Shown here in pieces: positions 1 through 64,000 of a stretch of 64,000 nt of DNA. The first letter of the stretch is position 1. Each line of letters begins with the position of its first letter. Both the position numbers and the translations under genes were made by a program. The notes beneath the pieces were generated by a model. That model saw nothing but the letters and a program-made list of their open reading frames with translations. It was not told where the DNA came from and did no database searches. The DNA comes from Streptomyces xiamenensis (lineage in GTDB: Bacteria; Actinomycetota; Actinomycetes; Streptomycetales; Streptomycetaceae): positions 558,001 to 622,000 of the forward strand of contig NZ_CP009922.3 of assembly GCF_000993785.3 (NCBI RefSeq), read 5' to 3'.

Positions 1-51
1 GGGCCCGGCCGAGCCGGGCGAGTAACGTCCGTCCGGTTTACGCGCATCGAT

Positions 52-82
52 CCGGGCCCGTACGCGGTGCGTACGGGCCCGG
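52..82 (-). terminator. Intrinsic terminator hairpin downstream of mshC
   Basis: A perfect 14-bp stem (arms CCGGGCCCGTACGC and GCGTACGGGCCCGG) closes on a 3-nt loop 40 bp after the mshC stop. There is no U tract, which is usual for Streptomyces terminators. Bases 1-51 to its left hold nothing I can identify. Confidence 0.7.
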
Positions 83-121
83 TCCGCCGTCAGTGCCGGC
101 CGCGGCGGGTGCGCCTGCCGG

Positions 122-1351
122 TCACAGGGCGACGCCGAGCAGGGCGTCCACGGCCCGCGAGACGATGCCGGGGGCGCCGGTGTCCTCGCCGCCGTCCGCC
201 AGCTGGGCCGCGGCCCAGCGGTCAACGGCCGCGAGCGCGGCCGGTGCGTCCAGATCGTCGGCCAGCGCCTCCCTGATCTCCTCGACCAGGTCGAGCGCGG
301 CCAGCCCGTCGGGGCGGGAGACCGCCGCCCGCCAGCGGGCCAGCCGCTGCTCGGCCTCCTCCAGCACCGCGGGTGTCCACTCCCAGTCGGCGCGGTAGTG
401 CCGTGACAGCAGCGCCAGCCGGAGGGCGGCCGGGTCGACGCCGTCGCGCCGCAGCTGGGAGACGAAGACCAGATTGCCCCGCGACTTGGACATCTTCTCG
501 CCCTGGTACCCGACCATGCCCGCGTGCACATAGCTGGCGGCGAACGGGTACTCACCGGTGAGCGTCTGGGCGTGCGAGGCGCCCATCTCGTGGTGCGGGA
601 AGGCCAGGTCGGAGCCGCCGCCCTGCACGTCGAAGCCCATGCCCAGGTGCTCCAGGGCGATCGCCACGCACTCGATGTGCCAGCCGGGGCGCCCCGGGCC
701 CAGGCTGCCGCCGTCCCAGGAGGGCTCGCCGGGGCGGGCGGCCAGCCACAGCAGCGGATCGAGAGGGTTCTTCTTGCCGGGGCGGTCCGGGTCGCCGCCG
801 CGTTCGGCGGACAGCGCGCGCATGGTCGCCGCGTCGAGCCCCGAGACCTTCCCGAAGTGCTCGTCGGCGGCCACCGAGTAGTAGATGTCACCGTCGAGTT
901 CGTAGGCGGCGCCCTGCTCGCGCAGCCGCTCCACCAGCGGCACGATGCCCGGTATGGCCTCCACCGCCCCGACGTAGTGGGCGGGCGGCAGCATCCGCAG
1001 CGCGGTCATGTCCTCGCGGAACAGCTCGGTCTCGCGCAGCGCGAGCGCCGTCCAGTCCTCGCCGGTGGCCACCGCCCGCTCCAGCAACGGGTCGTCGATG
1101 TCGGTGACGTTCTGTACGTAGTGCACCTGCCGCCCCGTGTCCAGCCAGACCCGCTGCACGAGGTCGAACGCGGTGTAGGTGGCCGCGTGGCCCAGGTGAG
1201 TGGCGTCGTAGGGGGTGATTCCGCAGACGTAGAGCCGGGCCACGGGCCCGGGGGTGAGGGTCACCCGGCTCCCGGTGGCGGTGTCATGAATCCTGAGGTC
1301 GCGGCCCTGACCAGGCAGCGCGGGGACCTCGGAGGCGGGCCAGGCATACAT
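122..1351 (-). CDS. mshC: Cysteine:1D-myo-inosityl 2-amino-2-deoxy-alpha-D-glucopyranoside ligase (mycothiol biosynthesis)
   Basis: This cytosolic enzyme joins cysteine, activated as cysteinyl-AMP, to GlcN-inositol, the penultimate step of mycothiol synthesis. The 409-aa protein is built like a cysteinyl-tRNA synthetase without its anticodon-binding domain. It shows the class I HIGH-type motif (THLGHAA, about residues 50-56) just after a zinc-ligand cysteine in YVCGITPYD, the tryptophan and cysteine of GWHIECV, zinc-site histidines in [11 protein letters not shown], and the KMSKS loop as KMSKSRGN. Length is normal for MshC. The start [12 protein letters not shown] matches the typical MshC N terminus. 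The gene is the last of a leftward run with the SCO1664-type and DUF3090 genes, and a strong hairpin follows it. A true cysteinyl-tRNA synthetase would be longer, so I prefer MshC. Confidence 0.95.
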
Positions 1352-1442
1352 GCCACGAGCCTATCCGCCCACGCCCCGGCTTACACGGCGGGCCCGGTCA
1401 GGGGCTCCCGCCGGGGGCGTGGCACGGTTCCCCGGCCGGTGT

Positions 1443-2311
1443 TCAGATCAGCGGCCAGGGGATGGCGGGCCACTCGCCGCCGGGGAGCGGATGACGGCCG
1501 GTGCGCAGCAGTTCCGCGACGCGCTCGCGCAGCGCGGCGTACTCGGCGGGGCTGATCAGCTCCGCGATCCGGGTGGCCGGCTCGCTGTCCGGGTCGGCCA
1601 GCGCGTCCGACAGCCTCCGCAGCGCCTGGGGCACGCCGTCCGGCAGCGGCTCGCCCGCCCAGCCCCACAGCAGCGTGCGCAGCTTGTTCTCGGTGTGGAA
1701 GGTCACCCCGTGATCGATGCCGTACAGCCGGCCGTCGGGCTGGGGCAGCAGATGGCCGCCCTTGCGGTCGCCGTTGTTGATCACCGCGTCCAGGACGGCG
1801 ACGCGGCGCAGCCGTTCGTCGTCCGCGTGCACCAGCAGTGCCAGGGTGCCGTCGCCGGTCTCCACCTGGCCGATCGCCCGCCAGCCGGGCTCGGGCTCGG
1901 TACCATCGGTCAGGGCAAGCAGTTCGGAGGGCGGACCGGGCTCGGCGCCGTCCGTGTCCTGCGCCTCCCCCGCCTCCGGTTCCGGGGCGTCGCGCGGGTC
2001 GGGGCCCACCCACAGCTGGCACATGGTCTCGCCGTGCGGCCCCTCGCGCAGCACGGTCGGCGGCACCAGGTCCCAGCCCAGCGCGCGGCACACCTCGTAC
2101 GCGGCGACCTCACGGCGGGCCAGATTGCCCTCGGGAAGTCCCACAGCGGGCGCTCGCCGGCCACCGGCTTGCACACGCAGGCCAGTTGCCGGCCACCGAG
2201 TTCGGCGGTGGCGTACAGGACCGCGTTGGAGGCGTCCGGGATCCGGCCGAGCACGGTGAGCGTGCCGTGCGCGAGGATCTTGGCGGCGTCCTCGTGGGGG
2301 TCGGGTGTCAT
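1443..2311 (-). CDS. SCO1664-family protein (PI3K/PI4K-like fold), frameshifted as sequenced
   Basis: The conserved actinobacterial SCO1664 family sits beside mshC. Its role is unknown; the fold is related to phosphatidylinositol-kinase catalytic domains. Residues ASNAVLYA, VCKPVAGERPLWDFP and, further on, NGDRKGGHLL and YGIDHGVTFH are visible. The start is the ATG at 2311, which overlaps the DUF3090 stop as ATGA. The frame breaks after LWDFP: the next residues EGNLARREVAAYEV lie in another frame. One extra G in the GGG run at 2133-2135 (plus strand) would restore a continuous protein of 289 aa. The rest is intact and well conserved, so a consensus error is likelier than a pseudogene. The inferred kinase-like activity is untested here. 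Confidence 0.8.
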
Positions 2312-2901
2312 GTCCGGCTGCGCCGGTACCCGTTCTGGCGCGGGCATACATGTCCCTCCGGGTCGAGCGGCAGGCTGCACAGGGGGCACGGCGGGCGCCC
2401 CGCCCCCACCACCTCCAGGGCGCGCTTGGCGAAGGCACGGGCCATGGTGCCGGACAGCCGCACCCGCAGCATGGGCGGGCCGTTCTCGTCGTCCCGCAGC
2501 AGCCGCTCCTCGGCCTCGGCGAACTCCTCCTCGGAGTCGGCCTCCAGCTCCACCAGGGCCTGGGCCTCCACGATCATCCGCTCGTTGTCGCCGTCCCAGG
2601 CCAGGGCCATGGTGCCGACCCGGAACTCCTCCTCGACGGGCACCTGGAGCGGCCCGGTGTCGGCGACCTCGGTGGGGGCGACGGCCGGGACGGTGGTGGA
2701 CCCGCCGGAGCGGCGCACCACTTCGTCAAGCAGTTCGTCGATGCGCTGGGCGAGCGCCTCGACCTGGGCCTTCTCCAGGGCGACGCTGGTGGTGCGGGGG
2801 CCGGCCGTGGCCTGCAGGAAGAAGCTGCGCCGGCCAGGCAGTCCGACCGTCCCGGCGACGAATCGTTCCGGAGGGTCATAGAGGAACACCTGACGGGACA
2901 C
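2308..2901 (-). CDS. DUF3090 family protein
   Basis: A 197-aa conserved actinobacterial protein of unknown function. It begins MSRQVFLYDPPERFVAGTVG and ends in a small Cys cluster (CPLCSLPLDPEGHVC, about residues 173-187) that looks like a zinc knuckle. The middle is rich in acidic residues. It is the first gene of the leftward run and overlaps the SCO1664-type gene by four bases, so the two products are probably made together. In actinobacteria this pair commonly travels with mshC, but a role in mycothiol metabolism is only guilt by association. Confidence 0.88.
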   Translation of the reverse strand: MSRQVFLYDPPERFVAGTVGLPGRRSFFLQATAGPRTTSVALEKAQVEALAQRIDELLDEVVRRSGGSTTVPAVAPTEVADTGPLQVPVEEEFRVGTMALAWDGDNERMIVEAQALVELEADSEEEFAEAEERLLRDDENGPPMLRVRLSGTMARAFAKRALEVVGAGRPPCPLCSLPLDPEGHVCPRQNGYRRSRT

Positions 2902-2977
2902 GTACTGCTCCGTTGGGTCGATGGCGGACTGTTGTCTGGCGACACTGGCACCCTACTGCGCGACACGATCACGGTGC

Positions 2978-3670
2978 CTAGGCACCGCCCCCGACCGGCG
3001 CCTCGGTCTCGGCGGTGCGGTCGCGTTCACCCGCCGGGGTGTGCGGTACGAACTCGCGCAGATCGCCCGTGTCGCCGAACCGCAGCAGCAGGGGGTGGTC
3101 GCCGTAGCGGATGGCGGTGACGGAGGCCGGGTGCGGGGCGATGCGCTGGAAGTGGTCGAGGTGGAGGCCGAGGGCGTCGGCGACCAGCGCCTTGATGTTG
3201 TCGCCGTGGGTGCACAGCAGCCACACCGCGGCCTCGCCGTGCTCGCGGGCGATGCGGGCGTCCCACTCCTGCGCGGCGGCGACCACCCGCTCGGCCATCC
3301 CGCGCAGGGCCTCGCCGCCGGGGAAGCGTACGGCGGAGGGCCGGGTGCGGACGGTGGCCATCAGGGGCTGCTCGGCGAGTTCGCGCAGCGCGCGGCCGGT
3401 CCACTCGCCGTAGTCGCACTCGATGACCCGCTCCTCCTCGTACACCGGCAGGTCGGGGCGGGCGGCGCGCAGCGGCGCCAGGGTCTCCACGCAGCGCTGG
3501 AGCGGGCTGTGCACGGCGGCGGCCAGCGGCACCCCGGCCAGCCGCCCGGGCAGCGCGGCTGCCTGCTCGTGGCCGAAGTCGTCGAGGGCGGTGCCGGGGG
3601 CTCGCCCGGCGAGCAGTCCGGCGGAGTTGGCGGTGGTCCTGCCGTGGCGCAGCAGCAGCATGGTGGGCAT
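2978..3670 (-). CDS. Histidine phosphatase family protein (phosphoglycerate-mutase-like)
   Basis: A 230-aa cytosolic phosphatase of the RHG branch. The N-terminal LLLRHGRTTAN carries the phospho-accepting His of the RHG motif near residue 9. The second catalytic His is in LLCTHGDNIKAL, and CDYGEWTG supplies the acidic residue. The length and the layout of the CTHGDNIK box match the actinobacterial phosphoglycerate-mutase-like family usually found next to DUF3090. The substrate cannot be read from sequence. It follows the same orientation as the mshC run but is separated by 76 bases from DUF3090 and may have its own promoter. Confidence 0.85.
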   Translation of the reverse strand: MPTMLLLRHGRTTANSAGLLAGRAPGTALDDFGHEQAAALPGRLAGVPLAAAVHSPLQRCVETLAPLRAARPDLPVYEEERVIECDYGEWTGRALRELAEQPLMATVRTRPSAVRFPGGEALRGMAERVVAAAQEWDARIAREHGEAAVWLLCTHGDNIKALVADALGLHLDHFQRIAPHPASVTAIRYGDHPLLLRFGDTGDLREFVPHTPAGERDRTAETEAPVGGGA

Positions 3671-3733
3671 GGGGCCAGCGTAGGACGGCGGGCCCCGGAT
3701 CGGGGAGTGATCCCGTACGGGTCACCGCTGTTG

Positions 3734-3758
3734 GGGACCCGGGCCGGGCCCGGGTCCC
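3734..3758 (-). terminator. Hairpin terminator after the luciferase-like gene
   Basis: Arms GGGACCCGGG and CCCGGGTCCC form a 10-bp perfect stem with a 5-nt loop, 17 bases past the stop of the oxidoreductase at 3775 and upstream of the histidine phosphatase. Confidence 0.55.
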
Positions 3759-3774
3759 GCCGCTCGCGCGGGTC

Positions 3775-4824
3775 TCAGCCCAGGCCGGCCCGTTCCAGGG
3801 CCTCGGCGCCGGTCCGCAGGGCGCCGAGGCGTTCCTGGAGGGTGAGCCCGGCCGGGGCGAGGGACAGGGTGGTGACGCCGGCCTCGGCGTAGGCGCGCAT
3901 CCGGTCGGCGATGCGCTCCACCGGCCCGATGAGGGTGGTGGAGTCGATGAGCGAGCGGGGTACGGCGGCGGCCGCGGCGGCCTTGTCGCCGGCCAGGTAG
4001 TGGTCCTGGATCTCGGCGGCCTCCTTCTCGTACCCCATGCGCCGGGCGAGCCGGTTGTAGAAGTTCTGTTCGCGGCTGCCCATGCCGCCGACGTACAGGG
4101 CGGTGTACGGGCGGAAGTGGTCGGCGAGGGTGTCCAGGTCCTGGCCCACGGCGATCGGGACGGTGGGGGCGATGTCGAAGCCGGTCAGATCGGCGCCGAC
4201 GGCCGCCCTGCCCTCGCGCAGGGCGCCCAGCGTGGTGGCCTCGGCGTGTTCCGGCGAGAAGAAGATCAGCAGCGCGCCGTCGGCGATCTCACCCGTCTGG
4301 CGGAGGTTCTTGGGGCCGATGGCGGCGATGTAGAGCGGGATGTGCTCGCGGACCGGGTGCACGGTGAGCTTGAGGGGCTTGCCGGGGCCGCCGGGCAGCG
4401 GGAGGGTCCAGTGTTCGCCCTCGTGGGTCAGCCGCTGCCGGGACATGGCGGTGCGGACGATCTGCACGTACTCGCGGGTGCGGGCCAGCGGTTTGTCGAA
4501 CGTGACGCCGTACCAGCCCTCGGAGACCTGCGGCCCGGAGACGCCGAGGCCCAGCCGGAAACGCCCGCCGGACAGGGAGTCGAGGGTGGCGGCGGTCATG
4601 GCGGTCATGGCCGGGGCGCGGGCGGGGATCTGGAGGATGGCGGAGCCGATGTCGATCCGCTCGGTGTGGGCGGCGACCCAGGACAGCACCGTGGGCGCGT
4701 CGGAGCCGTAGGCCTCCGCTGCCCAGCAGACGGCGTAGCCGAGCCGGTCGGCCTCCTTGGCCACTTCGAGGTTGTCGGCGTCCATTCCGGCGCCCCAGTA
4801 ACCGAGGTTGATTCCGAGCCGCAT
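3775..4824 (-). CDS. LLM-class F420-dependent oxidoreductase
   Basis: A TIM-barrel luciferase-like flavin or deazaflavin oxidoreductase of 349 aa. It starts MRLGINLGYWGAGMDAD and shows the family features SGGRFRLGLGVSGPQV, the N-terminal beta strand, and PLYIAAIGPKNL in the second half. The pattern resembles the F420-using branch common in actinomycetes. The donor and substrate are not determined. I chose ATG 4824 because homology begins there and a GAGGCGG Shine-Dalgarno precedes it; the longer frame upstream has no homology. It diverges from the aldo/keto reductase with only 74 bp between starts, so promoters overlap and the two may be co-controlled. Confidence 0.85.
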   Translation of the reverse strand: MRLGINLGYWGAGMDADNLEVAKEADRLGYAVCWAAEAYGSDAPTVLSWVAAHTERIDIGSAILQIPARAPAMTAMTAATLDSLSGGRFRLGLGVSGPQVSEGWYGVTFDKPLARTREYVQIVRTAMSRQRLTHEGEHWTLPLPGGPGKPLKLTVHPVREHIPLYIAAIGPKNLRQTGEIADGALLIFFSPEHAEATTLGALREGRAAVGADLTGFDIAPTVPIAVGQDLDTLADHFRPYTALYVGGMGSREQNFYNRLARRMGYEKEAAEIQDHYLAGDKAAAAAAVPRSLIDSTTLIGPVERIADRMRAYAEAGVTTLSLAPAGLTLQERLGALRTGAEALERAGLG

Positions 4825-4898
4825 ACAACCGCCTCTACTCGTCGGTAACCTGCCCTTGCGACGGACTCTACCTCCCGGCGCCAGTACGCTCAACGGCC

Positions 4899-5882
4899 AT
4901 GGATCTTCGGCATCTGGGCCACACCGGCCTGCGCGTATCCCGGCTCGGGCTCGGCACGTTGAGGTGGGCGAGGGACACGGAGGAGCAGGACGCGGCGGAG
5001 CTGCTGAAGATGTTCTGGGAGGCGGGCGGCACGCTGCTCGACACGGCGGACGTGTACGCGGACGGCGGGGCCGAGTACCTGCTGGGCCGGCTGCTGGACT
5101 CCCTGGTCCCCCGGTCCGAGCTGGTGATCGCCACCAAGGCGGGCAGCGTGCCCGATCCCGACCGGCGCTTCGACGGCTCGCGCGGCCACCTGCTGGCGGC
5201 GCTGGACGCCTCGCTGGAACGGCTGGGCACCGATTACGTCGATCTGTGGCAGGTGCATGCCTTCGATCCGATGACCCCGCTGGAGGAGACGCTCCAGGCC
5301 CTGGACATCGCGGTGAGCAGTGGGCGGGTGCGGTACGCCGGAGTCTCCAACTTCTGCGGCTGGCAGCTGGCGAAGGCGGCGACCTGGCAGCTGGGGGTGC
5401 CGGGGGCCCGCACCCGGCTGGCGAGCACCCAGATGGAGTACTCCCTGCTCCAGCGCGGTGTGGAGCGCGAGGTACTGCCGGCCGCCCTGGACCTGGGGGT
5501 GGGGCTGCTGCCGTCCTCCCCGCTGGGACGCGGGGTGCTGACGGGCAAGTACCGGCACGGCACCCCGCCGGGTTCGCGCGGGGCCTCCACGACGCTGGCC
5601 GGGTTCGTCGCCCCGTACCTGGACGGGGCGGGGCGACGCGTGGTGGACGCGGTGGCCACCGCGGCGGACGGCCTCGCCGTCACCCCGGCACAGGTCGCGC
5701 TCGCCTGGATACGGGACCGGCCCGGGGTGGCCGCCCCCATCGTCGGCGCCCGCACGGCACACCAACTGCACGAGGCGTTGTCAGTGGAGGACCTTAGGCT
5801 TCCTGACGAGATCTGCCGCGCGCTGGATGACATCTCGGCGCCGGTGCACCAGTACCCGGACCACGAGTGGAGTTCGCTGTGA
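4899..5882 (+). CDS. Aldo/keto reductase
   Basis: A 327-aa NADPH-dependent reductase with the (beta/alpha)8 fold. The catalytic tetrad can be followed: Asp and Tyr in LLDTADVYADG, Lys in LVIATKAG, and the position of His in VDLWQVHAFDP. C-terminal cofactor-binding residues lie around PIVGARTAHQL. A TACGCT -10 box at 4885-4890 sits 8 nt before the ATG, suggesting a leaderless transcript. The stop TGA overlaps the GTG start of the next gene, so the two are translationally coupled. The substrate is unknown. Confidence 0.88.
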   Translation: MDLRHLGHTGLRVSRLGLGTLRWARDTEEQDAAELLKMFWEAGGTLLDTADVYADGGAEYLLGRLLDSLVPRSELVIATKAGSVPDPDRRFDGSRGHLLAALDASLERLGTDYVDLWQVHAFDPMTPLEETLQALDIAVSSGRVRYAGVSNFCGWQLAKAATWQLGVPGARTRLASTQMEYSLLQRGVEREVLPAALDLGVGLLPSSPLGRGVLTGKYRHGTPPGSRGASTTLAGFVAPYLDGAGRRVVDAVATAADGLAVTPAQVALAWIRDRPGVAAPIVGARTAHQLHEALSVEDLRLPDEICRALDDISAPVHQYPDHEWSSL

Positions 5883-7798
5883 CCGCCGAGAACCAGTCGC
5901 CGCAGCCGGCCGAGGGCACCCCCGCGGGGGGCCTGGCGGACGCACTGCGGGCCGCGGTACGGGCGGTGGAGAGCGGGGAGCGGCCCGCCACGTCCTTCTT
6001 CACCCGGCCGGAACCGGCGCCGCGGCCGGCCGCCGCACGGGCCGTGGCCCGTGCCGGGGCGCAGCCGGCCGGCGGCGGGGCGCCGGTGGCCGTGCCGGCG
6101 GAGCTGGTGGAGCTGCTGGAGCGCGGCGGGGCGCCCGGGGAGCTGGGCGGCCGGGTGGCCGCGGCGCTGGGCGAGAGCGCGGCGGCCGAGCTGGCCGGCG
6201 ACCCCTGGCGGCTGCTGGCGGTGCCCGGCATGCTGCCCGGGCAGGTGGACGGCTTCGCGCGGGCGCTGCTGGGCACCGAGTGCGATCCGCAGGACCCGCG
6301 CCGGGGCGTGGCGCTGACGGTGTGGCTGCTGGAACGGGCGGCACTGGCCGGGCACACCGCGCTGGAGGCCGCGGCGCTGGCCGAAGCGCTGGCGGGGCAG
6401 CGGGTGGCGGACCCGGAGGAGACCCTGCGCGCGGCCGTCGAGGAGGGCGCGGTGCTGGTCTTCCAGGACACCGTGGTGGCGGCGGGCGCCGGCGAAGAGA
6501 CACCCGTCCGGGTGTTGTTCGGACTCGACCGCTACGCGCTCGCGGAGGAAAGCCTGGCCGACGGCCTGGCCCGGCTGCGCGGCTCGGCCCCCGCCGGGGA
6601 CACGGACAGCGCCCGGGGCTGGGAGGAGGCCGCCGCCGGGGCTCCGACTCCCTCGGCCGCCGAGCTGATCAAGGCCGTGGCCGCGCACCCGGTGGTGGCG
6701 CACAGCGGCGGCGAGGCGGCGCGGGCGGAGCCGGCCGCGCTGGTGGCGGCGGCCCGCCGGCTCGGGCTGCGGGCCTTCGCGGCGGCCCACGGCCCGGACG
6801 GACGGCAGCGGCTGGCGCGGGCGCTGCCGCCGCAGGACGCGGACGCGGCCGTCACGGTGAGCGGCCTGCTCGGCGGCACCGAGGGCCCCGAGCGGGACGC
6901 GGACGGGGCGCTGGCCCTGGACGTGCTGGCCGTACTGGACGCGCCCCAGCTCACGGTGGAGACCGCGGCCACCTTGGTGGAGTCACTGCCGGACGGCGCC
7001 CGGCTCGTGCTCAGCGGCGATCCGGCGGTGCTGGGGGCCGCGGGCCCCGGTCAGGTCCTGGCGGACGTGGCGGCCTGCGGGGGCGTACCGCATCTCACCT
7101 CGCGGACGCCGGACGAGGGCCCGGTGGGCGAACTGGTCTCCGGGATCGCCATCGGTGAGCTGTACCAGGTCGAGGCGCCCGGCAAGGAAGTGGTGATCGT
7201 GCCGGCGGGCGACGCCGGCGAGGCGGTGCACCGTACGGTCCAGCTGGTCACCGACTCCATCCCGCGCGCCGTGGGGATCCCGGCCGCCGAGGTGCGGGTG
7301 ATCACGGTGGGACACGGCGGCGCGGCGGGCACCCGGGTGCTGAACGCGGCCCTGAAGGAGCGGCTGAACCCGGGCCCCGGCCGGTTCGGCGGCTTCGACC
7401 CGGGCGACCAGGTCACCTACTCCCCCGCACCCGGCCGGAGCCGGCCCGCCACCGTCACCGGGGCCGACGCGGACGGGCTGCACCTCACCGCCCAGGAGGG
7501 GCCCTTCACCGTCCCCCGGGAGCGGGTGGCGGGGACCGTACGGCACGGCTGGGCGATCACCGCGCACCAGGCCGCGGCGGCCCGCTGGCCGGCCGTGGTC
7601 GTGGTGCTGCCGGGCGACGCGGTGGCGGCGCTCGACCGGTCCTGGATCTACACCGCCTTCAGCCGGGCTGAGCGCCATCTCTCGGTGGTCCAGGGGATCG
7701 GACCCGCACTGGCCCAGGCGGTCGCGGCGCCCCCGGCGGCCGGCCGTGGCACCCGGCTGGCCGCGCTGCTGCGCCCCCAGCCGGTGGCGGGCGGCTGA
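5879..7798 (+). CDS. RecD-like helix-hairpin-helix protein with degenerate helicase motifs
   Basis: A 639-aa protein that follows the plan of RecD2-type helicases: an N-terminal region that may hold helix-hairpin-helix units, a Rossmann-like core, and a C-terminal UvrD_C_2-like domain (HGWAITAHQAAAARWPAVVVVLP, then SWIYTAFSRAERHL, about residues 560-610). The core appears inactive. Where Walker A should be (about residue 270) it reads VVAHSGGEAARAEPAAL, with no GKT. Walker B, normally ending DE, reads LAVLDAPQL. The neighbouring RLVLSGDPAVLGAAGPGQVL still resembles the helicase motif after Walker B. I chose GTG 5879 because it forms a GTGA overlap with the previous stop and has GGAG 6 nt upstream; a GTG at 5867 is possible. 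It probably binds DNA or partners without unwinding. Confidence 0.75.
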   Translation: MTAENQSPQPAEGTPAGGLADALRAAVRAVESGERPATSFFTRPEPAPRPAAARAVARAGAQPAGGGAPVAVPAELVELLERGGAPGELGGRVAAALGESAAAELAGDPWRLLAVPGMLPGQVDGFARALLGTECDPQDPRRGVALTVWLLERAALAGHTALEAAALAEALAGQRVADPEETLRAAVEEGAVLVFQDTVVAAGAGEETPVRVLFGLDRYALAEESLADGLARLRGSAPAGDTDSARGWEEAAAGAPTPSAAELIKAVAAHPVVAHSGGEAARAEPAALVAAARRLGLRAFAAAHGPDGRQRLARALPPQDADAAVTVSGLLGGTEGPERDADGALALDVLAVLDAPQLTVETAATLVESLPDGARLVLSGDPAVLGAAGPGQVLADVAACGGVPHLTSRTPDEGPVGELVSGIAIGELYQVEAPGKEVVIVPAGDAGEAVHRTVQLVTDSIPRAVGIPAAEVRVITVGHGGAAGTRVLNAALKERLNPGPGRFGGFDPGDQVTYSPAPGRSRPATVTGADADGLHLTAQEGPFTVPRERVAGTVRHGWAITAHQAAAARWPAVVVVLPGDAVAALDRSWIYTAFSRAERHLSVVQGIGPALAQAVAAPPAAGRGTRLAALLRPQPVAGG

Positions 7799-7822
7799 GG
7801 GCGGCACAGGGCCGGGCTCCTG

Positions 7823-8482
7823 CTACCGCAGGGAGCCCAGGTCCTCCTCGTCGAAGGCGTCACTGATGTCGAAGCGGCAGATCACCCGCTCGGGGTCGAC
7901 CGCCTCGAAAGGGGCCGCCAGCCACTCCCCCGGCTCCACCGGCTCGTCCCCGGCGGCCACCCACAGGGTCGCGTCGCCCTCCTCCAGGCCGAACTCCTTG
8001 TGCCGGGTGGCGATCTCGTCCGGGTCGAACTCCCCGAAGATCACCCCGAGCGCCGCGTGCAGGCTGCCCCCGGCGGCCTCGCGCACATCGGCGGCCTCCG
8101 CCCCGGTGGTCTCCGGGTCGAGTTCGGTGACGCGCTGCGCCTGACCGCGCAGCCGCCGGGGGTCGACGACGACGTAGTCGCGCCGCATGAAGACACTCAG
8201 ATACTCCGGCCGTTCCGGACCCGCGTAGCCGGTGGGGCCCTCGGTCGCGGGGACCTCGAAGGGCGTCACCTCGTCGTAGACGTCGTACAGCAGCTCGTCG
8301 TACACCTCACCGGCGGCCGCCATCTCGTTGAACGCGGTGTAGACATCGGCCTCCGCGTCGGCTTCGGCGGCCTGTCCGGTGGCACGCCGTTCAATGGCTT
8401 CCAGGTGCCGGTCGATCGCGTTCTTGAGCGCGTCGGCGGCGGCGCGGACTTCGGCAGCCGTCGGCTGCACAGCATCAGACAT
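7823..8482 (-). CDS. Conserved Streptomyces hypothetical protein
   Basis: A 219-aa acidic cytosolic protein with no signal peptide or membrane segment. The N-terminal half is helical (AADALKNAIDRHLEAIERR) and may form a coiled coil. The C-terminal half is mixed, with RRDYVVVDPRRLRGQAQR and FEAVDPERVICRFDISDAF. I do not recognise a domain. It faces the RecD-like gene tail to tail with 24 bp between stops, and diverges from the DUF5703 gene. Start ATG 8482 (MSDAVQPTAAEVR) gives the conserved N terminus; the upstream extension looks non-coding. Confidence 0.75.
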   Translation of the reverse strand: MSDAVQPTAAEVRAAADALKNAIDRHLEAIERRATGQAAEADAEADVYTAFNEMAAAGEVYDELLYDVYDEVTPFEVPATEGPTGYAGPERPEYLSVFMRRDYVVVDPRRLRGQAQRVTELDPETTGAEAADVREAAGGSLHAALGVIFGEFDPDEIATRHKEFGLEEGDATLWVAAGDEPVEPGEWLAAPFEAVDPERVICRFDISDAFDEEDLGSLR

Positions 8483-8529
8483 GGTGCAGACGGTATCGGC
8501 ATCGGGGCCCTGGACGCACAATGGATTCG

Positions 8530-8718
8530 ATGCCGGAATATGAGTTTCGTGATGTGTATGTCCCCCGCACGGTCTCGCGTGCCGCTACCACGCGGCTGCT
8601 GACCGACCAGGCCGAGTACGGGCAGTGGGAGCTGGCCCGGCTGCGGCTGTATCCGGACGGCAGCCGAAGGGTACGGCTGAGACGACGGATCATCCGCCAG
8701 CTGCGCCCGACCTGGTAA
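8530..8718 (+). CDS. DUF5703 family small protein
   Basis: A 62-aa basic protein, MPEYEFRDVYVPRTVSR, followed by DQAEYGQWELARLRLYPDGSR and an Arg-rich tail. This is the compact actinobacterial DUF5703 family; function unknown. An in-frame ATG at 8521 adds three residues and is an alternative start. A strong bidirectional hairpin follows the stop. Confidence 0.8.
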   Translation: MPEYEFRDVYVPRTVSRAATTRLLTDQAEYGQWELARLRLYPDGSRRVRLRRRIIRQLRPTW

Positions 8719-8732
8719 CCCTCCGACACGAC

Positions 8733-8764
8733 AGGTGGGCCCCGCGCGAACGCGGGGCCCACCT
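8733..8764. terminator. Bidirectional terminator
   Basis: A perfect 14-bp stem (AGGTGGGCCCCGCG with its complement) closed by a CGAA tetraloop lies between the convergent DUF5703 and long chaplin genes, 15 and 13 bases from their stops. Confidence 0.85.
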
Positions 8765-8776
8765 GGATGCGGCTCG

Positions 8777-9610
8777 TCAGGACTGACGCGCCGCCCGGCC
8801 ACGCCGGTACAGCACCACGCCACCGACCATCAGGCCGGCGCCGAGGGGAAGCATCACGCCCAGGCCCGGGCCGCTGCTGCCGGTCTCGGCCAGCTCGCCG
8901 CCGCCCAGCTGCTCACTCGGCTCGTTGCCGGGCTGCTCCTCGTCGGGGGCCTCGGAGCCGCCGCCACCGGAACCGCCGACGTCGCCACCGCCGCCCGAAC
9001 CACCGGAACCGCCGGGACCGCCGGGCTCCTCGGAGTCGCCGCCGCCCGAACCACCGGAACCGCCGGGACCGCCCGGACCACCGGAGCCACCGGAACCGCC
9101 CGGCTCCTCCGGCTGCTCGGGCTCGCCGGGCTCACCCGGGTGCTCCGGGTGCTCGACCGGGGGCGCCTCGGTGTAGCACTCGTTGCCGAAGACCGGGTTC
9201 AGTACGCCCACCACGTCGATGCCGTTGCCGCAGGCGTTGACGGGGACATCGATGGGCACCTGGACGTTGTTGCCGGAGCCGACGCCGGGAGAGTCGACGG
9301 CGCCGCCCTCCGCCTGGGCCCCGCCCTGACCGGCCTCGTGGCCGGGTTCGTGCTTGCCGCCGCCGGGAGTGCCGCTCTGGCAGGTGTTCCCGAAAGCGGG
9401 GTTCAGTACGCCGATCACATTGATCGTGTTGCCGCAGACGTTGATCGGCACATTGATCGGCACCTGAACGGTGTTGCCCGAAGCCACGCCGGGTGAATTG
9501 GCGGCACCGCCATGGGCGTCGGCGTCGGCGTGCGCCGTACCGCCCGCCATGGCCAGCATCCCGCCCGCGGCGGCTACGGAGAGCAGGCCCTTCCTGGTGA
9601 CCTGTCGCAT
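8777..9610 (-). CDS. chpC: Long chaplin, sortase-anchored (two chaplin domains)
   Basis: A 277-aa secreted cell-wall protein. After a signal peptide (KGLLSVAAAGGMLAMAGGTAHA) come two chaplin domains of about 40 residues. Each has the SPGVxSGN...QVPI...N.CGN...VxGVLNPxFGN.C pattern with a Cys pair. A long Pro/Gly/Glu and GGSGG-rich spacer follows, then LAETG, a hydrophobic helix and an RRGRAARQS tail, which is a class E sortase sorting signal. Chaplins coat aerial hyphae with amyloid fibres and lower surface tension; long chaplins tether the short ones to the wall. Adjacency to a ChpH-like short chaplin resembles the chpC-chpH pair of Streptomyces coelicolor, hence the symbol. GGGGAAAC precedes ATG 9610. 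Confidence 0.9.
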   Translation of the reverse strand: MRQVTRKGLLSVAAAGGMLAMAGGTAHADADAHGGAANSPGVASGNTVQVPINVPINVCGNTINVIGVLNPAFGNTCQSGTPGGGKHEPGHEAGQGGAQAEGGAVDSPGVGSGNNVQVPIDVPVNACGNGIDVVGVLNPVFGNECYTEAPPVEHPEHPGEPGEPEQPEEPGGSGGSGGPGGPGGSGGSGGGDSEEPGGPGGSGGSGGGGDVGGSGGGGSEAPDEEQPGNEPSEQLGGGELAETGSSGPGLGVMLPLGAGLMVGGVVLYRRGRAARQS

Positions 9611-9689
9611 GGTGTTTCCCCTGCCTTGTTCCTTCATGGAGGCGCGGGGTGGGGGCTGAGGGCATCCCGCGCCCTGCGTAAAGACCCCA

Positions 9690-9724
9690 GCGGTCCCGGA
9701 GCGCGGCGTGCGCTCCGGGACCGC
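9690..9724 (-). terminator. Terminator between the two chaplin genes
   Basis: A 14-bp perfect stem (GCGGTCCCGGAGCG and complement) with a 7-nt loop sits after the short chaplin stop at 9759, so the two chaplins are probably separate transcripts. Confidence 0.75.
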
Positions 9725-9758
9725 CTGGTGTCAGGCCCTCATGGAGTGGGGCCGAATG

Positions 9759-9992
9759 TCACTTGGCGATGCAGGTGTTGCCGAAGGTGGGGTTCAGCAG
9801 CCCGATGATGTCCACGGTGTTGCCACAGACGTTGACCGGGATGTGGATCGGCACCTGAACAACGTTGCCGGAGATGACACCGGGGGAGCCCACGGCCGCA
9901 CCCTGGGCGCCGGAGCTGGCGACGGCCATGCCCGCACCCGCGAGCACCAGGCTGCCGGTGGCAGCCGCGGTGGCGACGACCTTCTTGATCAT
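9759..9992 (-). CDS. chpH: Short chaplin (ChpH-like)
   Basis: A 77-aa secreted protein: signal peptide (KKVVATAAATGSLVLAGAGMAVASS) then one chaplin domain with the paired cysteines of NVCGNTVDIIGLLNPTFGNTC. There is no sorting signal, so the mature peptide of about 50 residues assembles as surface fibres and may be held by the long chaplin next door. Two Cys and the absence of a C-terminal anchor fit ChpD/F/G/H; synteny with the long chaplin favours ChpH. A GAGGAGG-type ribosome-binding site lies just before ATG 9992. Bases 9993-10116 contain only its promoter region. Confidence 0.92.
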   Translation of the reverse strand: MIKKVVATAAATGSLVLAGAGMAVASSGAQGAAVGSPGVISGNVVQVPIHIPVNVCGNTVDIIGLLNPTFGNTCIAK

Positions 9993-10116
9993 GCTTCCTC
10001 CTCGTAGACAATGCGGACCCAGCAGGGCCGCACCCCGAGTAACGAGGAGGAGAGAACAAGGCTACGAGGGTTAAGGGATATTCACCCATCCCGACTAACA
10101 TCGCACACGGGAGCGA

Positions 10117-11439
10117 TCAGCATTCGTCCAGGAAACGGTCAAGCACCCGGACCCCGAACTGCAGTCCCTCCACCGGAACCCGCTCGTCCACCCCGTGGAA
10201 CATCCCGGCGAAGTCCAGCTCCGGCGGCAGCTTGAGCGGCGCGAACCCGAAGCAGCGGATGCCCAGATCGTCGAAGGACTTGGCGTCGGTACCGCCCGAG
10301 AGCATGTACGGCACGGCCCGCGCGATGGGGTCGTGGGCCTGCAGCGCGCTCTGCATGGCGTCCACCAGCGCACCGTCGAAGGAGGTTTCCACGGCCTTGT
10401 CGGCGTGCACGTCCTCGCGCCTGACCCGCGGGCCCAGGATGCGGTCCAGGTCGGCGAGGAACTCCTCCTCGTAGCCCGGCAGAAAGCGCCCGTCGACGTG
10501 CGCGGTCGCCTGCCCGGGGATCACGTTGACCTTGTAGCCGGCCCCCAACTGGGTCGGGGCGGCGGTGTTCTGGAGCGTCGCCCCGATGATCTTGGCGATG
10601 CCGCCCAGCTTGGCCAGCGTCTCGTCCATGTTCTCCGGGTCGAGCTCGGTGCCCAGCGCGTCCGACAGTTCGTCCAGGAAGGAACGCACCGTCTTGGTGA
10701 CCCGCACCGGGAACTTGTGCCGGCCCAGCCGCCCCACGGCCTCGCACAGTTCGGTGATGGCGTTGTCGTCGTTGGTCATCGACCCGTGCCCGGCGGTGCC
10801 GTCCACGGTGAGCCGCATCCAGTGGATGCCCTTCTGGGCGGTCTCCACCAGATACAGCCGCAGCTTCTCGTTGACGGTGAAGGAGAACCCGCCGACCTCA
10901 CCGATCGCCTCGGTCACCCCGTCGAAGAGGTCGCGGTGGTTGTCCACCAGATGCCGGGCCCCGTACACACCACCGGCCTCCTCGTCGGCGAGGAAGGCCA
11001 GCACGATGTCCCGCGGCGGCTTGCGCCCGCTGCGCATCCGCTCCCTGACCACTGCGAGGGTCATGGCGTCCATGTCCTTCATGTCGACCGCGCCGCGCCC
11101 CCACACACAGCCGTCGGCGATCTCCCCGGAGAACGGATGGTGCGTCCAGTCCTCGGCGTTGGCCGGCACCACATCGGTGTGCCCGTGGATGAGCAGCGCG
11201 GGCCGGGAGGTGTCCTCCCCCTCGATCCGCGCCACCACGGAGGCCCGCCCCGGGTGCGACTCGATGATCTGCGGGTCGAGCCCGACCTCGGCCAGCTGAC
11301 CGGCCACGAATTCGGCGGCGACCCGTTCCCCGGGCCCGGAGTGATCCCCGTAGTTGCTGGTGTCGATGCGGATCAGGTCCCGGCACAGGTCCACGACCTC
11401 CTGCTCCGCCCGCTGCCCTCCGGCGTCCGATGCGCTCAC
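10117..11439 (-). CDS. M20/M25/M40 family zinc metallopeptidase
   Basis: A 440-aa cytosolic peptidase or deacylase. Metal and catalytic residues are intact: HGHTDVV (residues 85-91), Asp119 in GRGAVDMKD, and the Glu pair in ADEEAGG (153-154). The central dimerisation or lid domain is recognisable in RLTVDGTAGHGSM, and a last metal His lies in the C-terminal part (SGGTDAKSF). I chose GTG 11439 (VSASDAGGQRAEQE), preceded by GAGGAG 6 nt upstream, over an ATG at 11469 that lacks a ribosome-binding site. Substrate class (dipeptides or N-acyl amino acids) cannot be told from sequence. It stands alone next to tRNA-Leu. Confidence 0.9.
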   Translation of the reverse strand: MSASDAGGQRAEQEVVDLCRDLIRIDTSNYGDHSGPGERVAAEFVAGQLAEVGLDPQIIESHPGRASVVARIEGEDTSRPALLIHGHTDVVPANAEDWTHHPFSGEIADGCVWGRGAVDMKDMDAMTLAVVRERMRSGRKPPRDIVLAFLADEEAGGVYGARHLVDNHRDLFDGVTEAIGEVGGFSFTVNEKLRLYLVETAQKGIHWMRLTVDGTAGHGSMTNDDNAITELCEAVGRLGRHKFPVRVTKTVRSFLDELSDALGTELDPENMDETLAKLGGIAKIIGATLQNTAAPTQLGAGYKVNVIPGQATAHVDGRFLPGYEEEFLADLDRILGPRVRREDVHADKAVETSFDGALVDAMQSALQAHDPIARAVPYMLSGGTDAKSFDDLGIRCFGFAPLKLPPELDFAGMFHGVDERVPVEGLQFGVRVLDRFLDEC

Positions 11440-11542
11440 GCTGTGCTCCTCACACGATGGGACGCCCATCCTCCCCCGCCCCCCGGAGATCACCAAGGCC
11501 GGGACTTTGCTATGGTTTCCCTCAGTCACAGCGACACACCCG

Positions 11543-11630
11543 GTCCGGGTGGCGGAATGGCAGACGCGCTAGCTTGAGGTGCTAGTGCCCTCTTATGGGC
11601 GTGGGGGTTCAAGTCCCCCCTCGGACACCA
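11543..11630 (+). tRNA. tRNA-Leu(GAG)
   Basis: An 88-nt tRNA with encoded CCA. The acceptor stem GTCCGGG pairs with CTCGGAC. The anticodon stem CTAGC/GCTAG encloses loop TTGAGGT, giving anticodon GAG. A long variable arm (CCCTCTTATGGGC), typical of leucine tRNAs, precedes the T arm with GTTCAAGTC. A TATGGT box at 11511-11516 is a plausible -10. Confidence 0.96.
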
Positions 11631-11637
11631 ACGATGA

Positions 11638-11664
11638 CCCCACGATCCCCTGCGGATCGTGGGG
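11638..11664 (+). terminator. tRNA-Leu terminator
   Basis: An 11-bp perfect stem (CCCCACGATCC and complement) with a 5-nt loop is followed by CTTTG, 7 bases after the tRNA CCA end. Confidence 0.85.
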
Positions 11665-11709
11665 CTTTGTCGTACGGCTGCCCGGTGTCACCCGTGCTGT
11701 GGGCTGTCC

Positions 11710-12078
11710 TCAGGAGCCGGGCACCTTGTCAAGGAAGCCGTAAACGCCCTTGATCCTTCCGGCGCCGTCGGTCACCACCACGTCAAAGCCGATGGCGACG
11801 TTCCCGCCGCCGGTGGCGGGCACCAGCTCCCACTGGAAGCGGGCGATGTGGTGATTGGCGTCAACGTCACCGAGAATCTTGAATTCGTAGCCCTTGAACT
11901 GGTCACGGGCGCCCGCGATCACGGCGCCGAGACCAGCGTGCCCCTGTACGTCGGCCAGCGGGTCGGTGTACGTGGCATCCGCGGTGAACTGGTCGGAGAT
12001 CGCCTGGGCACGCGTGCCCTCGTCCGCCTCGTTCCAGACAGCGATGTAACGGCCGGCCAGTTCGGTCAGGTCACTCAC
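11710..12078 (-). CDS. Nuclear transport factor 2 (SnoaL-like) family protein
   Basis: A 122-aa protein with the small cone-shaped NTF2 fold: LAGRYIAVWNEAD helix, DATYTDP strand, and a C-terminal FDVVVTDGAGRIKGVYGFL strand pair. Such proteins act as small ligand-binding proteins, isomerases or hydrolases. No diagnostic catalytic residue lets me choose. The start is a GTG at 12078 with GGGAG 9 nt upstream. It diverges from an XRE regulator across an operator-like palindrome, so that regulator probably controls it. Confidence 0.8.
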   Translation of the reverse strand: MSDLTELAGRYIAVWNEADEGTRAQAISDQFTADATYTDPLADVQGHAGLGAVIAGARDQFKGYEFKILGDVDANHHIARFQWELVPATGGGNVAIGFDVVVTDGAGRIKGVYGFLDKVPGS

Positions 12079-12145
12079 GCGTATTTTCTCCCGTTCGTCT
12101 CGATCGGCTGATGTCCGAAATCCTGGCCTTGGTCGGCCGTCCGAT

Positions 12146-12166
12146 CCATGACCTCACAGGTCATGG
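12146..12166. promoter_or_regulatory. Palindromic operator candidate between NTF2-like gene and XRE regulator
   Basis: Arms CCATGACCT and AGGTCATGG are perfectly complementary around a 3-nt spacer. The site lies in the 120-bp divergent region. A CAGGAT -10 for the leftward gene is at 12120-12125 on the minus strand, so the palindrome would cover its -35 area. Rightward, TAGGCT at 12186-12191 could be the -10 of the regulator. Confidence 0.6.
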
Positions 12167-12198
12167 CCACCCGGATACGGACCCTTAGGCTCATGGGT

Positions 12199-12978
12199 AT
12201 GAGCGTTGCGGTCGAAGCCCTGCCGGTCGGTGCGCTGTTGCGGACCTGGCGTGAACGACGCCGGTTCAGCCAGCAGGAGCTGTCCAACCGATCGCGGGTC
12301 TCCACCCGGCACCTCAGCCGGGTGGAGACCGGCAGGGCGCGCCCGACACCGGAGATGCTCATGCATCTCTTCAACCATCTGGATGTGCCGCTGCGGGATC
12401 GTAATCGGCTCCTGCTGGCCGCCGGCTACGCACCGCGCTATCAAGATCGCCGATGGGACGACGTATCGATCGCGGTAGTGATGGACGGCATGCGCCGACT
12501 CCTCGGCGCCCACCTGCCGTACCCCGCGCTCCTGCTGGACGATCACTGGGACATCGTGGACGCCAACGCCGCCGTTGATCAGCTGCTGGCTGGTTGCGCG
12601 CCGGAACTGCTGGAGCCGCCGGTCAATGTGGTGCGGGTCTGTCTTCATCCGGACGGGTTGGCCGGCCGGATCGGCAATCTCGCGGAGTGGGGCAGTCACC
12701 TTCTGAGGCAGGTGAGCCACCGTGCCGAGCGTACCCATGACCAGCGTCACCACGAGCTTGCCACAGAGATCGCCGAGTACCTCGGCAAAACCGATGCTGC
12801 CACCCCCCTGACGGGACCGGTGATCACCCTCGAAATCGACGTGGATGGCACCACGCTCCGGTTCTTCAGCACCTCCGCCACTCTCAGCACTGCTTCCGAT
12901 GCCGCCTTGGAAGGGCTGCATCTGGAGACATTCCTGCCGGCCGACGACAGGACCCGACGCCGGCTCGACCAGCGATAG
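12199..12978 (+). CDS. XRE-family regulator with MmyB-like ligand-binding domain
   Basis: A 259-aa DNA-binding protein. The N-terminal helix-turn-helix (LLRTWRERRRFSQQELSNRSRVSTRHLSRVETGRARP, split by the recognition helix) is followed by a PAS-like MmyB domain of about 170 residues (YPALLLDDHWDIVDANAAVDQLL and LEIDVDGTTLRFFSTSATL). This architecture is common in Streptomyces and usually controls an adjacent divergent gene. I favour ATG 12199 because TAGGCT lies 7 nt upstream, the spacing of a leaderless transcript; ATG 12193 and 12148 are in frame. The divergent target is the NTF2-like gene. Confidence 0.85.
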   Translation: MSVAVEALPVGALLRTWRERRRFSQQELSNRSRVSTRHLSRVETGRARPTPEMLMHLFNHLDVPLRDRNRLLLAAGYAPRYQDRRWDDVSIAVVMDGMRRLLGAHLPYPALLLDDHWDIVDANAAVDQLLAGCAPELLEPPVNVVRVCLHPDGLAGRIGNLAEWGSHLLRQVSHRAERTHDQRHHELATEIAEYLGKTDAATPLTGPVITLEIDVDGTTLRFFSTSATLSTASDAALEGLHLETFLPADDRTRRRLDQR

Positions 12979-13005
12979 GCAGTTCGGCGCATCGACCCAT
13001 GGAGG

Positions 13006-13044
13006 GTGGCTGCGACCAGGTCGGCTCGGCGTGGTCGCAGCCAC
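13006..13044 (+). terminator. Terminator-like hairpin after the XRE gene
   Basis: A 13-bp perfect stem (GTGGCTGCGACCA and complement) with a 13-nt loop begins 27 bases after the regulator stop. Confidence 0.5.
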
Positions 13045-13439
13045 TCCGTCGGATGCGCCGGCACATGTCGGTGGCAGGCAGCCGGACGCGGGTCAGCGCC
13101 GGTTGGGTGCGGGACTGCTCAGCGTCAACGACGGCCACACAATCGGTGACGTTGACGCACCCGAGCTCTCCGTTTCCAGGGGGCTCTCGACGGCCCGGCG
13201 GCAACGGAACCGGCCTGACCGGTCCGCCTGAGTTTCCGCCCCGCCGAACCGGACTCCGCACTCCTTCCCCGCCTCGCCCGAGTGGCTGTTCCCCCGATTC
13301 GGAGCACAACACCTTGGCCGAGCCGGCGGACACCCTTCGCCGTGGTCGCGGCCGGCACAGACGTCGGACTCACTCGTCTCGATGTACTGACCACAAGCGT
13401 TGTTGACACTCGTACCAGTATTGACCGAGGTGTGCTGAG
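13045..13439. other. Gene-free stretch
   Basis: I see no convincing gene here: candidate frames have no recognisable domain, no ribosome-binding site and atypical composition for a Streptomyces gene. GC is visibly lower than in neighbouring genes. A weak inverted pair ACCAGTA/TACTGGT lies near the right end, next to the TetR stop. It may be decayed DNA within the island. Confidence 0.5.
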
Positions 13440-14060
13440 TTACTGGTCACCGTGCAGGTATCGGGTGATCATGGCAACCAGTTCCGTCTCCAGCCTTTCA
13501 ACCTGGTGAGGGCGTGGAGTTGCCATGAGTTTGTGGGTGTTCATCTCTACGGTGCCCACGACAAGTTCTGCCGCCATGTCGAGGTCCTGTACCTGGACGT
13601 CCGGATGGCGGGCGAACACCTCGCGTACCTGGCTCACCCGGGCTTTGCCGTGCCGGTCGATCGCTTCGATCAGGTCGCTGGAGACCGGCGCTTCCTCGAT
13701 CATGATCCGCAGGAGCTGGGGGTCGTCGCGATGGTGGTCGATCGCGTCGCGGACCAGGGACCGGACGGCGTCTTTGAGGCTGCCGGGGGTCATGTCCAGC
13801 TCATCGGCTCCTGTCCATACGCCACGGTCGATGTGCCGGACCAGTAGCTCGGCAAGGATGGAGTCCTTGTTCGGGAAGTACTGGTACAGCGAGCCGATGG
13901 ACATGCGGGCCCGTTCGGCGATCCGGTTGGTGGTGCCCGCCGCGTACCCGTACTCGGCGAAAACGTGAGCAGCCGCGGTGAGGATCCGCTCGCGGGTGAG
14001 TTCGGCACGCACCTGTCGGGGCTTGCGACGTGGGGCGAGTCGGCGGTCGGCGGGTGTCAT
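13440..14060 (-). CDS. TetR-family regulator
   Basis: A 206-aa repressor. The N-terminal helix-turn-helix spans RERILTAAAHVFAEYGYAAG through IGSLYQYFPNKDSILAELL, about residues 20-65, with the typical YQYFPNK recognition box. The C-terminal ligand domain is unassigned. ATG 14060 has GGAAGGAAC upstream. It diverges from the siderophore-interacting protein gene, with a 16-bp palindrome between them that is the likely operator. Its effector could be a redox-active or iron-related molecule, judged only from neighbours. Confidence 0.88.
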   Translation of the reverse strand: MTPADRRLAPRRKPRQVRAELTRERILTAAAHVFAEYGYAAGTTNRIAERARMSIGSLYQYFPNKDSILAELLVRHIDRGVWTGADELDMTPGSLKDAVRSLVRDAIDHHRDDPQLLRIMIEEAPVSSDLIEAIDRHGKARVSQVREVFARHPDVQVQDLDMAAELVVGTVEMNTHKLMATPRPHQVERLETELVAMITRYLHGDQ

Positions 14061-14101
14061 CCGTTGTTCCTTCCGGGCGGTGGAAAGCGAGTAGCCAATA
14101 G

Positions 14102-14117
14102 CTGAGCTTTTGCTCAG
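14102..14117. promoter_or_regulatory. TetR operator candidate
   Basis: CTGAGC-TTTT-GCTCAG is a perfect 16-bp palindrome in the 92-bp region between the TetR start and the redox operon. Confidence 0.55.
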
Positions 14118-14152
14118 AATAGTGTCATGAGCTGCGGAAACAAGAGGAACCA

Positions 14153-14971
14153 ATGCCTGGGAGTGTGGCGGTGATCCCCCGGGTGAGCCTCCCTCGGGAG
14201 CGCAGGATGATCACGTTGGAAGTGCGGCGATGCCGGCCGGTCTCACCCGGCTTCACCACCGTCACCCTGGGCGGCCCCGGCATCCGGCACCTCGTCCCGG
14301 GAGGCCGTGACCAGGCTGTCCGACTTTTCTTCCCGCGGGAGGGGCAGCCCGAGCTGCGGATGCCGACTGCTTCGAACGAGGCATGGATGGCGCAGGTCCT
14401 GCTGATGCCGAAAGCGACCCGTCCGTGGGTGCGCAATCTGACCATCCGCAGCCTGCGTCCGGTGGAGCAGGAGCTCGACATCGAGTTTGCCCTCCACGGC
14501 GATTCGCCCATGACCTCGTGGGTGCGTCGGGTCCGGCCGGGTGACCGGGCCGGGATCTTCGATCTGGGCTCCATGTACCGGCCGCCCGAACATGCCCGGG
14601 GGCGTCTGCTGGTGGGCGATGAGAGTGCGTTGCCGGCCATCTTGTCGATCCTGGACAGCGACCCGAACCCGCCACCCACCGAAGTCTTCGTGGAGGTGGC
14701 GAGCGCGCACGACATCCGGTCCCCACTCACGCCGCCCGGGGTGCGCGTCCAGTGGCTCAGCCGTGACAGCGAGGCCCTGCGTCCCGGTGTCCGCGTGCTG
14801 CAGGCAGTTGGTGATGCCGAGTTGCCCGAAGGCCCCCTCTATGCGTGGGTGGCGGGTGAGTCCCGGCTGGCCACGTCTGTTAGGCGGCACCTGGTCAACG
14901 ACCGCGGCGTACCCAAGCGGAACGTCTCCTTCTACGGCTACTGGCGACTGGGCCGGTCGGCCCCGGGCTGA
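14153..14971 (+). CDS. Siderophore-interacting protein (FAD-dependent ferric reductase family)
   Basis: A 272-aa cytosolic flavoprotein. The FAD-binding barrel carries RNLTIRS (normally RxYTxR) near residue 97. The NAD(P)-binding lobe shows LLVGDESALPAI and ends with VAGESRLATSVRRHL and NVSFYGYWRLGRS, the signature end of the SIP family. Such proteins release iron from ferric siderophores by reduction. It is the first gene of a rightward pair; the next start is 10 bp downstream. The Tyr in the flavin motif is replaced by Leu, so flavin binding may differ. It is well separated from the metal locus at 29-37 kb. Confidence 0.88.
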   Translation: MPGSVAVIPRVSLPRERRMITLEVRRCRPVSPGFTTVTLGGPGIRHLVPGGRDQAVRLFFPREGQPELRMPTASNEAWMAQVLLMPKATRPWVRNLTIRSLRPVEQELDIEFALHGDSPMTSWVRRVRPGDRAGIFDLGSMYRPPEHARGRLLVGDESALPAILSILDSDPNPPPTEVFVEVASAHDIRSPLTPPGVRVQWLSRDSEALRPGVRVLQAVGDAELPEGPLYAWVAGESRLATSVRRHLVNDRGVPKRNVSFYGYWRLGRSAPG

Positions 14972-14981
14972 AAGATCCCTC

Positions 14982-17165
14982 ATGCAGCAGCACACCTTCG
15001 AGCCGGCCGCGATGCACCGGCTGTCCTGCCTGGACGAGGTCGAGGCGGTCGTCGGCCGCCCGGCCGCGATGGTCATGAAGAAGCAGATCAGCGTTGTGGA
15101 CGCAGGATGTCGCAACGTCCTGGCCCACAGCCCGGTCGCGGCCTTCGGCTACCAGGGCGCCGACGGCACCGTCCGCACCACGTTCGTCGGTGGCACGCCC
15201 GGATTCGCGCGCGTCCACTCCTCGCAGCGGTTCTCCTTCTCCGTTCCAGGGGCGGGTGTCGCATCTGGCCCGGTCTCGCTGTTCTTTCTGCTGCCCGGTG
15301 TGGGCGAGGTGCTGCGCGTCAATGGCACCGCGTCCCCTCTCAAGGGCGGGGAGACGGCCGTGGACATCTCCGAGGCGTACGTGCACTGCGCGCAGGCCGT
15401 CATCCGCGCCGGCCTGTGGGAGCCGCCCGACCAGCCCCACGCCGCGGAGCCGGTCTCCGACCGGGGACCGTTGGCTGGTGCGGGCATCAGCGAGTTCCTG
15501 TCCGCCTCACCCTTCCTGGCCCTGTCCACCTGGGACACGGAAGGCGGCAGCGACACCAGCCCGCGCGGGGAGCGGCGGACGGTGGCCCGCATCCTGAACG
15601 GCCGCACCCTGGTGCTGGCCGACCGTAAGGGCAACAAACGCGCGGACACCCTGCACAATCTGCTCCACGACGACCGGATCGCCCTCGCCGCCCTCGTCCC
15701 CGGCCGCAGCGGCGTCCTCCACATCCACGGGCACGCCGCGATCACCGATGACATGGCGCTGCTGAAGACCTTGGCCTTGCGCGGCGTGCCGCCGCACCTC
15801 GCCCTCCTCATCGACGTGGAGTCTGCGGAGATCCGCAGCAACGACGCTGTTGCCCGCGCACGCCTGTGGAACCCCGACACACGATCCGGCCGGGACCCGG
15901 CACCCGACATGATGGCCCTGGGCAGCGCCCATCTGGCCGCAGGTGCAGCCGAGTCCGGGCGTGCATCCGCATGGCTGATCAAACTCATCACCGCCATTCC
16001 GGGCATGAGGCGGCTGATGCGGAAAGCGGCGGACCGTGCCTATGTGTCCAGGCTGCGTAAGGAGGGCTACGACGATGTCCGCACCCCCGCTGCCGCACGC
16101 CGTGGTGAAACGCGTCACGGGCAGGTGACGGAGAGCCCGCTGCGGCCTGTGCGCATCTGCGAGATACGGCAGGAGACACCCTCCGCCCGCACCCTGGTGC
16201 TCGAAGACTCAGCCACCGAGGCCAAGCCGTTCCACTTCCACCCCGGGCAGTTCTTCACCCTGGTCACCGACATCGCGGGCCACCCCGTACGACGCGCCTA
16301 TTCGGCCTCCTCGGCGCCGGGCGCCACCCGCCTGGAGCTCACCGTCAAGTACGTTGAGGGCGGCCAGTTTTCCACGCACGCCCACCGTGACCTGTGTGTC
16401 GGGGACCGACTCGCGGTACGCGGCCCCTCCGGCACCTTCCACGCCCCGCCGCAGGCCACCGAACAGCTGGTGCTCATCGCTGCCGGCAGCGGCATCACGC
16501 CCATGATGAGCATGATCCGCGCACGCCTGTCCGACCCTGCGTCGGCCGGCAGGATCGATCTGCTGTACAGCAGCCGAAGCCCCGAAGAGATCATCTTCAG
16601 CGCCGGGTTGACCCGTATGGAAAAGGACCATCCAGACCGGCTGACGGTCACCCACGTCCTCACCAGCCGCCACGGCCGACTCGACGGCGAAAGCATCCGC
16701 CGATGGGTGACCGCCCTGCCGCTGACGGACAGCGCACATCACTTCGTCTGCGGACCCGAAGCACTCATGGACACCGCGCAGGGCGTACTGCAACAACTCG
16801 GCATACCGGACGAACATATGCACCAAGAGCGCTTCAGCGGTGGCGCCACCGCCCTGACCACGCAGGCGCCCCAGGAGATGCGAGTCGAGAAAGACGGGAG
16901 CCTCCTCGGAGTGGCCGTGGTCGAACCCGGCCAGTCACTGCTCGATGCCGGTCTCGCCGCAGGGCTGCCCCTGCCGTACTCCTGCACGGTCGGCAGCTGC
17001 GGCGAATGCATGGTGCGTGTGCGCAGCGGAGAGGTCACGCAACCCGAACACACCGGCCTCACCCTCAAGCAGAAGGCGGACGGGCAGGTACTGACATGCG
17101 TCAGTTGCCCGCTGTCCGGGGTGACCCTTGATATTGCCGACCCGACGCCTCCCGACCCTCACTGA
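14982..17165 (+). CDS. Three-module redox fusion: split-barrel flavoprotein, FNR-type reductase, 2Fe-2S ferredoxin
   Basis: A 727-aa protein. Residues 1 to about 370 form a PNPOx-like FMN split-barrel region with two parts (for example ASPFLALSTWDTEGGSDTSPR and RTLVLADRKGNKRADTLHN). From about 385 to 620 is a ferredoxin-NADP reductase unit with FAD motif RRAYSASSAPG, GSGITPMMSMI and FVCGPEALM. The last 85 residues are a plant-type 2Fe-2S ferredoxin with the four ligands in SCTVGSCGECMVRV and LTCVSC. Electron flow NAD(P)H to FAD to iron-sulfur to FMN or an acceptor is plausible. It is co-transcribed with the siderophore-interacting protein. ATG 14982 starts the homologous part; the open frame upstream overlaps the SIP gene and is spurious. 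Substrate unknown. Confidence 0.85.
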   Translation: MQQHTFEPAAMHRLSCLDEVEAVVGRPAAMVMKKQISVVDAGCRNVLAHSPVAAFGYQGADGTVRTTFVGGTPGFARVHSSQRFSFSVPGAGVASGPVSLFFLLPGVGEVLRVNGTASPLKGGETAVDISEAYVHCAQAVIRAGLWEPPDQPHAAEPVSDRGPLAGAGISEFLSASPFLALSTWDTEGGSDTSPRGERRTVARILNGRTLVLADRKGNKRADTLHNLLHDDRIALAALVPGRSGVLHIHGHAAITDDMALLKTLALRGVPPHLALLIDVESAEIRSNDAVARARLWNPDTRSGRDPAPDMMALGSAHLAAGAAESGRASAWLIKLITAIPGMRRLMRKAADRAYVSRLRKEGYDDVRTPAAARRGETRHGQVTESPLRPVRICEIRQETPSARTLVLEDSATEAKPFHFHPGQFFTLVTDIAGHPVRRAYSASSAPGATRLELTVKYVEGGQFSTHAHRDLCVGDRLAVRGPSGTFHAPPQATEQLVLIAAGSGITPMMSMIRARLSDPASAGRIDLLYSSRSPEEIIFSAGLTRMEKDHPDRLTVTHVLTSRHGRLDGESIRRWVTALPLTDSAHHFVCGPEALMDTAQGVLQQLGIPDEHMHQERFSGGATALTTQAPQEMRVEKDGSLLGVAVVEPGQSLLDAGLAAGLPLPYSCTVGSCGECMVRVRSGEVTQPEHTGLTLKQKADGQVLTCVSCPLSGVTLDIADPTPPDPH

Positions 17166-17174
17166 GACTCTCCA

Positions 17175-17835
17175 GCACCCGCCGGGCATCACAGTCACAC
17201 CCCACGTACTTCGGTCCCCGCTCACGCGCCACGGCTCACAAGTGGGTGCGCCGCGGCGCGTCGAGGGCGACGCAGGGCTGTACGACCGTGCGAGCAGGCC
17301 ACGAACCACCCCTCACCGCACCCCCGGCAGAAATCGAAGTCATGATCTGTGCCCTGCGGCGGAGCGGAAGATCGGCCCCGCACGGATCGGCCCGATCCTG
17401 GGAGTACCCGCCTCCACGGTGCACCGCGTTCTGACCCGCCACGGCTTGAACCGCCTGCGCCGGCTGGACCGGCCCACCGGCCAGGTCACACGTCGCTACG
17501 AACGAGCGAGCCCCGGCGAACTCGTCCATGTCGACATCAAGAAGCCCGGCAACATCCCCGACGGCGGCGGCCATCGGATCATGCCGCGCCGGCAGGCCCC
17601 AGCCAACCGACAGGCCACTACCGACACGCGTAAAGGCGGCAGTCCCGTGATCGGCTACAGCTTCGTCCACTCCGCCACCGACGACTACCCCCGGCTCGCC
17701 CAAGCGAAGTCCTGACCAACGAGCACAAGGAGACGGCCGCCGCATTCCGGCGGCGAGCGAACACCTTTGCCACCGAGCACGGCACCACCGTCGATGCCGT
17801 ACGGCGTTTGGAGGCCGGCCACCCATCAGCCGTGT
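17175..17835 (+). pseudogene. Decayed IS481-family transposase remnant
   Basis: IS481-type pieces appear in order but in different frames. First comes a helix-turn-helix stretch (TAHKWVRR, then EGDAGLYDRASRP), then PARIGPILGVPASTVHRVL, and TGQVTRRYERASPGELVHVDIKK with the first catalytic Asp region, GNIPDGGGHR, FVHSATDDYPRLA, and after a frame change LTNEHKETAAAFRRRAN. Both ends are missing and at least two frameshifts are present, so it is dead. I find no terminal inverted repeats. It marks the right part of a small island that begins after tRNA-Leu. Confidence 0.82.
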
Positions 17836-17859
17836 GAACAAGGCTCCGGGTCGAAACAT

Positions 17860-18573
17860 CTAGGGTGCGAAGGCCGTGGCCGAGACCTCCCGTTCCAGTT
17901 CCGCCCGATGGAATTCATAGGTGGCGATGTCGGAGATCCTGATCAGCAGGCAGAAGCGCTCGGTCGAGGGCAGCTCCCCGGCCAGCTCGGCGTACCGCCG
18001 GCGCAGGAAGTGGATGGCCGCCAGGTTGGCCATGGGGCTCTGACCGCATATCACCACCACCGGGCGGCTGGATTCGGACGGGGTGAACTTCGCGACCAGG
18101 GCGAATTCCTGGCGTCCCTTGTCGAACAGGTAGGTCTCGCCGCCGACTTCGAAGGCCAGGGAGTCCGGGCGGGTCACGTCGTAGGGGTGGATCACCACGC
18201 CGGGCAGGTACGCGGCGAGGTGGCCCCCCGTACGGATGTTGGAGTCCCCTGCCGGGCCGCCGACGCAGAACTCGGTGCGGTCGCCGTTGCTTCCCCGGAA
18301 ATCGCCGGGTTGTACGTCGAGTCGGCAATCCAACTCGCCCGCCAAAAGGGCCAGTTCAACGGCAGTCCGGACGTCCCGGAAGTGGGCGGTGCCGGGTGCG
18401 TCGTACTTGCGGCCCAGCACGATGAGGCATTCCTGGCCGGGGCGCACGCCGAAGAATTCTGCCCGCCGGTTCACGGCGCGCATCCGTCTGGCCCGCTCCC
18501 ACAGCCAGACGAAGCCGCCGCCGAGCAGGCTGGTGACCAGCCCGATCGCGATGTTGAGCAGCACCGACTCCAT
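17860..18573 (-). CDS. Conserved membrane-anchored protein of unknown function
   Basis: A 237-aa protein. Residues 1-24 (MESVLLNIAIGLVTSLLGGG) form one N-terminal membrane helix followed by WLWERARRMRAVNRR, which would stay in the cytoplasm. The soluble part contains ECLIVLGRKYD, GSNGDRTEFCVGGP, TGGHLAAYLPGV, FALVAKFT, VVVICGQSPMANLAAIHFLRRRY and FCLLIRI. The GNGDRTEFCVGG and GQSxxxNxAAxHFL blocks read like a conserved nucleotide- or ligand-binding fold. I recall similar actinobacterial proteins but no assigned role. ATG 18573 is preceded by GGGGGAGG. It lies immediately beside the IS481 remnant. Confidence 0.75.
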   Translation of the reverse strand: MESVLLNIAIGLVTSLLGGGFVWLWERARRMRAVNRRAEFFGVRPGQECLIVLGRKYDAPGTAHFRDVRTAVELALLAGELDCRLDVQPGDFRGSNGDRTEFCVGGPAGDSNIRTGGHLAAYLPGVVIHPYDVTRPDSLAFEVGGETYLFDKGRQEFALVAKFTPSESSRPVVVICGQSPMANLAAIHFLRRRYAELAGELPSTERFCLLIRISDIATYEFHRAELEREVSATAFAP

Positions 18574-18888
18574 CGGATCCGCCTCCCCCGTGATGATCAG
18601 CCCGATCATTCTCCCGGGGATCGGAGCCCGGTGGAAGCCGGGCCGCCGCTGAGCGCCCGGTTCGCTGCCCACGGCGATGCCGATGCCCAGGATCGCCGGC
18701 AGGAAGATGCGCAGGGGGGACGAACCGGGCCACCGCCGCGGCCATCAGAACGGGCGGGACGCCGATCGCCGGGGCACCTTCCACGACGCGCCACCGGCCG
18801 AAGGCAGTGTCGCGCCCGCGCAGCCACCGGAGACAGGACCGCGCGCGGGAAGCGGGCCGTGACCGGCCCCCGGGCCGCGTTCCTCCGG
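18574..18888. other. Gene-free stretch
   Basis: No gene is supported here. Short overlapping frames exist on the minus strand, including hydrophobic runs such as RIFLPAILGIGIAVG, but none has a start with a ribosome-binding site or a domain. It presumably holds the promoter of the unknown membrane-anchored gene. Confidence 0.4.
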
Positions 18889-18920
18889 CCGCCCCACGAC
18901 CCGGCCGAGGGTCGTGGGGC
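18889..18920 (-). terminator. Terminator of the GH30 gene
   Basis: A 13-bp perfect stem (CGCCCCACGACCC and complement) with a 6-nt loop lies 48 bases beyond the GH30 stop. Confidence 0.8.
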
Positions 18921-18967
18921 GCCGCGGTGTCAGGCCGCGAAGGGGAGGGGTCTCGGGCCGGGGCCCG

Positions 18968-20281
18968 TTACTGGGTCACATACGTCGTGATACTCGCGGC
19001 CGGGAGCGTGGCCGTGAAGGAGCCGTTCGACAGCCCCGTGCCGCCCTGGGCGGCGAGGGTACGGCCCCCGTCCGTCACCCAGGACAGCACGCTGGAGCGG
19101 GCGGTGTTCTCCAGCACGAACCGCTGGCTCACCGGCGCGCCGCCCTTGTTGACGGCGACGACGGTGATCCGGGAGTCGGGGGCCTTGTAGGCCGAGACGT
19201 AGACGTTCGGCGCGGGCTGGGAGGTCGCCTCGATCCGCCGGTGGCCGGGGCGGATCCACTTCGAGAAGTGGGCCATGTTCGCGCCGCGCTTGCTGATCGT
19301 CCCGTTCTCCCGCATGGGCCCGTAGCCGCGCCGGATGTACCACCACACGTACGCCTGGAACTCCGCGTCCACCAGCGCCCGGTGCATGTGCTCGCCGACA
19401 TCCAGCGCCTGCGGCCACAGGTCCGCCGAATCACTGCTGTTGGGGTGGTACACCTCCGTCATCCACAGTTCCTTGCCCGCGCCCCGCTGCTTGAAGAGGG
19501 GGTAGGGGAAGTTCTGGGACTGCGTGCCGTACAGGTGTGCCCCGAGGATGTCCAGGTTGGACAGGGCCTGCGGGTCGTTGAGAATCGGGTCCGAGATGCT
19601 CTTCACGTACTGGAAGGACTCCGGCGCGATGATCCGTGTGCCGATCGAGCCGGCGTTCTCCCGCAGGAAGCGGACCAGCTCGGCGGCGGTCCACCACGTC
19701 CAGTCGTGCGCGTAGTCGGGTTCGTTCTGCACCGAGATGGCGTACAGCTCGACGCCGTTGCCTCTCATGAACTGGTGGAAGTCGTTCAGGTGCTGGGCGT
19801 AGGAGCCGTACATGTCGTACCGGAGCCGCCTGGCGTTGGTCTGGCCGCCTCGCACGAACGTCTCCGTCATGTGGAGCGGCGGATTCCACGGGGAGGCGAT
19901 GACGGTCGCCCCGTGTTCGATCGCGCGCCGGGCGGTGGCCACCTCGCGGCTCCAGTTGGCCCGGTCCTCGTGCACGGGGATGCGCAGCACGGAGAAGCCC
20001 AGCTGCCCCTCCCCGTTGCCGAAGGCGGTGTTCCGCTGCTCGGGCGTCAGATCACTGATCCACACGGTGTGGTTCATGCCGCCGAAGCCCTTGATGATCT
20101 GCCGCTCCGCAGCGGGCGAGACCACGGCATCGGCGGCGGACACCGGACCTGTGTCCCTGGCCGCCGCTACGGCTGGTGTGGCGGCGGCGAGCGGCAGGGA
20201 GGCCCCGAGCGCGGCCAGCACGGCCCTCCTGCTCGGTGACCCCTGGCCTGTGTTTCCCGGCTCGTTCGGACGTAACGCCAT
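18968..20281 (-). CDS. Secreted GH30 glycosidase, probably glucuronoxylanase (GH30_8 type)
   Basis: A 437-aa exported enzyme. The N terminus carries a twin-arginine signal (SPSRRAVLAALGASLPLAAATPAVAAA). The (beta/alpha)8 domain starts at IIKGFGGMNHTVWI. The acid/base Glu is in AISVQNEPDYAHDW and the nucleophile in LWMTEVYHP, both in GH30 positions. A small beta domain (SRITVVAVNKGGAPVSQRF) closes the protein. GH30_8 enzymes cut glucuronoxylan next to MeGlcA branches; subfamily assignment is by resemblance. GAGGAGAGAGAAAC precedes ATG 20281. A CebR-type operator lies 63 bp upstream, so plant cell-wall oligosaccharides likely induce it. Confidence 0.88.
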   Translation of the reverse strand: MALRPNEPGNTGQGSPSRRAVLAALGASLPLAAATPAVAAARDTGPVSAADAVVSPAAERQIIKGFGGMNHTVWISDLTPEQRNTAFGNGEGQLGFSVLRIPVHEDRANWSREVATARRAIEHGATVIASPWNPPLHMTETFVRGGQTNARRLRYDMYGSYAQHLNDFHQFMRGNGVELYAISVQNEPDYAHDWTWWTAAELVRFLRENAGSIGTRIIAPESFQYVKSISDPILNDPQALSNLDILGAHLYGTQSQNFPYPLFKQRGAGKELWMTEVYHPNSSDSADLWPQALDVGEHMHRALVDAEFQAYVWWYIRRGYGPMRENGTISKRGANMAHFSKWIRPGHRRIEATSQPAPNVYVSAYKAPDSRITVVAVNKGGAPVSQRFVLENTARSSVLSWVTDGGRTLAAQGGTGLSNGSFTATLPAASITTYVTQ

Positions 20282-20343
20282 GTTTCTCTCTCCTCGGCGT
20301 CGGTGTGGACCGGTGCGGCGTACGGCCGTCCGGACCGGCCAGT

Positions 20344-20361
20344 TTTGGGAGCGCTCCCAAA
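20344..20361. promoter_or_regulatory. CebR-type (LacI family) operator
   Basis: TTTGGGAGCGCTCCCAAA is a perfect 18-bp palindrome containing TGGGAGCGCTCCCA, the site known for CebR, the cellobiose/cellotriose-responsive repressor of Streptomyces. It precedes the GH30 gene. No LacI regulator is encoded nearby, so control would be in trans. Confidence 0.85.
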
Positions 20362-20539
20362 CCTGTGCGGGCTCCACCGTTCCGAACGACGGAAGTGATG
20401 ACGCGCGGGCGCGCCGGCCCGCACCGGACGTTCGGTGCGCAGGACAAGGTGCGCGGCACCGAACCGCCGGTGAAGCTAATGACCCGGTGCGCCGCCGTCA
20501 AGCAGCCGCGCGCCCGGCGCCGGCCAGGGCGAGGGACGC

Positions 20540-20581
20540 GCACGGGGCCGGGGCCACGGATCCGTGGCCCCGGCCCCGTGC
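20540..20581 (-). terminator. 42-bp perfect palindrome, terminator of the catabolic operon
   Basis: Two 21-bp arms meet with no spacer at GGATCC, 4 bases after the stop of the luciferase-like gene at 20586. Left arm begins GCACGGGGCC. It ends the leftward operon 25258-20586. Confidence 0.85.
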
Positions 20582-20585
20582 CGGC

Positions 20586-21629
20586 TCACCGGAAGGCCGG
20601 GACGACCTCCTTGATGAACAGTTCCAGTGAGGCGCGCTTCTCCTCGTGGGACAGCCCGGTGTCGATCCAGAAGCTGTACTCGTCCACCCCCAGCTCCTCG
20701 TAGCTCCGCAGCCGCTCGATGACCTCGGCCGGGGTGCCGATCATCGCCGTCCGGTGCAGCGCCTCGGGGGCGAACTCGGGCCGCTCCGCGAACTTGGCCT
20801 CGGGGCTGGGTGCCAGGAAACCGTTCTCGGGGGTGGCGCTGTTGCCGAACCAGGCGTCGAAGGTCCGGTAGAAGCGATTGATCGCCTCGGCCGCCGGGCG
20901 CCAGCCGTCCGTGTCCTCGGCGGCGTGCACGTGGGTGTGCCGCAGCACCATCAGTTCGGGGCGGGGCACCTCGGGGTGGTTGGCCACCGCCGTGTCGAAC
21001 TTCCCCTTGAGAGCGGCGACTTCCTCATCGCCCTTCATCAGTGGGGTGACCATGACGTTGCAGCCCTGCGCCACCGCGAAGTCGTGCGAGTCGGGGTCGC
21101 GGGCGGCGATCCACATGGGCGGGTTGGGCCGCTGCACCGGCTTCGGCACACTCGTCGCCGTGGGGAACTGCCAGATCTCGCCGTCGTGCGCGTAGTCGCC
21201 GCGCCACAGGGCCCGTACGGCGGGCACCAGTTCGCGCAGGTGCTTGCCCCCGTCCCGGGCGGAGAGCCCGCCCGCCATCCGGTCGAACTCGAACTGGTAG
21301 GCGCCCCGGGCGAGTCCGACCTCCATGCGACCGTCGCTGATGACATCGAGCAGCGCGCACTCGCCGGCGGCCCGGATGGGGTTCCAGAAGGGCGCGATAA
21401 GGGTGCCGGCACCCAGTCGGATGGTGGAGGTCCTGGCCGCGAGGTAGGCCAGGAGCGGCATCGGGCTCGGGGAGATGGTGTACTCCATCGCGTGGTGTTC
21501 CCCGATCCACACGGTGCCGAAGCCGCCGGCCTCCGCCATCAGCGCCAGCTCCGCGAGGCTTTCGAACTGCTGCCGGTGGCTGACCTCCTCGTCCTGGCGT
21601 TCCATGTGGACGAACAACGAGAACCTCAT
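20586..21629 (-). CDS. LLM-class flavin-dependent monooxygenase
   Basis: A 347-aa bacterial-luciferase-like oxygenase. The start MRFSLFVHMERQD and boxes GFGTVWIGEHHAMEY, STIRLGAGTLIAPFWNP and GRMEVGLARGAYQFEF define the FMN-binding barrel. It resembles two-component oxygenases such as LuxA and ring-opening pyridine-type monooxygenases more than F420 enzymes. The flavin reductase encoded at 27623 in the divergent operon is its likely FMNH2 supplier. ATG 21629 overlaps the tautomerase stop (TGATG), so it is translationally coupled. Within this locus it is the obvious candidate for the first oxidative step. Confidence 0.88.
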   Translation of the reverse strand: MRFSLFVHMERQDEEVSHRQQFESLAELALMAEAGGFGTVWIGEHHAMEYTISPSPMPLLAYLAARTSTIRLGAGTLIAPFWNPIRAAGECALLDVISDGRMEVGLARGAYQFEFDRMAGGLSARDGGKHLRELVPAVRALWRGDYAHDGEIWQFPTATSVPKPVQRPNPPMWIAARDPDSHDFAVAQGCNVMVTPLMKGDEEVAALKGKFDTAVANHPEVPRPELMVLRHTHVHAAEDTDGWRPAAEAINRFYRTFDAWFGNSATPENGFLAPSPEAKFAERPEFAPEALHRTAMIGTPAEVIERLRSYEELGVDEYSFWIDTGLSHEEKRASLELFIKEVVPAFR

Positions 21630-21859
21630 CACTGCTCCTTTTCCGCTGGGTCGGCCGGGTCCCGTCCGGCGGCGTCCAGCTCGGTGAGGGTGACGTCACC
21701 GGTGGCCCAGTGCGTACGGGGGACTTCGTGCACGACGACCCGGACGTACTCGGGTCGGGTGCCGGTGGTGCGCAGGACCGCGCCGTGCACCTCGTGCATC
21801 AGGGCGCGGAGTTGCTCGGGGGTGCGGCCCTCGGCGAGGGTGACGGTGACCTGGGGCAC
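21629..21859 (-). CDS. 4-oxalocrotonate tautomerase family protein
   Basis: A 76-aa tautomerase. Translation starts at GTG 21859; after removal of the initiator the chain begins PQVTVTLAEGRTPEQ, exposing the catalytic Pro1. The family helix LRALMHEVHGAVLRTTG and PEYVRVVVHEV strand are present. It starts 2 nt after the aldehyde dehydrogenase stop. In meta-cleavage pathways such enzymes isomerise 2-hydroxymuconate; here the partner enzymes suggest an enol intermediate made after ring opening. The C-terminal tail (DPADPAEKEQ) is longer than in classical 62-residue members. Confidence 0.85.
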   Translation of the reverse strand: MPQVTVTLAEGRTPEQLRALMHEVHGAVLRTTGTRPEYVRVVVHEVPRTHWATGDVTLTELDAAGRDPADPAEKEQ

Positions 21860-21861
21860 GG

Positions 21862-23349
21862 TCAGCTCCGCAGGGTGAAGGGGTCGGCCACCGGCTCTTC
21901 TCCGGTGTTGATCCACACGCTCTTGAGCCGGGTGTACTCCTTGATGGTCTCGGTGCCGTGCTCGACACCGACGCCGCTGGTCTTGAAGCCCTGCCGGGGG
22001 GACATGGGCGACATGGCCCGGTAGGTGTTGACCCACACCGTGCCGGCCTCCAGGCGGTCGGCCATCCGGTGGGCGCGGGAGAGGCTGGTGGTCCAGACTC
22101 CGGCGGCCAGCCCGTACTCGGTGTCGTTGGCGATCCGGACGGCCTCCTCCTCGGTGTCGAAGGGCAGGACCGCGAGCACGGGGCCGAAGATCTCCTCGCG
22201 CACCACCCGCATGCTGTTGTCGACGTCCACGAGGATGGTGGGTTCGTAGAAGTAGCCGCCGAGGCCGCCGTCGGTGGCGCGTCCGCCGGTGAGCACCCGG
22301 GCGCCTTCCTCGCGGCCCAGCTCCACGTAGCCGGCCACCTTGTCCCGTTGTTCGGCGAAGGCCAGCGGACCCAGTTCTGTGGTCTCCTCCAGCGGGTCGC
22401 CGATGCGGATGGCCCGGGCGCGTTCGGTGACGCGTTCCAGCAGTTCGTCGTGGACCGCGCGGTGGACGAGGACGCGGCTGCCGGCGATGCAGGTCTGTCC
22501 GGCGGCGGCGAAGATGCCGGCCACCACGCCCATGGCGGCATTGGGGATGTTCGCGTCCTCGAAGACGATGTTCGGGGATTTGCCGCCGAGTTCGAGGGTG
22601 GAGCCGATGAACCGGCCGGCGGCTGCGGAGGCGATCCGCGATCCGGTGGCGGTGCTGCCGGTGAAGGAGATCTTCGCCAGGCCCGGGTGGTCCACCAGGG
22701 GCGCTCCGGCCTCGGCGCCGAAGCCGGTGACCACGTTGACCGCGCCCGGCGGGAACCCGGCTTCGAGGGCGAGTTCGGCGAGCCGAAGGACGGTGGCGGA
22801 GGTGTACTCGGAGGGCTTGATGACCACCGTGTTGCCGGCGCACAGGGCCGGGGCCAGTTTGCTGCTGGTCAGGGTGAGCGGCGAGTTCCACGGGGTGATG
22901 GCTCCGACGACGCCCAGCGGTTCGCGGGTGGTGTAGTTGAGCACCCGCCGGTCCGAGGTGGGGATGACGTCGCCGTGGATCTTGTCGGCGAGTCCGGCGT
23001 AGTAGTGGTAGTACTCCGGGAGGGTGGCCAGTTGGCCGCGCATCTCGCGCAGCAGCTTGCCGTTGTCCAGGGTCTCCATCCGGGCCAGTTCCTCGGCGTG
23101 CTCGGCGATCAGGTCGCCGAGCCGTCGCAGCAGATGGCCGCGCCGGGTCTGGCTGAGGTCGCGCCAGCGCGGGTCCTCGAAGGCTGCGGTGGCGGAGGCC
23201 ACGGCGCGGTCGATGTCCGTGGCGTTGCCGCGCGCCGCCCGGTACAGGGGTTGGCGGGTGGCCGGGTTGGTGCTCTCGAAGGACTCCCCCGAGGCGGGTT
23301 CGACGCGCTCCCCGCCGATGAGGTGCTGGAGCGTGGTGAGTTCAGACAT
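21862..23349 (-). CDS. Aldehyde dehydrogenase (NAD(P)+)
   Basis: A 495-aa cytosolic aldehyde dehydrogenase of usual length. Catalytic Asn155 (TPWNSP), Glu253 (TLELGGKSP) and nucleophile Cys287 (GQTCIAG) are present, with the cofactor loop FTGSTATGSRIA. It resembles the hydroxymuconic-semialdehyde, betaine-aldehyde and succinate-semialdehyde branch, but the substrate is not readable. The gene overlaps the alpha/beta hydrolase gene by 8 bp and is followed after 2 nt by the tautomerase, so the three are one translational unit. Confidence 0.92.
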   Translation of the reverse strand: MSELTTLQHLIGGERVEPASGESFESTNPATRQPLYRAARGNATDIDRAVASATAAFEDPRWRDLSQTRRGHLLRRLGDLIAEHAEELARMETLDNGKLLREMRGQLATLPEYYHYYAGLADKIHGDVIPTSDRRVLNYTTREPLGVVGAITPWNSPLTLTSSKLAPALCAGNTVVIKPSEYTSATVLRLAELALEAGFPPGAVNVVTGFGAEAGAPLVDHPGLAKISFTGSTATGSRIASAAAGRFIGSTLELGGKSPNIVFEDANIPNAAMGVVAGIFAAAGQTCIAGSRVLVHRAVHDELLERVTERARAIRIGDPLEETTELGPLAFAEQRDKVAGYVELGREEGARVLTGGRATDGGLGGYFYEPTILVDVDNSMRVVREEIFGPVLAVLPFDTEEEAVRIANDTEYGLAAGVWTTSLSRAHRMADRLEAGTVWVNTYRAMSPMSPRQGFKTSGVGVEHGTETIKEYTRLKSVWINTGEEPVADPFTLRS

Positions 23350-24073
23350 GGGCGCGCTCTCCGATGAAGTGGGTCAGGGCGTCGGCGAACGCCCGCGGAC
23401 GCTGGACGGGCAGCATGTGCCGGGCGCGGGGGACGATGACCGCGCGGCAGTCGGGCAGCGCGGCGGCGAGCCGGTGGGTCATGGCGGGGGTGGACCCCGG
23501 GTCGTCCTCCCCGGTGACGGCCAGCGCCGGGACGGTGATCTCGCCCAGGCGCGGGGCGAGTTCGGCGTCGGCGGTGGCGAAGACCCGGTAGCAGGCGAGG
23601 AAGGACCCGTGGTCGTTGGCCCGCAGCACGGCCTCGGTGCGGGCCACCGGTTCGGGGCCGACGCCGGTGCCCGCGTACCAGCGCTCCAGGGAGGCGGCGG
23701 CGCTCGCCGCCCCGTCGGTCTCGGCGGTGCGCAGCCGGGCGAGTACGGCGGCCCGTTCCTGCGGGGTGCGTCGGCACACCGAGCTGACCGAGGTGAGGGT
23801 GGCGGCCCGGCCGGGGTGGTGGAGCGCCAGGTGCTGGGCGACCAGTGCGCCGAGCGAGAATCCCACGAGGTGCGCGCCCGGGGGGACGGTGGCGGCGATG
23901 CCGTCGGCCAGTTCGGCGAGGGTGATCCCGTCCCGGACCGGCGGGCGGGTGCCGTGGCCGGGCAGGTCGGGGGTGAGGACGGTGAAGCGGTCGCTCAGGA
24001 GCACGGCGGCGGGCTCCCACATGGTGTGGTCGAGCCCGACGCCGTGCAGCAGCACCAGCGTCGGCTTGCTCAT
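23342..24073 (-). CDS. Alpha/beta-fold hydrolase
   Basis: A 243-aa serine hydrolase. Triad: Ser in VGFSLGAL (near residue 94), Asp in VTGEDDPGST, His in RARHMLPVQRP. The oxyanion segment is LLHGVGLDHTMW. It resembles the 3-oxoadipate enol-lactonase and 2-hydroxymuconate-semialdehyde hydrolase branch. In this operon it would cut a C-C, enol-lactone or amide bond after ring opening. It lies 7 nt after the first DUF1185 gene. Confidence 0.88.
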   Translation of the reverse strand: MSKPTLVLLHGVGLDHTMWEPAAVLLSDRFTVLTPDLPGHGTRPPVRDGITLAELADGIAATVPPGAHLVGFSLGALVAQHLALHHPGRAATLTSVSSVCRRTPQERAAVLARLRTAETDGAASAAASLERWYAGTGVGPEPVARTEAVLRANDHGSFLACYRVFATADAELAPRLGEITVPALAVTGEDDPGSTPAMTHRLAAALPDCRAVIVPRARHMLPVQRPRAFADALTHFIGERAHV

Positions 24074-24080
24074 GTCGCCT

Positions 24081-24632
24081 CTATCGTTCGGTTGCCAGCG
24101 GTGCCAGCCGCTGCTGGGGTCGCCCCTGGGCGGCCGCGGCGAGGGCGACGACGATCTCGCCGGGGTGGGGGGCGTCGGAGATCCGGACCTCGACGCTCTG
24201 GTGGTGGGAGCGGATCGTGGCGTCGGTGATGTGCTTGAGCGGGATGTCGAAGAGGACGCCGGCGGGTCCGCGCTTCTCGACGGCCGGCAGCAGGGTGGTG
24301 GCGTCGGCGGCCTTGCGGAAGTGGTCGCCGAACTTGAGGGTGTGGATCAGGGCGGAGCCGTGTTCGATCTCGCCGTCGAGGCCGACGATGGCGGCCTTGC
24401 CGTATGCCTCGGCGGGCGCGCCGAGTGCTTCGAGCACCGCCGGGGCCAGCAGGGCCCCGAGGTCGGAGGCGTGGGCGTCGATGCCGGGGGCCAGGTCCTC
24501 GACGAAGCCCCGGCCGGCCCACGGGTTCGCGATGACGGCGGCGACGACGGCGACCTTGGCCGGGGTGGCGACCTCCCGGCCGCCCTCGGTGCGGATCTCC
24601 TCGACGACGGTCACGATCTTGCGGACGTTCAT
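24081..24632 (-). CDS. DUF1185 'amino acid synthesis' family protein, copy 1
   Basis: A 183-aa protein starting MNVRKIVTVVEEIRTEGGRE. Conserved blocks are VAVVAAVIANPWAGRGFVEDL, GKAAIVGLDGEIEHGSALIHT and PGEIVVALAAA. The family is named for a supposed role in amino-acid synthesis, but no reaction is established. It is a divergent paralogue of the next gene upstream (same GEIEH.xALIHT core) and overlaps it by four bases (ATGA), suggesting a heteromeric complex. The GEIEH motif is the best candidate for an active site. Confidence 0.85.
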   Translation of the reverse strand: MNVRKIVTVVEEIRTEGGREVATPAKVAVVAAVIANPWAGRGFVEDLAPGIDAHASDLGALLAPAVLEALGAPAEAYGKAAIVGLDGEIEHGSALIHTLKFGDHFRKAADATTLLPAVEKRGPAGVLFDIPLKHITDATIRSHHQSVEVRISDAPHPGEIVVALAAAAQGRPQQRLAPLATER

Positions 24633-25258
24633 GACGGTGTGGCCTCCAGGCTTGCGGCGGTGACGGTGCGGTCGGTGGTGCGGTCCCCGATGCGGGGGTG
24701 CGGCCGGGGTCCGGTGGACGCGGCGGCGATGACGACGATCTCGTCGGCGCGCGGGGCGTCGGGTACCCGGGCGCTGATGGTCTGGTAGTGGCTGCGGGTC
24801 GCCGCGTGGGTCTTGTGCCACAGGGGGACGGTCAGGGCCTCCCCCGCCTCGGCGCGGGTGTCGGCGAAGCAGATGATCGATTGACCGGCCAGGAACTCCC
24901 GTACCAGGTTTCCGAAGTAGGGCGTGTGGATGAGCGCGCCGGCGTGCTCGATCTCGCCGCCGGTACCGACCACGGCGGCCTTGCCGAACGCCTCGATCTC
25001 CTCCACCGGGCCGAGCGCGGCGACGAGCCGGTCGGTGAGCAGGGTGGCGAGGACCGGGGCGATGCGGGCCTGTTCCTCGGACAGGTCGGCCCAGGGGCCG
25101 CCGTGCAGCCACGGGTTGGTGATGACGGCGGCGACGCTGGCCCGCCGGGCGGGCCGGTCCGGGGTGTGGCCGGCCTCCGTGACGACCACGTCGCGGTAGA
25201 GCACGAGCTTGCGGAGACCGATGGAGTGGTCCGGGCGATCCGGGATGCGCTCTTGCAT
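24629..25258 (-). CDS. DUF1185 'amino acid synthesis' family protein, copy 2
   Basis: A 209-aa paralogue of the downstream copy with an N-terminal addition (MQERIPDRPDHSIGLRKLVLYRD) and a C-terminal tail rich in Thr and Arg. The shared blocks are VAAVITNPWLHGG, GKAAVVGTGGEIEHAGALIHT and DEIVVIAAAS. It is the first gene of the leftward catabolic operon, so the five genes after it share its promoter. DUF1185 genes often occur near flavin monooxygenases and hydrolases for N-heterocycles; that is recall, not proof. Confidence 0.85.
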   Translation of the reverse strand: MQERIPDRPDHSIGLRKLVLYRDVVVTEAGHTPDRPARRASVAAVITNPWLHGGPWADLSEEQARIAPVLATLLTDRLVAALGPVEEIEAFGKAAVVGTGGEIEHAGALIHTPYFGNLVREFLAGQSIICFADTRAEAGEALTVPLWHKTHAATRSHYQTISARVPDAPRADEIVVIAAASTGPRPHPRIGDRTTDRTVTAASLEATPS

Positions 25259-25434
25259 GCCACAGGACGATAGGCATACGTCTTCTCCCGGTCAAGAGCC
25301 GTGCCAAAGACGGCATTCCACGGAGGGGCGCGCTCGCTCCGTTCAGCGCACCTGCGGTCTGTAGCAGGGGTTTCTCCGGTCAGGTGGACTGTTTCCGATT
25401 CATTTCGCCGTACCTCTTGACCCGTGATGGGTGA

Positions 25435-25457
25435 CATGCATTACTGCTGCTTGCATG
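25435..25457. promoter_or_regulatory. Inverted repeat in the divergent catabolic promoter region
   Basis: CATGCA and TGCATG flank an 11-nt spacer, 42 bp before the BCCT start. TTGACC at 25417-25422 is a plausible -35 for the rightward operon. The adjacent GntR regulator (28177) is the likely binder. The rest of 25259-25498 holds no gene. Confidence 0.4.
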
Positions 25458-25498
25458 CCAGCGGCGAAGCTGGTGACCCTGCGGACTCAAGGAGCCTC

Positions 25499-27124
25499 AT
25501 GTCCAGTCACCTTCGAACGGGTGCGGAGATGACACCCGTGAAACCGCGGGGAAGCGACGCCGGAGCCGACCGGGAGCGCGGTGGCCGCGCCCGGCTCGGG
25601 TCCGTCTTCTGGACCTCCATCGGCATCTCGGTGGTGTTCGTCGCCTGGGCCGTGCTGTTCACCGAGAACCTGAACAAGGTCACCTCGACCTCGCTGGGCT
25701 GGGTCACGGAGACCTTCGGCTGGACCTATCTGGTGGTCACGCTCGGTATCCTGATCTTCCTGGTGTTCCTGGCCTTCAGCCGGGCCGGCTCGATCCGGCT
25801 CGGCGAGGACAGTGACCGCCCGGAGTTCTCGACGGCCACCTGGCTGGCCATGCTGCTGGCCGCCGTCATGGGCATCGGACTGATCTCCTACGGAGTCGCC
25901 GAACCCATTTCGCACTTCGCCGACCCGCCGCACGGCCTCGCCGAGCCGAACACCCCGGCCGCGGCGGCGCGCGCCCTCCAGTACTCCTACTTCGACTGGG
26001 GCCTGCACGCCTGGGCGGTCTTCGCCGTCTTCGGTCTCGCCATCGCCTACGCCACGCACCGCAAGGGCCGCCGCGCCCTGGTCAGCCAGTTGTTCGTGCC
26101 GCTGCTCGGCGACCGGGTGAACGGCCCGATCGGCAAGACGATCGACGTCCTGGCGGTCTTCTCCACCCTGTTCGGTACCACGACCTCCCTGGGTCTGGGG
26201 GCCCTCCAGCTCAACAACGGTCTCGGCAGCCTGTTCGGCGTCCCGGTCAACTCGGTGAGCCAGGTGCTCATCGTGGCGGCCCTGACCTCCCTGTTCACCA
26301 TCTCGGCGGTGACGGGGATCAGCAAGGGCATCAAGTACCTGAGCCAGATCAGCACGGTGCTCGCGATCGTGTTCGTCGCCTTCATGCTGATCGTGGGGCC
26401 CGCCGCCTTCATCGCCAACCTCTACACCGAGTCCCTGGGCCTGTGGGCCAGCGACTTCTTCCGGATGAGCCTCCAGGGAAGCGCGTTCGGCGGGCTGGAG
26501 TGGATGCAGTTGTGGACCTACTTCATGCTGGCCTGGTGGGTCTCCTGGGGAGCCTTCGTGGGGATCTTCCTCGCCCGCATCTCCCGGGGCCGCACCATCC
26601 GGGGTTTCATCTCGGGTGTCCTGGTCGTCCCGAGCGCGGCGTTCTTCACCTGGTTCACGGTCTTCGGCGGCACGGCCATCCACGTCGACCTGTACCGGGG
26701 CGGCGACATCGCGCGGCAGACCGCCGCCGACCTCAACACGGCGTTCTTCGCCACCCTCGACCACTTTCCGCTGGCCGGCCTCACCTCGGCCGTGGCCATC
26801 CTGCTGGTGGTGATCTTCTTCGTCACCAGCGCGGACTCCAACACCTATGTGCTGAGCATGATGACCTCCGACGGATCGCTCACCCCGCGCCGTTCCGTCC
26901 TCATCCTGTGGGGGGCCATCACCGGGGTCACCGCCGTCGCCCTGCTGCTCGCCGGCGGACTGAACGGCCTCCAGAACACCGTCATCGTCACGTCCCTGCC
27001 CTTCCTCGTGGTCATCGCCGCACTGACGGTGTCCTTCTGGAAGGAACTGAGCGGGGACCTCAACGCCCCGCCGAGCGCGGACATGAAGAAGGAAGAGAAG
27101 GAGAAGGCTGATGCCGGACAGTAA
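25499..27124 (+). CDS. BCCT-family transporter (betaine/carnitine/choline type)
   Basis: A 541-aa inner-membrane secondary transporter with 12 predicted helices. The family signature region with the Trp box is clear: WMQLWTYFMLAWWVSWGAFVG, then GIFLARISRGRTIRGF (about residues 335-375). The first helix is SVFWTSIGISVVFVAWAVLF. The C-terminal tail (MKKEEKEKADAGQ) is charged, as in osmo-regulated members, but short. BCCT carriers move zwitterionic quaternary ammonium compounds. ATG 25499 has AAGGAG 5 nt upstream. Being in the catabolic locus rather than with osmoprotection genes, it likely imports the growth substrate. Confidence 0.93.
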   Translation: MSSHLRTGAEMTPVKPRGSDAGADRERGGRARLGSVFWTSIGISVVFVAWAVLFTENLNKVTSTSLGWVTETFGWTYLVVTLGILIFLVFLAFSRAGSIRLGEDSDRPEFSTATWLAMLLAAVMGIGLISYGVAEPISHFADPPHGLAEPNTPAAAARALQYSYFDWGLHAWAVFAVFGLAIAYATHRKGRRALVSQLFVPLLGDRVNGPIGKTIDVLAVFSTLFGTTTSLGLGALQLNNGLGSLFGVPVNSVSQVLIVAALTSLFTISAVTGISKGIKYLSQISTVLAIVFVAFMLIVGPAAFIANLYTESLGLWASDFFRMSLQGSAFGGLEWMQLWTYFMLAWWVSWGAFVGIFLARISRGRTIRGFISGVLVVPSAAFFTWFTVFGGTAIHVDLYRGGDIARQTAADLNTAFFATLDHFPLAGLTSAVAILLVVIFFVTSADSNTYVLSMMTSDGSLTPRRSVLILWGAITGVTAVALLLAGGLNGLQNTVIVTSLPFLVVIAALTVSFWKELSGDLNAPPSADMKKEEKEKADAGQ

Positions 27125-27536
27125 CGCCCGCCGCGACCTGATCGAGACGACGTGGGCCGCCGCCTGGGGCCGTGGCGAAGTGGACGCCCTCGGCGCGCTC
27201 CTCGCGCCGGACTACCTCCGTTACGGCAGCGACCCGCAGCCGCAGCACCTGGACGCCCTCAAGTCGGCGATCCTCGGCACCCGGGCCGCTTTCCCCGATC
27301 TGACCACCACCATCGACGACATCCTGCTGGACGGGAATCGGGCGGCGATCCGCTGGCACAGCACCGGCTGCCACGAGAACCCCTTCCTCGGCGTCCCCGC
27401 CACCGGGCGGCGCGTCCGTGTCGCCGGCGCCACCTTCGCCCGCTTCGAGGGCGACCGGATCGCCGAGGAGTACGTCACCTGGGACCCGCGCGCACTGCTG
27501 ACGGCGCTCGGCGTCTTCCCGGTGGGGCAGGACTGA
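27111..27536 (+). CDS. SnoaL-like / ketosteroid-isomerase-fold protein
   Basis: A 141-aa member of the ester-cyclase (SnoaL) group: RRDLIETTWAAAWGRGEVDAL, then FPDLTTTIDDILLDGNRAAIRWHSTGCHENPFLGVPATGRRV, and a final EEYVTWDP strand. The helix-strand order and the TGxHxxxFxGxPATGR block are typical. It overlaps the transporter stop by 14 bp. A role as isomerase or hydratase on a pathway intermediate is possible. Confidence 0.85.
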   Translation: MPDSNARRDLIETTWAAAWGRGEVDALGALLAPDYLRYGSDPQPQHLDALKSAILGTRAAFPDLTTTIDDILLDGNRAAIRWHSTGCHENPFLGVPATGRRVRVAGATFARFEGDRIAEEYVTWDPRALLTALGVFPVGQD

Positions 27537-27622
27537 CGCGCCCGATGACGACCTCTGCCCCCGCACGCGCGACGACCACCAGCACGGCCACCACGGCACG
27601 GACCAGGACAAGGAGCACCGCC

Positions 27623-28126
27623 ATGACCGCACTCGCCGCCGCCCCCGGCATCGATGTGATGAAGCAGGTCAACCGGCAGTTCGTCACCGGGGTCACGGTC
27701 GTGACCACCATGGACGGCGAGACTCCACGGGGTCTGGCGGTCAACGCGTTCTCCAGCATCTCCCTCGACCCGGCCACCGTGATGGTGTGCGTTCAGCGGA
27801 CCTCCTCCACCCACGACTGCCTGTTCCGTGCCGGTCATCTCGCCATCAACATCCTCTCCACGGAGCAGCTGGACGTCGTCGGTGTCTTCGCCGGCAAGTC
27901 CGACGACAAGTTCCGCCAGGTGAACTGGGAGAGCGGTCCGTTCGGCAGCCCGCTGCTCGCCGCGAGCAGCGCCAGGGTCGAGGCCGAGATCCGCGAACGG
28001 CTCCAGGCCAGTACCCACACCATCTTCATCTGCCGGGTGGTGCACGCCGATGTCGCCGAGTGGCCGCCCATGGTGTACAGCGCGGGTAAGTTCTTCGACG
28101 GGGGCGCGCTCGCCCCGCTGGGATGA
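27623..28126 (+). CDS. Flavin reductase (FMN-binding split barrel)
   Basis: A 167-aa NAD(P)H:flavin oxidoreductase of the HpaC/FRP type. It shows the FMN-binding block GVTVVTTMDGETPRGLAVNAFSSISLDPATVMVCV, HLAINILSTEQ, and the terminal YSAGKFFDG. ATG 27623 has AAGGAG 7 nt upstream and the homology begins there; an ATG at 27545 would add a low-complexity Thr-rich leader. It would supply FMNH2 to the luciferase-like monooxygenase in the divergent operon. Confidence 0.9.
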   Translation: MTALAAAPGIDVMKQVNRQFVTGVTVVTTMDGETPRGLAVNAFSSISLDPATVMVCVQRTSSTHDCLFRAGHLAINILSTEQLDVVGVFAGKSDDKFRQVNWESGPFGSPLLAASSARVEAEIRERLQASTHTIFICRVVHADVAEWPPMVYSAGKFFDGGALAPLG

Positions 28127-28176
28127 CCGGTGACCGATGGACCGATGACCGGCGGCCGGTTCGGGAGACGACAGGG

Positions 28177-28875
28177 ATGAGATCGGTGAATCGCGGACAG
28201 AGCGGACCGAAGAACGGGTCGGTACAGGCCCGGGTGGTCGCCGAGATGCGCCATCGCATCATCAGGGGCGACATCGGACCCGGGTCACCGCTCGCCGAAC
28301 TGGCCCTCGCGGAGGAGTTCGGTGTCAGCCGCACACCGGTGCGCGAGGCCCTGAAACAGCTTCAGACCGAGGGCCTGGTCGAGATCAGGCCCCGGGTCGG
28401 CACGTTCGTCACCGCCCCGTCCCGCCGTGAGATCACCGAACTCTTCGAGATGAAGGAACTGCTGGAGGGCGCCGCCGCACGCCTGCTCGCCCAGCGCGGC
28501 CGGGTCGCGGAGATCGAGTTGCTGGAGCGCAACCTGCGCGAGGCGGACAACGCGGTGGAGCGCGACAACCGGGAACGGTACGCCGAACTCGTCCAGGAGT
28601 TCCACGATCTGCTGATCGCCGGGGCGGACAACAGCAAACTGGAGGCCCATTACCGCACGCTGATGAACCAGCTGGCGTACTCCCGGCTGGTGACCACCTC
28701 CCTCAGCCGGCCGGGCCGGGCCCGCCAGTCCGACCGCGAGCACCACCACGTCCTCGAACTGATCCTGGAGAAGGACGGCGACAGCGCGGAACACGTCATG
28801 CGTGAGCACGTCCGCGCCTCGCGCCGCGCCCTGCTGGCCGGGCTGCCACCCGCCGGCGGCACGGCCGGCGCGTGA
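28177..28875 (+). CDS. GntR-family regulator, FadR (FCD) subgroup
   Basis: A 232-aa regulator: winged helix-turn-helix (MRHRIIRGDIGPGSPLAELALAEEFGVSRTPVREALKQLQ) followed by the all-helical FCD ligand domain (ELFEMKELLEGAAARLLAQRG, and HHHVLELILEKDGDSAEHVMREHV with the metal-site histidines). It closes the rightward operon, so it probably represses both divergent operons until substrate or an intermediate binds. ATG 28177 has GGGAG upstream; ATG 28123 overlaps the reductase stop and is an alternative. Confidence 0.88.
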   Translation: MRSVNRGQSGPKNGSVQARVVAEMRHRIIRGDIGPGSPLAELALAEEFGVSRTPVREALKQLQTEGLVEIRPRVGTFVTAPSRREITELFEMKELLEGAAARLLAQRGRVAEIELLERNLREADNAVERDNRERYAELVQEFHDLLIAGADNSKLEAHYRTLMNQLAYSRLVTTSLSRPGRARQSDREHHHVLELILEKDGDSAEHVMREHVRASRRALLAGLPPAGGTAGA

Positions 28876-28954
28876 TCCCGTCCTGCGCCACGGCGGTGTC
28901 GCGACGGCCACGGAAGGGAGCGCCGGACCGGCGGGGTTGTTGTCGTGCTCACCA

Positions 28955-28980
28955 GGCCCGGGGCGGTGGCGCCCCGGGCC
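28955..28980. terminator. Bidirectional terminator
   Basis: An 11-bp perfect stem (GGCCCGGGGCG and complement) with a GTGG tetraloop lies between the convergent GntR and metal-importer genes. Confidence 0.82.
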
Positions 28981-28996
28981 GCTCCGTGCGCGTGGG

Positions 28997-29998
28997 TCAG
29001 CTGTCGGCGCCGGTCGGGTACAGGTCGCGGAGATAGGCGCCGAAGCCCTCGGCCCCGTCGATGATCCGGGGGCCGCTGATGGCCTCGTTGTAGTCGAGGA
29101 TGTAGAAGTTGCCGGCCAGCACGGCCGGGAGGTTGCGGGTCACGGGGGAGGAGCGCAGGAAGTCGATCTTCTCCTCGGCCGGGCGGTCCTGGTAGTCGAG
29201 GATGACGATGACCTCGGGGTCGGCGTCGACGACAGCCTCCCAGCCCACTGTGGTCCACCGGTCGGTCAGATCGGCGAAGACGTTCTCGCCGCCGGCCGTC
29301 TCGATGATCTCGTGGGGCGGGGCCTGGTTGCCGGAGGTGAACGGCTGGTCGGTGCCGGAGTCGTAGACGAAGACGCGGGGCGCGCGGCCGGCCGGGGCTG
29401 CCTCCTCGACGGCCGCGACGCGTTCACGCATCCCGGCGACGACCTCCTCGGCGCGGTCTTCGGCGCCGAAGATCCGCCCCAGCAGTTCCAGGTCCCGGTA
29501 CAACCCTTCGATCGGGGTGAAGTCCACCGGGTATTCGGGGTAGTTGTAGCAGGTCTCGCTGTGCATGAAGCTCTGGATGCCCAGGGTGTCCAGGAGTTCG
29601 GGCGTGATGCCGCGCTCGTCGCTGAAGCCCGAGCGCCAGCCGGCGACGACGAAGTCCGCCCCGGCGTCCACCACCAGCTCCCGGTTGAGCAGGTCGTCGC
29701 TGAGCATCTCCACCTTCGCGTACTCGGACGCCCACGGGGACTCCTCCACGGGCGGGTTGGCGGGCGGCATGACGTAGCCGCGCACGTGGTCGGTCAGGCC
29801 CAGGACGAACATCTTGTCCGCGCTGCCGGCCTCGTAGACGACGGCGCGCTCAGGGAGCTGGTATGTCACGTCCTCGCCGCAGCGCGGGACGGTCACCGCC
29901 GTGGCGCCTGAGGCGCCGTCCGCCGCGACATCGGCGCCGCAGGCGGCCAGGGGCAGGGCGGCCGCGGCGAGGGCGGCGGCGCGCAGGCGTCGGGTCAT
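28997..29998 (-). CDS. Siderophore/metal ABC transporter substrate-binding lipoprotein
   Basis: A 333-aa secreted lipoprotein. The signal peptide ends in the lipobox LAAC with Cys20 the lipidation site. The FecB/PeriplaBP_2-type two-lobe fold is seen in RAVVYEAGSADKMFVLGL, LVVDAGADFVVAG, PRVFVYDSGTDQPFTSG and DPEVIVILDYQDRP. It captures the metallophore complex outside the cell and delivers it to the permease. ATG 29998 overlaps the ATPase stop (ATGA). It is third in the importer operon. Confidence 0.9.
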   Translation of the reverse strand: MTRRLRAAALAAAALPLAACGADVAADGASGATAVTVPRCGEDVTYQLPERAVVYEAGSADKMFVLGLTDHVRGYVMPPANPPVEESPWASEYAKVEMLSDDLLNRELVVDAGADFVVAGWRSGFSDERGITPELLDTLGIQSFMHSETCYNYPEYPVDFTPIEGLYRDLELLGRIFGAEDRAEEVVAGMRERVAAVEEAAPAGRAPRVFVYDSGTDQPFTSGNQAPPHEIIETAGGENVFADLTDRWTTVGWEAVVDADPEVIVILDYQDRPAEEKIDFLRSSPVTRNLPAVLAGNFYILDYNEAISGPRIIDGAEGFGAYLRDLYPTGADS

Positions 29999-30768
29999 GC
30001 GGGGGCTCCCAGGGAGTAGAGGAGTTGCGGGTGGCCGGTCAGGGGGTGGGGGACGACGGTGGCCTCGACGCCGAAGACGGTGCGCACCAGTGCGGGGGTG
30101 AGTACCTCGCCCGGTGTGCCGGCCGCGACCAGGGCGCCGTCGGCCAGCACGCCGACGCGGTCGCACACGGCGGCGGCGAGGTTCAGGTCGTGGAGCACGA
30201 TCACGACTGTGAGGCCCGAGCGGCGCAGCAGCGTGAGCAGGTCGATCTGGTGCCGGATGTCGAGGTGGTTGGTGGGTTCGTCGAGCACCAGGACGTCGGG
30301 TTCCTGGACCAGGGCGCGTGCGGCGAGCACGCGTTGGCGTTCGCCGCCGGAGAGGGTGAGGACGCCCCGGTCGGCGAGGTGGAGGACGTCGAGCTGTGCC
30401 ATGGCGCGGTGGCACAGTTCGGTCTCGCGGGGGCCCAGTGCCTGGTTGCCGCGCAGGTGGGGTGAGCGGCCGAGGGCGACGATCTCCGCAACGGTGAAGT
30501 CGAGTTCGGATCCGCTCTCCTGGGTGAGCGCGGCGATGTGCCGGGCGCTGTCACGGCGGGTGTAGGTGGTCAGCTCGCGGTCGTGGAGCCATACGGTGCC
30601 GGTGGTGGGGGCGAGCGCCCGGTAGACGCAGCGCAGGGCGGTGGACTTGCCGCTGCCGTTGGGTCCGACGAGGCCCACGATCTGGCCGCTCCCCACATCC
30701 AGGGACAGGTCGCGGACCAGGGCGCGGCCGTCCCTGACGACCCCCAGCGCGTCGAGTCGCAGCGTCAT
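29995..30768 (-). CDS. Siderophore-type ABC transporter ATP-binding protein
   Basis: A 257-aa FecE-type ATPase. Walker A is GPNGSGKS (35-42), the Q-loop is in ALTQESGSE, signature LSGGERQRV, Walker B VLVLDEPTNHLD, switch His in VIVLHDLN. It powers import with the single permease upstream. Its ATG overlaps the permease stop by one base. Confidence 0.95.
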   Translation of the reverse strand: MTLRLDALGVVRDGRALVRDLSLDVGSGQIVGLVGPNGSGKSTALRCVYRALAPTTGTVWLHDRELTTYTRRDSARHIAALTQESGSELDFTVAEIVALGRSPHLRGNQALGPRETELCHRAMAQLDVLHLADRGVLTLSGGERQRVLAARALVQEPDVLVLDEPTNHLDIRHQIDLLTLLRRSGLTVVIVLHDLNLAAAVCDRVGVLADGALVAAGTPGEVLTPALVRTVFGVEATVVPHPLTGHPQLLYSLGAPA

Positions 30769-31871
30769 CAGCGGCCCCCGAAGACGTAGCCCTTGCGGCG
30801 CATCAGGGTGATGAACACCGGGACGCCGACCAGGGCCGTGATGACGCCGAGGGGAAGTTCGCGCGGAGCGGCGAGGGTGCGGGCGACGAGGTCGGCCCAG
30901 ACCATGAAGACGGCGCCGACGAGCGGTGCGAGGACGAGCACCCGGGCGTGGCGGGCGCCGACGAGGATGCGGACCAGGTGCGGCATGACGAGGCCGACGA
31001 AGCCGATCGCCCCGCTGACCGCGACCATCGCGCCGGTCATCAGGGAGGTGATGACGAACAGGCCGCGCCGCAGGGCGGTGGCGTCCACGCCGAGGCTGCC
31101 GGCCGTCTCGTCGCCCAGTGCCATGGCGTCCAGGGCCCGGGAGTGGCGGTGCAGGACGAAGGCCCCGGCGAGGACGATCACCGCGACGGTGGGCAGCGAG
31201 CCCCAGGTGGCGGCGCCGAGCCCGCCCAGCGTCCAGAACAGGACGGTGTGGGTGGCCTCGCCGTCGGGGGCGAGGTAGACCATGACGCTCATGACGGCCT
31301 GGAAGCCGTAGGCGAGGGCGATCCCCGTCAGGACCAGGCGCAGCGGGGTGAGTCCGGTGCGGCTGTAGGAGGCCAGGTAGACGAGGGCGGAGGCGGCCAG
31401 CGCACCCGCGAAGGCGCCGGCCGACAGGGCGTGGACGCCGAAGGCGCCGAAACCGCCGAGGACGATGACGGCGACCGCGCCGACCGAGGCGCCGGAGGAG
31501 ACGCCCAGGACGAACGGGTCGGCCAGCGCGTTGCGTACCAGGGCCTGTACGGCGACGCCGACCACGCTGAGGCCGGCGCCGACGACGACGGCCAGCAGCA
31601 CGCGGGGGGTGCGGACCTCCCAGATGATCTGGTAGCCGGTCAGGTTCTCGGCGGGGATGGTGCCGCCGGTGAGCGCGGCCCACAGGTAACGGGTCGTGTC
31701 CGCGGGTGAGATGGCGGCCGGACCGAGACCGATGGCCACGACCACGGAGACGATCAGCACGGCGAGCAGGGCGAGGACGGGGAGGGCGAGGCCCCGGCCG
31801 GTGGGCCCGGGGTCCGGGCGGACGGTGAGGTCCCCCGAGGGCTCACGCAATCTGTCGATAATGGAAATCAT
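30768..31871 (-). CDS. FecCD-type metal-chelate ABC permease
   Basis: A 367-aa inner-membrane permease with about ten helices. Family motifs include VRTPRVLLAVVVGAGLSVVGVAVQALVRNALADPFVLGVSSGA and the C-terminal GFVGLVMPHLVR (coupling helix) and ELPLGVITALVGVPVFITLMRR. Only one permease gene is present, so it should act as a homodimer. No Shine-Dalgarno precedes ATG 31871, and TACGAC lies 6-7 nt upstream on the minus strand, so the message looks leaderless. A Zur-like box overlaps the start codon. Confidence 0.94.
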   Translation of the reverse strand: MISIIDRLREPSGDLTVRPDPGPTGRGLALPVLALLAVLIVSVVVAIGLGPAAISPADTTRYLWAALTGGTIPAENLTGYQIIWEVRTPRVLLAVVVGAGLSVVGVAVQALVRNALADPFVLGVSSGASVGAVAVIVLGGFGAFGVHALSAGAFAGALAASALVYLASYSRTGLTPLRLVLTGIALAYGFQAVMSVMVYLAPDGEATHTVLFWTLGGLGAATWGSLPTVAVIVLAGAFVLHRHSRALDAMALGDETAGSLGVDATALRRGLFVITSLMTGAMVAVSGAIGFVGLVMPHLVRILVGARHARVLVLAPLVGAVFMVWADLVARTLAAPRELPLGVITALVGVPVFITLMRRKGYVFGGR

Positions 31872-31876
31872 TGTCG
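31862..31876. promoter_or_regulatory. Zur/Fur-like box over the importer start
   Basis: TGGAAATCATTGTCG matches the Streptomyces Zur consensus TGAAAATGATTTTCA in most positions, allowing for its palindromic symmetry. It covers the presumed transcription and translation start of the importer operon. It is not a DmdR1/DtxR iron box (TTAGGTTAGGCTCACCTAA). Confidence 0.55.
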
Positions 31877-31974
31877 TATCAGTGTTGTGCGCTGTGCCCG
31901 TTTCGTCAAACGGTCGCCGCCGAGGGGGCCTTCAGGGCAGCCGCGGAGCGGGGGCCCGCGCGGTGCACACCCCC

Positions 31975-33249
31975 TTAGGCAACCGCCTCCGGAGTGGACC
32001 GTGCCCCGCCCCGCGAGAAGTGGCGCGCGGTGGGCACCAGCGCCGCGCCCGCCGGGACGAGGAAGCACACCAGGGTGCACAGGCCCAGCACCGGGCCGGG
32101 CCCGAAGGCGTCGACGGCGGGGGCGATCAGGGCCAGGCCCACGGGGGCCAGGCCGTAGGAGACCATGAAGTCGAGCGAGGAGACCCTGGCCAGCCGTCGC
32201 GGTTCCACCTCGCGCTGGATGGCGGTGAACCAGGGGACGTTGAACAGTTCGATGCCGACGCCCGCCACCGCGTAGGCGACCACCACCAGGGCCACCGGCC
32301 CCGGCAGCCACAGGCTCAGCGGGGCGAACCCGTAGCAGGCCAGGGCCGCCAGCGCGGCCCAGCCCTGGAAGCGGGGGCGCCAGCGGGAGATGAGCAGCGC
32401 GCCGAACAGGGCTCCCGCCGTGTAGGCGGTGACGGCGGTGGCCAGGACGGCCTCGGTGCCGTAGCGGTCCCGGCTGACCATCGGCAGAACGACTCCGGTG
32501 GCCGAGTATCCGGTGGCGATGACGGCGGCGAGCGCCACGAGACCGCCCAGGAACCAGGGGTGGCGGCGCGCTTCCCGCACGCCGTCGGCGAACTCGGCGG
32601 TGAATCCGGGCCGCTCGGCCCCGTCCGGGGCGGGGGCGGGGGCGGGCTTCCCCCGGGGCGGCAGGAGGGCGGCGGCCAGCCACAGCACGCCGCTGCCCAG
32701 CAGCAGCGTGGGTACATCCAGCACGGTGGCGAGCAGTGCGGCCAGCGCGGGCCCCGCCAGCGTGGTGACGCGGACGGCCAGGGTCATCGCGGCGTTGGCC
32801 TGCTGGCGCCGCCCTGGCCGCACGACTTCGGCGGTCAGGGCCTGGAAGGCCGGCCGGCAGGCGCCCTGCCCGGCACCGATCACCGCGCCGGCCACCGCCA
32901 TCAGGGCGACCGAACGCCCCAGGGACATCGCCAGTACGGGGGTGGCGACGGCGGCGGCGAGCGAGGACCACAGCACGACGGAGCGGCGCGACCAGCGGTC
33001 GGCGAGGACACCGCCGACGGGCACCGCGATCAGGAAGCCGACGGTGCGTACGGCCAGTACGAGGCCGAGCGCGGTGGGCGTGATGGCGCTGTGCAGCACC
33101 GCGAGCCCGAGGATGAAGGGCATCGCCCAGGTGGCCAGGCCGGAGGCGGTCGAGCCCGCCCACAGCCGCAGGAAGGAGACCTCGCGCAGTACGGACCGCG
33201 GGCGGTCGGCGGTGACGGGTTCCAGGGTTGACGCGGGGGGACCGGCCAC
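31975..33249 (-). CDS. MFS transporter (putative metallophore exporter)
   Basis: A 424-aa, 12-helix major facilitator protein of the EntS-like group. Motif A is GGVLADRWSRRSVVLW near residue 70. A central loop (PPRGKPAPAPAPDGAERPGF) separates the halves. It resembles exporters found beside siderophore genes. I chose GTG 33249 because AAGGAGG lies 8 nt upstream; the longer frame has no homology. It sits between the importer operon and the biosynthetic operon, transcribed away from the latter. Confidence 0.85.
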   Translation of the reverse strand: MAGPPASTLEPVTADRPRSVLREVSFLRLWAGSTASGLATWAMPFILGLAVLHSAITPTALGLVLAVRTVGFLIAVPVGGVLADRWSRRSVVLWSSLAAAVATPVLAMSLGRSVALMAVAGAVIGAGQGACRPAFQALTAEVVRPGRRQQANAAMTLAVRVTTLAGPALAALLATVLDVPTLLLGSGVLWLAAALLPPRGKPAPAPAPDGAERPGFTAEFADGVREARRHPWFLGGLVALAAVIATGYSATGVVLPMVSRDRYGTEAVLATAVTAYTAGALFGALLISRWRPRFQGWAALAALACYGFAPLSLWLPGPVALVVVAYAVAGVGIELFNVPWFTAIQREVEPRRLARVSSLDFMVSYGLAPVGLALIAPAVDAFGPGPVLGLCTLVCFLVPAGAALVPTARHFSRGGARSTPEAVA

Positions 33250-33420
33250 GGTGGTGCCTCCTTGAGGGTCGGAGCGGCCTGATGTGCGGTCAGTCGTGCG
33301 GGGCGGAGGGTGCACGGCCCCACCGTGCGTCCGCGACCACCGGTCGGCGGGCAGCGACACAGGCGCCCGCCGGGGGCCTACTCCCGTGCCACGGGGGGCG
33401 GTTGGGGCCAAGGGCAACTC

Positions 33421-33449
33421 TAGACAGAAATGAAAATCGTTTGTAATAC
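33421..33449 (+). promoter_or_regulatory. Promoter of the biosynthetic operon with Zur/Fur-like box
   Basis: TAGACA (33421-33426) and TAATAC (33444-33449) are -35 and -10 boxes with a 17-bp gap. The gap contains TGAAAATCGTTTGTA (33431-33445), a Zur-like site matching TGAAAATGATTTTCA at about 12 of 15 positions when its symmetric form is allowed. A bound repressor would block RNA polymerase. Bases 33250-33420 hold only the exporter promoter. Confidence 0.65.
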
Positions 33450-33496
33450 TCGCACGGTCATCGGAGTGCGACCACTCCGCTACCAAGGGAGACCTC

Positions 33497-34252
33497 GTGG
33501 ATCACCCGGCGCCAGGACCGGCGTTCGCCGATCAGCTTCCCCCGCCCCTGCCGGCGGACCGGATCATCGCCCTCAACCAGCCCAGGGCCGACCTCCACAC
33601 CACCCGTCAGCACACCTGGAACGGCTGGACGTTCGACCTGCCGCCCGGCGTCTTCCAGCCGGGGGAAACCAGCCGCATGATCCACGAGCGGATCCTGGAC
33701 GGCCGTATCGAGGTGGCCGGCCGCCGCTACGCCGCCATGGGCGTGGGCCTCGGCGTCGAGGCCGTGGCGGCCGGGCAGCGCGGCGCCCGCGAGATCTACG
33801 CGCTCGACATCCACCCGGAGTCGGTCGCCACCACACGGCGGCACTACGAGCGGATCGTCGGGGACCGTCCGGGGACCACCTTCCACCCGCTCGTCTCCGA
33901 CCTGTTCGACGCGCTGCCGCCCGGGACCCGACTGGATGTCATCACCTTCAACCCGCCCGCCGTCAGCAGACGGGTGAGCGAGGACCCCGACGTGGTGCGC
34001 AACGTGTGCGTCGGCGCCCCGCTGCTGGCCGCCTTCTTCAGCCGGCTCGCCGAGGGCGACCTGCTCGCGGCCGGCGGCGAGGTCCATCTCATCGCCTCCA
34101 ACACCGCCGACCTGCGCGCCATCATCGGGCAGGCCCAGTCCCTCGGCTTCCACCCGGAGGTGACTCTGCGCCACGACTGGCGGGACGGGGTACTGACCTA
34201 TCTCTTCCGGCTCACCCTCCCGGCTGCCGACCGCCAGGAGCCCGCCGCATGA
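33497..34252 (+). CDS. SAM-dependent methyltransferase with NPPA motif (N-methyltransferase-like)
   Basis: A 251-aa Rossmann-type methyltransferase. SAM motif I is MGVGLGVEAVAAGQ (81-94), the acidic loop YALDIHPES (101-109), and the motif IV box FNPPAV (151-156) is the form used by methyltransferases that modify planar or amide nitrogen, as in PrmC/HemK. The residues before motif I (WTFDLPPGVFQPG) are also PrmC-like. It starts at GTG 33497 with AAGGGAG upstream and overlaps the next gene (ATGA). As first gene of the operon it may N-methylate the metal-binding product. Confidence 0.82.
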   Translation: MDHPAPGPAFADQLPPPLPADRIIALNQPRADLHTTRQHTWNGWTFDLPPGVFQPGETSRMIHERILDGRIEVAGRRYAAMGVGLGVEAVAAGQRGAREIYALDIHPESVATTRRHYERIVGDRPGTTFHPLVSDLFDALPPGTRLDVITFNPPAVSRRVSEDPDVVRNVCVGAPLLAAFFSRLAEGDLLAAGGEVHLIASNTADLRAIIGQAQSLGFHPEVTLRHDWRDGVLTYLFRLTLPAADRQEPAA

Positions 34253-35088
34253 CCCGGCCCACCGCCCGGCCCACCGCGCCGCCCGCCACTGTCGAGGAAC
34301 TGCGCCGCGCCGTGCTGGCGGACGCGACCGGCGCCGGCCCGGCCGCCCCCACCGCGACCGCTGTCTTCTGGCTGCACCACGGCACCCGGCTGTCCGGCGG
34401 GGACACCACCTACCTCAACCAGTATCTGCTCGTCCGCAGCGGCGGGTCGTTCGGGGCCTGCGCCGTCGAGGACGGCGAGACCGACCCGGCGCTGTGCCGC
34501 CGGTACACCGGCGCCCCGCTCCGCGCCCTGCTCGGCGAGGACGTCCCGCGCCCGTTGCGGCTGGCGGCGCTCGACGCCCTCCTCGCCGAGGCGTCGCCGC
34601 ACCGTGAGGACCCGGCCGCCGAGCCGGTCGGCCTGCCCCGGGGAACGCCGGAGGAACGCGCCCGCGCCCGGGACACGGCCATCGCCGGACTGCTGGACAT
34701 CCCCGAGGGCGCCAAGGTCGCCCTGATCGGCGTCGTCAACCCGCTGGTGGCCGCCATCCGCGACCGGGGCGGGGTCTGCCTGCCCTGTGACTTCAACCTG
34801 CGCACCACCCAGTGGGAGGAGCCCGTCACCGATTCCATGGACGAGGTCCTGGGCTGCGCCGACGCGGTGGTCGCCACCGGGATGACCCTGGGCAACGGCT
34901 CCTTCGACACCATCCTCGGCCGCTGCCGGGAGCGCGGCATCCCGCTGGTGGTCTACGCGCAGAGCGGCAGCGCCGTCGCCCGCGCCTTCCTCGGCAACGG
35001 GGTGACCGCGCTGTCCGCGGAGCCCTTCCCCTTCTCCCAGTTCAGCGCCGAGCCCACGGTGCTGTACCGGTACCGGGCCACCGCGTGA
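34249..35088 (+). CDS. DUF364 (putative heavy-metal chelation) Rossmann-like protein
   Basis: A 279-aa protein. The C-terminal half carries DUF364: VALIGVVNPLVAAIRDRGG, ADAVVATGMTLGNGSFDTIL and IPLVVYAQSGSAVARAF. The N-terminal half (LHHGTRLSGGDTTYLNQYLLVRSGGSFGACAVEDGETD) is variable. DUF364 proteins are thought to bind metals or metallated cofactors, but no reaction is known. Its start overlaps the methyltransferase stop and its own stop overlaps the kinase start (GTGA), so all three are made together. Confidence 0.82.
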   Translation: MTRPTARPTAPPATVEELRRAVLADATGAGPAAPTATAVFWLHHGTRLSGGDTTYLNQYLLVRSGGSFGACAVEDGETDPALCRRYTGAPLRALLGEDVPRPLRLAALDALLAEASPHREDPAAEPVGLPRGTPEERARARDTAIAGLLDIPEGAKVALIGVVNPLVAAIRDRGGVCLPCDFNLRTTQWEEPVTDSMDEVLGCADAVVATGMTLGNGSFDTILGRCRERGIPLVVYAQSGSAVARAFLGNGVTALSAEPFPFSQFSAEPTVLYRYRATA

Positions 35089-36125
35089 TCCCCTCCACCG
35101 GCACCGGGGAGGCCCCCTGTCACCACGGCGAGATCCTGCAGGGCGCCTTCCGCGACCGGACCGGCCGGACCTCGCTGGGCCTGGTCACCCTCTCGCTGCC
35201 CACTACGGACTCGCTGGGCAGCCGCGCGGAGTTCACCCCGTGCCCCAAGGCCCCCGCCGGCCGGCTCACGGTCCACCCCCCGGACCGGGTCAAGGCGCTG
35301 CGCGCGGCGGCCTCGACCATCGCGGAGTGCGCCCGCCGGAGCGGACGGACGCCGTGCGGCGGCCGGCTGCTGCTGCGCGGCGCCGTCCCGGTGGGCCTGG
35401 GGATGGGCTCGTCCACCAGCGACATCATCGCCACCATCCGGGCGGTGGCCGCCGGCTACCACGTCGCGCTGACCGCACCCGAGGTGGCCCGGCTGGCGGT
35501 GGCCGCCGAGCACGCCTGCGACCCCCTCATGCTCGACGACGGGCGGGCCCCCGTCCTGTTCGCCCAGCGCGAGGGACGCGTCCTCGAAGTGCTCGGCACG
35601 GCGCTGCCGCCGGCCGTGGTCGTCGGCTGCGCCACCAGCGGCGGCGCACCGGTCGACACCCTGGCCCTGCCCACCGACGCCTACCGCGACGAGGACGTGA
35701 CCACGTACGAGAGTCTGCGCGGCCTGCTGCGTCGCGCCGTCACCACCGCCGACACCGCACTGCTCGGCCGGGTCTGCACCGCGAGCGCCCGCCTCCACCA
35801 GCGACTGCTCACCAAGGAGGAACTCCCGCTGCTGGAGGCCATCGCGGCCGAGACCGGCGCGGCGGGCGTACAGATCGCGCACAGCGGCAATGTCGCCGGA
35901 GTGCTCTTCGACCCCGCTCTCCCCCGCCTGCGACCACGGATACGCCGCTGCCTCCACCGGCTGGAGCGCACGGGCATCCCCACCACCCGGATCTTCACGA
36001 CGTCCGCGAGCACGCCGGACACAGAGAACGAGAAGGTGAGCACGCATGCACGACCACGTGTCCGACGCGATCGGCGCCCCCGACCTGATACGCCTCGAAC
36101 CCGGACTGATCTGCCTGCGCTTTGA
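35085..36125 (+). CDS. GHMP kinase, PduX (L-threonine kinase)-like
   Basis: A 346-aa small-molecule kinase. The opening APCHHGEILQG resembles the PduX N-terminal box, and the GHMP phosphate loop is PVGLGMGSSTSD (102-113). A final Gly-rich strand lies in GVQIAHSGNVAGVLF. PduX phosphorylates L-threonine; here an O-phospho-Ser, -Thr or homoserine could be the electrophile for the next enzyme. The start GTG 35085 overlaps the DUF364 stop. Its frame runs 80 nt into the next gene, longer than usual; the last 25 or so residues (Arg/Pro-rich) may not be functional. Confidence 0.85.
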   Translation: MIPSTGTGEAPCHHGEILQGAFRDRTGRTSLGLVTLSLPTTDSLGSRAEFTPCPKAPAGRLTVHPPDRVKALRAAASTIAECARRSGRTPCGGRLLLRGAVPVGLGMGSSTSDIIATIRAVAAGYHVALTAPEVARLAVAAEHACDPLMLDDGRAPVLFAQREGRVLEVLGTALPPAVVVGCATSGGAPVDTLALPTDAYRDEDVTTYESLRGLLRRAVTTADTALLGRVCTASARLHQRLLTKEELPLLEAIAAETGAAGVQIAHSGNVAGVLFDPALPRLRPRIRRCLHRLERTGIPTTRIFTTSASTPDTENEKVSTHARPRVRRDRRPRPDTPRTRTDLPAL

Positions 36126-37089
36126 GACCATGAAGGTCGTCTCCGCCCTCGCCGCCGTGCGGCAGCTGCTTGAGCGCGGCACCGTACGGCCGGGCGACAC
36201 CCTGCTGGACAGCTCCAGCGGCATCTACGCCTACGCGCTCGCCCTCGCCTGCCACCGCCACGGCCTGCGCTGTCACATCGTGGGCTCCACCACCATCGAC
36301 GAGGTGCTGCGCACCCAACTCGCCGTCCTCGGCGCCCGTCTGGAGCAGATGCCGCCAAGCGACGACCTCAAACTCGACCAGAGGCGGCGGGTGCGGCGCG
36401 TCCGCGAGATCCTCGCCGAACACCCCGCCTACCACTGGATGCGCCAGTACCACGACGACATCCACTACCTCGGATACCGGGCCGTCGCCGCGTCGGTGGC
36501 CGAGGAAACACCGGGGCAGGCGCTCACCCTGGTCGGCGGCGTCGGGTCCGGCGCCTCCACCGGGGCGCTGGCCCGGTACCTCCGCGAAGGCGGCACCGAC
36601 CTCTGCCTGGTCGGCGTGCAGCCGTTCGGCAGTGTCACCTTCGGCAGCGAGCGGGTGACCGACCCGGAGATCATCATCGCCGGGATCGGCTCCTCCATCC
36701 CGATGGGCAATGTCTCCCACACCAGCTACGACACCGTGCACTGGACCGCCTTCGACGCCGCCCTGGCCGGCAGCGTCGATCTGCTGCGCCGGCACGCGGT
36801 CTTCGCCGGCCTGTCCACCGGCGCCGCGTATCTGGCCGCCCGCTGGGAGCACCGCCACGACCCGGAACGCACCGTGGTCTTCATCGCCGCGGACACCGGC
36901 CACCGGTACGTCGACACGGTCTTCGGCCGGCACCGCGAGGCCGTCCCGCTTGAGCGCCTCGCCCCCCGGACGGTCACCACCCCCGCCGAACTCGCCCTCC
37001 CCTGGTGCCGGATGGAGTGGTCCGGCGAGCGGGGGTTCGGGGAGGATCGGCGGATGGCGGTGCCGGTCACCGGCGCGCCGCACGGCTGA
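36046..37089 (+). CDS. SbnA-like PLP-dependent amino-acid synthase (cysteine-synthase fold)
   Basis: A 347-aa fold-type II PLP enzyme. The Schiff-base lysine is Lys30 (RFETMKVV), the substrate loop DSSSGIYAYALALAC, the phosphate-binding loop GGVGSGASTG. Four stretches run parallel to staphylococcal SbnA: YHWMRQYHDD, GVQPFGSVTFG, IIAGIGSSIP and VFAGLSTGAAY, then AADTGHRYVDTVF. SbnA makes a diaminopropionate precursor from O-phosphoserine and glutamate. The enzyme likely performs a similar replacement on the phospho-amino acid made by the preceding kinase. It closes the four-gene operon. Confidence 0.85.
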   Translation: MHDHVSDAIGAPDLIRLEPGLICLRFETMKVVSALAAVRQLLERGTVRPGDTLLDSSSGIYAYALALACHRHGLRCHIVGSTTIDEVLRTQLAVLGARLEQMPPSDDLKLDQRRRVRRVREILAEHPAYHWMRQYHDDIHYLGYRAVAASVAEETPGQALTLVGGVGSGASTGALARYLREGGTDLCLVGVQPFGSVTFGSERVTDPEIIIAGIGSSIPMGNVSHTSYDTVHWTAFDAALAGSVDLLRRHAVFAGLSTGAAYLAARWEHRHDPERTVVFIAADTGHRYVDTVFGRHREAVPLERLAPRTVTTPAELALPWCRMEWSGERGFGEDRRMAVPVTGAPHG

Positions 37090-37120
37090 CGGGGGCCGTG
37101 CTGGTGTGCGGCGTGGCAGC

Positions 37121-38425
37121 TCACCAGCGCGGTACGGAGGGAGCCTGCCAACCGGGGTCGGCGGCCCGCATCGCGGCGGCGTCGTCCCGGTCCCGGTAGT
37201 GGCCGTACGTACTCTCGTCCAGCCAGCGGCCGTGCAGTACGGCCAGCCGCTCGTGGTCGAGTTCGACGCCCAGGCCCGGGGTGTCGGAGACGGTGACGCG
37301 GCCGTCGCGGAAGCGCGTCCGGGTGGTGATCACGTCCTCGCGCTGCCAGGGGTAGTGGCTGTCGCAGGCGTAGTCGAGGTGGGGGACGGTGGCGGCGACC
37401 TGGGTCATCGCGGCGAGGCTGATGCCCAGGTGGGTGTTGGAGTGCATGGACAGGCCGACGCCGAAGGCGCGGCAGACGGCGGCCAGTTCCCTGGTGCGGT
37501 GGAGTCCGCCCCAGTAGTGGTGGTCGGAGAGCACGATCTGGACGGCGTCCCGGGTGAACGCGTCACGGATCTCCGGGACGGTGGTGACGCACATGTTGGT
37601 GGCGAGCGGGACGTCCGTGCCGGCGGAGACGCGGGCCATCGCGTCGGTGCCGGTGGCCGGGTCCTCCAGGTACTGCAGGACGCCGCGCAGCCGGCCGGCG
37701 ACGTACAGGGAGGTCTCCACGGACCAGGCGCCGTTGGGGTCCAGGCGCAGCGGCATGCCGGGGAACGCCTCGGCGAGGGCGAGCACGGCGGCGATCTCCC
37801 GGTCGGGTTCGAAGACCCCGCCCTTGAGCTTGAAGGAGGTGAAGCCGTGCTCGCGGGCGAAGCGGCGGGCCTGGGTGACGATGCCCGCGGGGTCGAGCGC
37901 GGCGCCCCAGTCGTCGGGTTCGCAGGGGACGCCGTCGGGGTGGCGGGCCCAGCGGTGGAAGAGGTAGGCGCTGTAGTCGACGCTGTCGCGGACCTTGCCG
38001 CCCAGCAGGGCGTGCACGGGGAGCCCGAGGGTGCGGCCGAGGGCGTCCAGGCAGGCCACTTCGAAGGCGGAGACGACGGAGAGCCGCAGCTTGTCGGCGG
38101 TCAGCACGCCACGCTGGCCGCCGACGTCCAGGGTGGCGGCGCCGGTGGCGGGCGGCGCGTCGCCGCAGACGCGTTCGGCGAGGGCGAAGAGGGCGTTGAG
38201 GTCGCTGACGCGGTGCCCCGGCAGGGCGTCGGCGAGCGGGCGGGCGAGCCGGAGGTAGGTGGTGTCCCCGTAGGTCTCGCCGAGGCCGGTGACCCCGTCC
38301 GCGGTCTCCACCTCGACGACCAGGCGGGGGGTGTACGGCTGGTGGACGCCCTGGGTGTTGAGCAGCGGGGGGTCGGACACGAGGATCGGGGTCAGCCGTA
38401 CGGCGGTGATGGTGAGCCTGCTCAT
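37121..38425 (-). CDS. Enolase-superfamily sugar-acid dehydratase (glucarate dehydratase type)
   Basis: A 434-aa mandelate-racemase-like enzyme. It shows the general-base pair region SFKLKGGVF (KxK, near residue 205), metal ligand Asp in LRLDPNGAWS, and catalytic His in LSMHSNTHLG. Length and N terminus (LTPILVSDPPLLNTQGVHQPYTPR) match glucarate dehydratases, which convert D-glucarate to 5-keto-4-deoxyglucarate. It stands alone, converging with the metal locus, and a co-resident transporter is not seen. Altronate- or galactarate-type activity cannot be excluded. Confidence 0.85.
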   Translation of the reverse strand: MSRLTITAVRLTPILVSDPPLLNTQGVHQPYTPRLVVEVETADGVTGLGETYGDTTYLRLARPLADALPGHRVSDLNALFALAERVCGDAPPATGAATLDVGGQRGVLTADKLRLSVVSAFEVACLDALGRTLGLPVHALLGGKVRDSVDYSAYLFHRWARHPDGVPCEPDDWGAALDPAGIVTQARRFAREHGFTSFKLKGGVFEPDREIAAVLALAEAFPGMPLRLDPNGAWSVETSLYVAGRLRGVLQYLEDPATGTDAMARVSAGTDVPLATNMCVTTVPEIRDAFTRDAVQIVLSDHHYWGGLHRTRELAAVCRAFGVGLSMHSNTHLGISLAAMTQVAATVPHLDYACDSHYPWQREDVITTRTRFRDGRVTVSDTPGLGVELDHERLAVLHGRWLDESTYGHYRDRDDAAAMRAADPGWQAPSVPRW

Positions 38426-38582
38426 CAGACGGTTGTCTCCATACGTGGACGCTGTTCACCCATGAAGGCGGAGAGTAGGGAGGGCCGTGGTCCGGGTCAA
38501 GGGTCGGCGCGCGGTGCGCCCGGGGGGGCGGCCCGGCTGCCGCAACGTCGCTGAGCGGGGCGGGAGATCGCGCCCCTACGGG

Positions 38583-38609
38583 ACCTGGTGGCAATTCCAA
38601 CCACCTGGT
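38583..38609. promoter_or_regulatory. Operator candidate before the phosphotransferase
   Basis: ACCTGGTGG and CCACCTGGT form an imperfect inverted repeat (8 of 9) across a 9-nt spacer. TAGAAA at 38608-38613 is a -10 placed 8 nt before the GTG, typical of a leaderless message. Confidence 0.45.
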
Positions 38610-38621
38610 AGAAATCTCGCC

Positions 38622-39608
38622 GTGGAGAGCATCACGAAGAACCGCCAGCCGCCCGCCGTCCTGCGGGCCATGATCGAGCGCGCCTACGGCCCCGAGCGCG
38701 TCCCGCACGGCGAGGGATGGGCCCGGGAGCTGGGACACGGCTGGTTCAACGTCGCCTACCGGATCCGCCTGCGGGACGGCGCCGAGGTCGTCCTGAAGAT
38801 CGCCCCACCGCCAGGGGTGGAGGTACTGACCTACGAGCGCGGCGCGATGGGCACCGAACTCGCCGCGCTGGAACTCATCCGCAAGCACACCGGGGTCCCG
38901 GTCCCCGCCGTGGACTTCGCCGACCGCGGCCACGAACTGTGCGACGCGGACTACTTCTTCATGCCGTTCATCGACGCCGACAACCTCGACGTCATCGAGG
39001 ACCGCCTGCCCGCCGCCGAACGCGACGCCTACCACGAGCGGCTGGGCGCCGCCAACCGCGAGCTGAACTCCGTACGGGGCACCGCCTTCGGCCCGCTGGC
39101 CGGCCCCGGCGACTCCAGCTGGCGACGGGTGTTCACCGGCATGTTCGAGGACGTCCTCGCCGACGGGGAGCGGCGGGCGGTGGACCTCGGACGGCCGTAC
39201 GCGACCGTCCGCGCGGTGCTCACCGAGTACGCCCCGGCCCTGGACGCGGTGGTCGAGCCGCGCCTGGTCGAGTGGGACCTGTGGGCCGGCAACGTCATGG
39301 TGCGCGAGGGCCGGATCGTGTGCGTCATCGACCACGAACGGGCGTTCTGGGGCGACCCGTTGATCGAGGCCGGCTTCACCGGTACGCAACTGGCCGCCTT
39401 CGGCGACTCCTCGGCCTTCCTGCGCGGCTACGGACACGGCGCGCTCACGGAGAACGAGACCTGGCGGCGCCGGCTGTACTGCCTGTACCTGGTGCTCGTC
39501 ATGGTGATCGAGACCGACTACCGCGGCCACACCGACACCCGCCAGTACGACTGGGCGCGCGAGCGACTGACCGAGGTCATGGCCCTGTTCGGCCGCACCG
39601 GACCGTGA
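38622..39608 (+). CDS. Aminoglycoside-phosphotransferase-family kinase
   Basis: A 328-aa APH-type small-molecule kinase. ATP-site features are ELGHGWFNVAYRIRLRDGAEVVLKIAPPPG with the Lys of VVLKI. The catalytic loop is VEWDLWAGNVMV (Asp and Asn) and the metal Asp is in CVIDHERAFWGDP. The substrate could be an aminoglycoside, macrolide or homoserine-like alcohol. GTG 38622 follows a leaderless-type -10. Its stop overlaps the MATE start, so kinase and exporter form a unit, the plan of a self-resistance or drug-response pair. Confidence 0.88.
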   Translation: MESITKNRQPPAVLRAMIERAYGPERVPHGEGWARELGHGWFNVAYRIRLRDGAEVVLKIAPPPGVEVLTYERGAMGTELAALELIRKHTGVPVPAVDFADRGHELCDADYFFMPFIDADNLDVIEDRLPAAERDAYHERLGAANRELNSVRGTAFGPLAGPGDSSWRRVFTGMFEDVLADGERRAVDLGRPYATVRAVLTEYAPALDAVVEPRLVEWDLWAGNVMVREGRIVCVIDHERAFWGDPLIEAGFTGTQLAAFGDSSAFLRGYGHGALTENETWRRRLYCLYLVLVMVIETDYRGHTDTRQYDWARERLTEVMALFGRTGP

Positions 39609-40972
39609 GGGGACAGACCGACGCGGCGGCCCGGCTGGCCGAGCGGCCGGTGGGCCGGCTGCTGTGGCACCCCTGCACCCAGACCACCGCCTCGGTCGGC
39701 GTCTACGGGGTCTACGCCCTGAGCAACGCCTGGTTCGTGGGCCGTGGGGTGGGCGACCAGGCGATGGCCGCGGTGAACCTGGTCGCGCCGCTGCTGCTCC
39801 TGCTGGGCGCCGTGTCCACCACCGTCGGGGCCGGCGGCGCCTCCCTCATCTCCCGCGCGCTGGGCGCGGGCGACCCCCGGGCCGCCGCCCGGGCCGCCGG
39901 CAACGCCTTCACCCTCTTCTGGTCCGTGGCCCTGGCCACCACCGTCCTCGGACTGGTCTTCCTGGACCCGCTGCTGACCCTGCTCGGCGCGCGGGGGCCA
40001 CTGCGCGAGGACGCCCACGCGTACGCGGTGATCCTGCTGTGCGGGGCGGTGGTCTCCACCGGCTTCTCCGGACTGGTGCGCGCCGAGGGCCGGATCGGCT
40101 TCTCGACGCTGCTGTGGGTGGTGCCGGTGGCCGTGCAGATCACCCTCGACCCGCTGCTGATCTTCGGGCTGGGCATGGGGGTGCGGGGCGCGGCGCTGGG
40201 CACCGTCGGCGGCCAGGCGGTGTCCGCCGCGATGAGCCTGTGGTTCTTCTTCGGCCGCCGCGACCGCCCTTACCGGGTGGGGGTTTCGGCGCTGCGCCCG
40301 CACGCCGGCACCCTGCGCGGGCTGCTGGGCCTGGGGCTGCCGTCGTTCCTCGCGGGTGCCGGGGTGACGCTGCTGGCGGTGCTGGTCAACACCACGCTGG
40401 CCGCGGCGGGGGCGGCCACCGCGCTGGCCGCGTACGCCGTGTGCGCCCGCCTCCAGACGTTCGCGATGATGCCGCACACCGGCATCAGCCAGGGTCTGCA
40501 ACCCATCGTCGGCTACAACGCGGGGCGCGGCCTGGCGGAACGGGTGGTCCGGGCCCGTACTTTGGCGCTGCGCGGCTCACTGCTGTACGGCGTGGTCACC
40601 GCGACGGTGCTGGTGGTCGCGGCGGAACCGCTGGTGGGGCTGTTCCTGAACGATCCGGCGACCGCGGCGGTCGCGCGGGACGGGCTGCGCGTCATCGGCA
40701 TCGGCCAGGCCGTGGCCGGGGTCGCCCCGCTGGCCGCCGGGTACTTCCAGGCCCTGGGCCGGCCACGACCCGCCTATCTGCTGTCCGTCGGCGCCCTGGT
40801 GCTGGTCAAGGTGCCGCTGGTGGTGGTTCTCGGGGGAACCGGCACCCTGGGGGTGTGGATCGCGCTGGCGGCCGGTGAGGTGATCACCGCGGCGGCGGCG
40901 CTGGCGGTGCTGCTCCGCTCGCGTCCGGCGGCCCGGGCGGGCCCTCGGGTGCCCGCAGCAGCCGCTCGATGA
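39605..40972 (+). CDS. MATE-family efflux transporter
   Basis: A 455-aa inner-membrane exporter with twelve helices in two MatE halves. The first half includes VNLVAPLLLLLGAVSTTVGAGGASLISRALG, and the second GLGLPSFLAGAGVTLLAVLVNTTL and GISQGLQPIVGYNAGRG. MATE proteins expel cationic drugs by H+ or Na+ antiport. GTG 39605 overlaps the kinase stop. Its last 89 nt overlap, tail to tail, the TetR gene on the other strand; the extreme C terminus (RAGPRVPAAAAR) looks like a run-on. Confidence 0.9.
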   Translation: MRGQTDAAARLAERPVGRLLWHPCTQTTASVGVYGVYALSNAWFVGRGVGDQAMAAVNLVAPLLLLLGAVSTTVGAGGASLISRALGAGDPRAAARAAGNAFTLFWSVALATTVLGLVFLDPLLTLLGARGPLREDAHAYAVILLCGAVVSTGFSGLVRAEGRIGFSTLLWVVPVAVQITLDPLLIFGLGMGVRGAALGTVGGQAVSAAMSLWFFFGRRDRPYRVGVSALRPHAGTLRGLLGLGLPSFLAGAGVTLLAVLVNTTLAAAGAATALAAYAVCARLQTFAMMPHTGISQGLQPIVGYNAGRGLAERVVRARTLALRGSLLYGVVTATVLVVAAEPLVGLFLNDPATAAVARDGLRVIGIGQAVAGVAPLAAGYFQALGRPRPAYLLSVGALVLVKVPLVVVLGGTGTLGVWIALAAGEVITAAAALAVLLRSRPAARAGPRVPAAAAR

Positions 40973-41558
40973 AGAACCGCAGGGTGCCGGCCATGTCGAT
41001 CTCGCCGGGGCTGGTCAGCCACTGCACCTGGAGGCCGTCCATGAGGGCCACCAGGCCGACCGCCGCGGTGGCGGGGTCGACGCCTTCCCGCAACTGCCCG
41101 GCGGCGCCCAGTTCCTCCAGCGCGGTCCTGGCGAACGCGCGCACCTGGGCGTAGTGCCGCGTGAAGTAGTCGTGCGCCGGGTGGTCGGGGGCGAACGCCT
41201 CGGCCGCCAGGCGGACATAGAGCTCGACGATCGGCGGGTGGCGTGCGTTGTGATGAGCCAGGTCGAGGAGATGCCGCACCATGTCCATCGGGGCGGGCAC
41301 GGGCGTTCCGACCAGCTGTGCGTCCTGGGCGTCGCGCCGTTCCAGCACCGCCGCCAGCAGGGCCTCGCGCTGGGGGAAGTGGTAGAGCAGTCCGGCGTGG
41401 CTGATGCCGGCCCGTTTGGCGATCTCGCGCAGCGAGGCGCCGTGGTAGCCGGTCTCGGTGTACGCCTCCGCGGCGGCCGCCACGATCTGCTCGCGGCGGG
41501 CCCGGCCCTTGGCATAGCCCCCTGAGGAGGCCGCCGTTCGCGGCACCGCTCCTGACAC
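40884..41558 (-). CDS. TetR-family regulator
   Basis: A 224-aa repressor: HTH in REQIVAAAAEAYTETGYHGASLREIAKRAGISHAGLLYHFPQREALL. The ligand domain ends FFIERLLRAPE, after which a Pro/Gly tail overlaps the MATE gene. GTG 41558 has GGAGGA 6 nt upstream. It diverges from the acetyltransferase with a palindrome in between; either that gene or the kinase/MATE pair may be its target. Confidence 0.88.
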   Translation of the reverse strand: MSGAVPRTAASSGGYAKGRARREQIVAAAAEAYTETGYHGASLREIAKRAGISHAGLLYHFPQREALLAAVLERRDAQDAQLVGTPVPAPMDMVRHLLDLAHHNARHPPIVELYVRLAAEAFAPDHPAHDYFTRHYAQVRAFARTALEELGAAGQLREGVDPATAAVGLVALMDGLQVQWLTSPGEIDMAGTLRFFIERLLRAPEGPPGPPDASGAAPPAPPPR

Positions 41559-41617
41559 AGCCGTCCTCCGGGGTCGGCGGGTATCCCGTCGGGGCTACGT
41601 TCTCACACGGCGGGAGT

Positions 41618-41644
41618 GTACGGCCGTACGCTCGGGAGCGTACG
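41618..41644. promoter_or_regulatory. Nested palindromes, TetR operator candidate
   Basis: CGTACGCTC and GAGCGTACG are perfect arms around GG (41625-41644), and GTACGGCCGTAC (41618-41629) overlaps the left arm. TACGAT at 41641-41646 would be a -10 for a leaderless acetyltransferase message, so the site overlaps the promoter. Confidence 0.6.
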
Positions 41645-41653
41645 ATCGTCCGC

Positions 41654-42235
41654 ATGGCCACGGACCACTTCGCCCAGGACCCCCGCAGCAACCTCGAACG
41701 CATGGAGGCGGGTGACCTCTACATCGCCGACGACCCGGAGATCGCCCGCCGGCACCAGCGGGCCGTACGGCTGGCCGCCCGCTACCAGGCCGCCTACGTC
41801 GAGGACGTGGCCGCCGCCCGGCCGATCCTGGAGGAACTGCTGGGCTCCCTGGGCGAGGAGGCCCACCTGACACCGCCGCTGTACGTCGACTACGGCAGCA
41901 ACATCACCATCGGCCCGCGCACGTTCGCCAATTTCAACCTCACCGCCCTGGACGTCGCGGCGATCACCATCGGGGCGGACTGCCAGATCGGGCCGAACGT
42001 CCAACTGCTCACCCCCACCCACCCGCTGGAGCCACAGCCCCGGCGCGACAAGCTGGAGGCCGCCCGCCCGATCACCATCGGCGACAACGTGTGGCTGGGC
42101 GGCGGCGCGATCGTCCTGCCCGGGGTGACCATCGGGGACAACGCGGTCATCGGCGCCGGCGCGGTCGTGACGAAAGACGTGCCGGCGAACGTCGTCGCGG
42201 TCGGCAACCCGGCCCGCCCGGTCCGGAACCTCTGA
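41654..42235 (+). CDS. Maltose/galactoside O-acetyltransferase family protein
   Basis: A 193-aa left-handed beta-helix acetyl-CoA transferase. The helical N terminus (MEAGDLYIADDPEIARRHQRAVRL) matches the Mac domain. Hexapeptide repeats follow (ITIGADCQIGPNVQLL, TIGDNVWLGGGAIVLPGVTIGDNAVIGAGAVVTKDV). The active-site His is in TPTHPLEP. It trimerises and acetylates sugars or similar alcohols. Confidence 0.9.
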   Translation: MATDHFAQDPRSNLERMEAGDLYIADDPEIARRHQRAVRLAARYQAAYVEDVAAARPILEELLGSLGEEAHLTPPLYVDYGSNITIGPRTFANFNLTALDVAAITIGADCQIGPNVQLLTPTHPLEPQPRRDKLEAARPITIGDNVWLGGGAIVLPGVTIGDNAVIGAGAVVTKDVPANVVAVGNPARPVRNL

Positions 42236-42252
42236 GCCGGCCGACCACCACC

Positions 42253-42801
42253 ATGGCCACCGGACACACGGACCCGCTGCGGCGCGAGCGGATCATCGCG
42301 GCGACGCTCGACCTGATCGCCGAGGACGGCGTCGCGGGCGTCTCGCACCGCAGGATCGCCGCCCGCGCCGGGGTCCCGCTGGGGTCGATGACGTACCACT
42401 TCACGGGTATCGACCAGCTGCTGCGGGAGGCGTTCGGACGGTTCACCGACCGGATGGTCACGCTCTTCGACGCCCATCTCGGCGGCTGCGCCGACCGGGA
42501 CGCGGCGCGAGCGGCGATCGCCGACCTGGTGCACACCATGTCGGAGGACGGTCCCCGGGATCTCGTCCTCACCCAGGAGCTGTACACCCTCGCCACCCGC
42601 CGGCCCGCCTACCGGGAACTCACCCATGAGTGGATGCGGCGCAGCCGGGTCCATCTGGAGAAGCACTTCGACCCGGCGACGGCCCGGCAGCTCGACGCGC
42701 TGATCGAGGGGCTGACCCTGCACCGCGCGCTGGCCAGGGAGCCGCACGACCGTGCCCTGACCGTCGAGGCGATCGCCCGCATCACGGCGGCGGCCGGCTA
42801 G
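42253..42801 (+). CDS. TetR-family regulator
   Basis: A 182-aa regulator with HTH RIIAATLDLIAEDGVAGVSHRRIAARAGVPLGSMTYHF near residues 12-50, and a C-terminal TetR_C-type domain (TQELYTLATRRPAYRELTHEWMRRSRVHLEKHF). The acetyltransferase ends 17 bp upstream, so the two may be co-transcribed. It converges with the P450. Confidence 0.85.
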   Translation: MATGHTDPLRRERIIAATLDLIAEDGVAGVSHRRIAARAGVPLGSMTYHFTGIDQLLREAFGRFTDRMVTLFDAHLGGCADRDAARAAIADLVHTMSEDGPRDLVLTQELYTLATRRPAYRELTHEWMRRSRVHLEKHFDPATARQLDALIEGLTLHRALAREPHDRALTVEAIARITAAAG

Positions 42802-42830
42802 CTCCGGTTCACCGGCCGCCGCCGGGACGC

Positions 42831-44078
42831 TCACCAGGTCACGGGCAGCTCGTACACGCCGTACACGGCACCGTCGTGCTTGAACGCGAGATCGCCGACG
42901 CCGCCGTCCCCGGCGAGCCGGAGGGTGGGGATCCTGCGGTACAGCGTGCCGCAGACCACCTGGAGTTCCAGGCGGGCCAGGGGCTGGCCCAGGCACTGGT
43001 GCACCCCGAAGCCGAAGGCGACGTGCCGGCGCGCGTCGCCGCGGGCCAGGTCCAGGCGGTCGGGGTCGGTGAAGGCGTCCGGGTCGCGGTTGGCGATGTC
43101 GTTGGAGCAGATGATGCCCTCACCGGCGCGCAGGGTCACGCCGGCGATCTCGATGTCCTCCAGCACCGCCCGGCGCCGCCCGGTGTGGGTGATGTCGAGA
43201 TAGCGCAGCAGTTCCTCCACCGCGGAGGTGATCAGGACCGGATCGTCGCTCTCGCGCAACAGGGCGAGCTGCTCCGGGTGTTCGAGCAGCGCGGCGGTGC
43301 CGAGCGCGATCATGTTGGCGGTCGTCTCGTGGCCGGCCACCAGCAGCAGCACACCCATCTGAGCGGCCTCCTGGCGGGTCAGTTCACCCGATTCCACCCG
43401 GCAGACCAGGCCGGACAGCAGGTCATCGGCCGGGGCCGCCGCCTTGCGGCCCATCAGATCGTCCAGGTAGCGGGTCAGTTCCACGTGGGCGGCCGTACGC
43501 AGCGCCGGGTCCACGTCCCTCCTGAGGAGGACGGCGCTGTGCTCCTGGAAGAACGCGTGGTCCGTGTACGGCACGCCGAGCAGTTCGCAGATCACCAGGG
43601 AGGGCACCGGCAGCGCGAAGGCCCGGACCAGATCGACGGGGCGGGGCCCGGCGAGCAGCTCGTCGATCCGGTCGTCGACGATCCGCTGGACGGCGGGCCG
43701 CATCGCCTCGACACGTTTGATGGTGAAGGGGGCCTGCACCATCCGTCGCAGCCGGGCGTGTTCGGGGTCATCGCGCAGGATGAAGCTGAAGGAGGACCGG
43801 CCGGTCAGCGGTGTCGGCAGCGGATAGCCGGGGCTGAACGGGTTGGCGCTGACCCGCCGGTCGAGCAGCAGGGCGCGCTGGTCCGCGTAGCGGGTGACGA
43901 GCCACGGGGTGCTGCCGTCCCACAGCCTGACTCGCTCGAACCGGGCACGCCGCTGCATGGCGGCCAGGGCCGGGGGCGGGTCGAACGGGCAGCGGGCCGC
44001 CCTGGCCATCGGAAAGTCCTCGGGGCTGTGGTGGTCCTCGATGAGCGGTGGCTGGGTCGCGCGGCCTGCTGAGGTCAT
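42831..44078 (-). CDS. Cytochrome P450
   Basis: A 415-aa soluble class I P450. Heme-binding FGFGVHQCLGQPLARL with Cys362, oxygen-activating helix I AGHETT (248-253), and ExxR at Glu289-Arg292 are all intact. It resembles the CYP105 branch used for xenobiotics and secondary metabolites. No ferredoxin is adjacent; the ferredoxin fusion at 15 kb is too specialised to be an obvious partner. The TetR gene next upstream in the same orientation may regulate it. Confidence 0.94.
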   Translation of the reverse strand: MTSAGRATQPPLIEDHHSPEDFPMARAARCPFDPPPALAAMQRRARFERVRLWDGSTPWLVTRYADQRALLLDRRVSANPFSPGYPLPTPLTGRSSFSFILRDDPEHARLRRMVQAPFTIKRVEAMRPAVQRIVDDRIDELLAGPRPVDLVRAFALPVPSLVICELLGVPYTDHAFFQEHSAVLLRRDVDPALRTAAHVELTRYLDDLMGRKAAAPADDLLSGLVCRVESGELTRQEAAQMGVLLLVAGHETTANMIALGTAALLEHPEQLALLRESDDPVLITSAVEELLRYLDITHTGRRRAVLEDIEIAGVTLRAGEGIICSNDIANRDPDAFTDPDRLDLARGDARRHVAFGFGVHQCLGQPLARLELQVVCGTLYRRIPTLRLAGDGGVGDLAFKHDGAVYGVYELPVTW

Positions 44079-44155
44079 ATCGCTCTCCTGTGAGCCTGTG
44101 AGCCGGTGAGTCGCTGTCCCCGCTCACCCAGCGAAGCACCCGCCCGGATCACTCA

Positions 44156-44836
44156 TCAAGCGTTCGCTTTAATTTCATCCATCCGGGTGACGGGCGCCTG
44201 CCACAGCGCGACGATCACGTCGATCAGGCCCGTCGCCATGTCCGGCCAGGAGGCGTGTGCCGTGGGGGCGTTCGTGGCGAGGGCGCGTTCTCGCTCGACG
44301 GCCATCTGGACGATCAGATGGCGGGTCATGGCGGCGCGTTCGGCGCGCACCCCGGCGGCCAGTTCGGGCAGCGCGCCGTTCATGCCCGCGTGGAGGCGGG
44401 TCAGCGAGGGCGAGACGGCCAGGGTCTCCTCCGCCACCAGCGCGTACAGCGCGGGATCCGCGGTGACCTGGGCGATGAAGCGGGCGTACCAGGTGGGGCC
44501 GCCGCCCATCGACTCCAGGTGGTCGGTGAGCGTGCGCACGAAGCAGGTGACCCACTCCCGCAGCCCGGCGGAATCGTCCAGGCCGGCCATCAGCCGGACC
44601 CGGATGCGTTCCATCCGCTCCGCGTGCCGGCGCGCGAGCGCGCGGATCAACTCGTCCTTGGTGCCGAAGTGGTAGCTGACGGCCGCGTTGTTGCCCTGCC
44701 CGGCGGCCTCGCTGATCTGCCGGTGCGCGACCGCGTGCACCCCGCGCTCGGCGAACAGCCGTTCCGCCGCGGTCAGCAGCGCGTCCCGGGTCGCGCTGAC
44801 CTGTTCGGCCCGTCTCGTTCCGCCCGCCATCCTCAT
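44156..44836 (-). CDS. TetR-family regulator
   Basis: A 226-aa regulator. The HTH (RDALLTAAERLFAERGVHAVAHRQISEAAGQGNNAAVSYHFGTKDELI) has the AcrR-like NNAAVSYHFG box. The ligand domain is large and helical. Starts at 44839 (GTG), 44836 and 44830 (ATG) are close together with no clear ribosome-binding site. It lies 77 bp upstream of the P450, same strand. Bases 44840-44971 hold nothing evident. Confidence 0.87.
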   Translation of the reverse strand: MRMAGGTRRAEQVSATRDALLTAAERLFAERGVHAVAHRQISEAAGQGNNAAVSYHFGTKDELIRALARRHAERMERIRVRLMAGLDDSAGLREWVTCFVRTLTDHLESMGGGPTWYARFIAQVTADPALYALVAEETLAVSPSLTRLHAGMNGALPELAAGVRAERAAMTRHLIVQMAVERERALATNAPTAHASWPDMATGLIDVIVALWQAPVTRMDEIKANA

Positions 44837-44971
44837 CACCGCCCGGGACCGCGCGCCCGCCGTGCCGCGAAGGCCGGTCCCCGTACGCCTCGCGCCGTCC
44901 GGGCCCGGTCGGCCGGGCCGGAGGAGGGCAGCTTACGCAAGCGGGCCGCGCGGCGGCACACGCCGGACGGG

Positions 44972-45908
44972 TCAGCCGGTCAGGAGGGTCGCGAAGAAGG
45001 TGAGGGAACGGTCGACCTCGGCCAGCGACGGGGTGCGGTTGAGATGGCCGTGCAGCATGCCGGCCGCCAGACAGGTGCGGGTGGGAACGCCGGACTCGGT
45101 CAGCTGACGGGCGAGCAGTTCGCCCGAGGGCCGCAGGTCATCCAGTTCGGACAGGACGATGCCCGTGGGCGGCAGCCCGGTCAGGCGGGCCGCGCCGGGC
45201 ATCGCGGCCGGAGGCAGTTCGGTGATCCGGCCCACGTAGTTCCGCACCATGTCCTCGATCGACTCGGTGCCGAACCGCAGGATCGGGGGCAGTTCGCGCA
45301 TCAGCGCCGCCGTGTCGTCGTCCAGCACGGGGACCGGGAAGTGCGCGAAGGGGTACGCGAGCAGCAGCGCGGCGGGCGGTGCCGACCCGGCGTCGCGCAG
45401 CCCGATCGCGGCCGACAGCGCGAGGGCGGCGCCCGCGCTGGCGCCACCGAGGGCCGGCGGCCCCGTGTACGTGGGCGCTTCGGGCCCGGTCAGCCACCGC
45501 CAGGCGGCGCGGACGTCGTCGACCGGGACCGGGTGGCGGACGCCGTCCACGGCGAGCCGGTAGCCACGGAGACCACCAGCGCGCCCGCGCGGGCGGCGAG
45601 TTCGGCGGAGACCAGGTGGGCCTCGGGCATGTCCAGATCGCCGGCCCGGAACCCGCCGCCGTGCAGCCACAGCAGCCCGGGGCCCGGCCGCCGGCCGCGC
45701 GGCCGCGCGGCCGGTAGACGCGTACCGGGATCGGGCCGTGCGGCCCGGGCACTATGTGCTCCTCGGTGTCGGCCTCGGGTTCCGGCCAGGGCGCCGGGTC
45801 GCGGAAGAACGCCTCGAACCGCCGCCCGGCCTCGGGGTCCGCCGGGTCGTACCGGCGCAGACCGTCGATGAGGTGCAGCTTCGCGGCGAGGAAGGGGTCG
45901 AGTGGCAC
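44972..45908 (-). CDS. Alpha/beta hydrolase (hormone-sensitive-lipase type), twice frameshifted as sequenced
   Basis: The protein is spread over three frames. Residues 1 to 76 run from MPLDPFLAAKLHLIDGLRR to PRGRAAGGR. A second frame supplies PGLLWLHGGGFRAGDLDM with the HSL-type HGGG oxyanion hole. A third gives YRLAVDGVRHPVPVDDVR, nucleophile GGASAGAA, Asp in SELDDLRPSG and His in MLHGHL. Single missing bases explain both breaks: one in the GGGG run at 45679-45682 and one in the CC at 45564-45565 (plus strand). With both added the length is exactly 312 aa. GTG 45908 has AAGGAG upstream. All catalytic residues are kept, so sequence error is more likely than decay. Confidence 0.78.
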
Positions 45909-46026
45909 ATCGCTCCTTGGGTTCCGCGCGGCCTCCGCCCGTGGACGGCCGCGACCGGGCGGAACGATGTCAGAACGGCGCCGCGGGTGGCTACCGGAGG
46001 CCGCCGCGTACGGCCCTCACCGGCCC

Positions 46027-47460
46027 TCAGCCGGGGTCCGCGCTCACCGTCGCCCGGCGCCCGGAACGGTGGCGCCGGAGGGCACCGAGCGCGATGTCGA
46101 TGACCAGGAACGCCAGCAGCGAGATGCCCAGCAGCGGGACGAACCAGCCCACGAGGACGGTCACCGCGATCAGCGGAACGCCGATGGCGGGCGGCACCTG
46201 ACGCCAGGCGCCGCGCGGTAGCGGACGGCCGAACGCGGTGCCCCGGCCGCGCAGCCACCACATCCGGTAGCCCCACACGATCAGGACGATGACCGACAGG
46301 GCGAGCGCGGCCAGCAGGATCTGGTTTGGCAGGCCGAACAGGACTCCGGTGTGCAGATCGATGCCCCAGCGCGACAGCTTGGCCAGCACCGGGAAGTCGG
46401 CGAACCGCACCACGTCGGTGACGGCGCCGGTGGACGGGTCGACGGCGACCGCGTCCTGTTTCTCCGGCCAGCTGCGCTGGATCTGCCGGACCACATAGGC
46501 GGATTCGGCGTCGGCCGGCGGGAGGATCTCCACCGGGTTCGTCAGCCCCTGGGACCGGGCGGCGGCGAGCACGATGTCCAGGTTCACGCCGCCGGGCGTC
46601 GCCCCGTCCGCGCCGTGGTCGTGCTGGTGTCCGCCATCCCCCTGTCCCTGCCCGTGCTCCGCGTGCTCGCCACCGCCGCCGGCCGCCCCGGCATCGACCA
46701 CCGGGGTCTCCTGACCCAGCGAGGTGCGCAGTTCGGTGATGTTCTGTCCGGCGTAGGTCGACCAGGTCAGGCCGGTCGCGGACAGGAAGATCAGGCCGAC
46801 CGCGCACCACGCGCCGACCGTGCCGTGCACCCCCAGCACCCGGCGCCGGCCGGTGGTGCCGCGCACCGTGCGCGCGGAGCGGCGGCGGGTGAACCACAGC
46901 GCCAGGCCGGCGACCGCGATCACCCCCAGCCAGCTGGCGGCGAGTTCGCCGTACAGCCGGCCGGTCTCCCCCAGGTGCAGATCGCGGTGGAACTTGTCGA
47001 TCCAGGTGCGCAGCGGCAACGCCCCGGTGGAACCGTACTGTTCGAGCGCACCGCGCACCTCCCCGGTGTACGGGTCGACGAACACGGCCAGGGTGTGGTC
47101 GGCGGCGATGCCGTCCACCCCGGACAGCAGCACCCGGGTGGTGGCGCCGGACTCCGGGGAGGGGCGTACCGCGTTCAGTTCGCCCTCCGGGTGGGCGGCG
47201 CGGGCGGCGGCTATCTGCTCGGTGAGGGGGAGTTCGGCCTCCCCCGCCGGTACGCGCAGCTGCTCGGCGTAGACGATCCGCTCCGCCTGGAACGAACCGG
47301 CGTACAACAGCCCGGAGAACGCGGCCACCAGGAGGAAGGGGGCGACGAACACCCCGGCGTAGAAGTGCAGTCGCAGCAGCAGCGGGCGCAGGGCCGGCCA
47401 GCCGCGGCGGGGACCGGCGGGCGGCGGGGGCGCGGCCACGGTCTCGGGTTCTGCGGACAT
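46027..47460 (-). CDS. PepSY-associated membrane protein with His-rich loop
   Basis: A 477-aa inner-membrane protein with four to five helices (LRLHFYAGVFVAPFLLVAAFSGLLYAG, SWLGVIAVAGLALWF, GTVGAWCAVGLIFLSATGLTW, and two at the C terminus). PepSY modules lie in between (FVDPYTGEVRG, VDPSTGAVTDVVRF). HRDLHLG and HTGVLFGLPNQ match the PiuB/PepSY_TM family linked to iron-siderophore reduction. A loop near residue 270 (EHAEHGQGQGDGGHQHDHG) is rich in His and could bind Zn, Cu or Ni. It is about 9 kb from the metal locus. Confidence 0.87.
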   Translation of the reverse strand: MSAEPETVAAPPPPAGPRRGWPALRPLLLRLHFYAGVFVAPFLLVAAFSGLLYAGSFQAERIVYAEQLRVPAGEAELPLTEQIAAARAAHPEGELNAVRPSPESGATTRVLLSGVDGIAADHTLAVFVDPYTGEVRGALEQYGSTGALPLRTWIDKFHRDLHLGETGRLYGELAASWLGVIAVAGLALWFTRRRSARTVRGTTGRRRVLGVHGTVGAWCAVGLIFLSATGLTWSTYAGQNITELRTSLGQETPVVDAGAAGGGGEHAEHGQGQGDGGHQHDHGADGATPGGVNLDIVLAAARSQGLTNPVEILPPADAESAYVVRQIQRSWPEKQDAVAVDPSTGAVTDVVRFADFPVLAKLSRWGIDLHTGVLFGLPNQILLAALALSVIVLIVWGYRMWWLRGRGTAFGRPLPRGAWRQVPPAIGVPLIAVTVLVGWFVPLLGISLLAFLVIDIALGALRRHRSGRRATVSADPG

Positions 47461-47644
47461 CCAGGACTCCTCGGTGCGGGGCGGACGATCAACGAGTCGG
47501 GTGCCGGTGGCGCGGAGTTCCGGGTCTCGCGTGTGACGCGTGGCACATCAGAGGCGTACGGGGCCCGCCGTCGCCCCTCCACGGGCCCGGTCGCCCCGGC
47601 CCGGTCGCGGCACGTGGTCATCGCTGTGCGGCGTACGGACGGGA

Positions 47645-47698
47645 TTGACCGCACGGCCGGGGGCGTCATACTGCTCAGCGGCTGGCGTTTACGTAAAC
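47645..47698 (+). promoter_or_regulatory. Promoter and LacI-type operator of the GH43 gene
   Basis: TTGACC (47645-47650) and CATACT (47667-47672) form a promoter with a 16-bp gap. A perfect 12-bp palindrome GTTTACGTAAAC (47687-47698) lies just after the expected start point, where a LacI-family repressor would block it. The rest of 47461-47720 is the PepSY-gene promoter region. Confidence 0.6.
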
Positions 47699-47720
47699 AT
47701 CTCAACGGAGAGGTGGGCGC

Positions 47721-48776
47721 ATGCGGCGGACGGCGGGCGTACTGATCGGAGTGATGGCGTTGCTGGCAGGGGTGTTCACGGGACCGGCCGGAAGCACGGA
47801 ACGGGCGGGGGACGGCGAGCGGGAGCGGGCACAGCTGGAGTACGCGGGCTATCTGTTCGTCTACTTCACGGGCGAGGACAGCGCCGACGGCGAGCAGGTG
47901 CGGATGGCGCTCAGCCAGGGCAACGACCCGCTGCACTGGCGGGAGCTGAACGGCGGGCACCCCGTTCTCACGTCGTCGCTCGGCGAGCGCGGGGTCCGCG
48001 ATCCGTTCATCATCCGGGCGCCGGAGGGCGACCGCTTCTATCTGATCGCCACCGACCTGCGCATCCACGGCAACGGTGACTGGGACCGCGCACAGCGGCA
48101 CGGCAGCCTGGACATCATGGTGTGGGAGTCCACCGACCTGGTGAACTGGTCGGCGCAGCGCGCGGTGCGGGTGGCCCCGGCCACCGCGGGCAACACCTGG
48201 GCGCCCGAGGCGTACTGGGACGAGCAGCGCGGTGAGTTCGTGGTGTTCTGGGCGTCAAAGCTGTACGCGCGGGACGACCCGGACCACACCGGGAACACCC
48301 ACCACCGCATGATGTACGCCACGACCCGGGACTTCGTCACCTTCAGCGAGCCGCGGGTGTGGAGCGATCCGGGGCACTCGGTGATCGACTCCACCGTCAT
48401 CGCGCACGACGGCCACTACTACCGCTTCACGAAGGACGAGCGGGACACCAGCGCCGCCAACCCGTGCGGAAAGTTCATCGTGGCCGAGCGCACCCGTGAA
48501 CTGCGCTCCACCTCGTGGGAGTTCATCGCCGAGTGCATCGGCAGCCGGTCGATCGCCCGGGGCGAGGGCCCCACCGTGTTCAAGTCCAACACCGAGGAGA
48601 AGTGGTACCTGTTCATCGACGAGTTCGGTGGCCGCGGCTATGTGCCGTTCGAGACCACCGATCTCGCCTCGGGGCAGTGGGTCCCGTCCACCGGCCACCA
48701 GTTGCCCGCCTCGCCGCGCCACGGAACCGTACTGCCGCTCACCCAGGCCGAGTACGACCGGCTCGCGTCCCGCTGA
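47721..48776 (+). CDS. Secreted GH43-type glycosidase
   Basis: A 351-aa exported enzyme. A Sec signal peptide (RRTAGVLIGVMALLAGVFTGPAGS) precedes a five-bladed beta-propeller. Catalytic boxes are VRDPFIIRAPEG (Asp) and GNTWAPEAYWDE (acid/base Glu), with repeated strand motifs such as MVWESTDLVNWS. Family 43 enzymes are beta-xylosidases or arabinofuranosidases; specificity is unknown. GGAGAGG precedes ATG 47721. With the GH30 enzyme it suggests xylan use, each under its own LacI-type site. Confidence 0.85.
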   Translation: MRRTAGVLIGVMALLAGVFTGPAGSTERAGDGERERAQLEYAGYLFVYFTGEDSADGEQVRMALSQGNDPLHWRELNGGHPVLTSSLGERGVRDPFIIRAPEGDRFYLIATDLRIHGNGDWDRAQRHGSLDIMVWESTDLVNWSAQRAVRVAPATAGNTWAPEAYWDEQRGEFVVFWASKLYARDDPDHTGNTHHRMMYATTRDFVTFSEPRVWSDPGHSVIDSTVIAHDGHYYRFTKDERDTSAANPCGKFIVAERTRELRSTSWEFIAECIGSRSIARGEGPTVFKSNTEEKWYLFIDEFGGRGYVPFETTDLASGQWVPSTGHQLPASPRHGTVLPLTQAEYDRLASR

Positions 48777-48818
48777 CGCGCGGATCGCCCGGCCGGGGTC
48801 GAGGATGCCGATGCCCGC

Positions 48819-49301
48819 TCAGGCCCCGGCGTGGGCGTCGCGCAGCGCCTGGATGTCGAGCTTCTTCATGGTGAACATCGCCCGCATCACCCGGTCGGCC
48901 TTGACGGGGTCGGGGTCGGCGATCAGCTCGGGCAGGTCCCGGGGCACGATCTGCCAGGAGACCCCGTAGCGGTCCTTGACCCAGCCGCAGTCCCGTTCCT
49001 CCCCGCCCTCGGACAGCGCGGCCCACAGCCGGTCGACCTCGGCCTGGTCGGCGCAGTCCACGGACAGCGAGATCGCGTCGTTGAAGGTGTCGTGCGGCCC
49101 GCCGTTGAGCGCCATGAACCGCTGCCCGGCCAGCTCGAACGTCTGGGTGAGCATGGACCCCGGCTCGCCCGGCCCGGCCTCGGTGTACCGCTGCTCCGCC
49201 ACCACGCGGGCGTCGCCGCCGAAGACGGCGAGGTAGTGCTGTACGGCCTCCTCCGCGTCGCGCTCGAACCACAGACACGCGGTGATCTTCTGCTCCGCCA
49301 T
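48819..49301 (-). CDS. VOC-superfamily protein (PhnB-like)
   Basis: A 160-aa protein of the glyoxalase/bleomycin-resistance fold, 3-demethylubiquinone-9 methyltransferase-like subgroup: ITACLWFERDAEEAVQHYLAVFGGDARV at the start, FMALNGGPHDTFNDAISLSVDC in the middle, RYGVSWQIVPRDL near the end. The latter matches the usual DxxGxxWQIVP motif. Function unknown; members may bind small ligands or metals. Confidence 0.9.
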   Translation of the reverse strand: MAEQKITACLWFERDAEEAVQHYLAVFGGDARVVAEQRYTEAGPGEPGSMLTQTFELAGQRFMALNGGPHDTFNDAISLSVDCADQAEVDRLWAALSEGGEERDCGWVKDRYGVSWQIVPRDLPELIADPDPVKADRVMRAMFTMKKLDIQALRDAHAGA

Positions 49302-49397
49302 GACTCACGCCTTCCTTGCCGGTGCGGTGATGAACCCTCACAGGGTTGACCACCCCCGGCCCCGGAACTCATCGCGACGCGCGGAATCCGTCGTGGT

Positions 49398-51236
49398 TCA
49401 GAGCAGATAGACCAGCGCCGACCAGGCGGCGATCAGGACGGCGATCACCGGGCCGAGGGGGAAGCCCTGTTCCCCGGCGGAGGCCTCCCGGTCCGGGCGC
49501 AGGGCGGGATGGGTGTCCAGGGCCCTGATCTCGTTCCGGGCCGTCTCGGCGCGGGAGGTGCCGTGCAGCCGGTGTTCCAGGGGACGCAGGCCGGTGACGG
49601 GCAGGGAGATCTCGCGGCGGCCGCCGACCCGGAAGCGCAGGCCGTCCCCTTCGGAGCGCACCGACGCCAACTGCTCCCAGGGGATCCGGTGCACGCGCCA
49701 GGGGCCGGTGACCCACAGGCCGTCGCGGTCGGCGGTGATGCGCCAGTTGAGGGCGCACACCGTCATGTTGACGGAGCTGGGCAGGCCGAACAGCAGCAGC
49801 CAGTTCCAGCCGATGCCGTCGTGCAGCACCAGCCACAGGCAGCCGCCGTTGAACAGCAGCAGGAACAGTCCGACCGCGCGGGAGACGGCGCCGGCCCGCC
49901 AGGCGAGCGGTGCGCCGCCGGGGGTCATGCCGGCGGCGGTCTCGGCCGCCGAGGGGGTGCGCCGCACCGGGCGGCGTGGCGCGGGGCGGCGCGCGGTGGA
50001 GCGCGGGCCGGCCGTGGCCGGGGCTGCTTCGGGGCGGGCGCCGGTGACGGAGCGTTCGACGGTGACGCTGTGCTCACCCGCCATGACCACGGCCACCCCG
50101 GCGCCCGCGTGCGGCGTCCCGTACAGCACGGCCTCGCGCAGCACGCCCGCCTCACTGCCGCGCAGGGCGCCCCTCACCTCCTCGGCGATGACCTGCGGGT
50201 CGGTGTCCTCCGGGGCCGGCTCGGGCCAGCCGTAGAAGCTGAACAGCGGCTGGGAACCGGCGTGGTCGTCGGCCGCGTGGACGTAGGTGCGGCTGTCGTC
50301 CTTGCCCTCGGCGGCAAGCACCCGCAGCACCGGCTGCGGTCCGCTCATCAGGGCGGCGGTACGGCGGCGGGCGGCGGCGCGGTGCAGCAGCGCGATGCTG
50401 CCGGGCAGGGCGGCGCCGAGCAGCAGCAGTTGCCAGCCGAAGGGGTCGTACGGTTCGGCGACGGTGCGCGCCCAGTCGCCGTCGACGAGCACGCCGATGG
50501 TGGCGCCCTCGGCGTAGTCCTCGGGATAGGTGACGGCCAGGGTACGGCTGTCACCGCCGGGCAGGGTGACGGTGATGGTGTCCGCGCCCCGGTCGGTGAC
50601 CTCGGCCGACACGGCGGTGGCGGCGGCGGCCCGGCTCGCGTCCCGGTCGATGCCGCGCAGTGCCTGCCACAGCGCGCCCGCGGCGAGTGTGAGCAGCAGA
50701 ACGCCCACGACCAGGGCGATCCGGCCGCCGCCCAGCGGTACGGGGCCCAGCGGCGCCCGGTGCCGTATCCCGGCGGACGCCTCGGCCGCCACCGCACCCT
50801 GCCGCCGCCGTACGTCGCGGCGGTGGTGCAGCCCGGCGTACCCGAACAGACCGGCGGCCGCCACCCCCAGGCGCGGCAGGTCACCCGCATCGCCGAGCGC
50901 CGCAGGCTCCAGCAGGACCAGGGCGAGCACCGGGCCCAGTGTGACGAGGGCGAGGGCGGGATGCAGGCACAGGGCGTAGAGCGTCAGCAGTCCCGCCCCG
51001 AAGAGCCCGAAGCCCCACCACTGGGGCCCGCAGGGTGCGGCGTCGGTGCAGGCCGGTTCCGGCACGGAGGCGGTTGCCCACACCGCGGTGACGACCAGCG
51101 CGAGTACCGCCCACACCGGCCATGCCCACCGCGCGGCCCGGACGGCGAGCCAGCGTTCCGCGTCCCGCGCACGCCACTCCCGCGTTCCCTCGGGTATGTC
51201 CCCCGCCGACAGCGGTATCGGACCGTCATTCCTCAC
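49398..51236 (-). CDS. Large membrane protein with C-terminal bacterial PH domain
   Basis: A 612-aa integral membrane protein. Helices include WAWPVWAVLALVVTAVWATA, a cluster near LYALCLHPALALVTLGPVLALVLL, GRIALVVGVLLLTLAAGALW, LLLLGAALPGSIALL, and later AVGLFLLLFNGGCLWLVL. An extracellular beta-rich segment (EVTDRGADTITVTLPGGDSRTLAVTYP) lies in between. The C-terminal region WRITADRDGLWVTGPWRVHRIPWEQLASV is a bPH6-type PH domain. GTG 51236 follows a CATAAT -10 box and has no Shine-Dalgarno, so it is probably leaderless; the longer frame upstream lacks homology. Role unknown, perhaps membrane stress or cell-envelope related. Confidence 0.75.
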   Translation of the reverse strand: MRNDGPIPLSAGDIPEGTREWRARDAERWLAVRAARWAWPVWAVLALVVTAVWATASVPEPACTDAAPCGPQWWGFGLFGAGLLTLYALCLHPALALVTLGPVLALVLLEPAALGDAGDLPRLGVAAAGLFGYAGLHHRRDVRRRQGAVAAEASAGIRHRAPLGPVPLGGGRIALVVGVLLLTLAAGALWQALRGIDRDASRAAAATAVSAEVTDRGADTITVTLPGGDSRTLAVTYPEDYAEGATIGVLVDGDWARTVAEPYDPFGWQLLLLGAALPGSIALLHRAAARRRTAALMSGPQPVLRVLAAEGKDDSRTYVHAADDHAGSQPLFSFYGWPEPAPEDTDPQVIAEEVRGALRGSEAGVLREAVLYGTPHAGAGVAVVMAGEHSVTVERSVTGARPEAAPATAGPRSTARRPAPRRPVRRTPSAAETAAGMTPGGAPLAWRAGAVSRAVGLFLLLFNGGCLWLVLHDGIGWNWLLLFGLPSSVNMTVCALNWRITADRDGLWVTGPWRVHRIPWEQLASVRSEGDGLRFRVGGRREISLPVTGLRPLEHRLHGTSRAETARNEIRALDTHPALRPDREASAGEQGFPLGPVIAVLIAAWSALVYLL

Positions 51237-51401
51237 CGCTGCATTATGTGCCCTGGGCCGGGGTCGTCCGTTCGGCGCGGATGGGCTCCAGCGCGTCGAC
51301 CACGCGGCGACCGTGGCCCGTTGGGAGATCGGCGAAGGACGGGGAGCGACGGCGAGGGGGCTTCTTTGCCGGGTTATGGGCATATGACCGGGCGCTGCCG
51401 C

Positions 51402-51458
51402 TTGACAGTGCTGTCCGGCTGTCTGACAGGATCCTTCACGTGAACCTGTCAGACAGCC
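51402..51458 (+). promoter_or_regulatory. Autoregulated promoter of the asparagine operon
   Basis: TTGACA (51402-51407) and CAGGAT (51427-51432) are the -35 and -10 boxes, 19 bp apart. Two GntR-like sites, TGTCTGACA (51420-51428) and TGTCAGACA (51447-51455), lie inside a perfect 14-bp inverted repeat (51417-51430 with 51445-51458). They flank GTG 51440, 7 nt after the -10, so the message is leaderless. Confidence 0.72.
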
Positions 51459-52161
51459 CGGCGGGCGCCGCCGTGCCGCGCCGGGTCGGGGCCATGGAGG
51501 CCGTGCTCACCCACCTGCGGGGCGCCATAGAGGGGGGCGCGTACGCGGTCGGCGACAAGCTGCCCTCGGAGGCCGAGCTGTGCCGGCGGCTGGAGGTCAG
51601 CCGGTCGGTGCTGCGGGAGGCGTTGCGGGCGCTCCAGGTGATGGGGCTGACCGCCTCCCGTACCGGCAAGGGGACCTTCGTGATCTCCAGGGGGCCGGTG
51701 GAGGACGCCACCTTCGGGGACTACACGGCCGGCGATCTGCTGGAGGTGCGGCGGCACGTCGAGCTGCCGATGGCCGGGTACGCCGCCCAGCGGCGGACCG
51801 CCGAGGATCTCGACCACCTGAGCCGGCTGCTGGAGCGCATGGAGCGGGAGTCGGACACCACCGCCTGGGTGGCGATGGACACCCTGTTCCATCTCGGGGT
51901 GGCGCAGGCCGCGCGCAATCCGGTGTTCCGGAAGGTGATCGAGGAGATCCGGGACGCCCTGGCCCGGCAGTCCGCGTTCCTCACCGAGCCGGCCGGCCGC
52001 CGCGAGCACTCCAACCGGGAACACCGGGCGATCGTCCGGGCCCTGATCGACGGTTCCCACGACGACGCCGTCGCCGCCATGGCGCACCATCTCGACCGGG
52101 TCGAGGCCTCCCTGGTTTCCCTCGTGCGCCCCGGGCCCCCGAAGGCGAGCGCCGGCCGTGA
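51440..52161 (+). CDS. GntR-family (FadR-type) regulator, frameshifted near its end as sequenced
   Basis: A regulator of about 240 aa: wHTH ([46 protein letters not shown]) and an FCD domain ([62 protein letters not shown]). As sequenced its frame has no stop and runs through the permease into the asparaginase gene, which cannot be real. Adding one C to the run at 52136-52140 ends the protein at TGA 52159-52161, giving a GTGA overlap with the permease and a length of 240 aa. The start is leaderless GTG 51440. It likely represses its own operon in response to asparagine or aspartate. Confidence 0.82.
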
Positions 52162-53633
52162 GCGAGAACCCCGAGCTGGGCCTCCGTACGGAGCCCGCCG
52201 CCGGTCAGGTCACCGACGCGGGCGACGAGGGGTACAGCAAGGCGCTGGCGCCCCGGCACGTGAACATGATCGCCATCGGCGGCGCGATCGGCACCGGCCT
52301 GTTCCTGGGCGCGGGGGGCCGGCTCGCCGATGCCGGGCCCTCGCTGGCCCTCGTCTACGCGGTGTGCGGCATGTTCGCGTTCATGGTGGTGCGGGCGCTG
52401 GGCGAGCTGGTGCTGTACCGGCCCTCCTCCGGGGCCTTCGTGTCCTACGCGCGGGAGTTCCTCGGCGAGAAGGGCGCCTTCGTCGCGGGCTGGATGTACT
52501 TCCTGAACTGGGCCACCACCGGCGTCGTCGACATCACGGCGGTCGCCCTGTACACGCACTACTGGGGCATGTTCACCGATGTCCCGCAGTGGGCGCTGGC
52601 GCTGATCGCGCTGCTGGTGGTGCTGTCCGTCAATCTCATCTCGGTGCGGATCTTCGGCGAGCTGGAGTTCTGGTTCGCGATCGTCAAGGTCGGTGCTTTG
52701 GTCGCCTTCATGGCGATCGGCGTCTTCTTGCTGACCACCGGGCACGCGGTGGACGGCCACACCGGCGGGCCCGGGCTCATCACGGACAACGGCGGGGTCC
52801 TCCCGGCCGGTCTGCTGCCGATGCTGCTGATCGTCCAGGGCGTGGTCTTCGCGTACGCCTCGGTGGAGATGGTCGGCATCACCGCCGGGGAGACCAAGGA
52901 CCCGCACAAGGTCGTGCCGCGCGCGATCAACTCCATCATGTGGCGGATCGCGCTGTTCTACGTCGGTTCGGTGCTGCTGCTGGCCATGCTGCTGCCCTGG
53001 GACGCGTACACGGCCGGGGAGAGTCCGTTCGTCACGGTGCTGTCCCACGTCGGCATCCCGGCGGCGGGCGGCGTGATGAACCTCGTGGTGCTCACCGCCG
53101 CCCTGTCCTCGCTGAACTCCGGTCTCTACTCAACCGGCCGCATCCTGCGCTCGATGGCGAAGTCCGCCTCGGCGCCCCGCTTCACCGGGGTGATGAACCG
53201 CAACCAGGTGCCCTACGGCGGCATCCTGCTGACCTCGGGCGTGTGCGTGCTCGGGGTGGGGCTGAACGCGGTCGTGCCCGAGGACGCCTTCGAGATCGTG
53301 CTGAACTTCGCCGCCATCGGCATCCTGGCCACCTGGGGGCTGATCATGGTCTGTCATCTGCGGTTCTGGCGGAAGACACGGCGCGGCGAACTGACCCGGC
53401 CCGGTTACCGGCTGCCCGGCGCCCCGTTCACCCAGTTGGTCACGCTCGCCTTCCTGGCCGCGGTACCGGTGCTGATGGCCGCCGACGGCGAGGGGCCCGG
53501 GCGGACCACCGTGCTGTGCCTGCCGCTGATCGCCGTGGCACTGGTGGCGGGCTGGTACGGGGTAAGGGGCCGGGTCACCGGCGTACGGACGGGCGCGGTG
53601 CCGGACACCGCGGGACAGGAAGGTCAGGCATGA
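52158..53633 (+). CDS. ansP: Amino-acid permease, probably L-asparagine permease
   Basis: A 491-aa, 12-helix APC-family transporter. The substrate-binding loop of helix 1 is [17 protein letters not shown]. Other marks are [32 protein letters not shown] and the [21 protein letters not shown] loop. It closely resembles the AnsP/GABA-permease branch. Its context between a GntR regulator and an asparaginase fits asparagine uptake. GTG 52158 overlaps the corrected regulator stop; its own stop overlaps the asparaginase ATG. Confidence 0.88.
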
Positions 53634-54628
53634 GGACAGGGCACACCACCACTCCCCCGGTCCGGCTCCCGGCGCATGTGCCGCTGGTGCTGCTGGAGCG
53701 GGCCGGGATCATCGAGGGTGTCCACCACGGCTCGGTGGTGGTACTCGACCCGGCCGGGGATGTCGTGCACGCCGCCGGGGACATCGACGCGGCGATATAT
53801 CCGCGCTCCGCGCTCAAGCCGGTGCAGGCGGCGGGCATGGTGCGGGCCGGGCTGCCGCTGGAGGGCGAGTCGCTGGCGCTCGCCGCCTCCAGCCATTCCG
53901 GTGAGCCGCGGCATCTGGCCGGGGCGCGCCGGATCCTGGAGCTGGGCGGGTTCGGCGAGGACGCGCTGCGCAACGTGCCCGATCTGCCGTACGGGCAGGA
54001 CGCGCGGGAGCGCCTGCTGCGGGAGGGCCACGGGCCGTCCCGGATCGCCCAGAACTGCTCGGGCAAGCACGCCGCCATGCTGCTGACCGCCCGCGGGCGC
54101 GGCTGGTCCACCGATGACTATCCGGACCCGGAGCATCCCCTGCAGCGGGCGCTGGCCGCGGAGGTGGAGCGGCTCACCGGGATGCCGGTGGCGGCGGTGA
54201 CGGCGGACGGCTGCGGCGCGCCGCTGTTCGCCACCTCGCTGCGCGGTCTGGCCCGGGCCGCCGCCGCACTGGTCACCGCGGCGCCGGGCACACCCGGGCG
54301 GCGGGTGGCGGACGCGATGCGCGCGCATCCGGGGATGGTCGCCGGGGCCGGGCGCGATGTCACGGCGCTGATGGAGGCGGTGCCCGGGCTGCTGGCCAAG
54401 GACGGGTTCGAGGGGGTGCAGATCGCGGCGCTGCCCGACGGCCACGCGGTGGCGGTGAAGATCGCCGCCGGTACGGACCGGGCCAGGATGCCGGCGACGG
54501 CCGCCGCCCTGCTGCGCTGCGGAATCGATTCCGCGGTGCTGGAACCGTTCGCCGAGGCACCGGTGTACGGGGGCACGCACGTGGTCGGACGGCTGCGGGC
54601 GGCGACCGGTGAAGAACAGCTGTCCTGA
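53630..54628 (+). CDS. Asparaginase of the Rhizobium etli type (PF06089)
   Basis: A 332-aa cytosolic amidohydrolase converting L-asparagine to aspartate and ammonia. This class is unrelated to the E. coli enzymes. Residues matching the published R. etli structure are visible: Ser60-x-x-Lys63 (RSALKPVQ), Ser88/Ser90 region (ASSHSGEP), zinc-site Cys143 and Lys146 ([10 protein letters not shown]), Cys195 (DGCGAP), and a late Lys in AVKIA. It overlaps the permease stop (ATGA) and ends the operon. Confidence 0.9.
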
Positions 54629-54884
54629 GTACCGCCCCCGTACCGGGCGTGATCCGCGGGGGTGACCGCGAGGTCCCGGCCGACGCCCGCCGGGGGCCGG
54701 GACGGCTGCCGTGCCACCGGGCCCGCGCCGTCCACGACGTGCTGACGAGGGGCCCTGCCGCTGCCACCGTGACCGTGCGGACCGGGCCCCGGTGGGCGCC
54801 GGGCAACGACACGAAGCCGCCCGGTTTGGCCTACGCTGCACCCGCATCATCATCAACGAGCCCGCCGACGAGAGGTCTGCATTC

Positions 54885-55970
54885 ATGGCGCAGGAAGTAC
54901 GCGGTGTCATCGCACCGGGCAAGGACCAGCCGGTGCGGGTCGAGACCATCGTGATCCCCGACCCCGGCCCGGGTGAGGCCGTGGTGCGGGTGCAGGCGTG
55001 CGGGGTGTGTCACACCGACCTGCACTACAAGCAGGGCGGCATCAACGACGAGTTCCCCTTCCTGCTGGGGCACGAGGCGGCGGGTGTCGTGGAGTCGGTC
55101 GGCGAGGGGGTGAGCGAGGTCGCCCCCGGTGACTTCGTCGTGCTGAACTGGCGAGCGGTGTGCGGCCAGTGCCGGGCGTGTGAGCGCGGGCGGCCCTGGT
55201 ACTGCTTCAACACCCACAACGCCAAGCAGAAGATGACCCTGACCGACGGCACCGAGCTGTCGCCGGCGCTGGGCATCGGTGCGTTCGCCGAGAAGACGCT
55301 GGTGGCCGCCGGGCAGTGCACCAAGGTGGATCCGGCCGTCTCCCCCGCGGTGGCCGGGCTGCTGGGCTGCGGGGTGATGGCCGGCATCGGCGCCGCCATC
55401 AACACCGGCCAGGTGGGCCGGGGGGACAGCGTGGCCGTCATCGGCTGCGGCGGGGTGGGGGACGCGGCCGTCGCCGGTTCCCTGCTGGCCGGTGCGGCGA
55501 GGATCATCGCGGTGGACATCGACGACCGCAAGCTGGAGACCGCCCGTACGCTGGGCGCCACCCACACCGTGAACTCCCGCGAGACCGATCCGGTGGAGGC
55601 CATCCGCGAGCTGACCGGCGGGCACGGCGCCGATGTGGTGATCGAGGCGGTGGGCCACCCCGAGACGTACCGGCAGGCGTTCTACGCCCGCGATCTGGCC
55701 GGCACGGTGGTGCTGGTCGGGGTGCCCACTCCGGAGATGAAGCTGGAGCTGCCGCTGCTGGACGTCTTCGGGCGCGGGGGCGCGCTGAAGTCCTCCTGGT
55801 ACGGCGACTGTCTGCCCTCGCGGGACTTCCCGATGCTCGTCGATCTGCATCTGCAGGGCCGGCTGCCGCTGGACGCGTTCGTCACCGAGACCATCGCGCT
55901 GGACCAGGTCGAGGCGGCGTTCGACCGGATGCACGCGGGCGACGTGCTGCGTTCCGTGGTGGTGCTGTGA
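54885..55970 (+). CDS. mscR: S-(hydroxymethyl)mycothiol dehydrogenase
   Basis: A 361-aa zinc-dependent medium-chain alcohol dehydrogenase. Catalytic zinc ligands are Cys39 (CGVCHTDL) and His in LLGHEAAG; structural zinc cysteines lie in [16 protein letters not shown]. The NAD loop is [14 protein letters not shown]. The residues following the structural zinc ([12 protein letters not shown]) match mycothiol-dependent formaldehyde dehydrogenases rather than glutathione-dependent ones. It oxidises the mycothiol-formaldehyde adduct; mshC is in the same window. ATG 54885 follows AGAGG. The start overlap with the next gene is TGATG. Confidence 0.92.
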
Positions 55971-56599
55971 TGGCGGCGCGGATCGACCACCTCGTCACCT
56001 CGGGCACGTTCTCGCTGGACGGCGGCACCTGGGACGTCGACAACAACGTGTGGATCGTGGGCGACGACCACGAGGCGGTCGTCATCGACGCCGCCCATGA
56101 CGCGGACGCGATCCGGGCGGCGCTGGGCGACCGTGCGCTGCGCGCCATCGTGTGCACCCACGCGCACAACGACCACATCGACGCGGCACCGGCCCTGGCC
56201 GCCGCCACCGGAGCGCCGATCCTGCTGCATCCGGAGGATCTGCCGCTGTGGAAGCAGACCCACCCCGACCGGCTGCCGGACGGCGAGCTGGCGGACGGCG
56301 AGCGGATCGCGGTGGCCGGCACGGAGCTGACGGTGCTGCACACGCCGGGGCACGCGCCGGGCGCGGTGTGTCTGTACGCGCCGGAGCTGGGCACCGTCTT
56401 CACCGGTGACACGCTCTTCGCGGGCGGTCCCGGCGCCACCGGACGGTCGTTCTCGCACTTCCCGACGATCATCGACTCGATCCGGGACCAGCTGCTGACC
56501 CTGCCGGCCGGGACGGCGGTGCGCACCGGCCACGGGGACGGGACCACCATCGGCGCCGAGGCCCCCCAACTGGCGGAGTGGATCGCCCGGGGACACTGA
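55970..56599 (+). CDS. MBL-fold hydrolase, probable S-formylmycothiol hydrolase
   Basis: A 209-aa metallo-beta-lactamase-fold enzyme. Metal ligands are H64, H66, D68 and H69 (THAHNDHID), His in HTPGHAPG, Asp in FTGDTLFAGG, and a C-terminal His in RTGHGDGTTIG. Translational coupling to mscR is the recurrent actinobacterial pair, and the product of mscR, S-formylmycothiol, would be its substrate. That function is inferred from context. Confidence 0.88.
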   Translation: MAARIDHLVTSGTFSLDGGTWDVDNNVWIVGDDHEAVVIDAAHDADAIRAALGDRALRAIVCTHAHNDHIDAAPALAAATGAPILLHPEDLPLWKQTHPDRLPDGELADGERIAVAGTELTVLHTPGHAPGAVCLYAPELGTVFTGDTLFAGGPGATGRSFSHFPTIIDSIRDQLLTLPAGTAVRTGHGDGTTIGAEAPQLAEWIARGH

Positions 56600-56653
56600 G
56601 CGCACCACCCGCGCCTGCGCCCGTACCGGTGCCGGCCGTGCGAGCCTTCCGCC

Positions 56654-58168
56654 ATGAACGCACCTGCGGAGGGCCTGAGCACGTCGAGCCCGGGCGGGCG
56701 CCGGGTGCTGGCCGCCGCCGTGCTCGGGTCCGGGATGGCGATGCTGGACGGCACCATCGTCGCGGTGGCGCTGCCCCGGATCGGTGAAGGGCTCGGCGCC
56801 CCGCTGGCCACGCTCCAGTGGACGCTGAACGCGTACATGCTCACCCTGGCCGGGCTGATCCTGCTGGGCGGCGGGCTCGGGGACCGCTACGGGCGGCGCC
56901 GGGTGTTCGTGTGGGGGGTGGTGTGGTTCACGGTGGCCTCGCTGCTGTGCGGGATCGCGCCCAACGGGGGCTCGCTGGTGCTGGCGCGGGGGTTGCAGGG
57001 GGTGGGTGGGGCGCTGCTGACGCCGGGTTCGCTGGCGCTGATCCAGTCCTCCTTCCGGCCCGAGGAGCGGGCGAAGGCGGTGGGGCTGTGGTCGGGTCTG
57101 GGCGGGGTGGCGATCGCGTTCGGTCCGTTCCTGGGCGGCTGGCTGGTGGACGGCCCGGGGTGGCGGTGGATCTTCCTGATCAATCTGCCGCTCGCGCTGG
57201 TGGTACTGGTGCTCGCCAAGCGCGTCCCGGAGAGCCGGGACTGGGAGGCGGCGGGGCGCTTCGACGTGCTCGGCGCGGGACTGGCGGCGGTGGCGCTGGG
57301 GGCGGTGACCTACGCGCTGATCGCCGCGCCGTCGGCGGGGGCGGCCACGGCGCTGGCGGTGGCCGCCGGCGGGGTGCTGGTGGGGGTGGCGTTCGTGGTG
57401 CGGGAGCGGCGCGCGGCGCGTCCGATGCTGCCGCTGGGGATCTTCCGCTCCCGGCTGTTCACCGGCACCAACGGGGTGACGCTGTGTCTGTACGGGGCGA
57501 TCGGCGGGGTGTTCTTCCTGTTGCCGGTGCAGTTGCAGAACGGGCTCGGCTACGACGCGTTCGCGGCGGGGATCGCCACCTTGCCCATCACGCTGCTGAT
57601 GACGGCGCTGTCGGGGCCGGCCGGGGCGCTGGCGCAGCGGATCGGGCCGCGGCTGCCGCTGACGGTGGGGCCGCTGGTGGCGGCGGTGGGGCTGCTGTTG
57701 CTGCACCGGGTGGAGCCGGGCAGCGGCTACTGGCACGCCGTGTTTCCGGCCGTGCTGGTGCAGGGCCTGGGGATGAGCCTGTTCGTGGCGCCGCTGACCG
57801 CGACCGTGCTGGCCTCGCTGGAGGTGCGGCGGGCGGGTATCGCCAGCGGGGTGAACAACGCGGCGGCGCGGGTGGCGCAGTTGCTGGCGGTGGCGGCGCT
57901 GCCGCTGGCGATCGGTCTGTCCACCGATGAGTACCGGTCGGCCACCGATGTGAACAGCGCGTTCGGCAGGGCGGCGTGGATCTGCGCGGGGCTGATGGCG
58001 GTGGGTGGCGTGGTGTCCTGGCTGCTGATGCCGGCCACGCTTGAGGCGCTGCCCGGCGGCGCTCCGGTGCGCCGCCCCGAGTGCACCATGCACTGCGCGA
58101 TCACCTCGCCGCCGCTGGAGCCGGGAGACGGCCGCCACCGGGGACGACGGCCGTCTGCGCCGGCGTGA
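56654..58168 (+). CDS. MFS transporter, DHA2 (14-helix) drug exporter
   Basis: A 504-aa exporter of the EmrB/QacA group. Motif C-like GSGMAMLDGTIVAVALPRIGEGLGA, motif A LGDRYGRRRVFVWG, and motif GVGGALLTPGSLALIQSSF are present, with 14 predicted helices. A C-terminal tail (RRPECTMHCAITSPPLEPGDGRHR) is longer than usual and hydrophilic with two Cys. It lies 54 bp after the MBL gene and may be read through. Confidence 0.9.
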   Translation: MNAPAEGLSTSSPGGRRVLAAAVLGSGMAMLDGTIVAVALPRIGEGLGAPLATLQWTLNAYMLTLAGLILLGGGLGDRYGRRRVFVWGVVWFTVASLLCGIAPNGGSLVLARGLQGVGGALLTPGSLALIQSSFRPEERAKAVGLWSGLGGVAIAFGPFLGGWLVDGPGWRWIFLINLPLALVVLVLAKRVPESRDWEAAGRFDVLGAGLAAVALGAVTYALIAAPSAGAATALAVAAGGVLVGVAFVVRERRAARPMLPLGIFRSRLFTGTNGVTLCLYGAIGGVFFLLPVQLQNGLGYDAFAAGIATLPITLLMTALSGPAGALAQRIGPRLPLTVGPLVAAVGLLLLHRVEPGSGYWHAVFPAVLVQGLGMSLFVAPLTATVLASLEVRRAGIASGVNNAAARVAQLLAVAALPLAIGLSTDEYRSATDVNSAFGRAAWICAGLMAVGGVVSWLLMPATLEALPGGAPVRRPECTMHCAITSPPLEPGDGRHRGRRPSAPA

Positions 58169-58187
58169 AGCGTCCCGGCCGCCCGGG

Positions 58188-58448
58188 TCAGTGGGCGGTC
58201 AGGGTGTCCTGGTACTGGAAGGCGAGCAGCGCGGCCTCGATCCGGGTCGGGATGCCGAGTTTCCGGGTGAGGCTGGTGATGTGGGCCCGTACGGTGCGTT
58301 CCGAGATGCCGAGTTGTCTGGCCAGGGCGCGGTTGGGCTGACCGCTGGCGAGCAGGGCCATGACCTCGGCCTCACGCTTCGTCAGTAAGGCGAAGTCGGG
58401 TTGTCGGCTGCCGCTCTCCTGAAGGTCCCCCGCGGATGGTGGGTACAC
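58188..58448 (-). CDS. Single-domain LuxR-type regulator
   Basis: An 86-aa protein consisting mostly of one LuxR_C HTH (LTKREAEVMALLASGQPNRALARQLGISERTVRAHITSLTRKLGI). There is no receiver or sensor domain. It may act as a dimer or bind a partner kinase output. I chose GTG 58448 because GAGGAG lies 6 nt upstream; an ATG at 58508 would add 20 residues without similarity. Its promoter region adjoins the YtrA operator. Confidence 0.8.
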   Translation of the reverse strand: MYPPSAGDLQESGSRQPDFALLTKREAEVMALLASGQPNRALARQLGISERTVRAHITSLTRKLGIPTRIEAALLAFQYQDTLTAH

Positions 58449-58587
58449 GTGCTCTCCTCTTGGAATTCGTGGGCCGGTGCGGTGCACCGTATCCAAACAC
58501 CTGTTCATCTCCCCTGTTCCAGGTCGCCTCTCCCCGTGACGCACATCACGTCCCTTCCCCGCCCGGGCCGACTTGTTCTAGCATGAT

Positions 58588-58604
58588 GCGAACAAATTGT
58601 TCGC
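58588..58604. promoter_or_regulatory. YtrA-type GntR operator candidate
   Basis: GCGAACAA-A-TTGTTCGC is a perfect 17-bp palindrome 24 bp before the membrane-protein start. An extra TTGTTC lies at 58573-58578. The regulator encoded at 59620 is the expected ligand. Confidence 0.65.
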
Positions 58605-58627
58605 CCCTGTTCCGCACTGGAGGCACC

Positions 58628-59617
58628 ATGAGCGCGATGACATCCGCGGCCCCTCCCGGCCACGGCCGGCGCGGCTACCCGCTGCTCGCCGCCGGACCGC
58701 CGTTCCTCGCGGCCGTGGTGATCGCCGCGGTGTCCGCCGCCGTGTGGTCCCGGCTGCCAGAACGGGTCGCGACCCGCCTCAGCGGCGGCGAGCCGGACGG
58801 CTTCGCCCACCCCGCCGTCCTGGTCGGCGTGGCGATAGCGGTGCCGGCCATCTGGGCGGGGGTCAGCGCCTGGCTCGCCCGCACCGCCACCTTCTCCGCC
58901 CGTGCCCTGTACGCGGCCTCGCTGTCCTCCACCGTCGCGCTCGGCTATCTGTTCACCGCGCTGCTGCTGGCCAACGCCGCGGCCGACCGGGCCGCCGACG
59001 TACGGTTCCCGCTGTGGCACCTGGCCGTCGCGGCGGGCGGCGCGCTCCTGGCCGCCGCGCTGGGACCGGTGCTCCCCAGCCGGGAGCCGGCCCCCGGCGG
59101 TCCCGGCTCCGACACCTCGCCGCGTACCAGCACCCTGGGACTGCGCCCCGGCGAGCGCGTGGTGTGGCAGCGCACCGTGCACTCCTGGCCGCTGACCGGC
59201 CTGCAGGCGGCGCTGGTGGTCTCCGCCGTGTTCACCGCGGTCAGCGGCTCGGGTCCCGGGGCGTGGGGCGCCCTGCTGGCCACCGCGGTGCTCCTGTCCC
59301 TGATGACCCGGGTGCGGGTGAGCGCCGGCGCGACCGGCCTCTTCATCCGGCCCGCGCTGCTCGGCGTTCCGCGGCTGGGCGTTCCGCTGGAGCGCATCCG
59401 GTCCGTGGAGGTACGGCACACCAGCCCGCTCAAGGACCTGGGCGGCTGGGGTTACCGGATCTCGGCCGGACGCCGCGGCTTCGCGGTGCGCTCCGGCGAG
59501 GCGCTGTGGGTGCGGCAGACCAACGACACGTGGTTCGTCGTGGTGGTGGACGACGCGCACACCGCCGCGGCGCTGCTCGGCGACCTGCTCGCCCAACGCG
59601 CCGGACGCAAGGGCTGA
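58628..59617 (+). CDS. DUF1648-like membrane protein (partner of YtrA regulator)
   Basis: A 329-aa membrane protein with six or so helices (YPLLAAGPPFLAAVVIAAVSAAVW, AHPAVLVGVAIAVPAIWAGVSAWLA, TVALGYLFTALLLANAA, LAVAAGGALLAAALGPVL, and two central). The C-terminal third is soluble (GVPLERIRSVEVRHTSPLKDLGGWGYR, LWVRQTNDTWFVVVV). The LPERVATRLSGGEPDGFA block matches DUF1648-type proteins paired with YtrA regulators. ATG 58628 has GGAGG. It probably takes part in cell-envelope stress, by analogy only. Confidence 0.78.
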   Translation: MSAMTSAAPPGHGRRGYPLLAAGPPFLAAVVIAAVSAAVWSRLPERVATRLSGGEPDGFAHPAVLVGVAIAVPAIWAGVSAWLARTATFSARALYAASLSSTVALGYLFTALLLANAAADRAADVRFPLWHLAVAAGGALLAAALGPVLPSREPAPGGPGSDTSPRTSTLGLRPGERVVWQRTVHSWPLTGLQAALVVSAVFTAVSGSGPGAWGALLATAVLLSLMTRVRVSAGATGLFIRPALLGVPRLGVPLERIRSVEVRHTSPLKDLGGWGYRISAGRRGFAVRSGEALWVRQTNDTWFVVVVDDAHTAAALLGDLLAQRAGRKG

Positions 59618-59619
59618 CC

Positions 59620-60021
59620 ATGTTGATCCGCATCGATCCGGCGTCCTCCCGGCCGCTGTCCGCGCAGATCGCGGCCTCGGTTCGGCGGGCTCTGACCGCC
59701 GGTGAACTGCGCACCGGTGACCGGCTCCCGGCGGCCCGGGACGTGGCCCGCTCGCTGGGCATCAACATGCACACGGTGCTCAAGGGCTACCAGGACCTGA
59801 AGGCCGAGGGGCTGATCGATCTGCGGCCGGGACGCGGCGCCGTGGTGACCGTCGCCGCCCCCCGGTCCCGGGCCCGGCTGCTGGAGGCCGGGCATCACCT
59901 GGTCGCGCTGGCCCGCGAGTCGGGGATGTCGGACGAGGAGACGCTGGAGCTGGTGCGCGAGTGCCTGGCACCGGCGGTGTCCCCTCCGCCCTCCTCCACC
60001 GGCTCCACCGGGCCCACCTGA
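59620..60021 (+). CDS. GntR-family regulator, YtrA subgroup
   Basis: A 133-aa regulator: wHTH LSAQIAASVRRALTAGELRTGDRLPAARDVARSLGINMHTVLKGYQDLKAEG, then a short helical tail typical of YtrA rather than FadR. It lies 2 nt after the membrane-protein stop and likely binds the TTGTTCGC-type palindrome upstream. Its last 127 nt overlap the SdpB gene tail to tail. Confidence 0.88.
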   Translation: MLIRIDPASSRPLSAQIAASVRRALTAGELRTGDRLPAARDVARSLGINMHTVLKGYQDLKAEGLIDLRPGRGAVVTVAAPRSRARLLEAGHHLVALARESGMSDEETLELVRECLAPAVSPPPSSTGSTGPT

Positions 60022-60872
60022 CGGCGGTACAGCCGCGCCCCGAGCGGGGCGCAGAGCAGCAGCACCCCGCCCCACATCGCCAGGGCGAAGCTCCACAGGC
60101 CCATCAGCACGGCGATGGAGGCGTGGAAGCCGAGGCCGGCGGCCAGCAGTCCCCAGCGCACCCGCTGCGGGAGCAGCAGCGCCACCGCGAGCGTGATCTC
60201 GATCGCCAGCGGCACCCAGGTGAGCAGCGCCGTTCCCAGCGGGGAGGAGACCAGCGGGTGCACGAGCGGCTGGAGCCAGCCGGGGGCGCCGAAGTTGAGG
60301 CTGTGGCCCCAGTAGTACATCGCGGACCCGTCGGCCCACTCGGTGTGCGGGAGTTTGGCCACCGCCGCCTGGAAGTAGAGGAAGGACATCTGGAGGCGGA
60401 CCATCACCAGGGCGCCGGCGCCGGCCAGTACCCAGCCGGTGCGCTCCGCGTCCCCCTCCACCGGCGGCTGCCAGTGCCAGCGGCGGCGATCGCCCAGGGT
60501 GGGCAGCACCAGCAGCAGCGCCAGGACGGAGGCGATCTGGTCCCCGCCGTCGCCGATCGCGATGCCGGTGTACACGCTGAAGGCGACGTAGGCGTGCGGC
60601 AGTCCGGTGAACCGGGGCCGCCAGCCGCAGGCCACCACCAGCAGGACGGCCACGGCGGCCCACTGGACCCAGCCGAGCTGCTCGCGCGGCACCAGGCAGA
60701 ACGCCCCCGCCGCGGAGACCCCTTGGCACACGGGGTGGTCGCCGGTGCCGACCACCGGCCGGAACAGGGTGTCGGTGCCGGAGAAGAGCAGGGTGCCCGC
60801 CATCCCGGCGGCGATGAGGGTACGGGCGAGACCGTACAGATTGGTCCAGGGAACGGGTACGCGGCTCAGCAT
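59895..60872 (-). CDS. sdpB: SdpB-family membrane protein (HTTM-like), toxin maturation
   Basis: A 325-aa polytopic membrane protein with a vitamin-K-dependent-carboxylase-like (HTTM) arrangement: FSGTDTLFRPVVG near the start, YFQAAVAKLPHTEWADGSAMYYWGHSLNFG in the middle, and GLGFHASIAVLMGLWSFALAMWGGVLLL near the end. In Bacillus subtilis SdpB is required with SdpA to mature SdpC into the SDP toxin. ATG 60872 overlaps the SdpA stop by 7 nt. The C-terminal 40 residues are Ser/Asp-rich and lie over the YtrA gene. Confidence 0.82.
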   Translation of the reverse strand: MLSRVPVPWTNLYGLARTLIAAGMAGTLLFSGTDTLFRPVVGTGDHPVCQGVSAAGAFCLVPREQLGWVQWAAVAVLLVVACGWRPRFTGLPHAYVAFSVYTGIAIGDGGDQIASVLALLLVLPTLGDRRRWHWQPPVEGDAERTGWVLAGAGALVMVRLQMSFLYFQAAVAKLPHTEWADGSAMYYWGHSLNFGAPGWLQPLVHPLVSSPLGTALLTWVPLAIEITLAVALLLPQRVRWGLLAAGLGFHASIAVLMGLWSFALAMWGGVLLLCAPLGARLYRRQVGPVEPVEEGGGDTAGARHSRTSSSVSSSDIPDSRASATR

Positions 60873-61471
60873 GTGACGTCCAGGACGGTGAGTCGGTCCG
60901 GGGTGTGGGACCCCGCGAGAAGGTCCCGCCAGGCGAACGGGACGGGCTTCTGCTGGATGACGGCGACCGTGCCGCACAGGGTGGGGCCGGGGGTGCGGTT
61001 GACGGCGGGGCCGGGCGGGGGCGCCGAGGCCAGGCACGCGGCCAGGGCGCCGCGCTCGCAGTCGCTCCAGGTCAGGCCCGGTGCCTCGTTGATGAGCAGG
61101 GCCATCTCGATGCCCTGGGAGCGGGAGCGCCGGTCGAAGCCGAGCCAGTGGCGTGGCTCGCCGTGCGGGGCCAGGGAGGCGTTGACCCACGCGCCGTCGC
61201 GCAGGACGTACGGCTGGAGCTCGATCTCGCGCGGTGACTTGGTGAAGAAGCCCCAGCCCTGCGGTGCGATCGAGCGGACGGCGGGGGTCACGGTGTGCTG
61301 GCCCGGCAGGGTGATGACGTTGCCGGGAAGGTGGGCCTGCGCCACGTACAGGACGGCCAGCGCCCACGCGGTGGCCACCGCCCACAGCCGCTGCCGGGGA
61401 ACGCGGGTGGTCAGCGGCCCGTCGACACCGAGAGGCAGCCGTCGCTTCCACGCGTCGGGGGTGCGTCGCAT
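60866..61471 (-). CDS. sdpA: SdpA-family protein, toxin maturation
   Basis: A 201-aa protein with one N-terminal helix (LWAVATAWALAVLYVAQAHLP) and the family block SIAPQGWGFFTKSPREIELQPYV. The rest includes CERGALAACLAS and PTLCGTVAVI with conserved cysteines. SdpA in Bacillus is a soluble cytosolic protein needed for maturation; here a membrane anchor is added. ATG 61471 is used; a TTG two codons upstream is possible. It follows the hairpin that ends the toxin gene. Confidence 0.82.
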   Translation of the reverse strand: MRRTPDAWKRRLPLGVDGPLTTRVPRQRLWAVATAWALAVLYVAQAHLPGNVITLPGQHTVTPAVRSIAPQGWGFFTKSPREIELQPYVLRDGAWVNASLAPHGEPRHWLGFDRRSRSQGIEMALLINEAPGLTWSDCERGALAACLASAPPPGPAVNRTPGPTLCGTVAVIQQKPVPFAWRDLLAGSHTPDRLTVLDVTC

Positions 61472-61517
61472 CGCCAACTCTCATCCTGGGGAAGCCGGTG
61501 GGGGGAATCTGAAGGGT

Positions 61518-61554
61518 GCGGGGCACCCCCGGGTGGCTGCCGGGGGTGCCCCGC
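61518..61554 (-). terminator. Strong hairpin between toxin and maturation genes
   Basis: A 15-bp perfect stem (GCGGGGCACCCCCGG and complement) with a 7-nt loop begins 15 bases after the toxin stop. It would end most transcripts there and let some pass into sdpA-sdpB, giving toxin in excess of its modifiers. Confidence 0.85.
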
Positions 61555-61568
61555 TCGGTCTGCGGAGG

Positions 61569-62177
61569 TCAGGCCGCGAGCTGCGCGGTGAGCAGCGCGA
61601 CGGCCTCCTCCTGGGAGAGGCCGGCGCCGTCGGCCGGCGGGGCCTCGATCCAGAAGTTGACCTGGGTGAGGACATTGGCGACGCTGGCCACGTTCAGGGC
61701 CACCGCGACGTTCGCGGCGGCGGCGACGTTCACGACGCACAGCGCGCCGGAGCCGAAGTCCTCGCTCCGCTCGACCTCGACGACCGCGGTCAGTTCCTCG
61801 GCGGCGTCGGCGACGGCCTGTTCCACCAGGCGCGGGTCTCCGCTGCGGACATCGGAGGCGAAGCCCGCGAAGAACTCCGGGGACGCCTCCTCGACCAGGG
61901 CGACGATCTCCGCGATCGCGGCGCGGCCCTCGGCGGTCGCGTTGTGGGCGAACTCGCCGGTGTCGTCACCGGCGAACAGGCCGCCGGCCACGAGATCGTC
62001 CGCCACCGGGCCGATCCCGAAGAACAGGCCGGTGAACAGGTCCTGACCATCGGTGGCGGCGTCCTGCGCGACGGCCACCAGGGGGGTGGGGGACGGGGTC
62101 GCGGAGGCGGAGGCCACGCCGATGCCACCGGCGACGATCGCGGCGGCCGCGGCAGCGGCGATGAAGCGCTTTCTCAC
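61569..62177 (-). CDS. sdpC: SdpC-family peptide-toxin precursor
   Basis: A 202-aa exported precursor, the same length as Bacillus SdpC (203). Signal peptide RKRFIAAAAAAAIVAGGIGVASA, then the family hallmark DGQDLFTGLFFGIGPVAD (43-60), a helical region, and a hydrophobic C-terminal segment (ALCVVNVAAAANVAVAL and on to NFW, about 146-176) that corresponds to the mature toxin. It contains one Cys (147) instead of the two that form the SDP disulfide. GTG 62177 has AAAGG 8 nt upstream; GTG 62186 is an alternative. No SdpI or SdpR homologue is seen. Confidence 0.85.
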   Translation of the reverse strand: MRKRFIAAAAAAAIVAGGIGVASASATPSPTPLVAVAQDAATDGQDLFTGLFFGIGPVADDLVAGGLFAGDDTGEFAHNATAEGRAAIAEIVALVEEASPEFFAGFASDVRSGDPRLVEQAVADAAEELTAVVEVERSEDFGSGALCVVNVAAAANVAVALNVASVANVLTQVNFWIEAPPADGAGLSQEEAVALLTAQLAA

Positions 62178-62348
62178 GGAGAACACCTTTCTCGGTGTGA
62201 TGTGGGGCCGGACGCGTGGAGCGCGGCCGGTATGTCACGGGAAAGGCCTTTTCCCTTTCGGGCAACCGGTTGTACGGCACGACCGCCCGCTTTGTCCGGC
62301 CACGGTGCGATCGCCGGACCATTGTGCGGCGCGGAGCCGATCTCCACC

Positions 62349-62364
62349 ATTGCCCGATCGGGCA
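62349..62364. promoter_or_regulatory. Tandem operator site 1
   Basis: ATTGCCCGATCGGGCA contains the palindrome GCCCGATCGGGC. A near copy lies exactly 30 bp to the right (about three helix turns). It sits in the region between sdpC and the esterase. Confidence 0.55.
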
Positions 62365-62378
62365 TCGCCGGGGCGGGC

Positions 62379-62394
62379 ATTGCCCAAGTGGGCA
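62379..62394. promoter_or_regulatory. Tandem operator site 2
   Basis: ATTGCCCAAGTGGGCA, the imperfect copy of the site at 62349. The pair shares ATTGCCC and GGGCA at the same spacing, as for a dimeric repressor on one helix face. The rest of 62178-62566 shows no gene. Confidence 0.55.
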
Positions 62395-62566
62395 GCGTCC
62401 GCAGGCACCGAAGGATTCACCCGCGCGACTGGCTTACGCCATGCGCCCCCTGATGCGCTGTCGAGCGGAAGAGTGGCGGACCGGGGAGTGCGTGCGCTCA
62501 GGCGCACACCACGCACGGCCGATAACCCTGACGACGCCCGTCTCACCGACCCCCGAGGAGCCCGTC

Positions 62567-63583
62567 ATGTCCCCTGCTGTGAGCCGCCGCGGTCTGCTGG
62601 CCGGCACGGCGGCGGTGGCCGCCGCCCCCGCCCTGCTGGGCGCCGCCGGAGCACCCCGCGCCGGAGCACCCCGCGCCGAGGTCACCGGGGGCAGGCGCCG
62701 GGGCGGCCGGGTGGTGGAGGTGAGCGTCGACTCCCCCGCCCTGGGTGGTCCGGGGGAGATCGCGCTGCTCACCCCGCGCGGCTGGGACCGGCGCCGCCCC
62801 GGCGACCGCTGGCCGACCCTCTATCTGCTGCCGGGCGGAGACGGGGATCACCACGTATGGACCGCGGAGTTCGCCGTCCAGGACATCCCCGAGCTGGCCG
62901 ATGTGCTGGTGGTGATGCCCGCGATGCCGCTGTTCGGCTTCTGCACCGACTGGTGGAACCACGGCGCCGGCGGCCCGCCGGCCGTCGAGAGCTTCCATCT
63001 GCGCGAGGTGATCCCGCTGATGGAGCGGGAGTACGGGGCGGCCCCGGTCCGCGCGGTGGCCGGTGAGTCGCAGGGCGGGTACGGCGCGCTGTCGTACGCG
63101 TCCCGCAACCCCGGGATGTTCGGCGCGGTGGCGGCGTTCAGCGGCCCCGTCCATCCGCTGGCCCACCCGGAGGTGTGGCTGGCGGGAGCCCGGCTGGTGG
63201 GCGTGGACCCGCTCGCGATCTGGGGCGACCCCGTCGCCCAGCGCCGCAACTGGATCGCGCGCGACCCGTACTACCACGTGCGGGGGCTGCTGGGGACGCC
63301 GGTGTATCTGTCGTCGGGCGACGGCACCCGGGGCGAACGGGAGGGCCCGGACTGGGAGGAGGAGATCTTCATCCCCGGCACCGAGGAGTGGATCGAACGC
63401 CTCCCGGACAACGTGGTGTCCGTGACCGAGGCCATCATCAGCAGGGAGGCCCGCGCCCTGACCGACCGGCTCATCTCGGTGGGCGTCCAGGTCGAAGCCC
63501 ACTTCCACCCGGGCACGCACACCGGCGGCTACGGGCCGGGCGAACTGCGCCGGGCCCTGCCGGTGCTGCTGGGCGCCCTGTAG
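62567..63583 (+). CDS. Tat-exported alpha/beta hydrolase (esterase, Ag85-like group)
   Basis: A 338-aa exported esterase. Twin-arginine signal SRRGLLAGTAAVAAAPALLGAA, then an esterase-D-like domain: oxyanion region LYLLPGGDGDHHVW, nucleophile Ser168 in AGESQGGYGAL, late His in HFHPGTHTGGYG. ATG 62567 has GAGGAG 7 nt upstream. Candidates include acyl or mycolyl-like transfer or cinnamoyl esterase activity. It diverges from the toxin operon over the tandem operator sites. Confidence 0.87.
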   Translation: MSPAVSRRGLLAGTAAVAAAPALLGAAGAPRAGAPRAEVTGGRRRGGRVVEVSVDSPALGGPGEIALLTPRGWDRRRPGDRWPTLYLLPGGDGDHHVWTAEFAVQDIPELADVLVVMPAMPLFGFCTDWWNHGAGGPPAVESFHLREVIPLMEREYGAAPVRAVAGESQGGYGALSYASRNPGMFGAVAAFSGPVHPLAHPEVWLAGARLVGVDPLAIWGDPVAQRRNWIARDPYYHVRGLLGTPVYLSSGDGTRGEREGPDWEEEIFIPGTEEWIERLPDNVVSVTEAIISREARALTDRLISVGVQVEAHFHPGTHTGGYGPGELRRALPVLLGAL

Positions 63584-63615
63584 TCCGCACCGCGGTCGGC
63601 GCGGCCCCCACGGGG

Positions 63616-64000
63616 TCAGCGGGCGGGCGGCCGGCCGTGGGGTATCGGAGTGCCGTCCCGGGGGTCGCTGCGCGCGGTGCCGCCGGACCGGGGCCCCGGA
63701 GTGGGCCTCACCGGGTGGCCGGCCGGGGGCGGCGGGCCCGCCGCCGGTCCCCGGGGCGGCGCGGGCACGTCGCCCTCGCGCCCGGCCGCGCCGTTCACCG
63801 GGGGCCTGGGCAGTTCCATGGTGATCTCCGAGGACGGCTCCGCGCCCCGGTGCGCGGCGGGCGGCGGCGAGCCCGTCACCGGGTCCCCCGGCTGCCGCGC
63901 CGGCGCCGATGGCAGCCCGGGCTCGCCGTCCGGCGGTAGGCGCAGCCGGGCCAGTTCGGCGTTGAACTGGGCTCCCGCCAGCAACGACAGATTGGTCAGC
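63616..64000 (-). CDS. YihY/BrkB-family membrane protein, C-terminal part (truncated by window edge)
   Basis: The fragment opens in LTNLSLLAGAQFNAELARLRLP, the conserved last-helix segment of YihY/BrkB proteins, followed by a long Pro/Gly/Ser-rich cytoplasmic tail. The N-terminal helices lie beyond base 64000. Role in the family is unknown, possibly efflux. Confidence 0.75.
   Translation of the reverse strand, partial: LTNLSLLAGAQFNAELARLRLPPDGEPGLPSAPARQPGDPVTGSPPPAAHRGAEPSSEITMELPRPPVNGAAGREGDVPAPPRGPAAGPPPPAGHPVRPTPGPRSGGTARSDPRDGTPIPHGRPPAR

Follow-up and report, generated by a model that had tools for sequence, protein, structure and literature searches.

Conserved actinobacterial genes with Zur-like sites predict a zinc-controlled, NRPS- and NIS-independent metallophore route

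A conserved eight-gene locus of Streptomyces xiamenensis, accompanied by Zur-like sites, probably makes, exports and re-imports an aminopolycarboxylate zinc chelator (a zincophore) when zinc is scarce. Its best reading is a predicted metallophore route that is zinc-controlled and independent of NRPS and NIS enzymes. A first, sequence-only reading of this DNA had proposed a metallophore locus that lacks NRPS and NIS genes, a prediction that our analysis supports. Like that reading, which did not recognise the combination as described, we found no description of the eight-gene set in the literature searched, where subscription journals and bioRxiv were thinly covered, and the chemical route is likely absent from that literature. 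If true, the proposal adds a common zinc-acquisition pathway to the actinobacteria (258 DUF364 relatives), gives DUF364 a pathway for assays of its function, and provides bacteria with an equivalent of the fungal aspergillomarasmine-type chelators. Its small size makes the locus amenable to deletion or expression in a laboratory Streptomyces; the DUF364 gene is present in S. ambofaciens ATCC 23877.

Gene content of the locus

Coordinates are positions in the window, the whole 64-kb stretch of DNA that was analysed. Four genes on the reverse strand encode a FecB-type substrate-binding lipoprotein of a type-1 importer (28997..29998; PF01497, 81.6 bits, E 7.7e-23), a FecE-type ABC ATPase (29995..30768; PF00005, E 2.6e-32), a FecC/D-type permease (30768..31871; PF01032, 295 bits, E 6.1e-88) and an MFS exporter (31975..33249; PF07690, E 3e-35), whose start codon was picked by eye. 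The rightward unit, on the forward strand, encodes an accessory HemK/PrmC-like methyltransferase with an NPPA motif (33497..34252; PF05175, 20.8 bits, under the cut-off of 23), a DUF364 two-domain protein (34249..35088; PF04016, 39.9 bits against a cut-off of 23, E 4e-10), a GHMP-family small-molecule kinase (35085..36125; PF00288, E 6.6e-11) and an SbnA-like fold-type-II PLP enzyme (36046..37089; PF00291, E 4e-31), the genes overlapping by 4, 4 and 80 nt. All the profiles named other than PF05175 scored over their cut-offs. These gene and Pfam calls agree with the sequence-only reading, which had named the same genes at this place, and the operon of overlapping genes and the NPPA motif that it described are both seen in the sequence. 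Its EntS label for the MFS protein is weaker than it had stated: in NCBIfam the EntS match is sub-threshold (44 vs 324 bits), and TIGR00900 scores higher, at 145 bits, still below its cut-off of 320. Judged by family recurrence across stretches, an enolase-superfamily gene at 37121-38425 lies outside the unit.

The locus recurs in actinobacteria

A DUF364 search of a species-level genome collection gave 258 relatives, and the 80 best of them were analysed. All counts out of 80 loci refer to these best 80 of 258, which are named actinobacterial loci (labelled L plus a number), and family recurrence was counted over 81 stretches. Of the 80 loci, 74 contain DUF364, the kinase and the PLP gene, and 70 have the three consecutively in that order; an MFS gene of either type is present in 75, a FecC-type permease in 70 and the methyltransferase in 40. 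The co-occurrence of four families that had been offered as a test of the earlier proposal thus holds for the three core genes and fails for the methyltransferase in half of the loci. Across the 81 stretches, DUF364 recurs in 81, the PLP enzyme in 77, the FecE-like ATPase in 73, FecC, FecB and MFS in 71 each, the kinase in 70 and the methyltransferase in 40. There is no comparable ninth family, the next commonest reaching only 11 of the 81, and the gene set is far from chance.

Exceptions to the pattern were also found. The FecC-type gene is missing in 10 of the 80 loci, three of which (L127, L147 and L158) are full stretches. In L140 (Streptomonospora nanhaiensis) and L163, likewise full stretches, DUF364 is followed directly by the PLP gene without a kinase between, and an alignment search of these two genomes found no kinase of the family, an empty answer that alone weighs little; the same alignment matched kinases in 20 of 394 genomes. 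The sequence-only reading, which had placed the kinase in the set, is not upheld as stated, since 2 of the 80 loci do without it. Nine related PLP genes (59-62% identical; L031, L047 and L049-L055) have neither a kinase nor a DUF364 match in their stretches. As to the presence of the locus in the A. japonica group, that name is absent among the 120 matches listed of 1147. The methyltransferase was present in 26 of 30 rows with the type-1 importer vs 6 of 38 with type 2 (Fisher 4e-9); we make no claim that it is tied to importer type 1, because the tree-independent pairs are too few to support it.

Kinase and SbnA-like genes also adjoin in 8 of 13 more distant loci (PLP2), where such pairs stand beside very large genes. 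These neighbourhoods raise the alternative that the pair makes a building block, free 2,3-diaminopropionate or diaminobutyrate, and that the transporters are mere neighbours, a supply of diamino acids for which the friulimicin dab genes are a precedent. However, no further family exceeds 11 of the 81 stretches, conservation of the transporters almost equals that of the enzymes, and the genome has no SbnB match; we regard the building-block explanation as very unlikely.

Zur-like sites accompany the locus

The 21-bp Zur motif given in PMC5472717 was scored over 15 positions. The box of the actinobacterial Zur regulon, taaTGaNAANNNTTNtCANta, is present in the promoter, with one putative site in the divergent promoter (33428..33448, 12 of 15 positions) and another overlapping the annotated fecC start (31859..31879, 11 of 15). 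They are the two top-scoring places of the window, and the better one, at 33428, is among six distinct places with at most three mismatches in the 5.96-Mb genome. In 66 of 70 other loci the motif scored at least 11 in the region upstream of the MFS gene. Among the controls this score was reached by 2 of 1400 letter shuffles, by 1 of 1400 shuffles in three-letter blocks and, within the same loci, by 6 of 1301 other windows. The boxes in S. xiamenensis (12 and 11 of 15) are weaker than those of most relatives, and 4 of the 70 loci score below 11. Elsewhere in this genome the motif lies ahead of a metal-ABC-permease-like gene and between genes reading as ribosomal S14/L28 and L33/L31. Two looser sites accompany a znuA-like gene, which has a Fur-family gene 1.7 kb past its end. 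The Zur-like sites of the locus, absent from the earlier reading, strengthen the idea of zinc control, and Zn-Zur would likely repress both transcripts through them.

Ferric siderophores or cobalamin are frequent cargoes of Fec-type importers, and a locus serving iron or another metal instead of zinc had to be considered. Relative to random windows of the same loci (12 of 1301), the promoters more often have an iron-box score of at least 12 (4 of 70), and in other bacteria DUF364 has transporters of iron, molybdate, tungstate and vanadium among its neighbours (PMC2954201). When the control is a set of shuffles of these regions, however, the excess is gone at a score of at least 11 (13 of 70 vs 273 of 1400) and only a small one remains at 12 or more (4 of 70 vs 48 of 1400), and we rejected the iron box on the former count. 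With 66 of the 70 loci carrying Zur-type sites, a metal other than zinc has little probability.

The PLP enzyme, the kinase and DUF364

The PLP enzyme carries the blocks Lys30, GVQPFGSVTFG and VFAGLSTG from which it had first been called SbnA-like. SbnA (TIGR03945) is indeed its best NCBIfam match, but at 143.3 bits the label falls far short of the cut-off of 350; SbnA and cysteine synthase, both beta-replacement enzymes, are the profiles nearest to it. Residues K30, R115 and Y135 align with K47, R132 and Y152 of SbnA and are invariant across 37 aligned sequences. We take the SbnA residues to have the roles usual for this type, K47 as the PLP lysine alongside R132 and Y152, and on these residues the alignment is consistent with SbnA-type beta-replacement. 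The substrate loop reads SSGI vs TSGN in SbnA. Because the score is far below the SbnA cut-off and the loop is changed, the donor of the enzyme may differ from that of SbnA.

The kinase belongs to the GHMP family by PF00288 and a GLGxGSS motif, and its alignment has the conserved motifs HHGExLQG, GLGMGSS and HSGxxxG. Its model (pLDDT 73.7) gives a GHMP fold and does not discriminate the substrate: the Foldseek matches are GHMP-fold proteins, including homoserine kinases. The kinase is labelled 'involved in propanediol utilization' in source names, and its N-terminal motif resembles that of PduX, an L-threonine kinase. Homoserine kinase is its best NCBIfam match, a weak one (E 2.4e-5, 23 bits, cut-off 168), and the PLP enzyme has the fold type of threonine synthase, an enzyme that acts on phosphohomoserine. 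The kinase might accordingly make O-phosphohomoserine, and the PLP enzyme would attach an amine to its gamma carbon; the product, an N-(3-amino-3-carboxypropyl) chelator, would resemble nicotianamine or staphylopine but be formed without SAM. Mevalonate kinases, however, stand above homoserine kinases in the fold search, and the PLP enzyme is nearest to beta-replacement profiles, leaving the homoserine route unlikely.

By analogy, serine is the favoured kinase substrate, because L140 and L163 are without the kinase and because SbnI is a dedicated kinase for SbnA, acting on free serine to produce its substrate (PMC9598555). Threonine or homoserine may be alternatives. The argument that a dedicated kinase excludes serine, which would have favoured threonine, was undone by the kinase-less loci and the SbnI precedent, which also make the threonine and homoserine routes less probable.

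The DUF364 protein has the enolase-N-like and Rossmann-like domains of PF04016. With its model (pLDDT 89.5), the top six chains in Foldseek come from 3l5o and 3npg, both DUF364 structures, at TM 0.53-0.60 on the query. A 2010 structure paper describes DUF364 as without assigned function (PMC2954201).

A predicted route to the chelator

We infer the enzymatic steps from what was observed: the gene set and its being conserved as a unit, the Zur-like sites, and the lack of an SbnB match. The GHMP kinase would likely phosphorylate a free amino acid at its hydroxyl group. In the next step the PLP enzyme would remove the phosphate by elimination and attach a second amino acid, Asp- or Glu-like, through its amino group, in the manner of SbnA and the fungal aspergillomarasmine synthase. 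Because there is no SbnB to cleave it (a genome-wide search gave no match), the ligand would be the conjugate itself, perhaps after extension in a second round. The calculated neutral masses of such conjugates are 220.070 for Ser+Asp (toxin A), 234.085 for the isomers Ser+Glu and Thr+Asp, and 248.101 for Thr+Glu, with 14.016 more if methylated. Either the conjugate or its metal complex may be what DUF364 acts on, and the methyltransferase would methylate the conjugate in about half of the loci. The MFS protein would export the chelator, and FecBCE would re-import its zinc complex.

A more specific version is tentative and rather unlikely. The kinase would activate L-threonine and the PLP enzyme would couple phospho-threonine with an acidic amino acid, giving a 2,3-diaminobutyrate-based aminopolycarboxylate, and DUF364 would finish the chelator or handle its zinc complex. 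The locus would then represent a new NRPS-/NIS-independent zincophore class widespread in actinobacteria, and this would be the first DUF364 with an assignable role.

Relation to known systems

The nearest comparison is with the aminopolycarboxylates EDDS and EDHA (Aes genes), of which the locus could be a form. EDDS is a Zur-controlled zincophore outside the NRPS and NIS routes (PMC4993170), and an SbnA-like enzyme is common to this type and the window locus. EDHA, however, is made by a four-gene operon, AesA-D (PMC10702961), and only the SbnA-like gene is found in our locus, with no SbnB in the genome. Our Zur-core search gave three first sites in regions of other make-up and then a Zur-boxed four-gene operon of Amycolatopsis (four loci, L256-L259) encoding SbnB-like, LysA-like decarboxylase, SbnA-like and MATE proteins. 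This is probably the EDDS-type operon, the name aes coming from its composition; its SbnB-, LysA- and SbnA-like proteins are all under their NCBIfam cut-offs. Its PLP enzyme is 28-30% identical to that of the window, and within the operon there is no kinase, DUF364, MFS or Fec gene, whereas our locus has these in place of the SbnB-like, decarboxylase and MATE genes. SbnB genes were matched in 47 of 80 genomes of the genus of G469; the short flanks of 31 SbnB loci held one Zur site of 11/15, and 20 longer SbnB stretches held none of at least 12. Because the probable EDDS operon has another make-up, we take the window locus to differ from the EDDS type, and its being a form of that pathway is extremely improbable.

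The predicted zincophore route also resembles staphyloferrin B biosynthesis (SbnI, SbnA and SbnB) in that a kinase would make the substrate of an SbnA-type PLP enzyme, and it differs in having no SbnB, no NIS synthetase and an altered substrate loop. SbnI, unlike the window kinase, is not known to belong to the GHMP family. In the Dab/Dap supply genes of NRPS clusters of the friulimicin type, a kinase likewise adjoins an SbnA-like gene; our locus, in contrast, is without an NRPS and has a co-conserved importer and exporter. Coelibactin shares with the proposed chelator that it is a Zur-controlled predicted zincophore of Streptomyces (PMC6103462), but it is a putative non-ribosomal peptide (PMC3430247). 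In the fungal aspergillomarasmine/toxin A synthases, which have no DUF364 and are described without mention of a dedicated kinase, one cysteine-synthase-like PLP enzyme joins phosphoserine and an amino acid, the AMA synthase condensing O-phosphoserine with Asp without forming free Dap (PMC12751119). There the conjugate is itself the chelator, as we propose for the window locus.

Gene content and conservation of the locus

The window occupies G000:C1:558001-622000 of the 5.96-Mb S. xiamenensis genome, which consists of a single contig. The kinase and DUF364 proteins of the locus share 94% and 96% identity, respectively, with database proteins named S. xiamenensis. Its locus (28997..37089) is formed by two divergent units, the leftward one carrying the MFS, fecC, fecE and fecB genes and the rightward one the methyltransferase, DUF364, kinase and PLP enzyme genes. 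The families assigned in the sequence-only reading were borne out by Pfam and NCBIfam matches, with the reservation that the scores behind the SbnA and EntS labels were far under the curated cut-offs. The kinase and PLP reading frames share 80 nt (36046-36125). Using our own gene calls, this overlap measures 80 nt in nine of the 12 relatives found first (described below) and 43 nt in the other three; among the 66 stretches measured from the larger set, 43 have 80 nt, 15 have 43 nt and 8 another length, so that 58/66 show one of the two lengths.

A protein search with the PLP enzyme in 100 related genomes found several groups of relatives, and the window genes were mapped onto 40 stretches, each of at most 20 kb, cut around the best of them. 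The MFS, DUF364, kinase and PLP genes occurred together with a Fec importer in 12 of the 40; one of these 12 (L033) has the methyltransferase gene, as does one further locus, L046. Searching a named species-level collection with DUF364 gave 258 relatives, the best 80 of which were taken as loci. These span Streptomyces, Kitasatospora, Nocardiopsis, Amycolatopsis, Prauserella, Actinopolymorpha, Thermocrispum, Umezawaea and others. Among these best 80, DUF364 was present in 80, the kinase in 77, the PLP enzyme in 77, the MFS of the window's type in 71 (with a second MFS type in 4 more) and the methyltransferase in 40. The proposal that four families co-occur thus holds for DUF364, kinase and PLP enzyme, found together in 74/80 loci and in uninterrupted order in 70/80, but not for the methyltransferase, present in only 40/80. 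The three loci lacking the PLP gene (L091, L112 and L151) are contigs terminating within the kinase gene; in L162, one of those lacking the kinase, the PLP gene lies at the contig end in a different gene order. A FecC-type permease, of the window's kind (type 1), of a second kind (type 2) or both, was present in 70 of the best 80 and was not found in the other 10, among which L127, L147 and L158 are full stretches. The methyltransferase accompanied importer type 1 in 26/30 and type 2 in 6/38 of these loci, a difference not demonstrably beyond shared ancestry.

When the proteins of the 80 stretches and the window were clustered, eight families were each present in at least 40 stretches and the next family in 11/81. 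The edges of the cluster are therefore sharp, and the enolase-superfamily gene at 37121 falls outside it. Of 394 genomes sampled evenly across the class, 20 contain a kinase of the locus family, own genome counted (E up to 1e-40). The locus is real and conserved, on support beyond what the sequence-only reading could know. No description of this gene set was found in the literature searched.

Zur-like sites point to probable zinc control

The Streptomyces Zur box is published as tGaNNatSatNNtCa and the wider actinobacterial box as taaTGaNAANNNTTNtCANta (PMC5472717). The divergent promoter of the locus contains TGAAAATCGTTTGTA at 33431. Upstream of the MFS gene, matches to the wider form were counted at its 15 fixed positions in 70 loci, 10 of the 80 being left out because they had no MFS match or the stretch was too short. 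A score of at least 11 was reached in 66/70 loci, compared with 2/1400 letter-shuffled and 1/1400 three-letter-block-shuffled versions of the same regions and 6/1301 random windows from the same loci. The four loci below 11 were L101, L146, L152 and L157; for two of these (L146, L157) the scored region is not the divergent promoter, since the MFS gene is located at the distal end of the cluster. Across the 64 kb of the window the top two places, 33428 (12/15) and 31859 (11/15), are both inside the locus. These sites are weaker than most, and the argument for Zur depends on their being conserved.

An iron-box motif reached at least 11 in 13/70 promoters, 273/1400 shuffles and 69/1301 random windows, and at least 12 in 4/70, 48/1400 and 12/1301, respectively, which we read as an effect of AT-rich promoters. 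Judged from these motifs, zinc is the likely trigger of the locus.

Across the genome, the wider Zur motif with at most 3 mismatches gave 9 matches at 6 distinct places, and the reversed pattern 3 matches. One of the 6 is this locus; another lies between divergent genes reading as S14/L28 and L33/L31, a typical Zur target, and another ahead of a metal-ABC-permease-like gene (genes named by eye). The 14 looser sites include two within this locus and two before a znuA-like gene, 1.7 kb past which lies a Fur-family gene.

Predicted chemistry

K30, R115 and Y135 of the PLP enzyme correspond to the lysine, R132 and Y152 of SbnA; a Gly replaces S185, and the substrate loop is SSGI versus TSGN in SbnA. 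GHMP motifs occur in the kinase sequence, and the structures that match its model, which is of moderate quality, are those of mevalonate and homoserine kinases (TM near 0.4-0.5). The DUF364 model (pLDDT 89.5) matches solved DUF364 structures (TM 0.53-0.60), and the authors describing the first of these argued that it is an enzyme associated with metal chelators (PMC2954201). No SbnB match was found in the own genome.

There are precedents for a pathway built on such enzymes: SbnI is a free serine kinase that provides the SbnA substrate (PMC9598555), and the fungal, SbnA-like aspergillomarasmine synthase condenses O-phosphoserine with Asp without free Dap (PMC12751119). Because both fit, we infer that the kinase would phosphorylate a free hydroxy-amino acid, that an amino-acid nitrogen would then take the place of the phosphate, and that the conjugate would be exported. 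The PduX-like motif and PduX-like names make threonine a less likely but plausible substrate of the kinase. We favour serine over threonine, given SbnI and two loci that lack the kinase, where phosphoserine could come from primary metabolism: in L140 (Streptomonospora nanhaiensis) and L163 (Umezawaea endophytica), both full stretches, the PLP gene directly follows DUF364, and a genome search found no kinase of the locus family in either.

SbnA-like genes at other loci

A second PLP gene of the genome, 61% identical, lies near 5672000 of G000:C1 (L031:9024-12100), adjoining class-I methyltransferase and ATP-grasp (LAL_C2) ligase genes; genes for an MFS protein and an ECF sigma factor are also close by. 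In L031 and its relatives L047-L055 (n=10), all 10 have the methyltransferase, 8 the ligase, 7 the sigma gene and 6 the MFS; L051 carries a Fec importer besides. Their promoters contain no Zur-like site of 12/15, one being found inside a gene in L055, and L047 has an iron-box-like site (16/19). A third SbnA-like PLP gene (L032) stands beside very large genes, about 19 kb from a second GHMP kinase gene (G000:C1:5733409-5734269). Among 13 loci of this more distant PLP type, PLP2 (L032, L058-L068 and L070), a GHMP kinase gene adjoins the PLP gene in 8, and ATP-grasp and argininosuccinate-lyase-like genes occur in 10 and 5, respectively.

Comparison with the EDDS and EDHA systems

EDHA is described as the product of four genes, AesA-D (PMC10702961), and EDDS as Zur-controlled (PMC4993170). 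Near-perfect Zur cores were sought in 80 genomes from the genus of Amycolatopsis anabasis (G469, the genome of relative L130). This gave 41 rows and 29 loci, 7 of the loci adjoining an SbnB-like gene. The four read (L256-L259, Amycolatopsis) have one Zur-boxed operon encoding SbnB-like, LysA-like decarboxylase, SbnA-like and MATE proteins, the families in L256 being assigned by NCBIfam matches below and Pfam matches above threshold. This composition, which we take to fit EDDS chemistry, suggests that it is probably the aes-type, or EDDS, operon. It has in common with the window's locus only the Zur box and the PLP enzyme (28-30% identical).

A further locus, L260, lies behind Zur-like sites and encodes an exporter that shares 68% identity with the MFS of the window, together with LysA-like, SbnB-like (27%), HisC-like aminotransferase and SbnA-like proteins, as well as two large proteins that match ABC ATPases. 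This hybrid is a hint that such systems may trade exporter genes and biosynthesis genes with one another. We predict that the locus of the window encodes an aminopolycarboxylate-type metallophore pathway.
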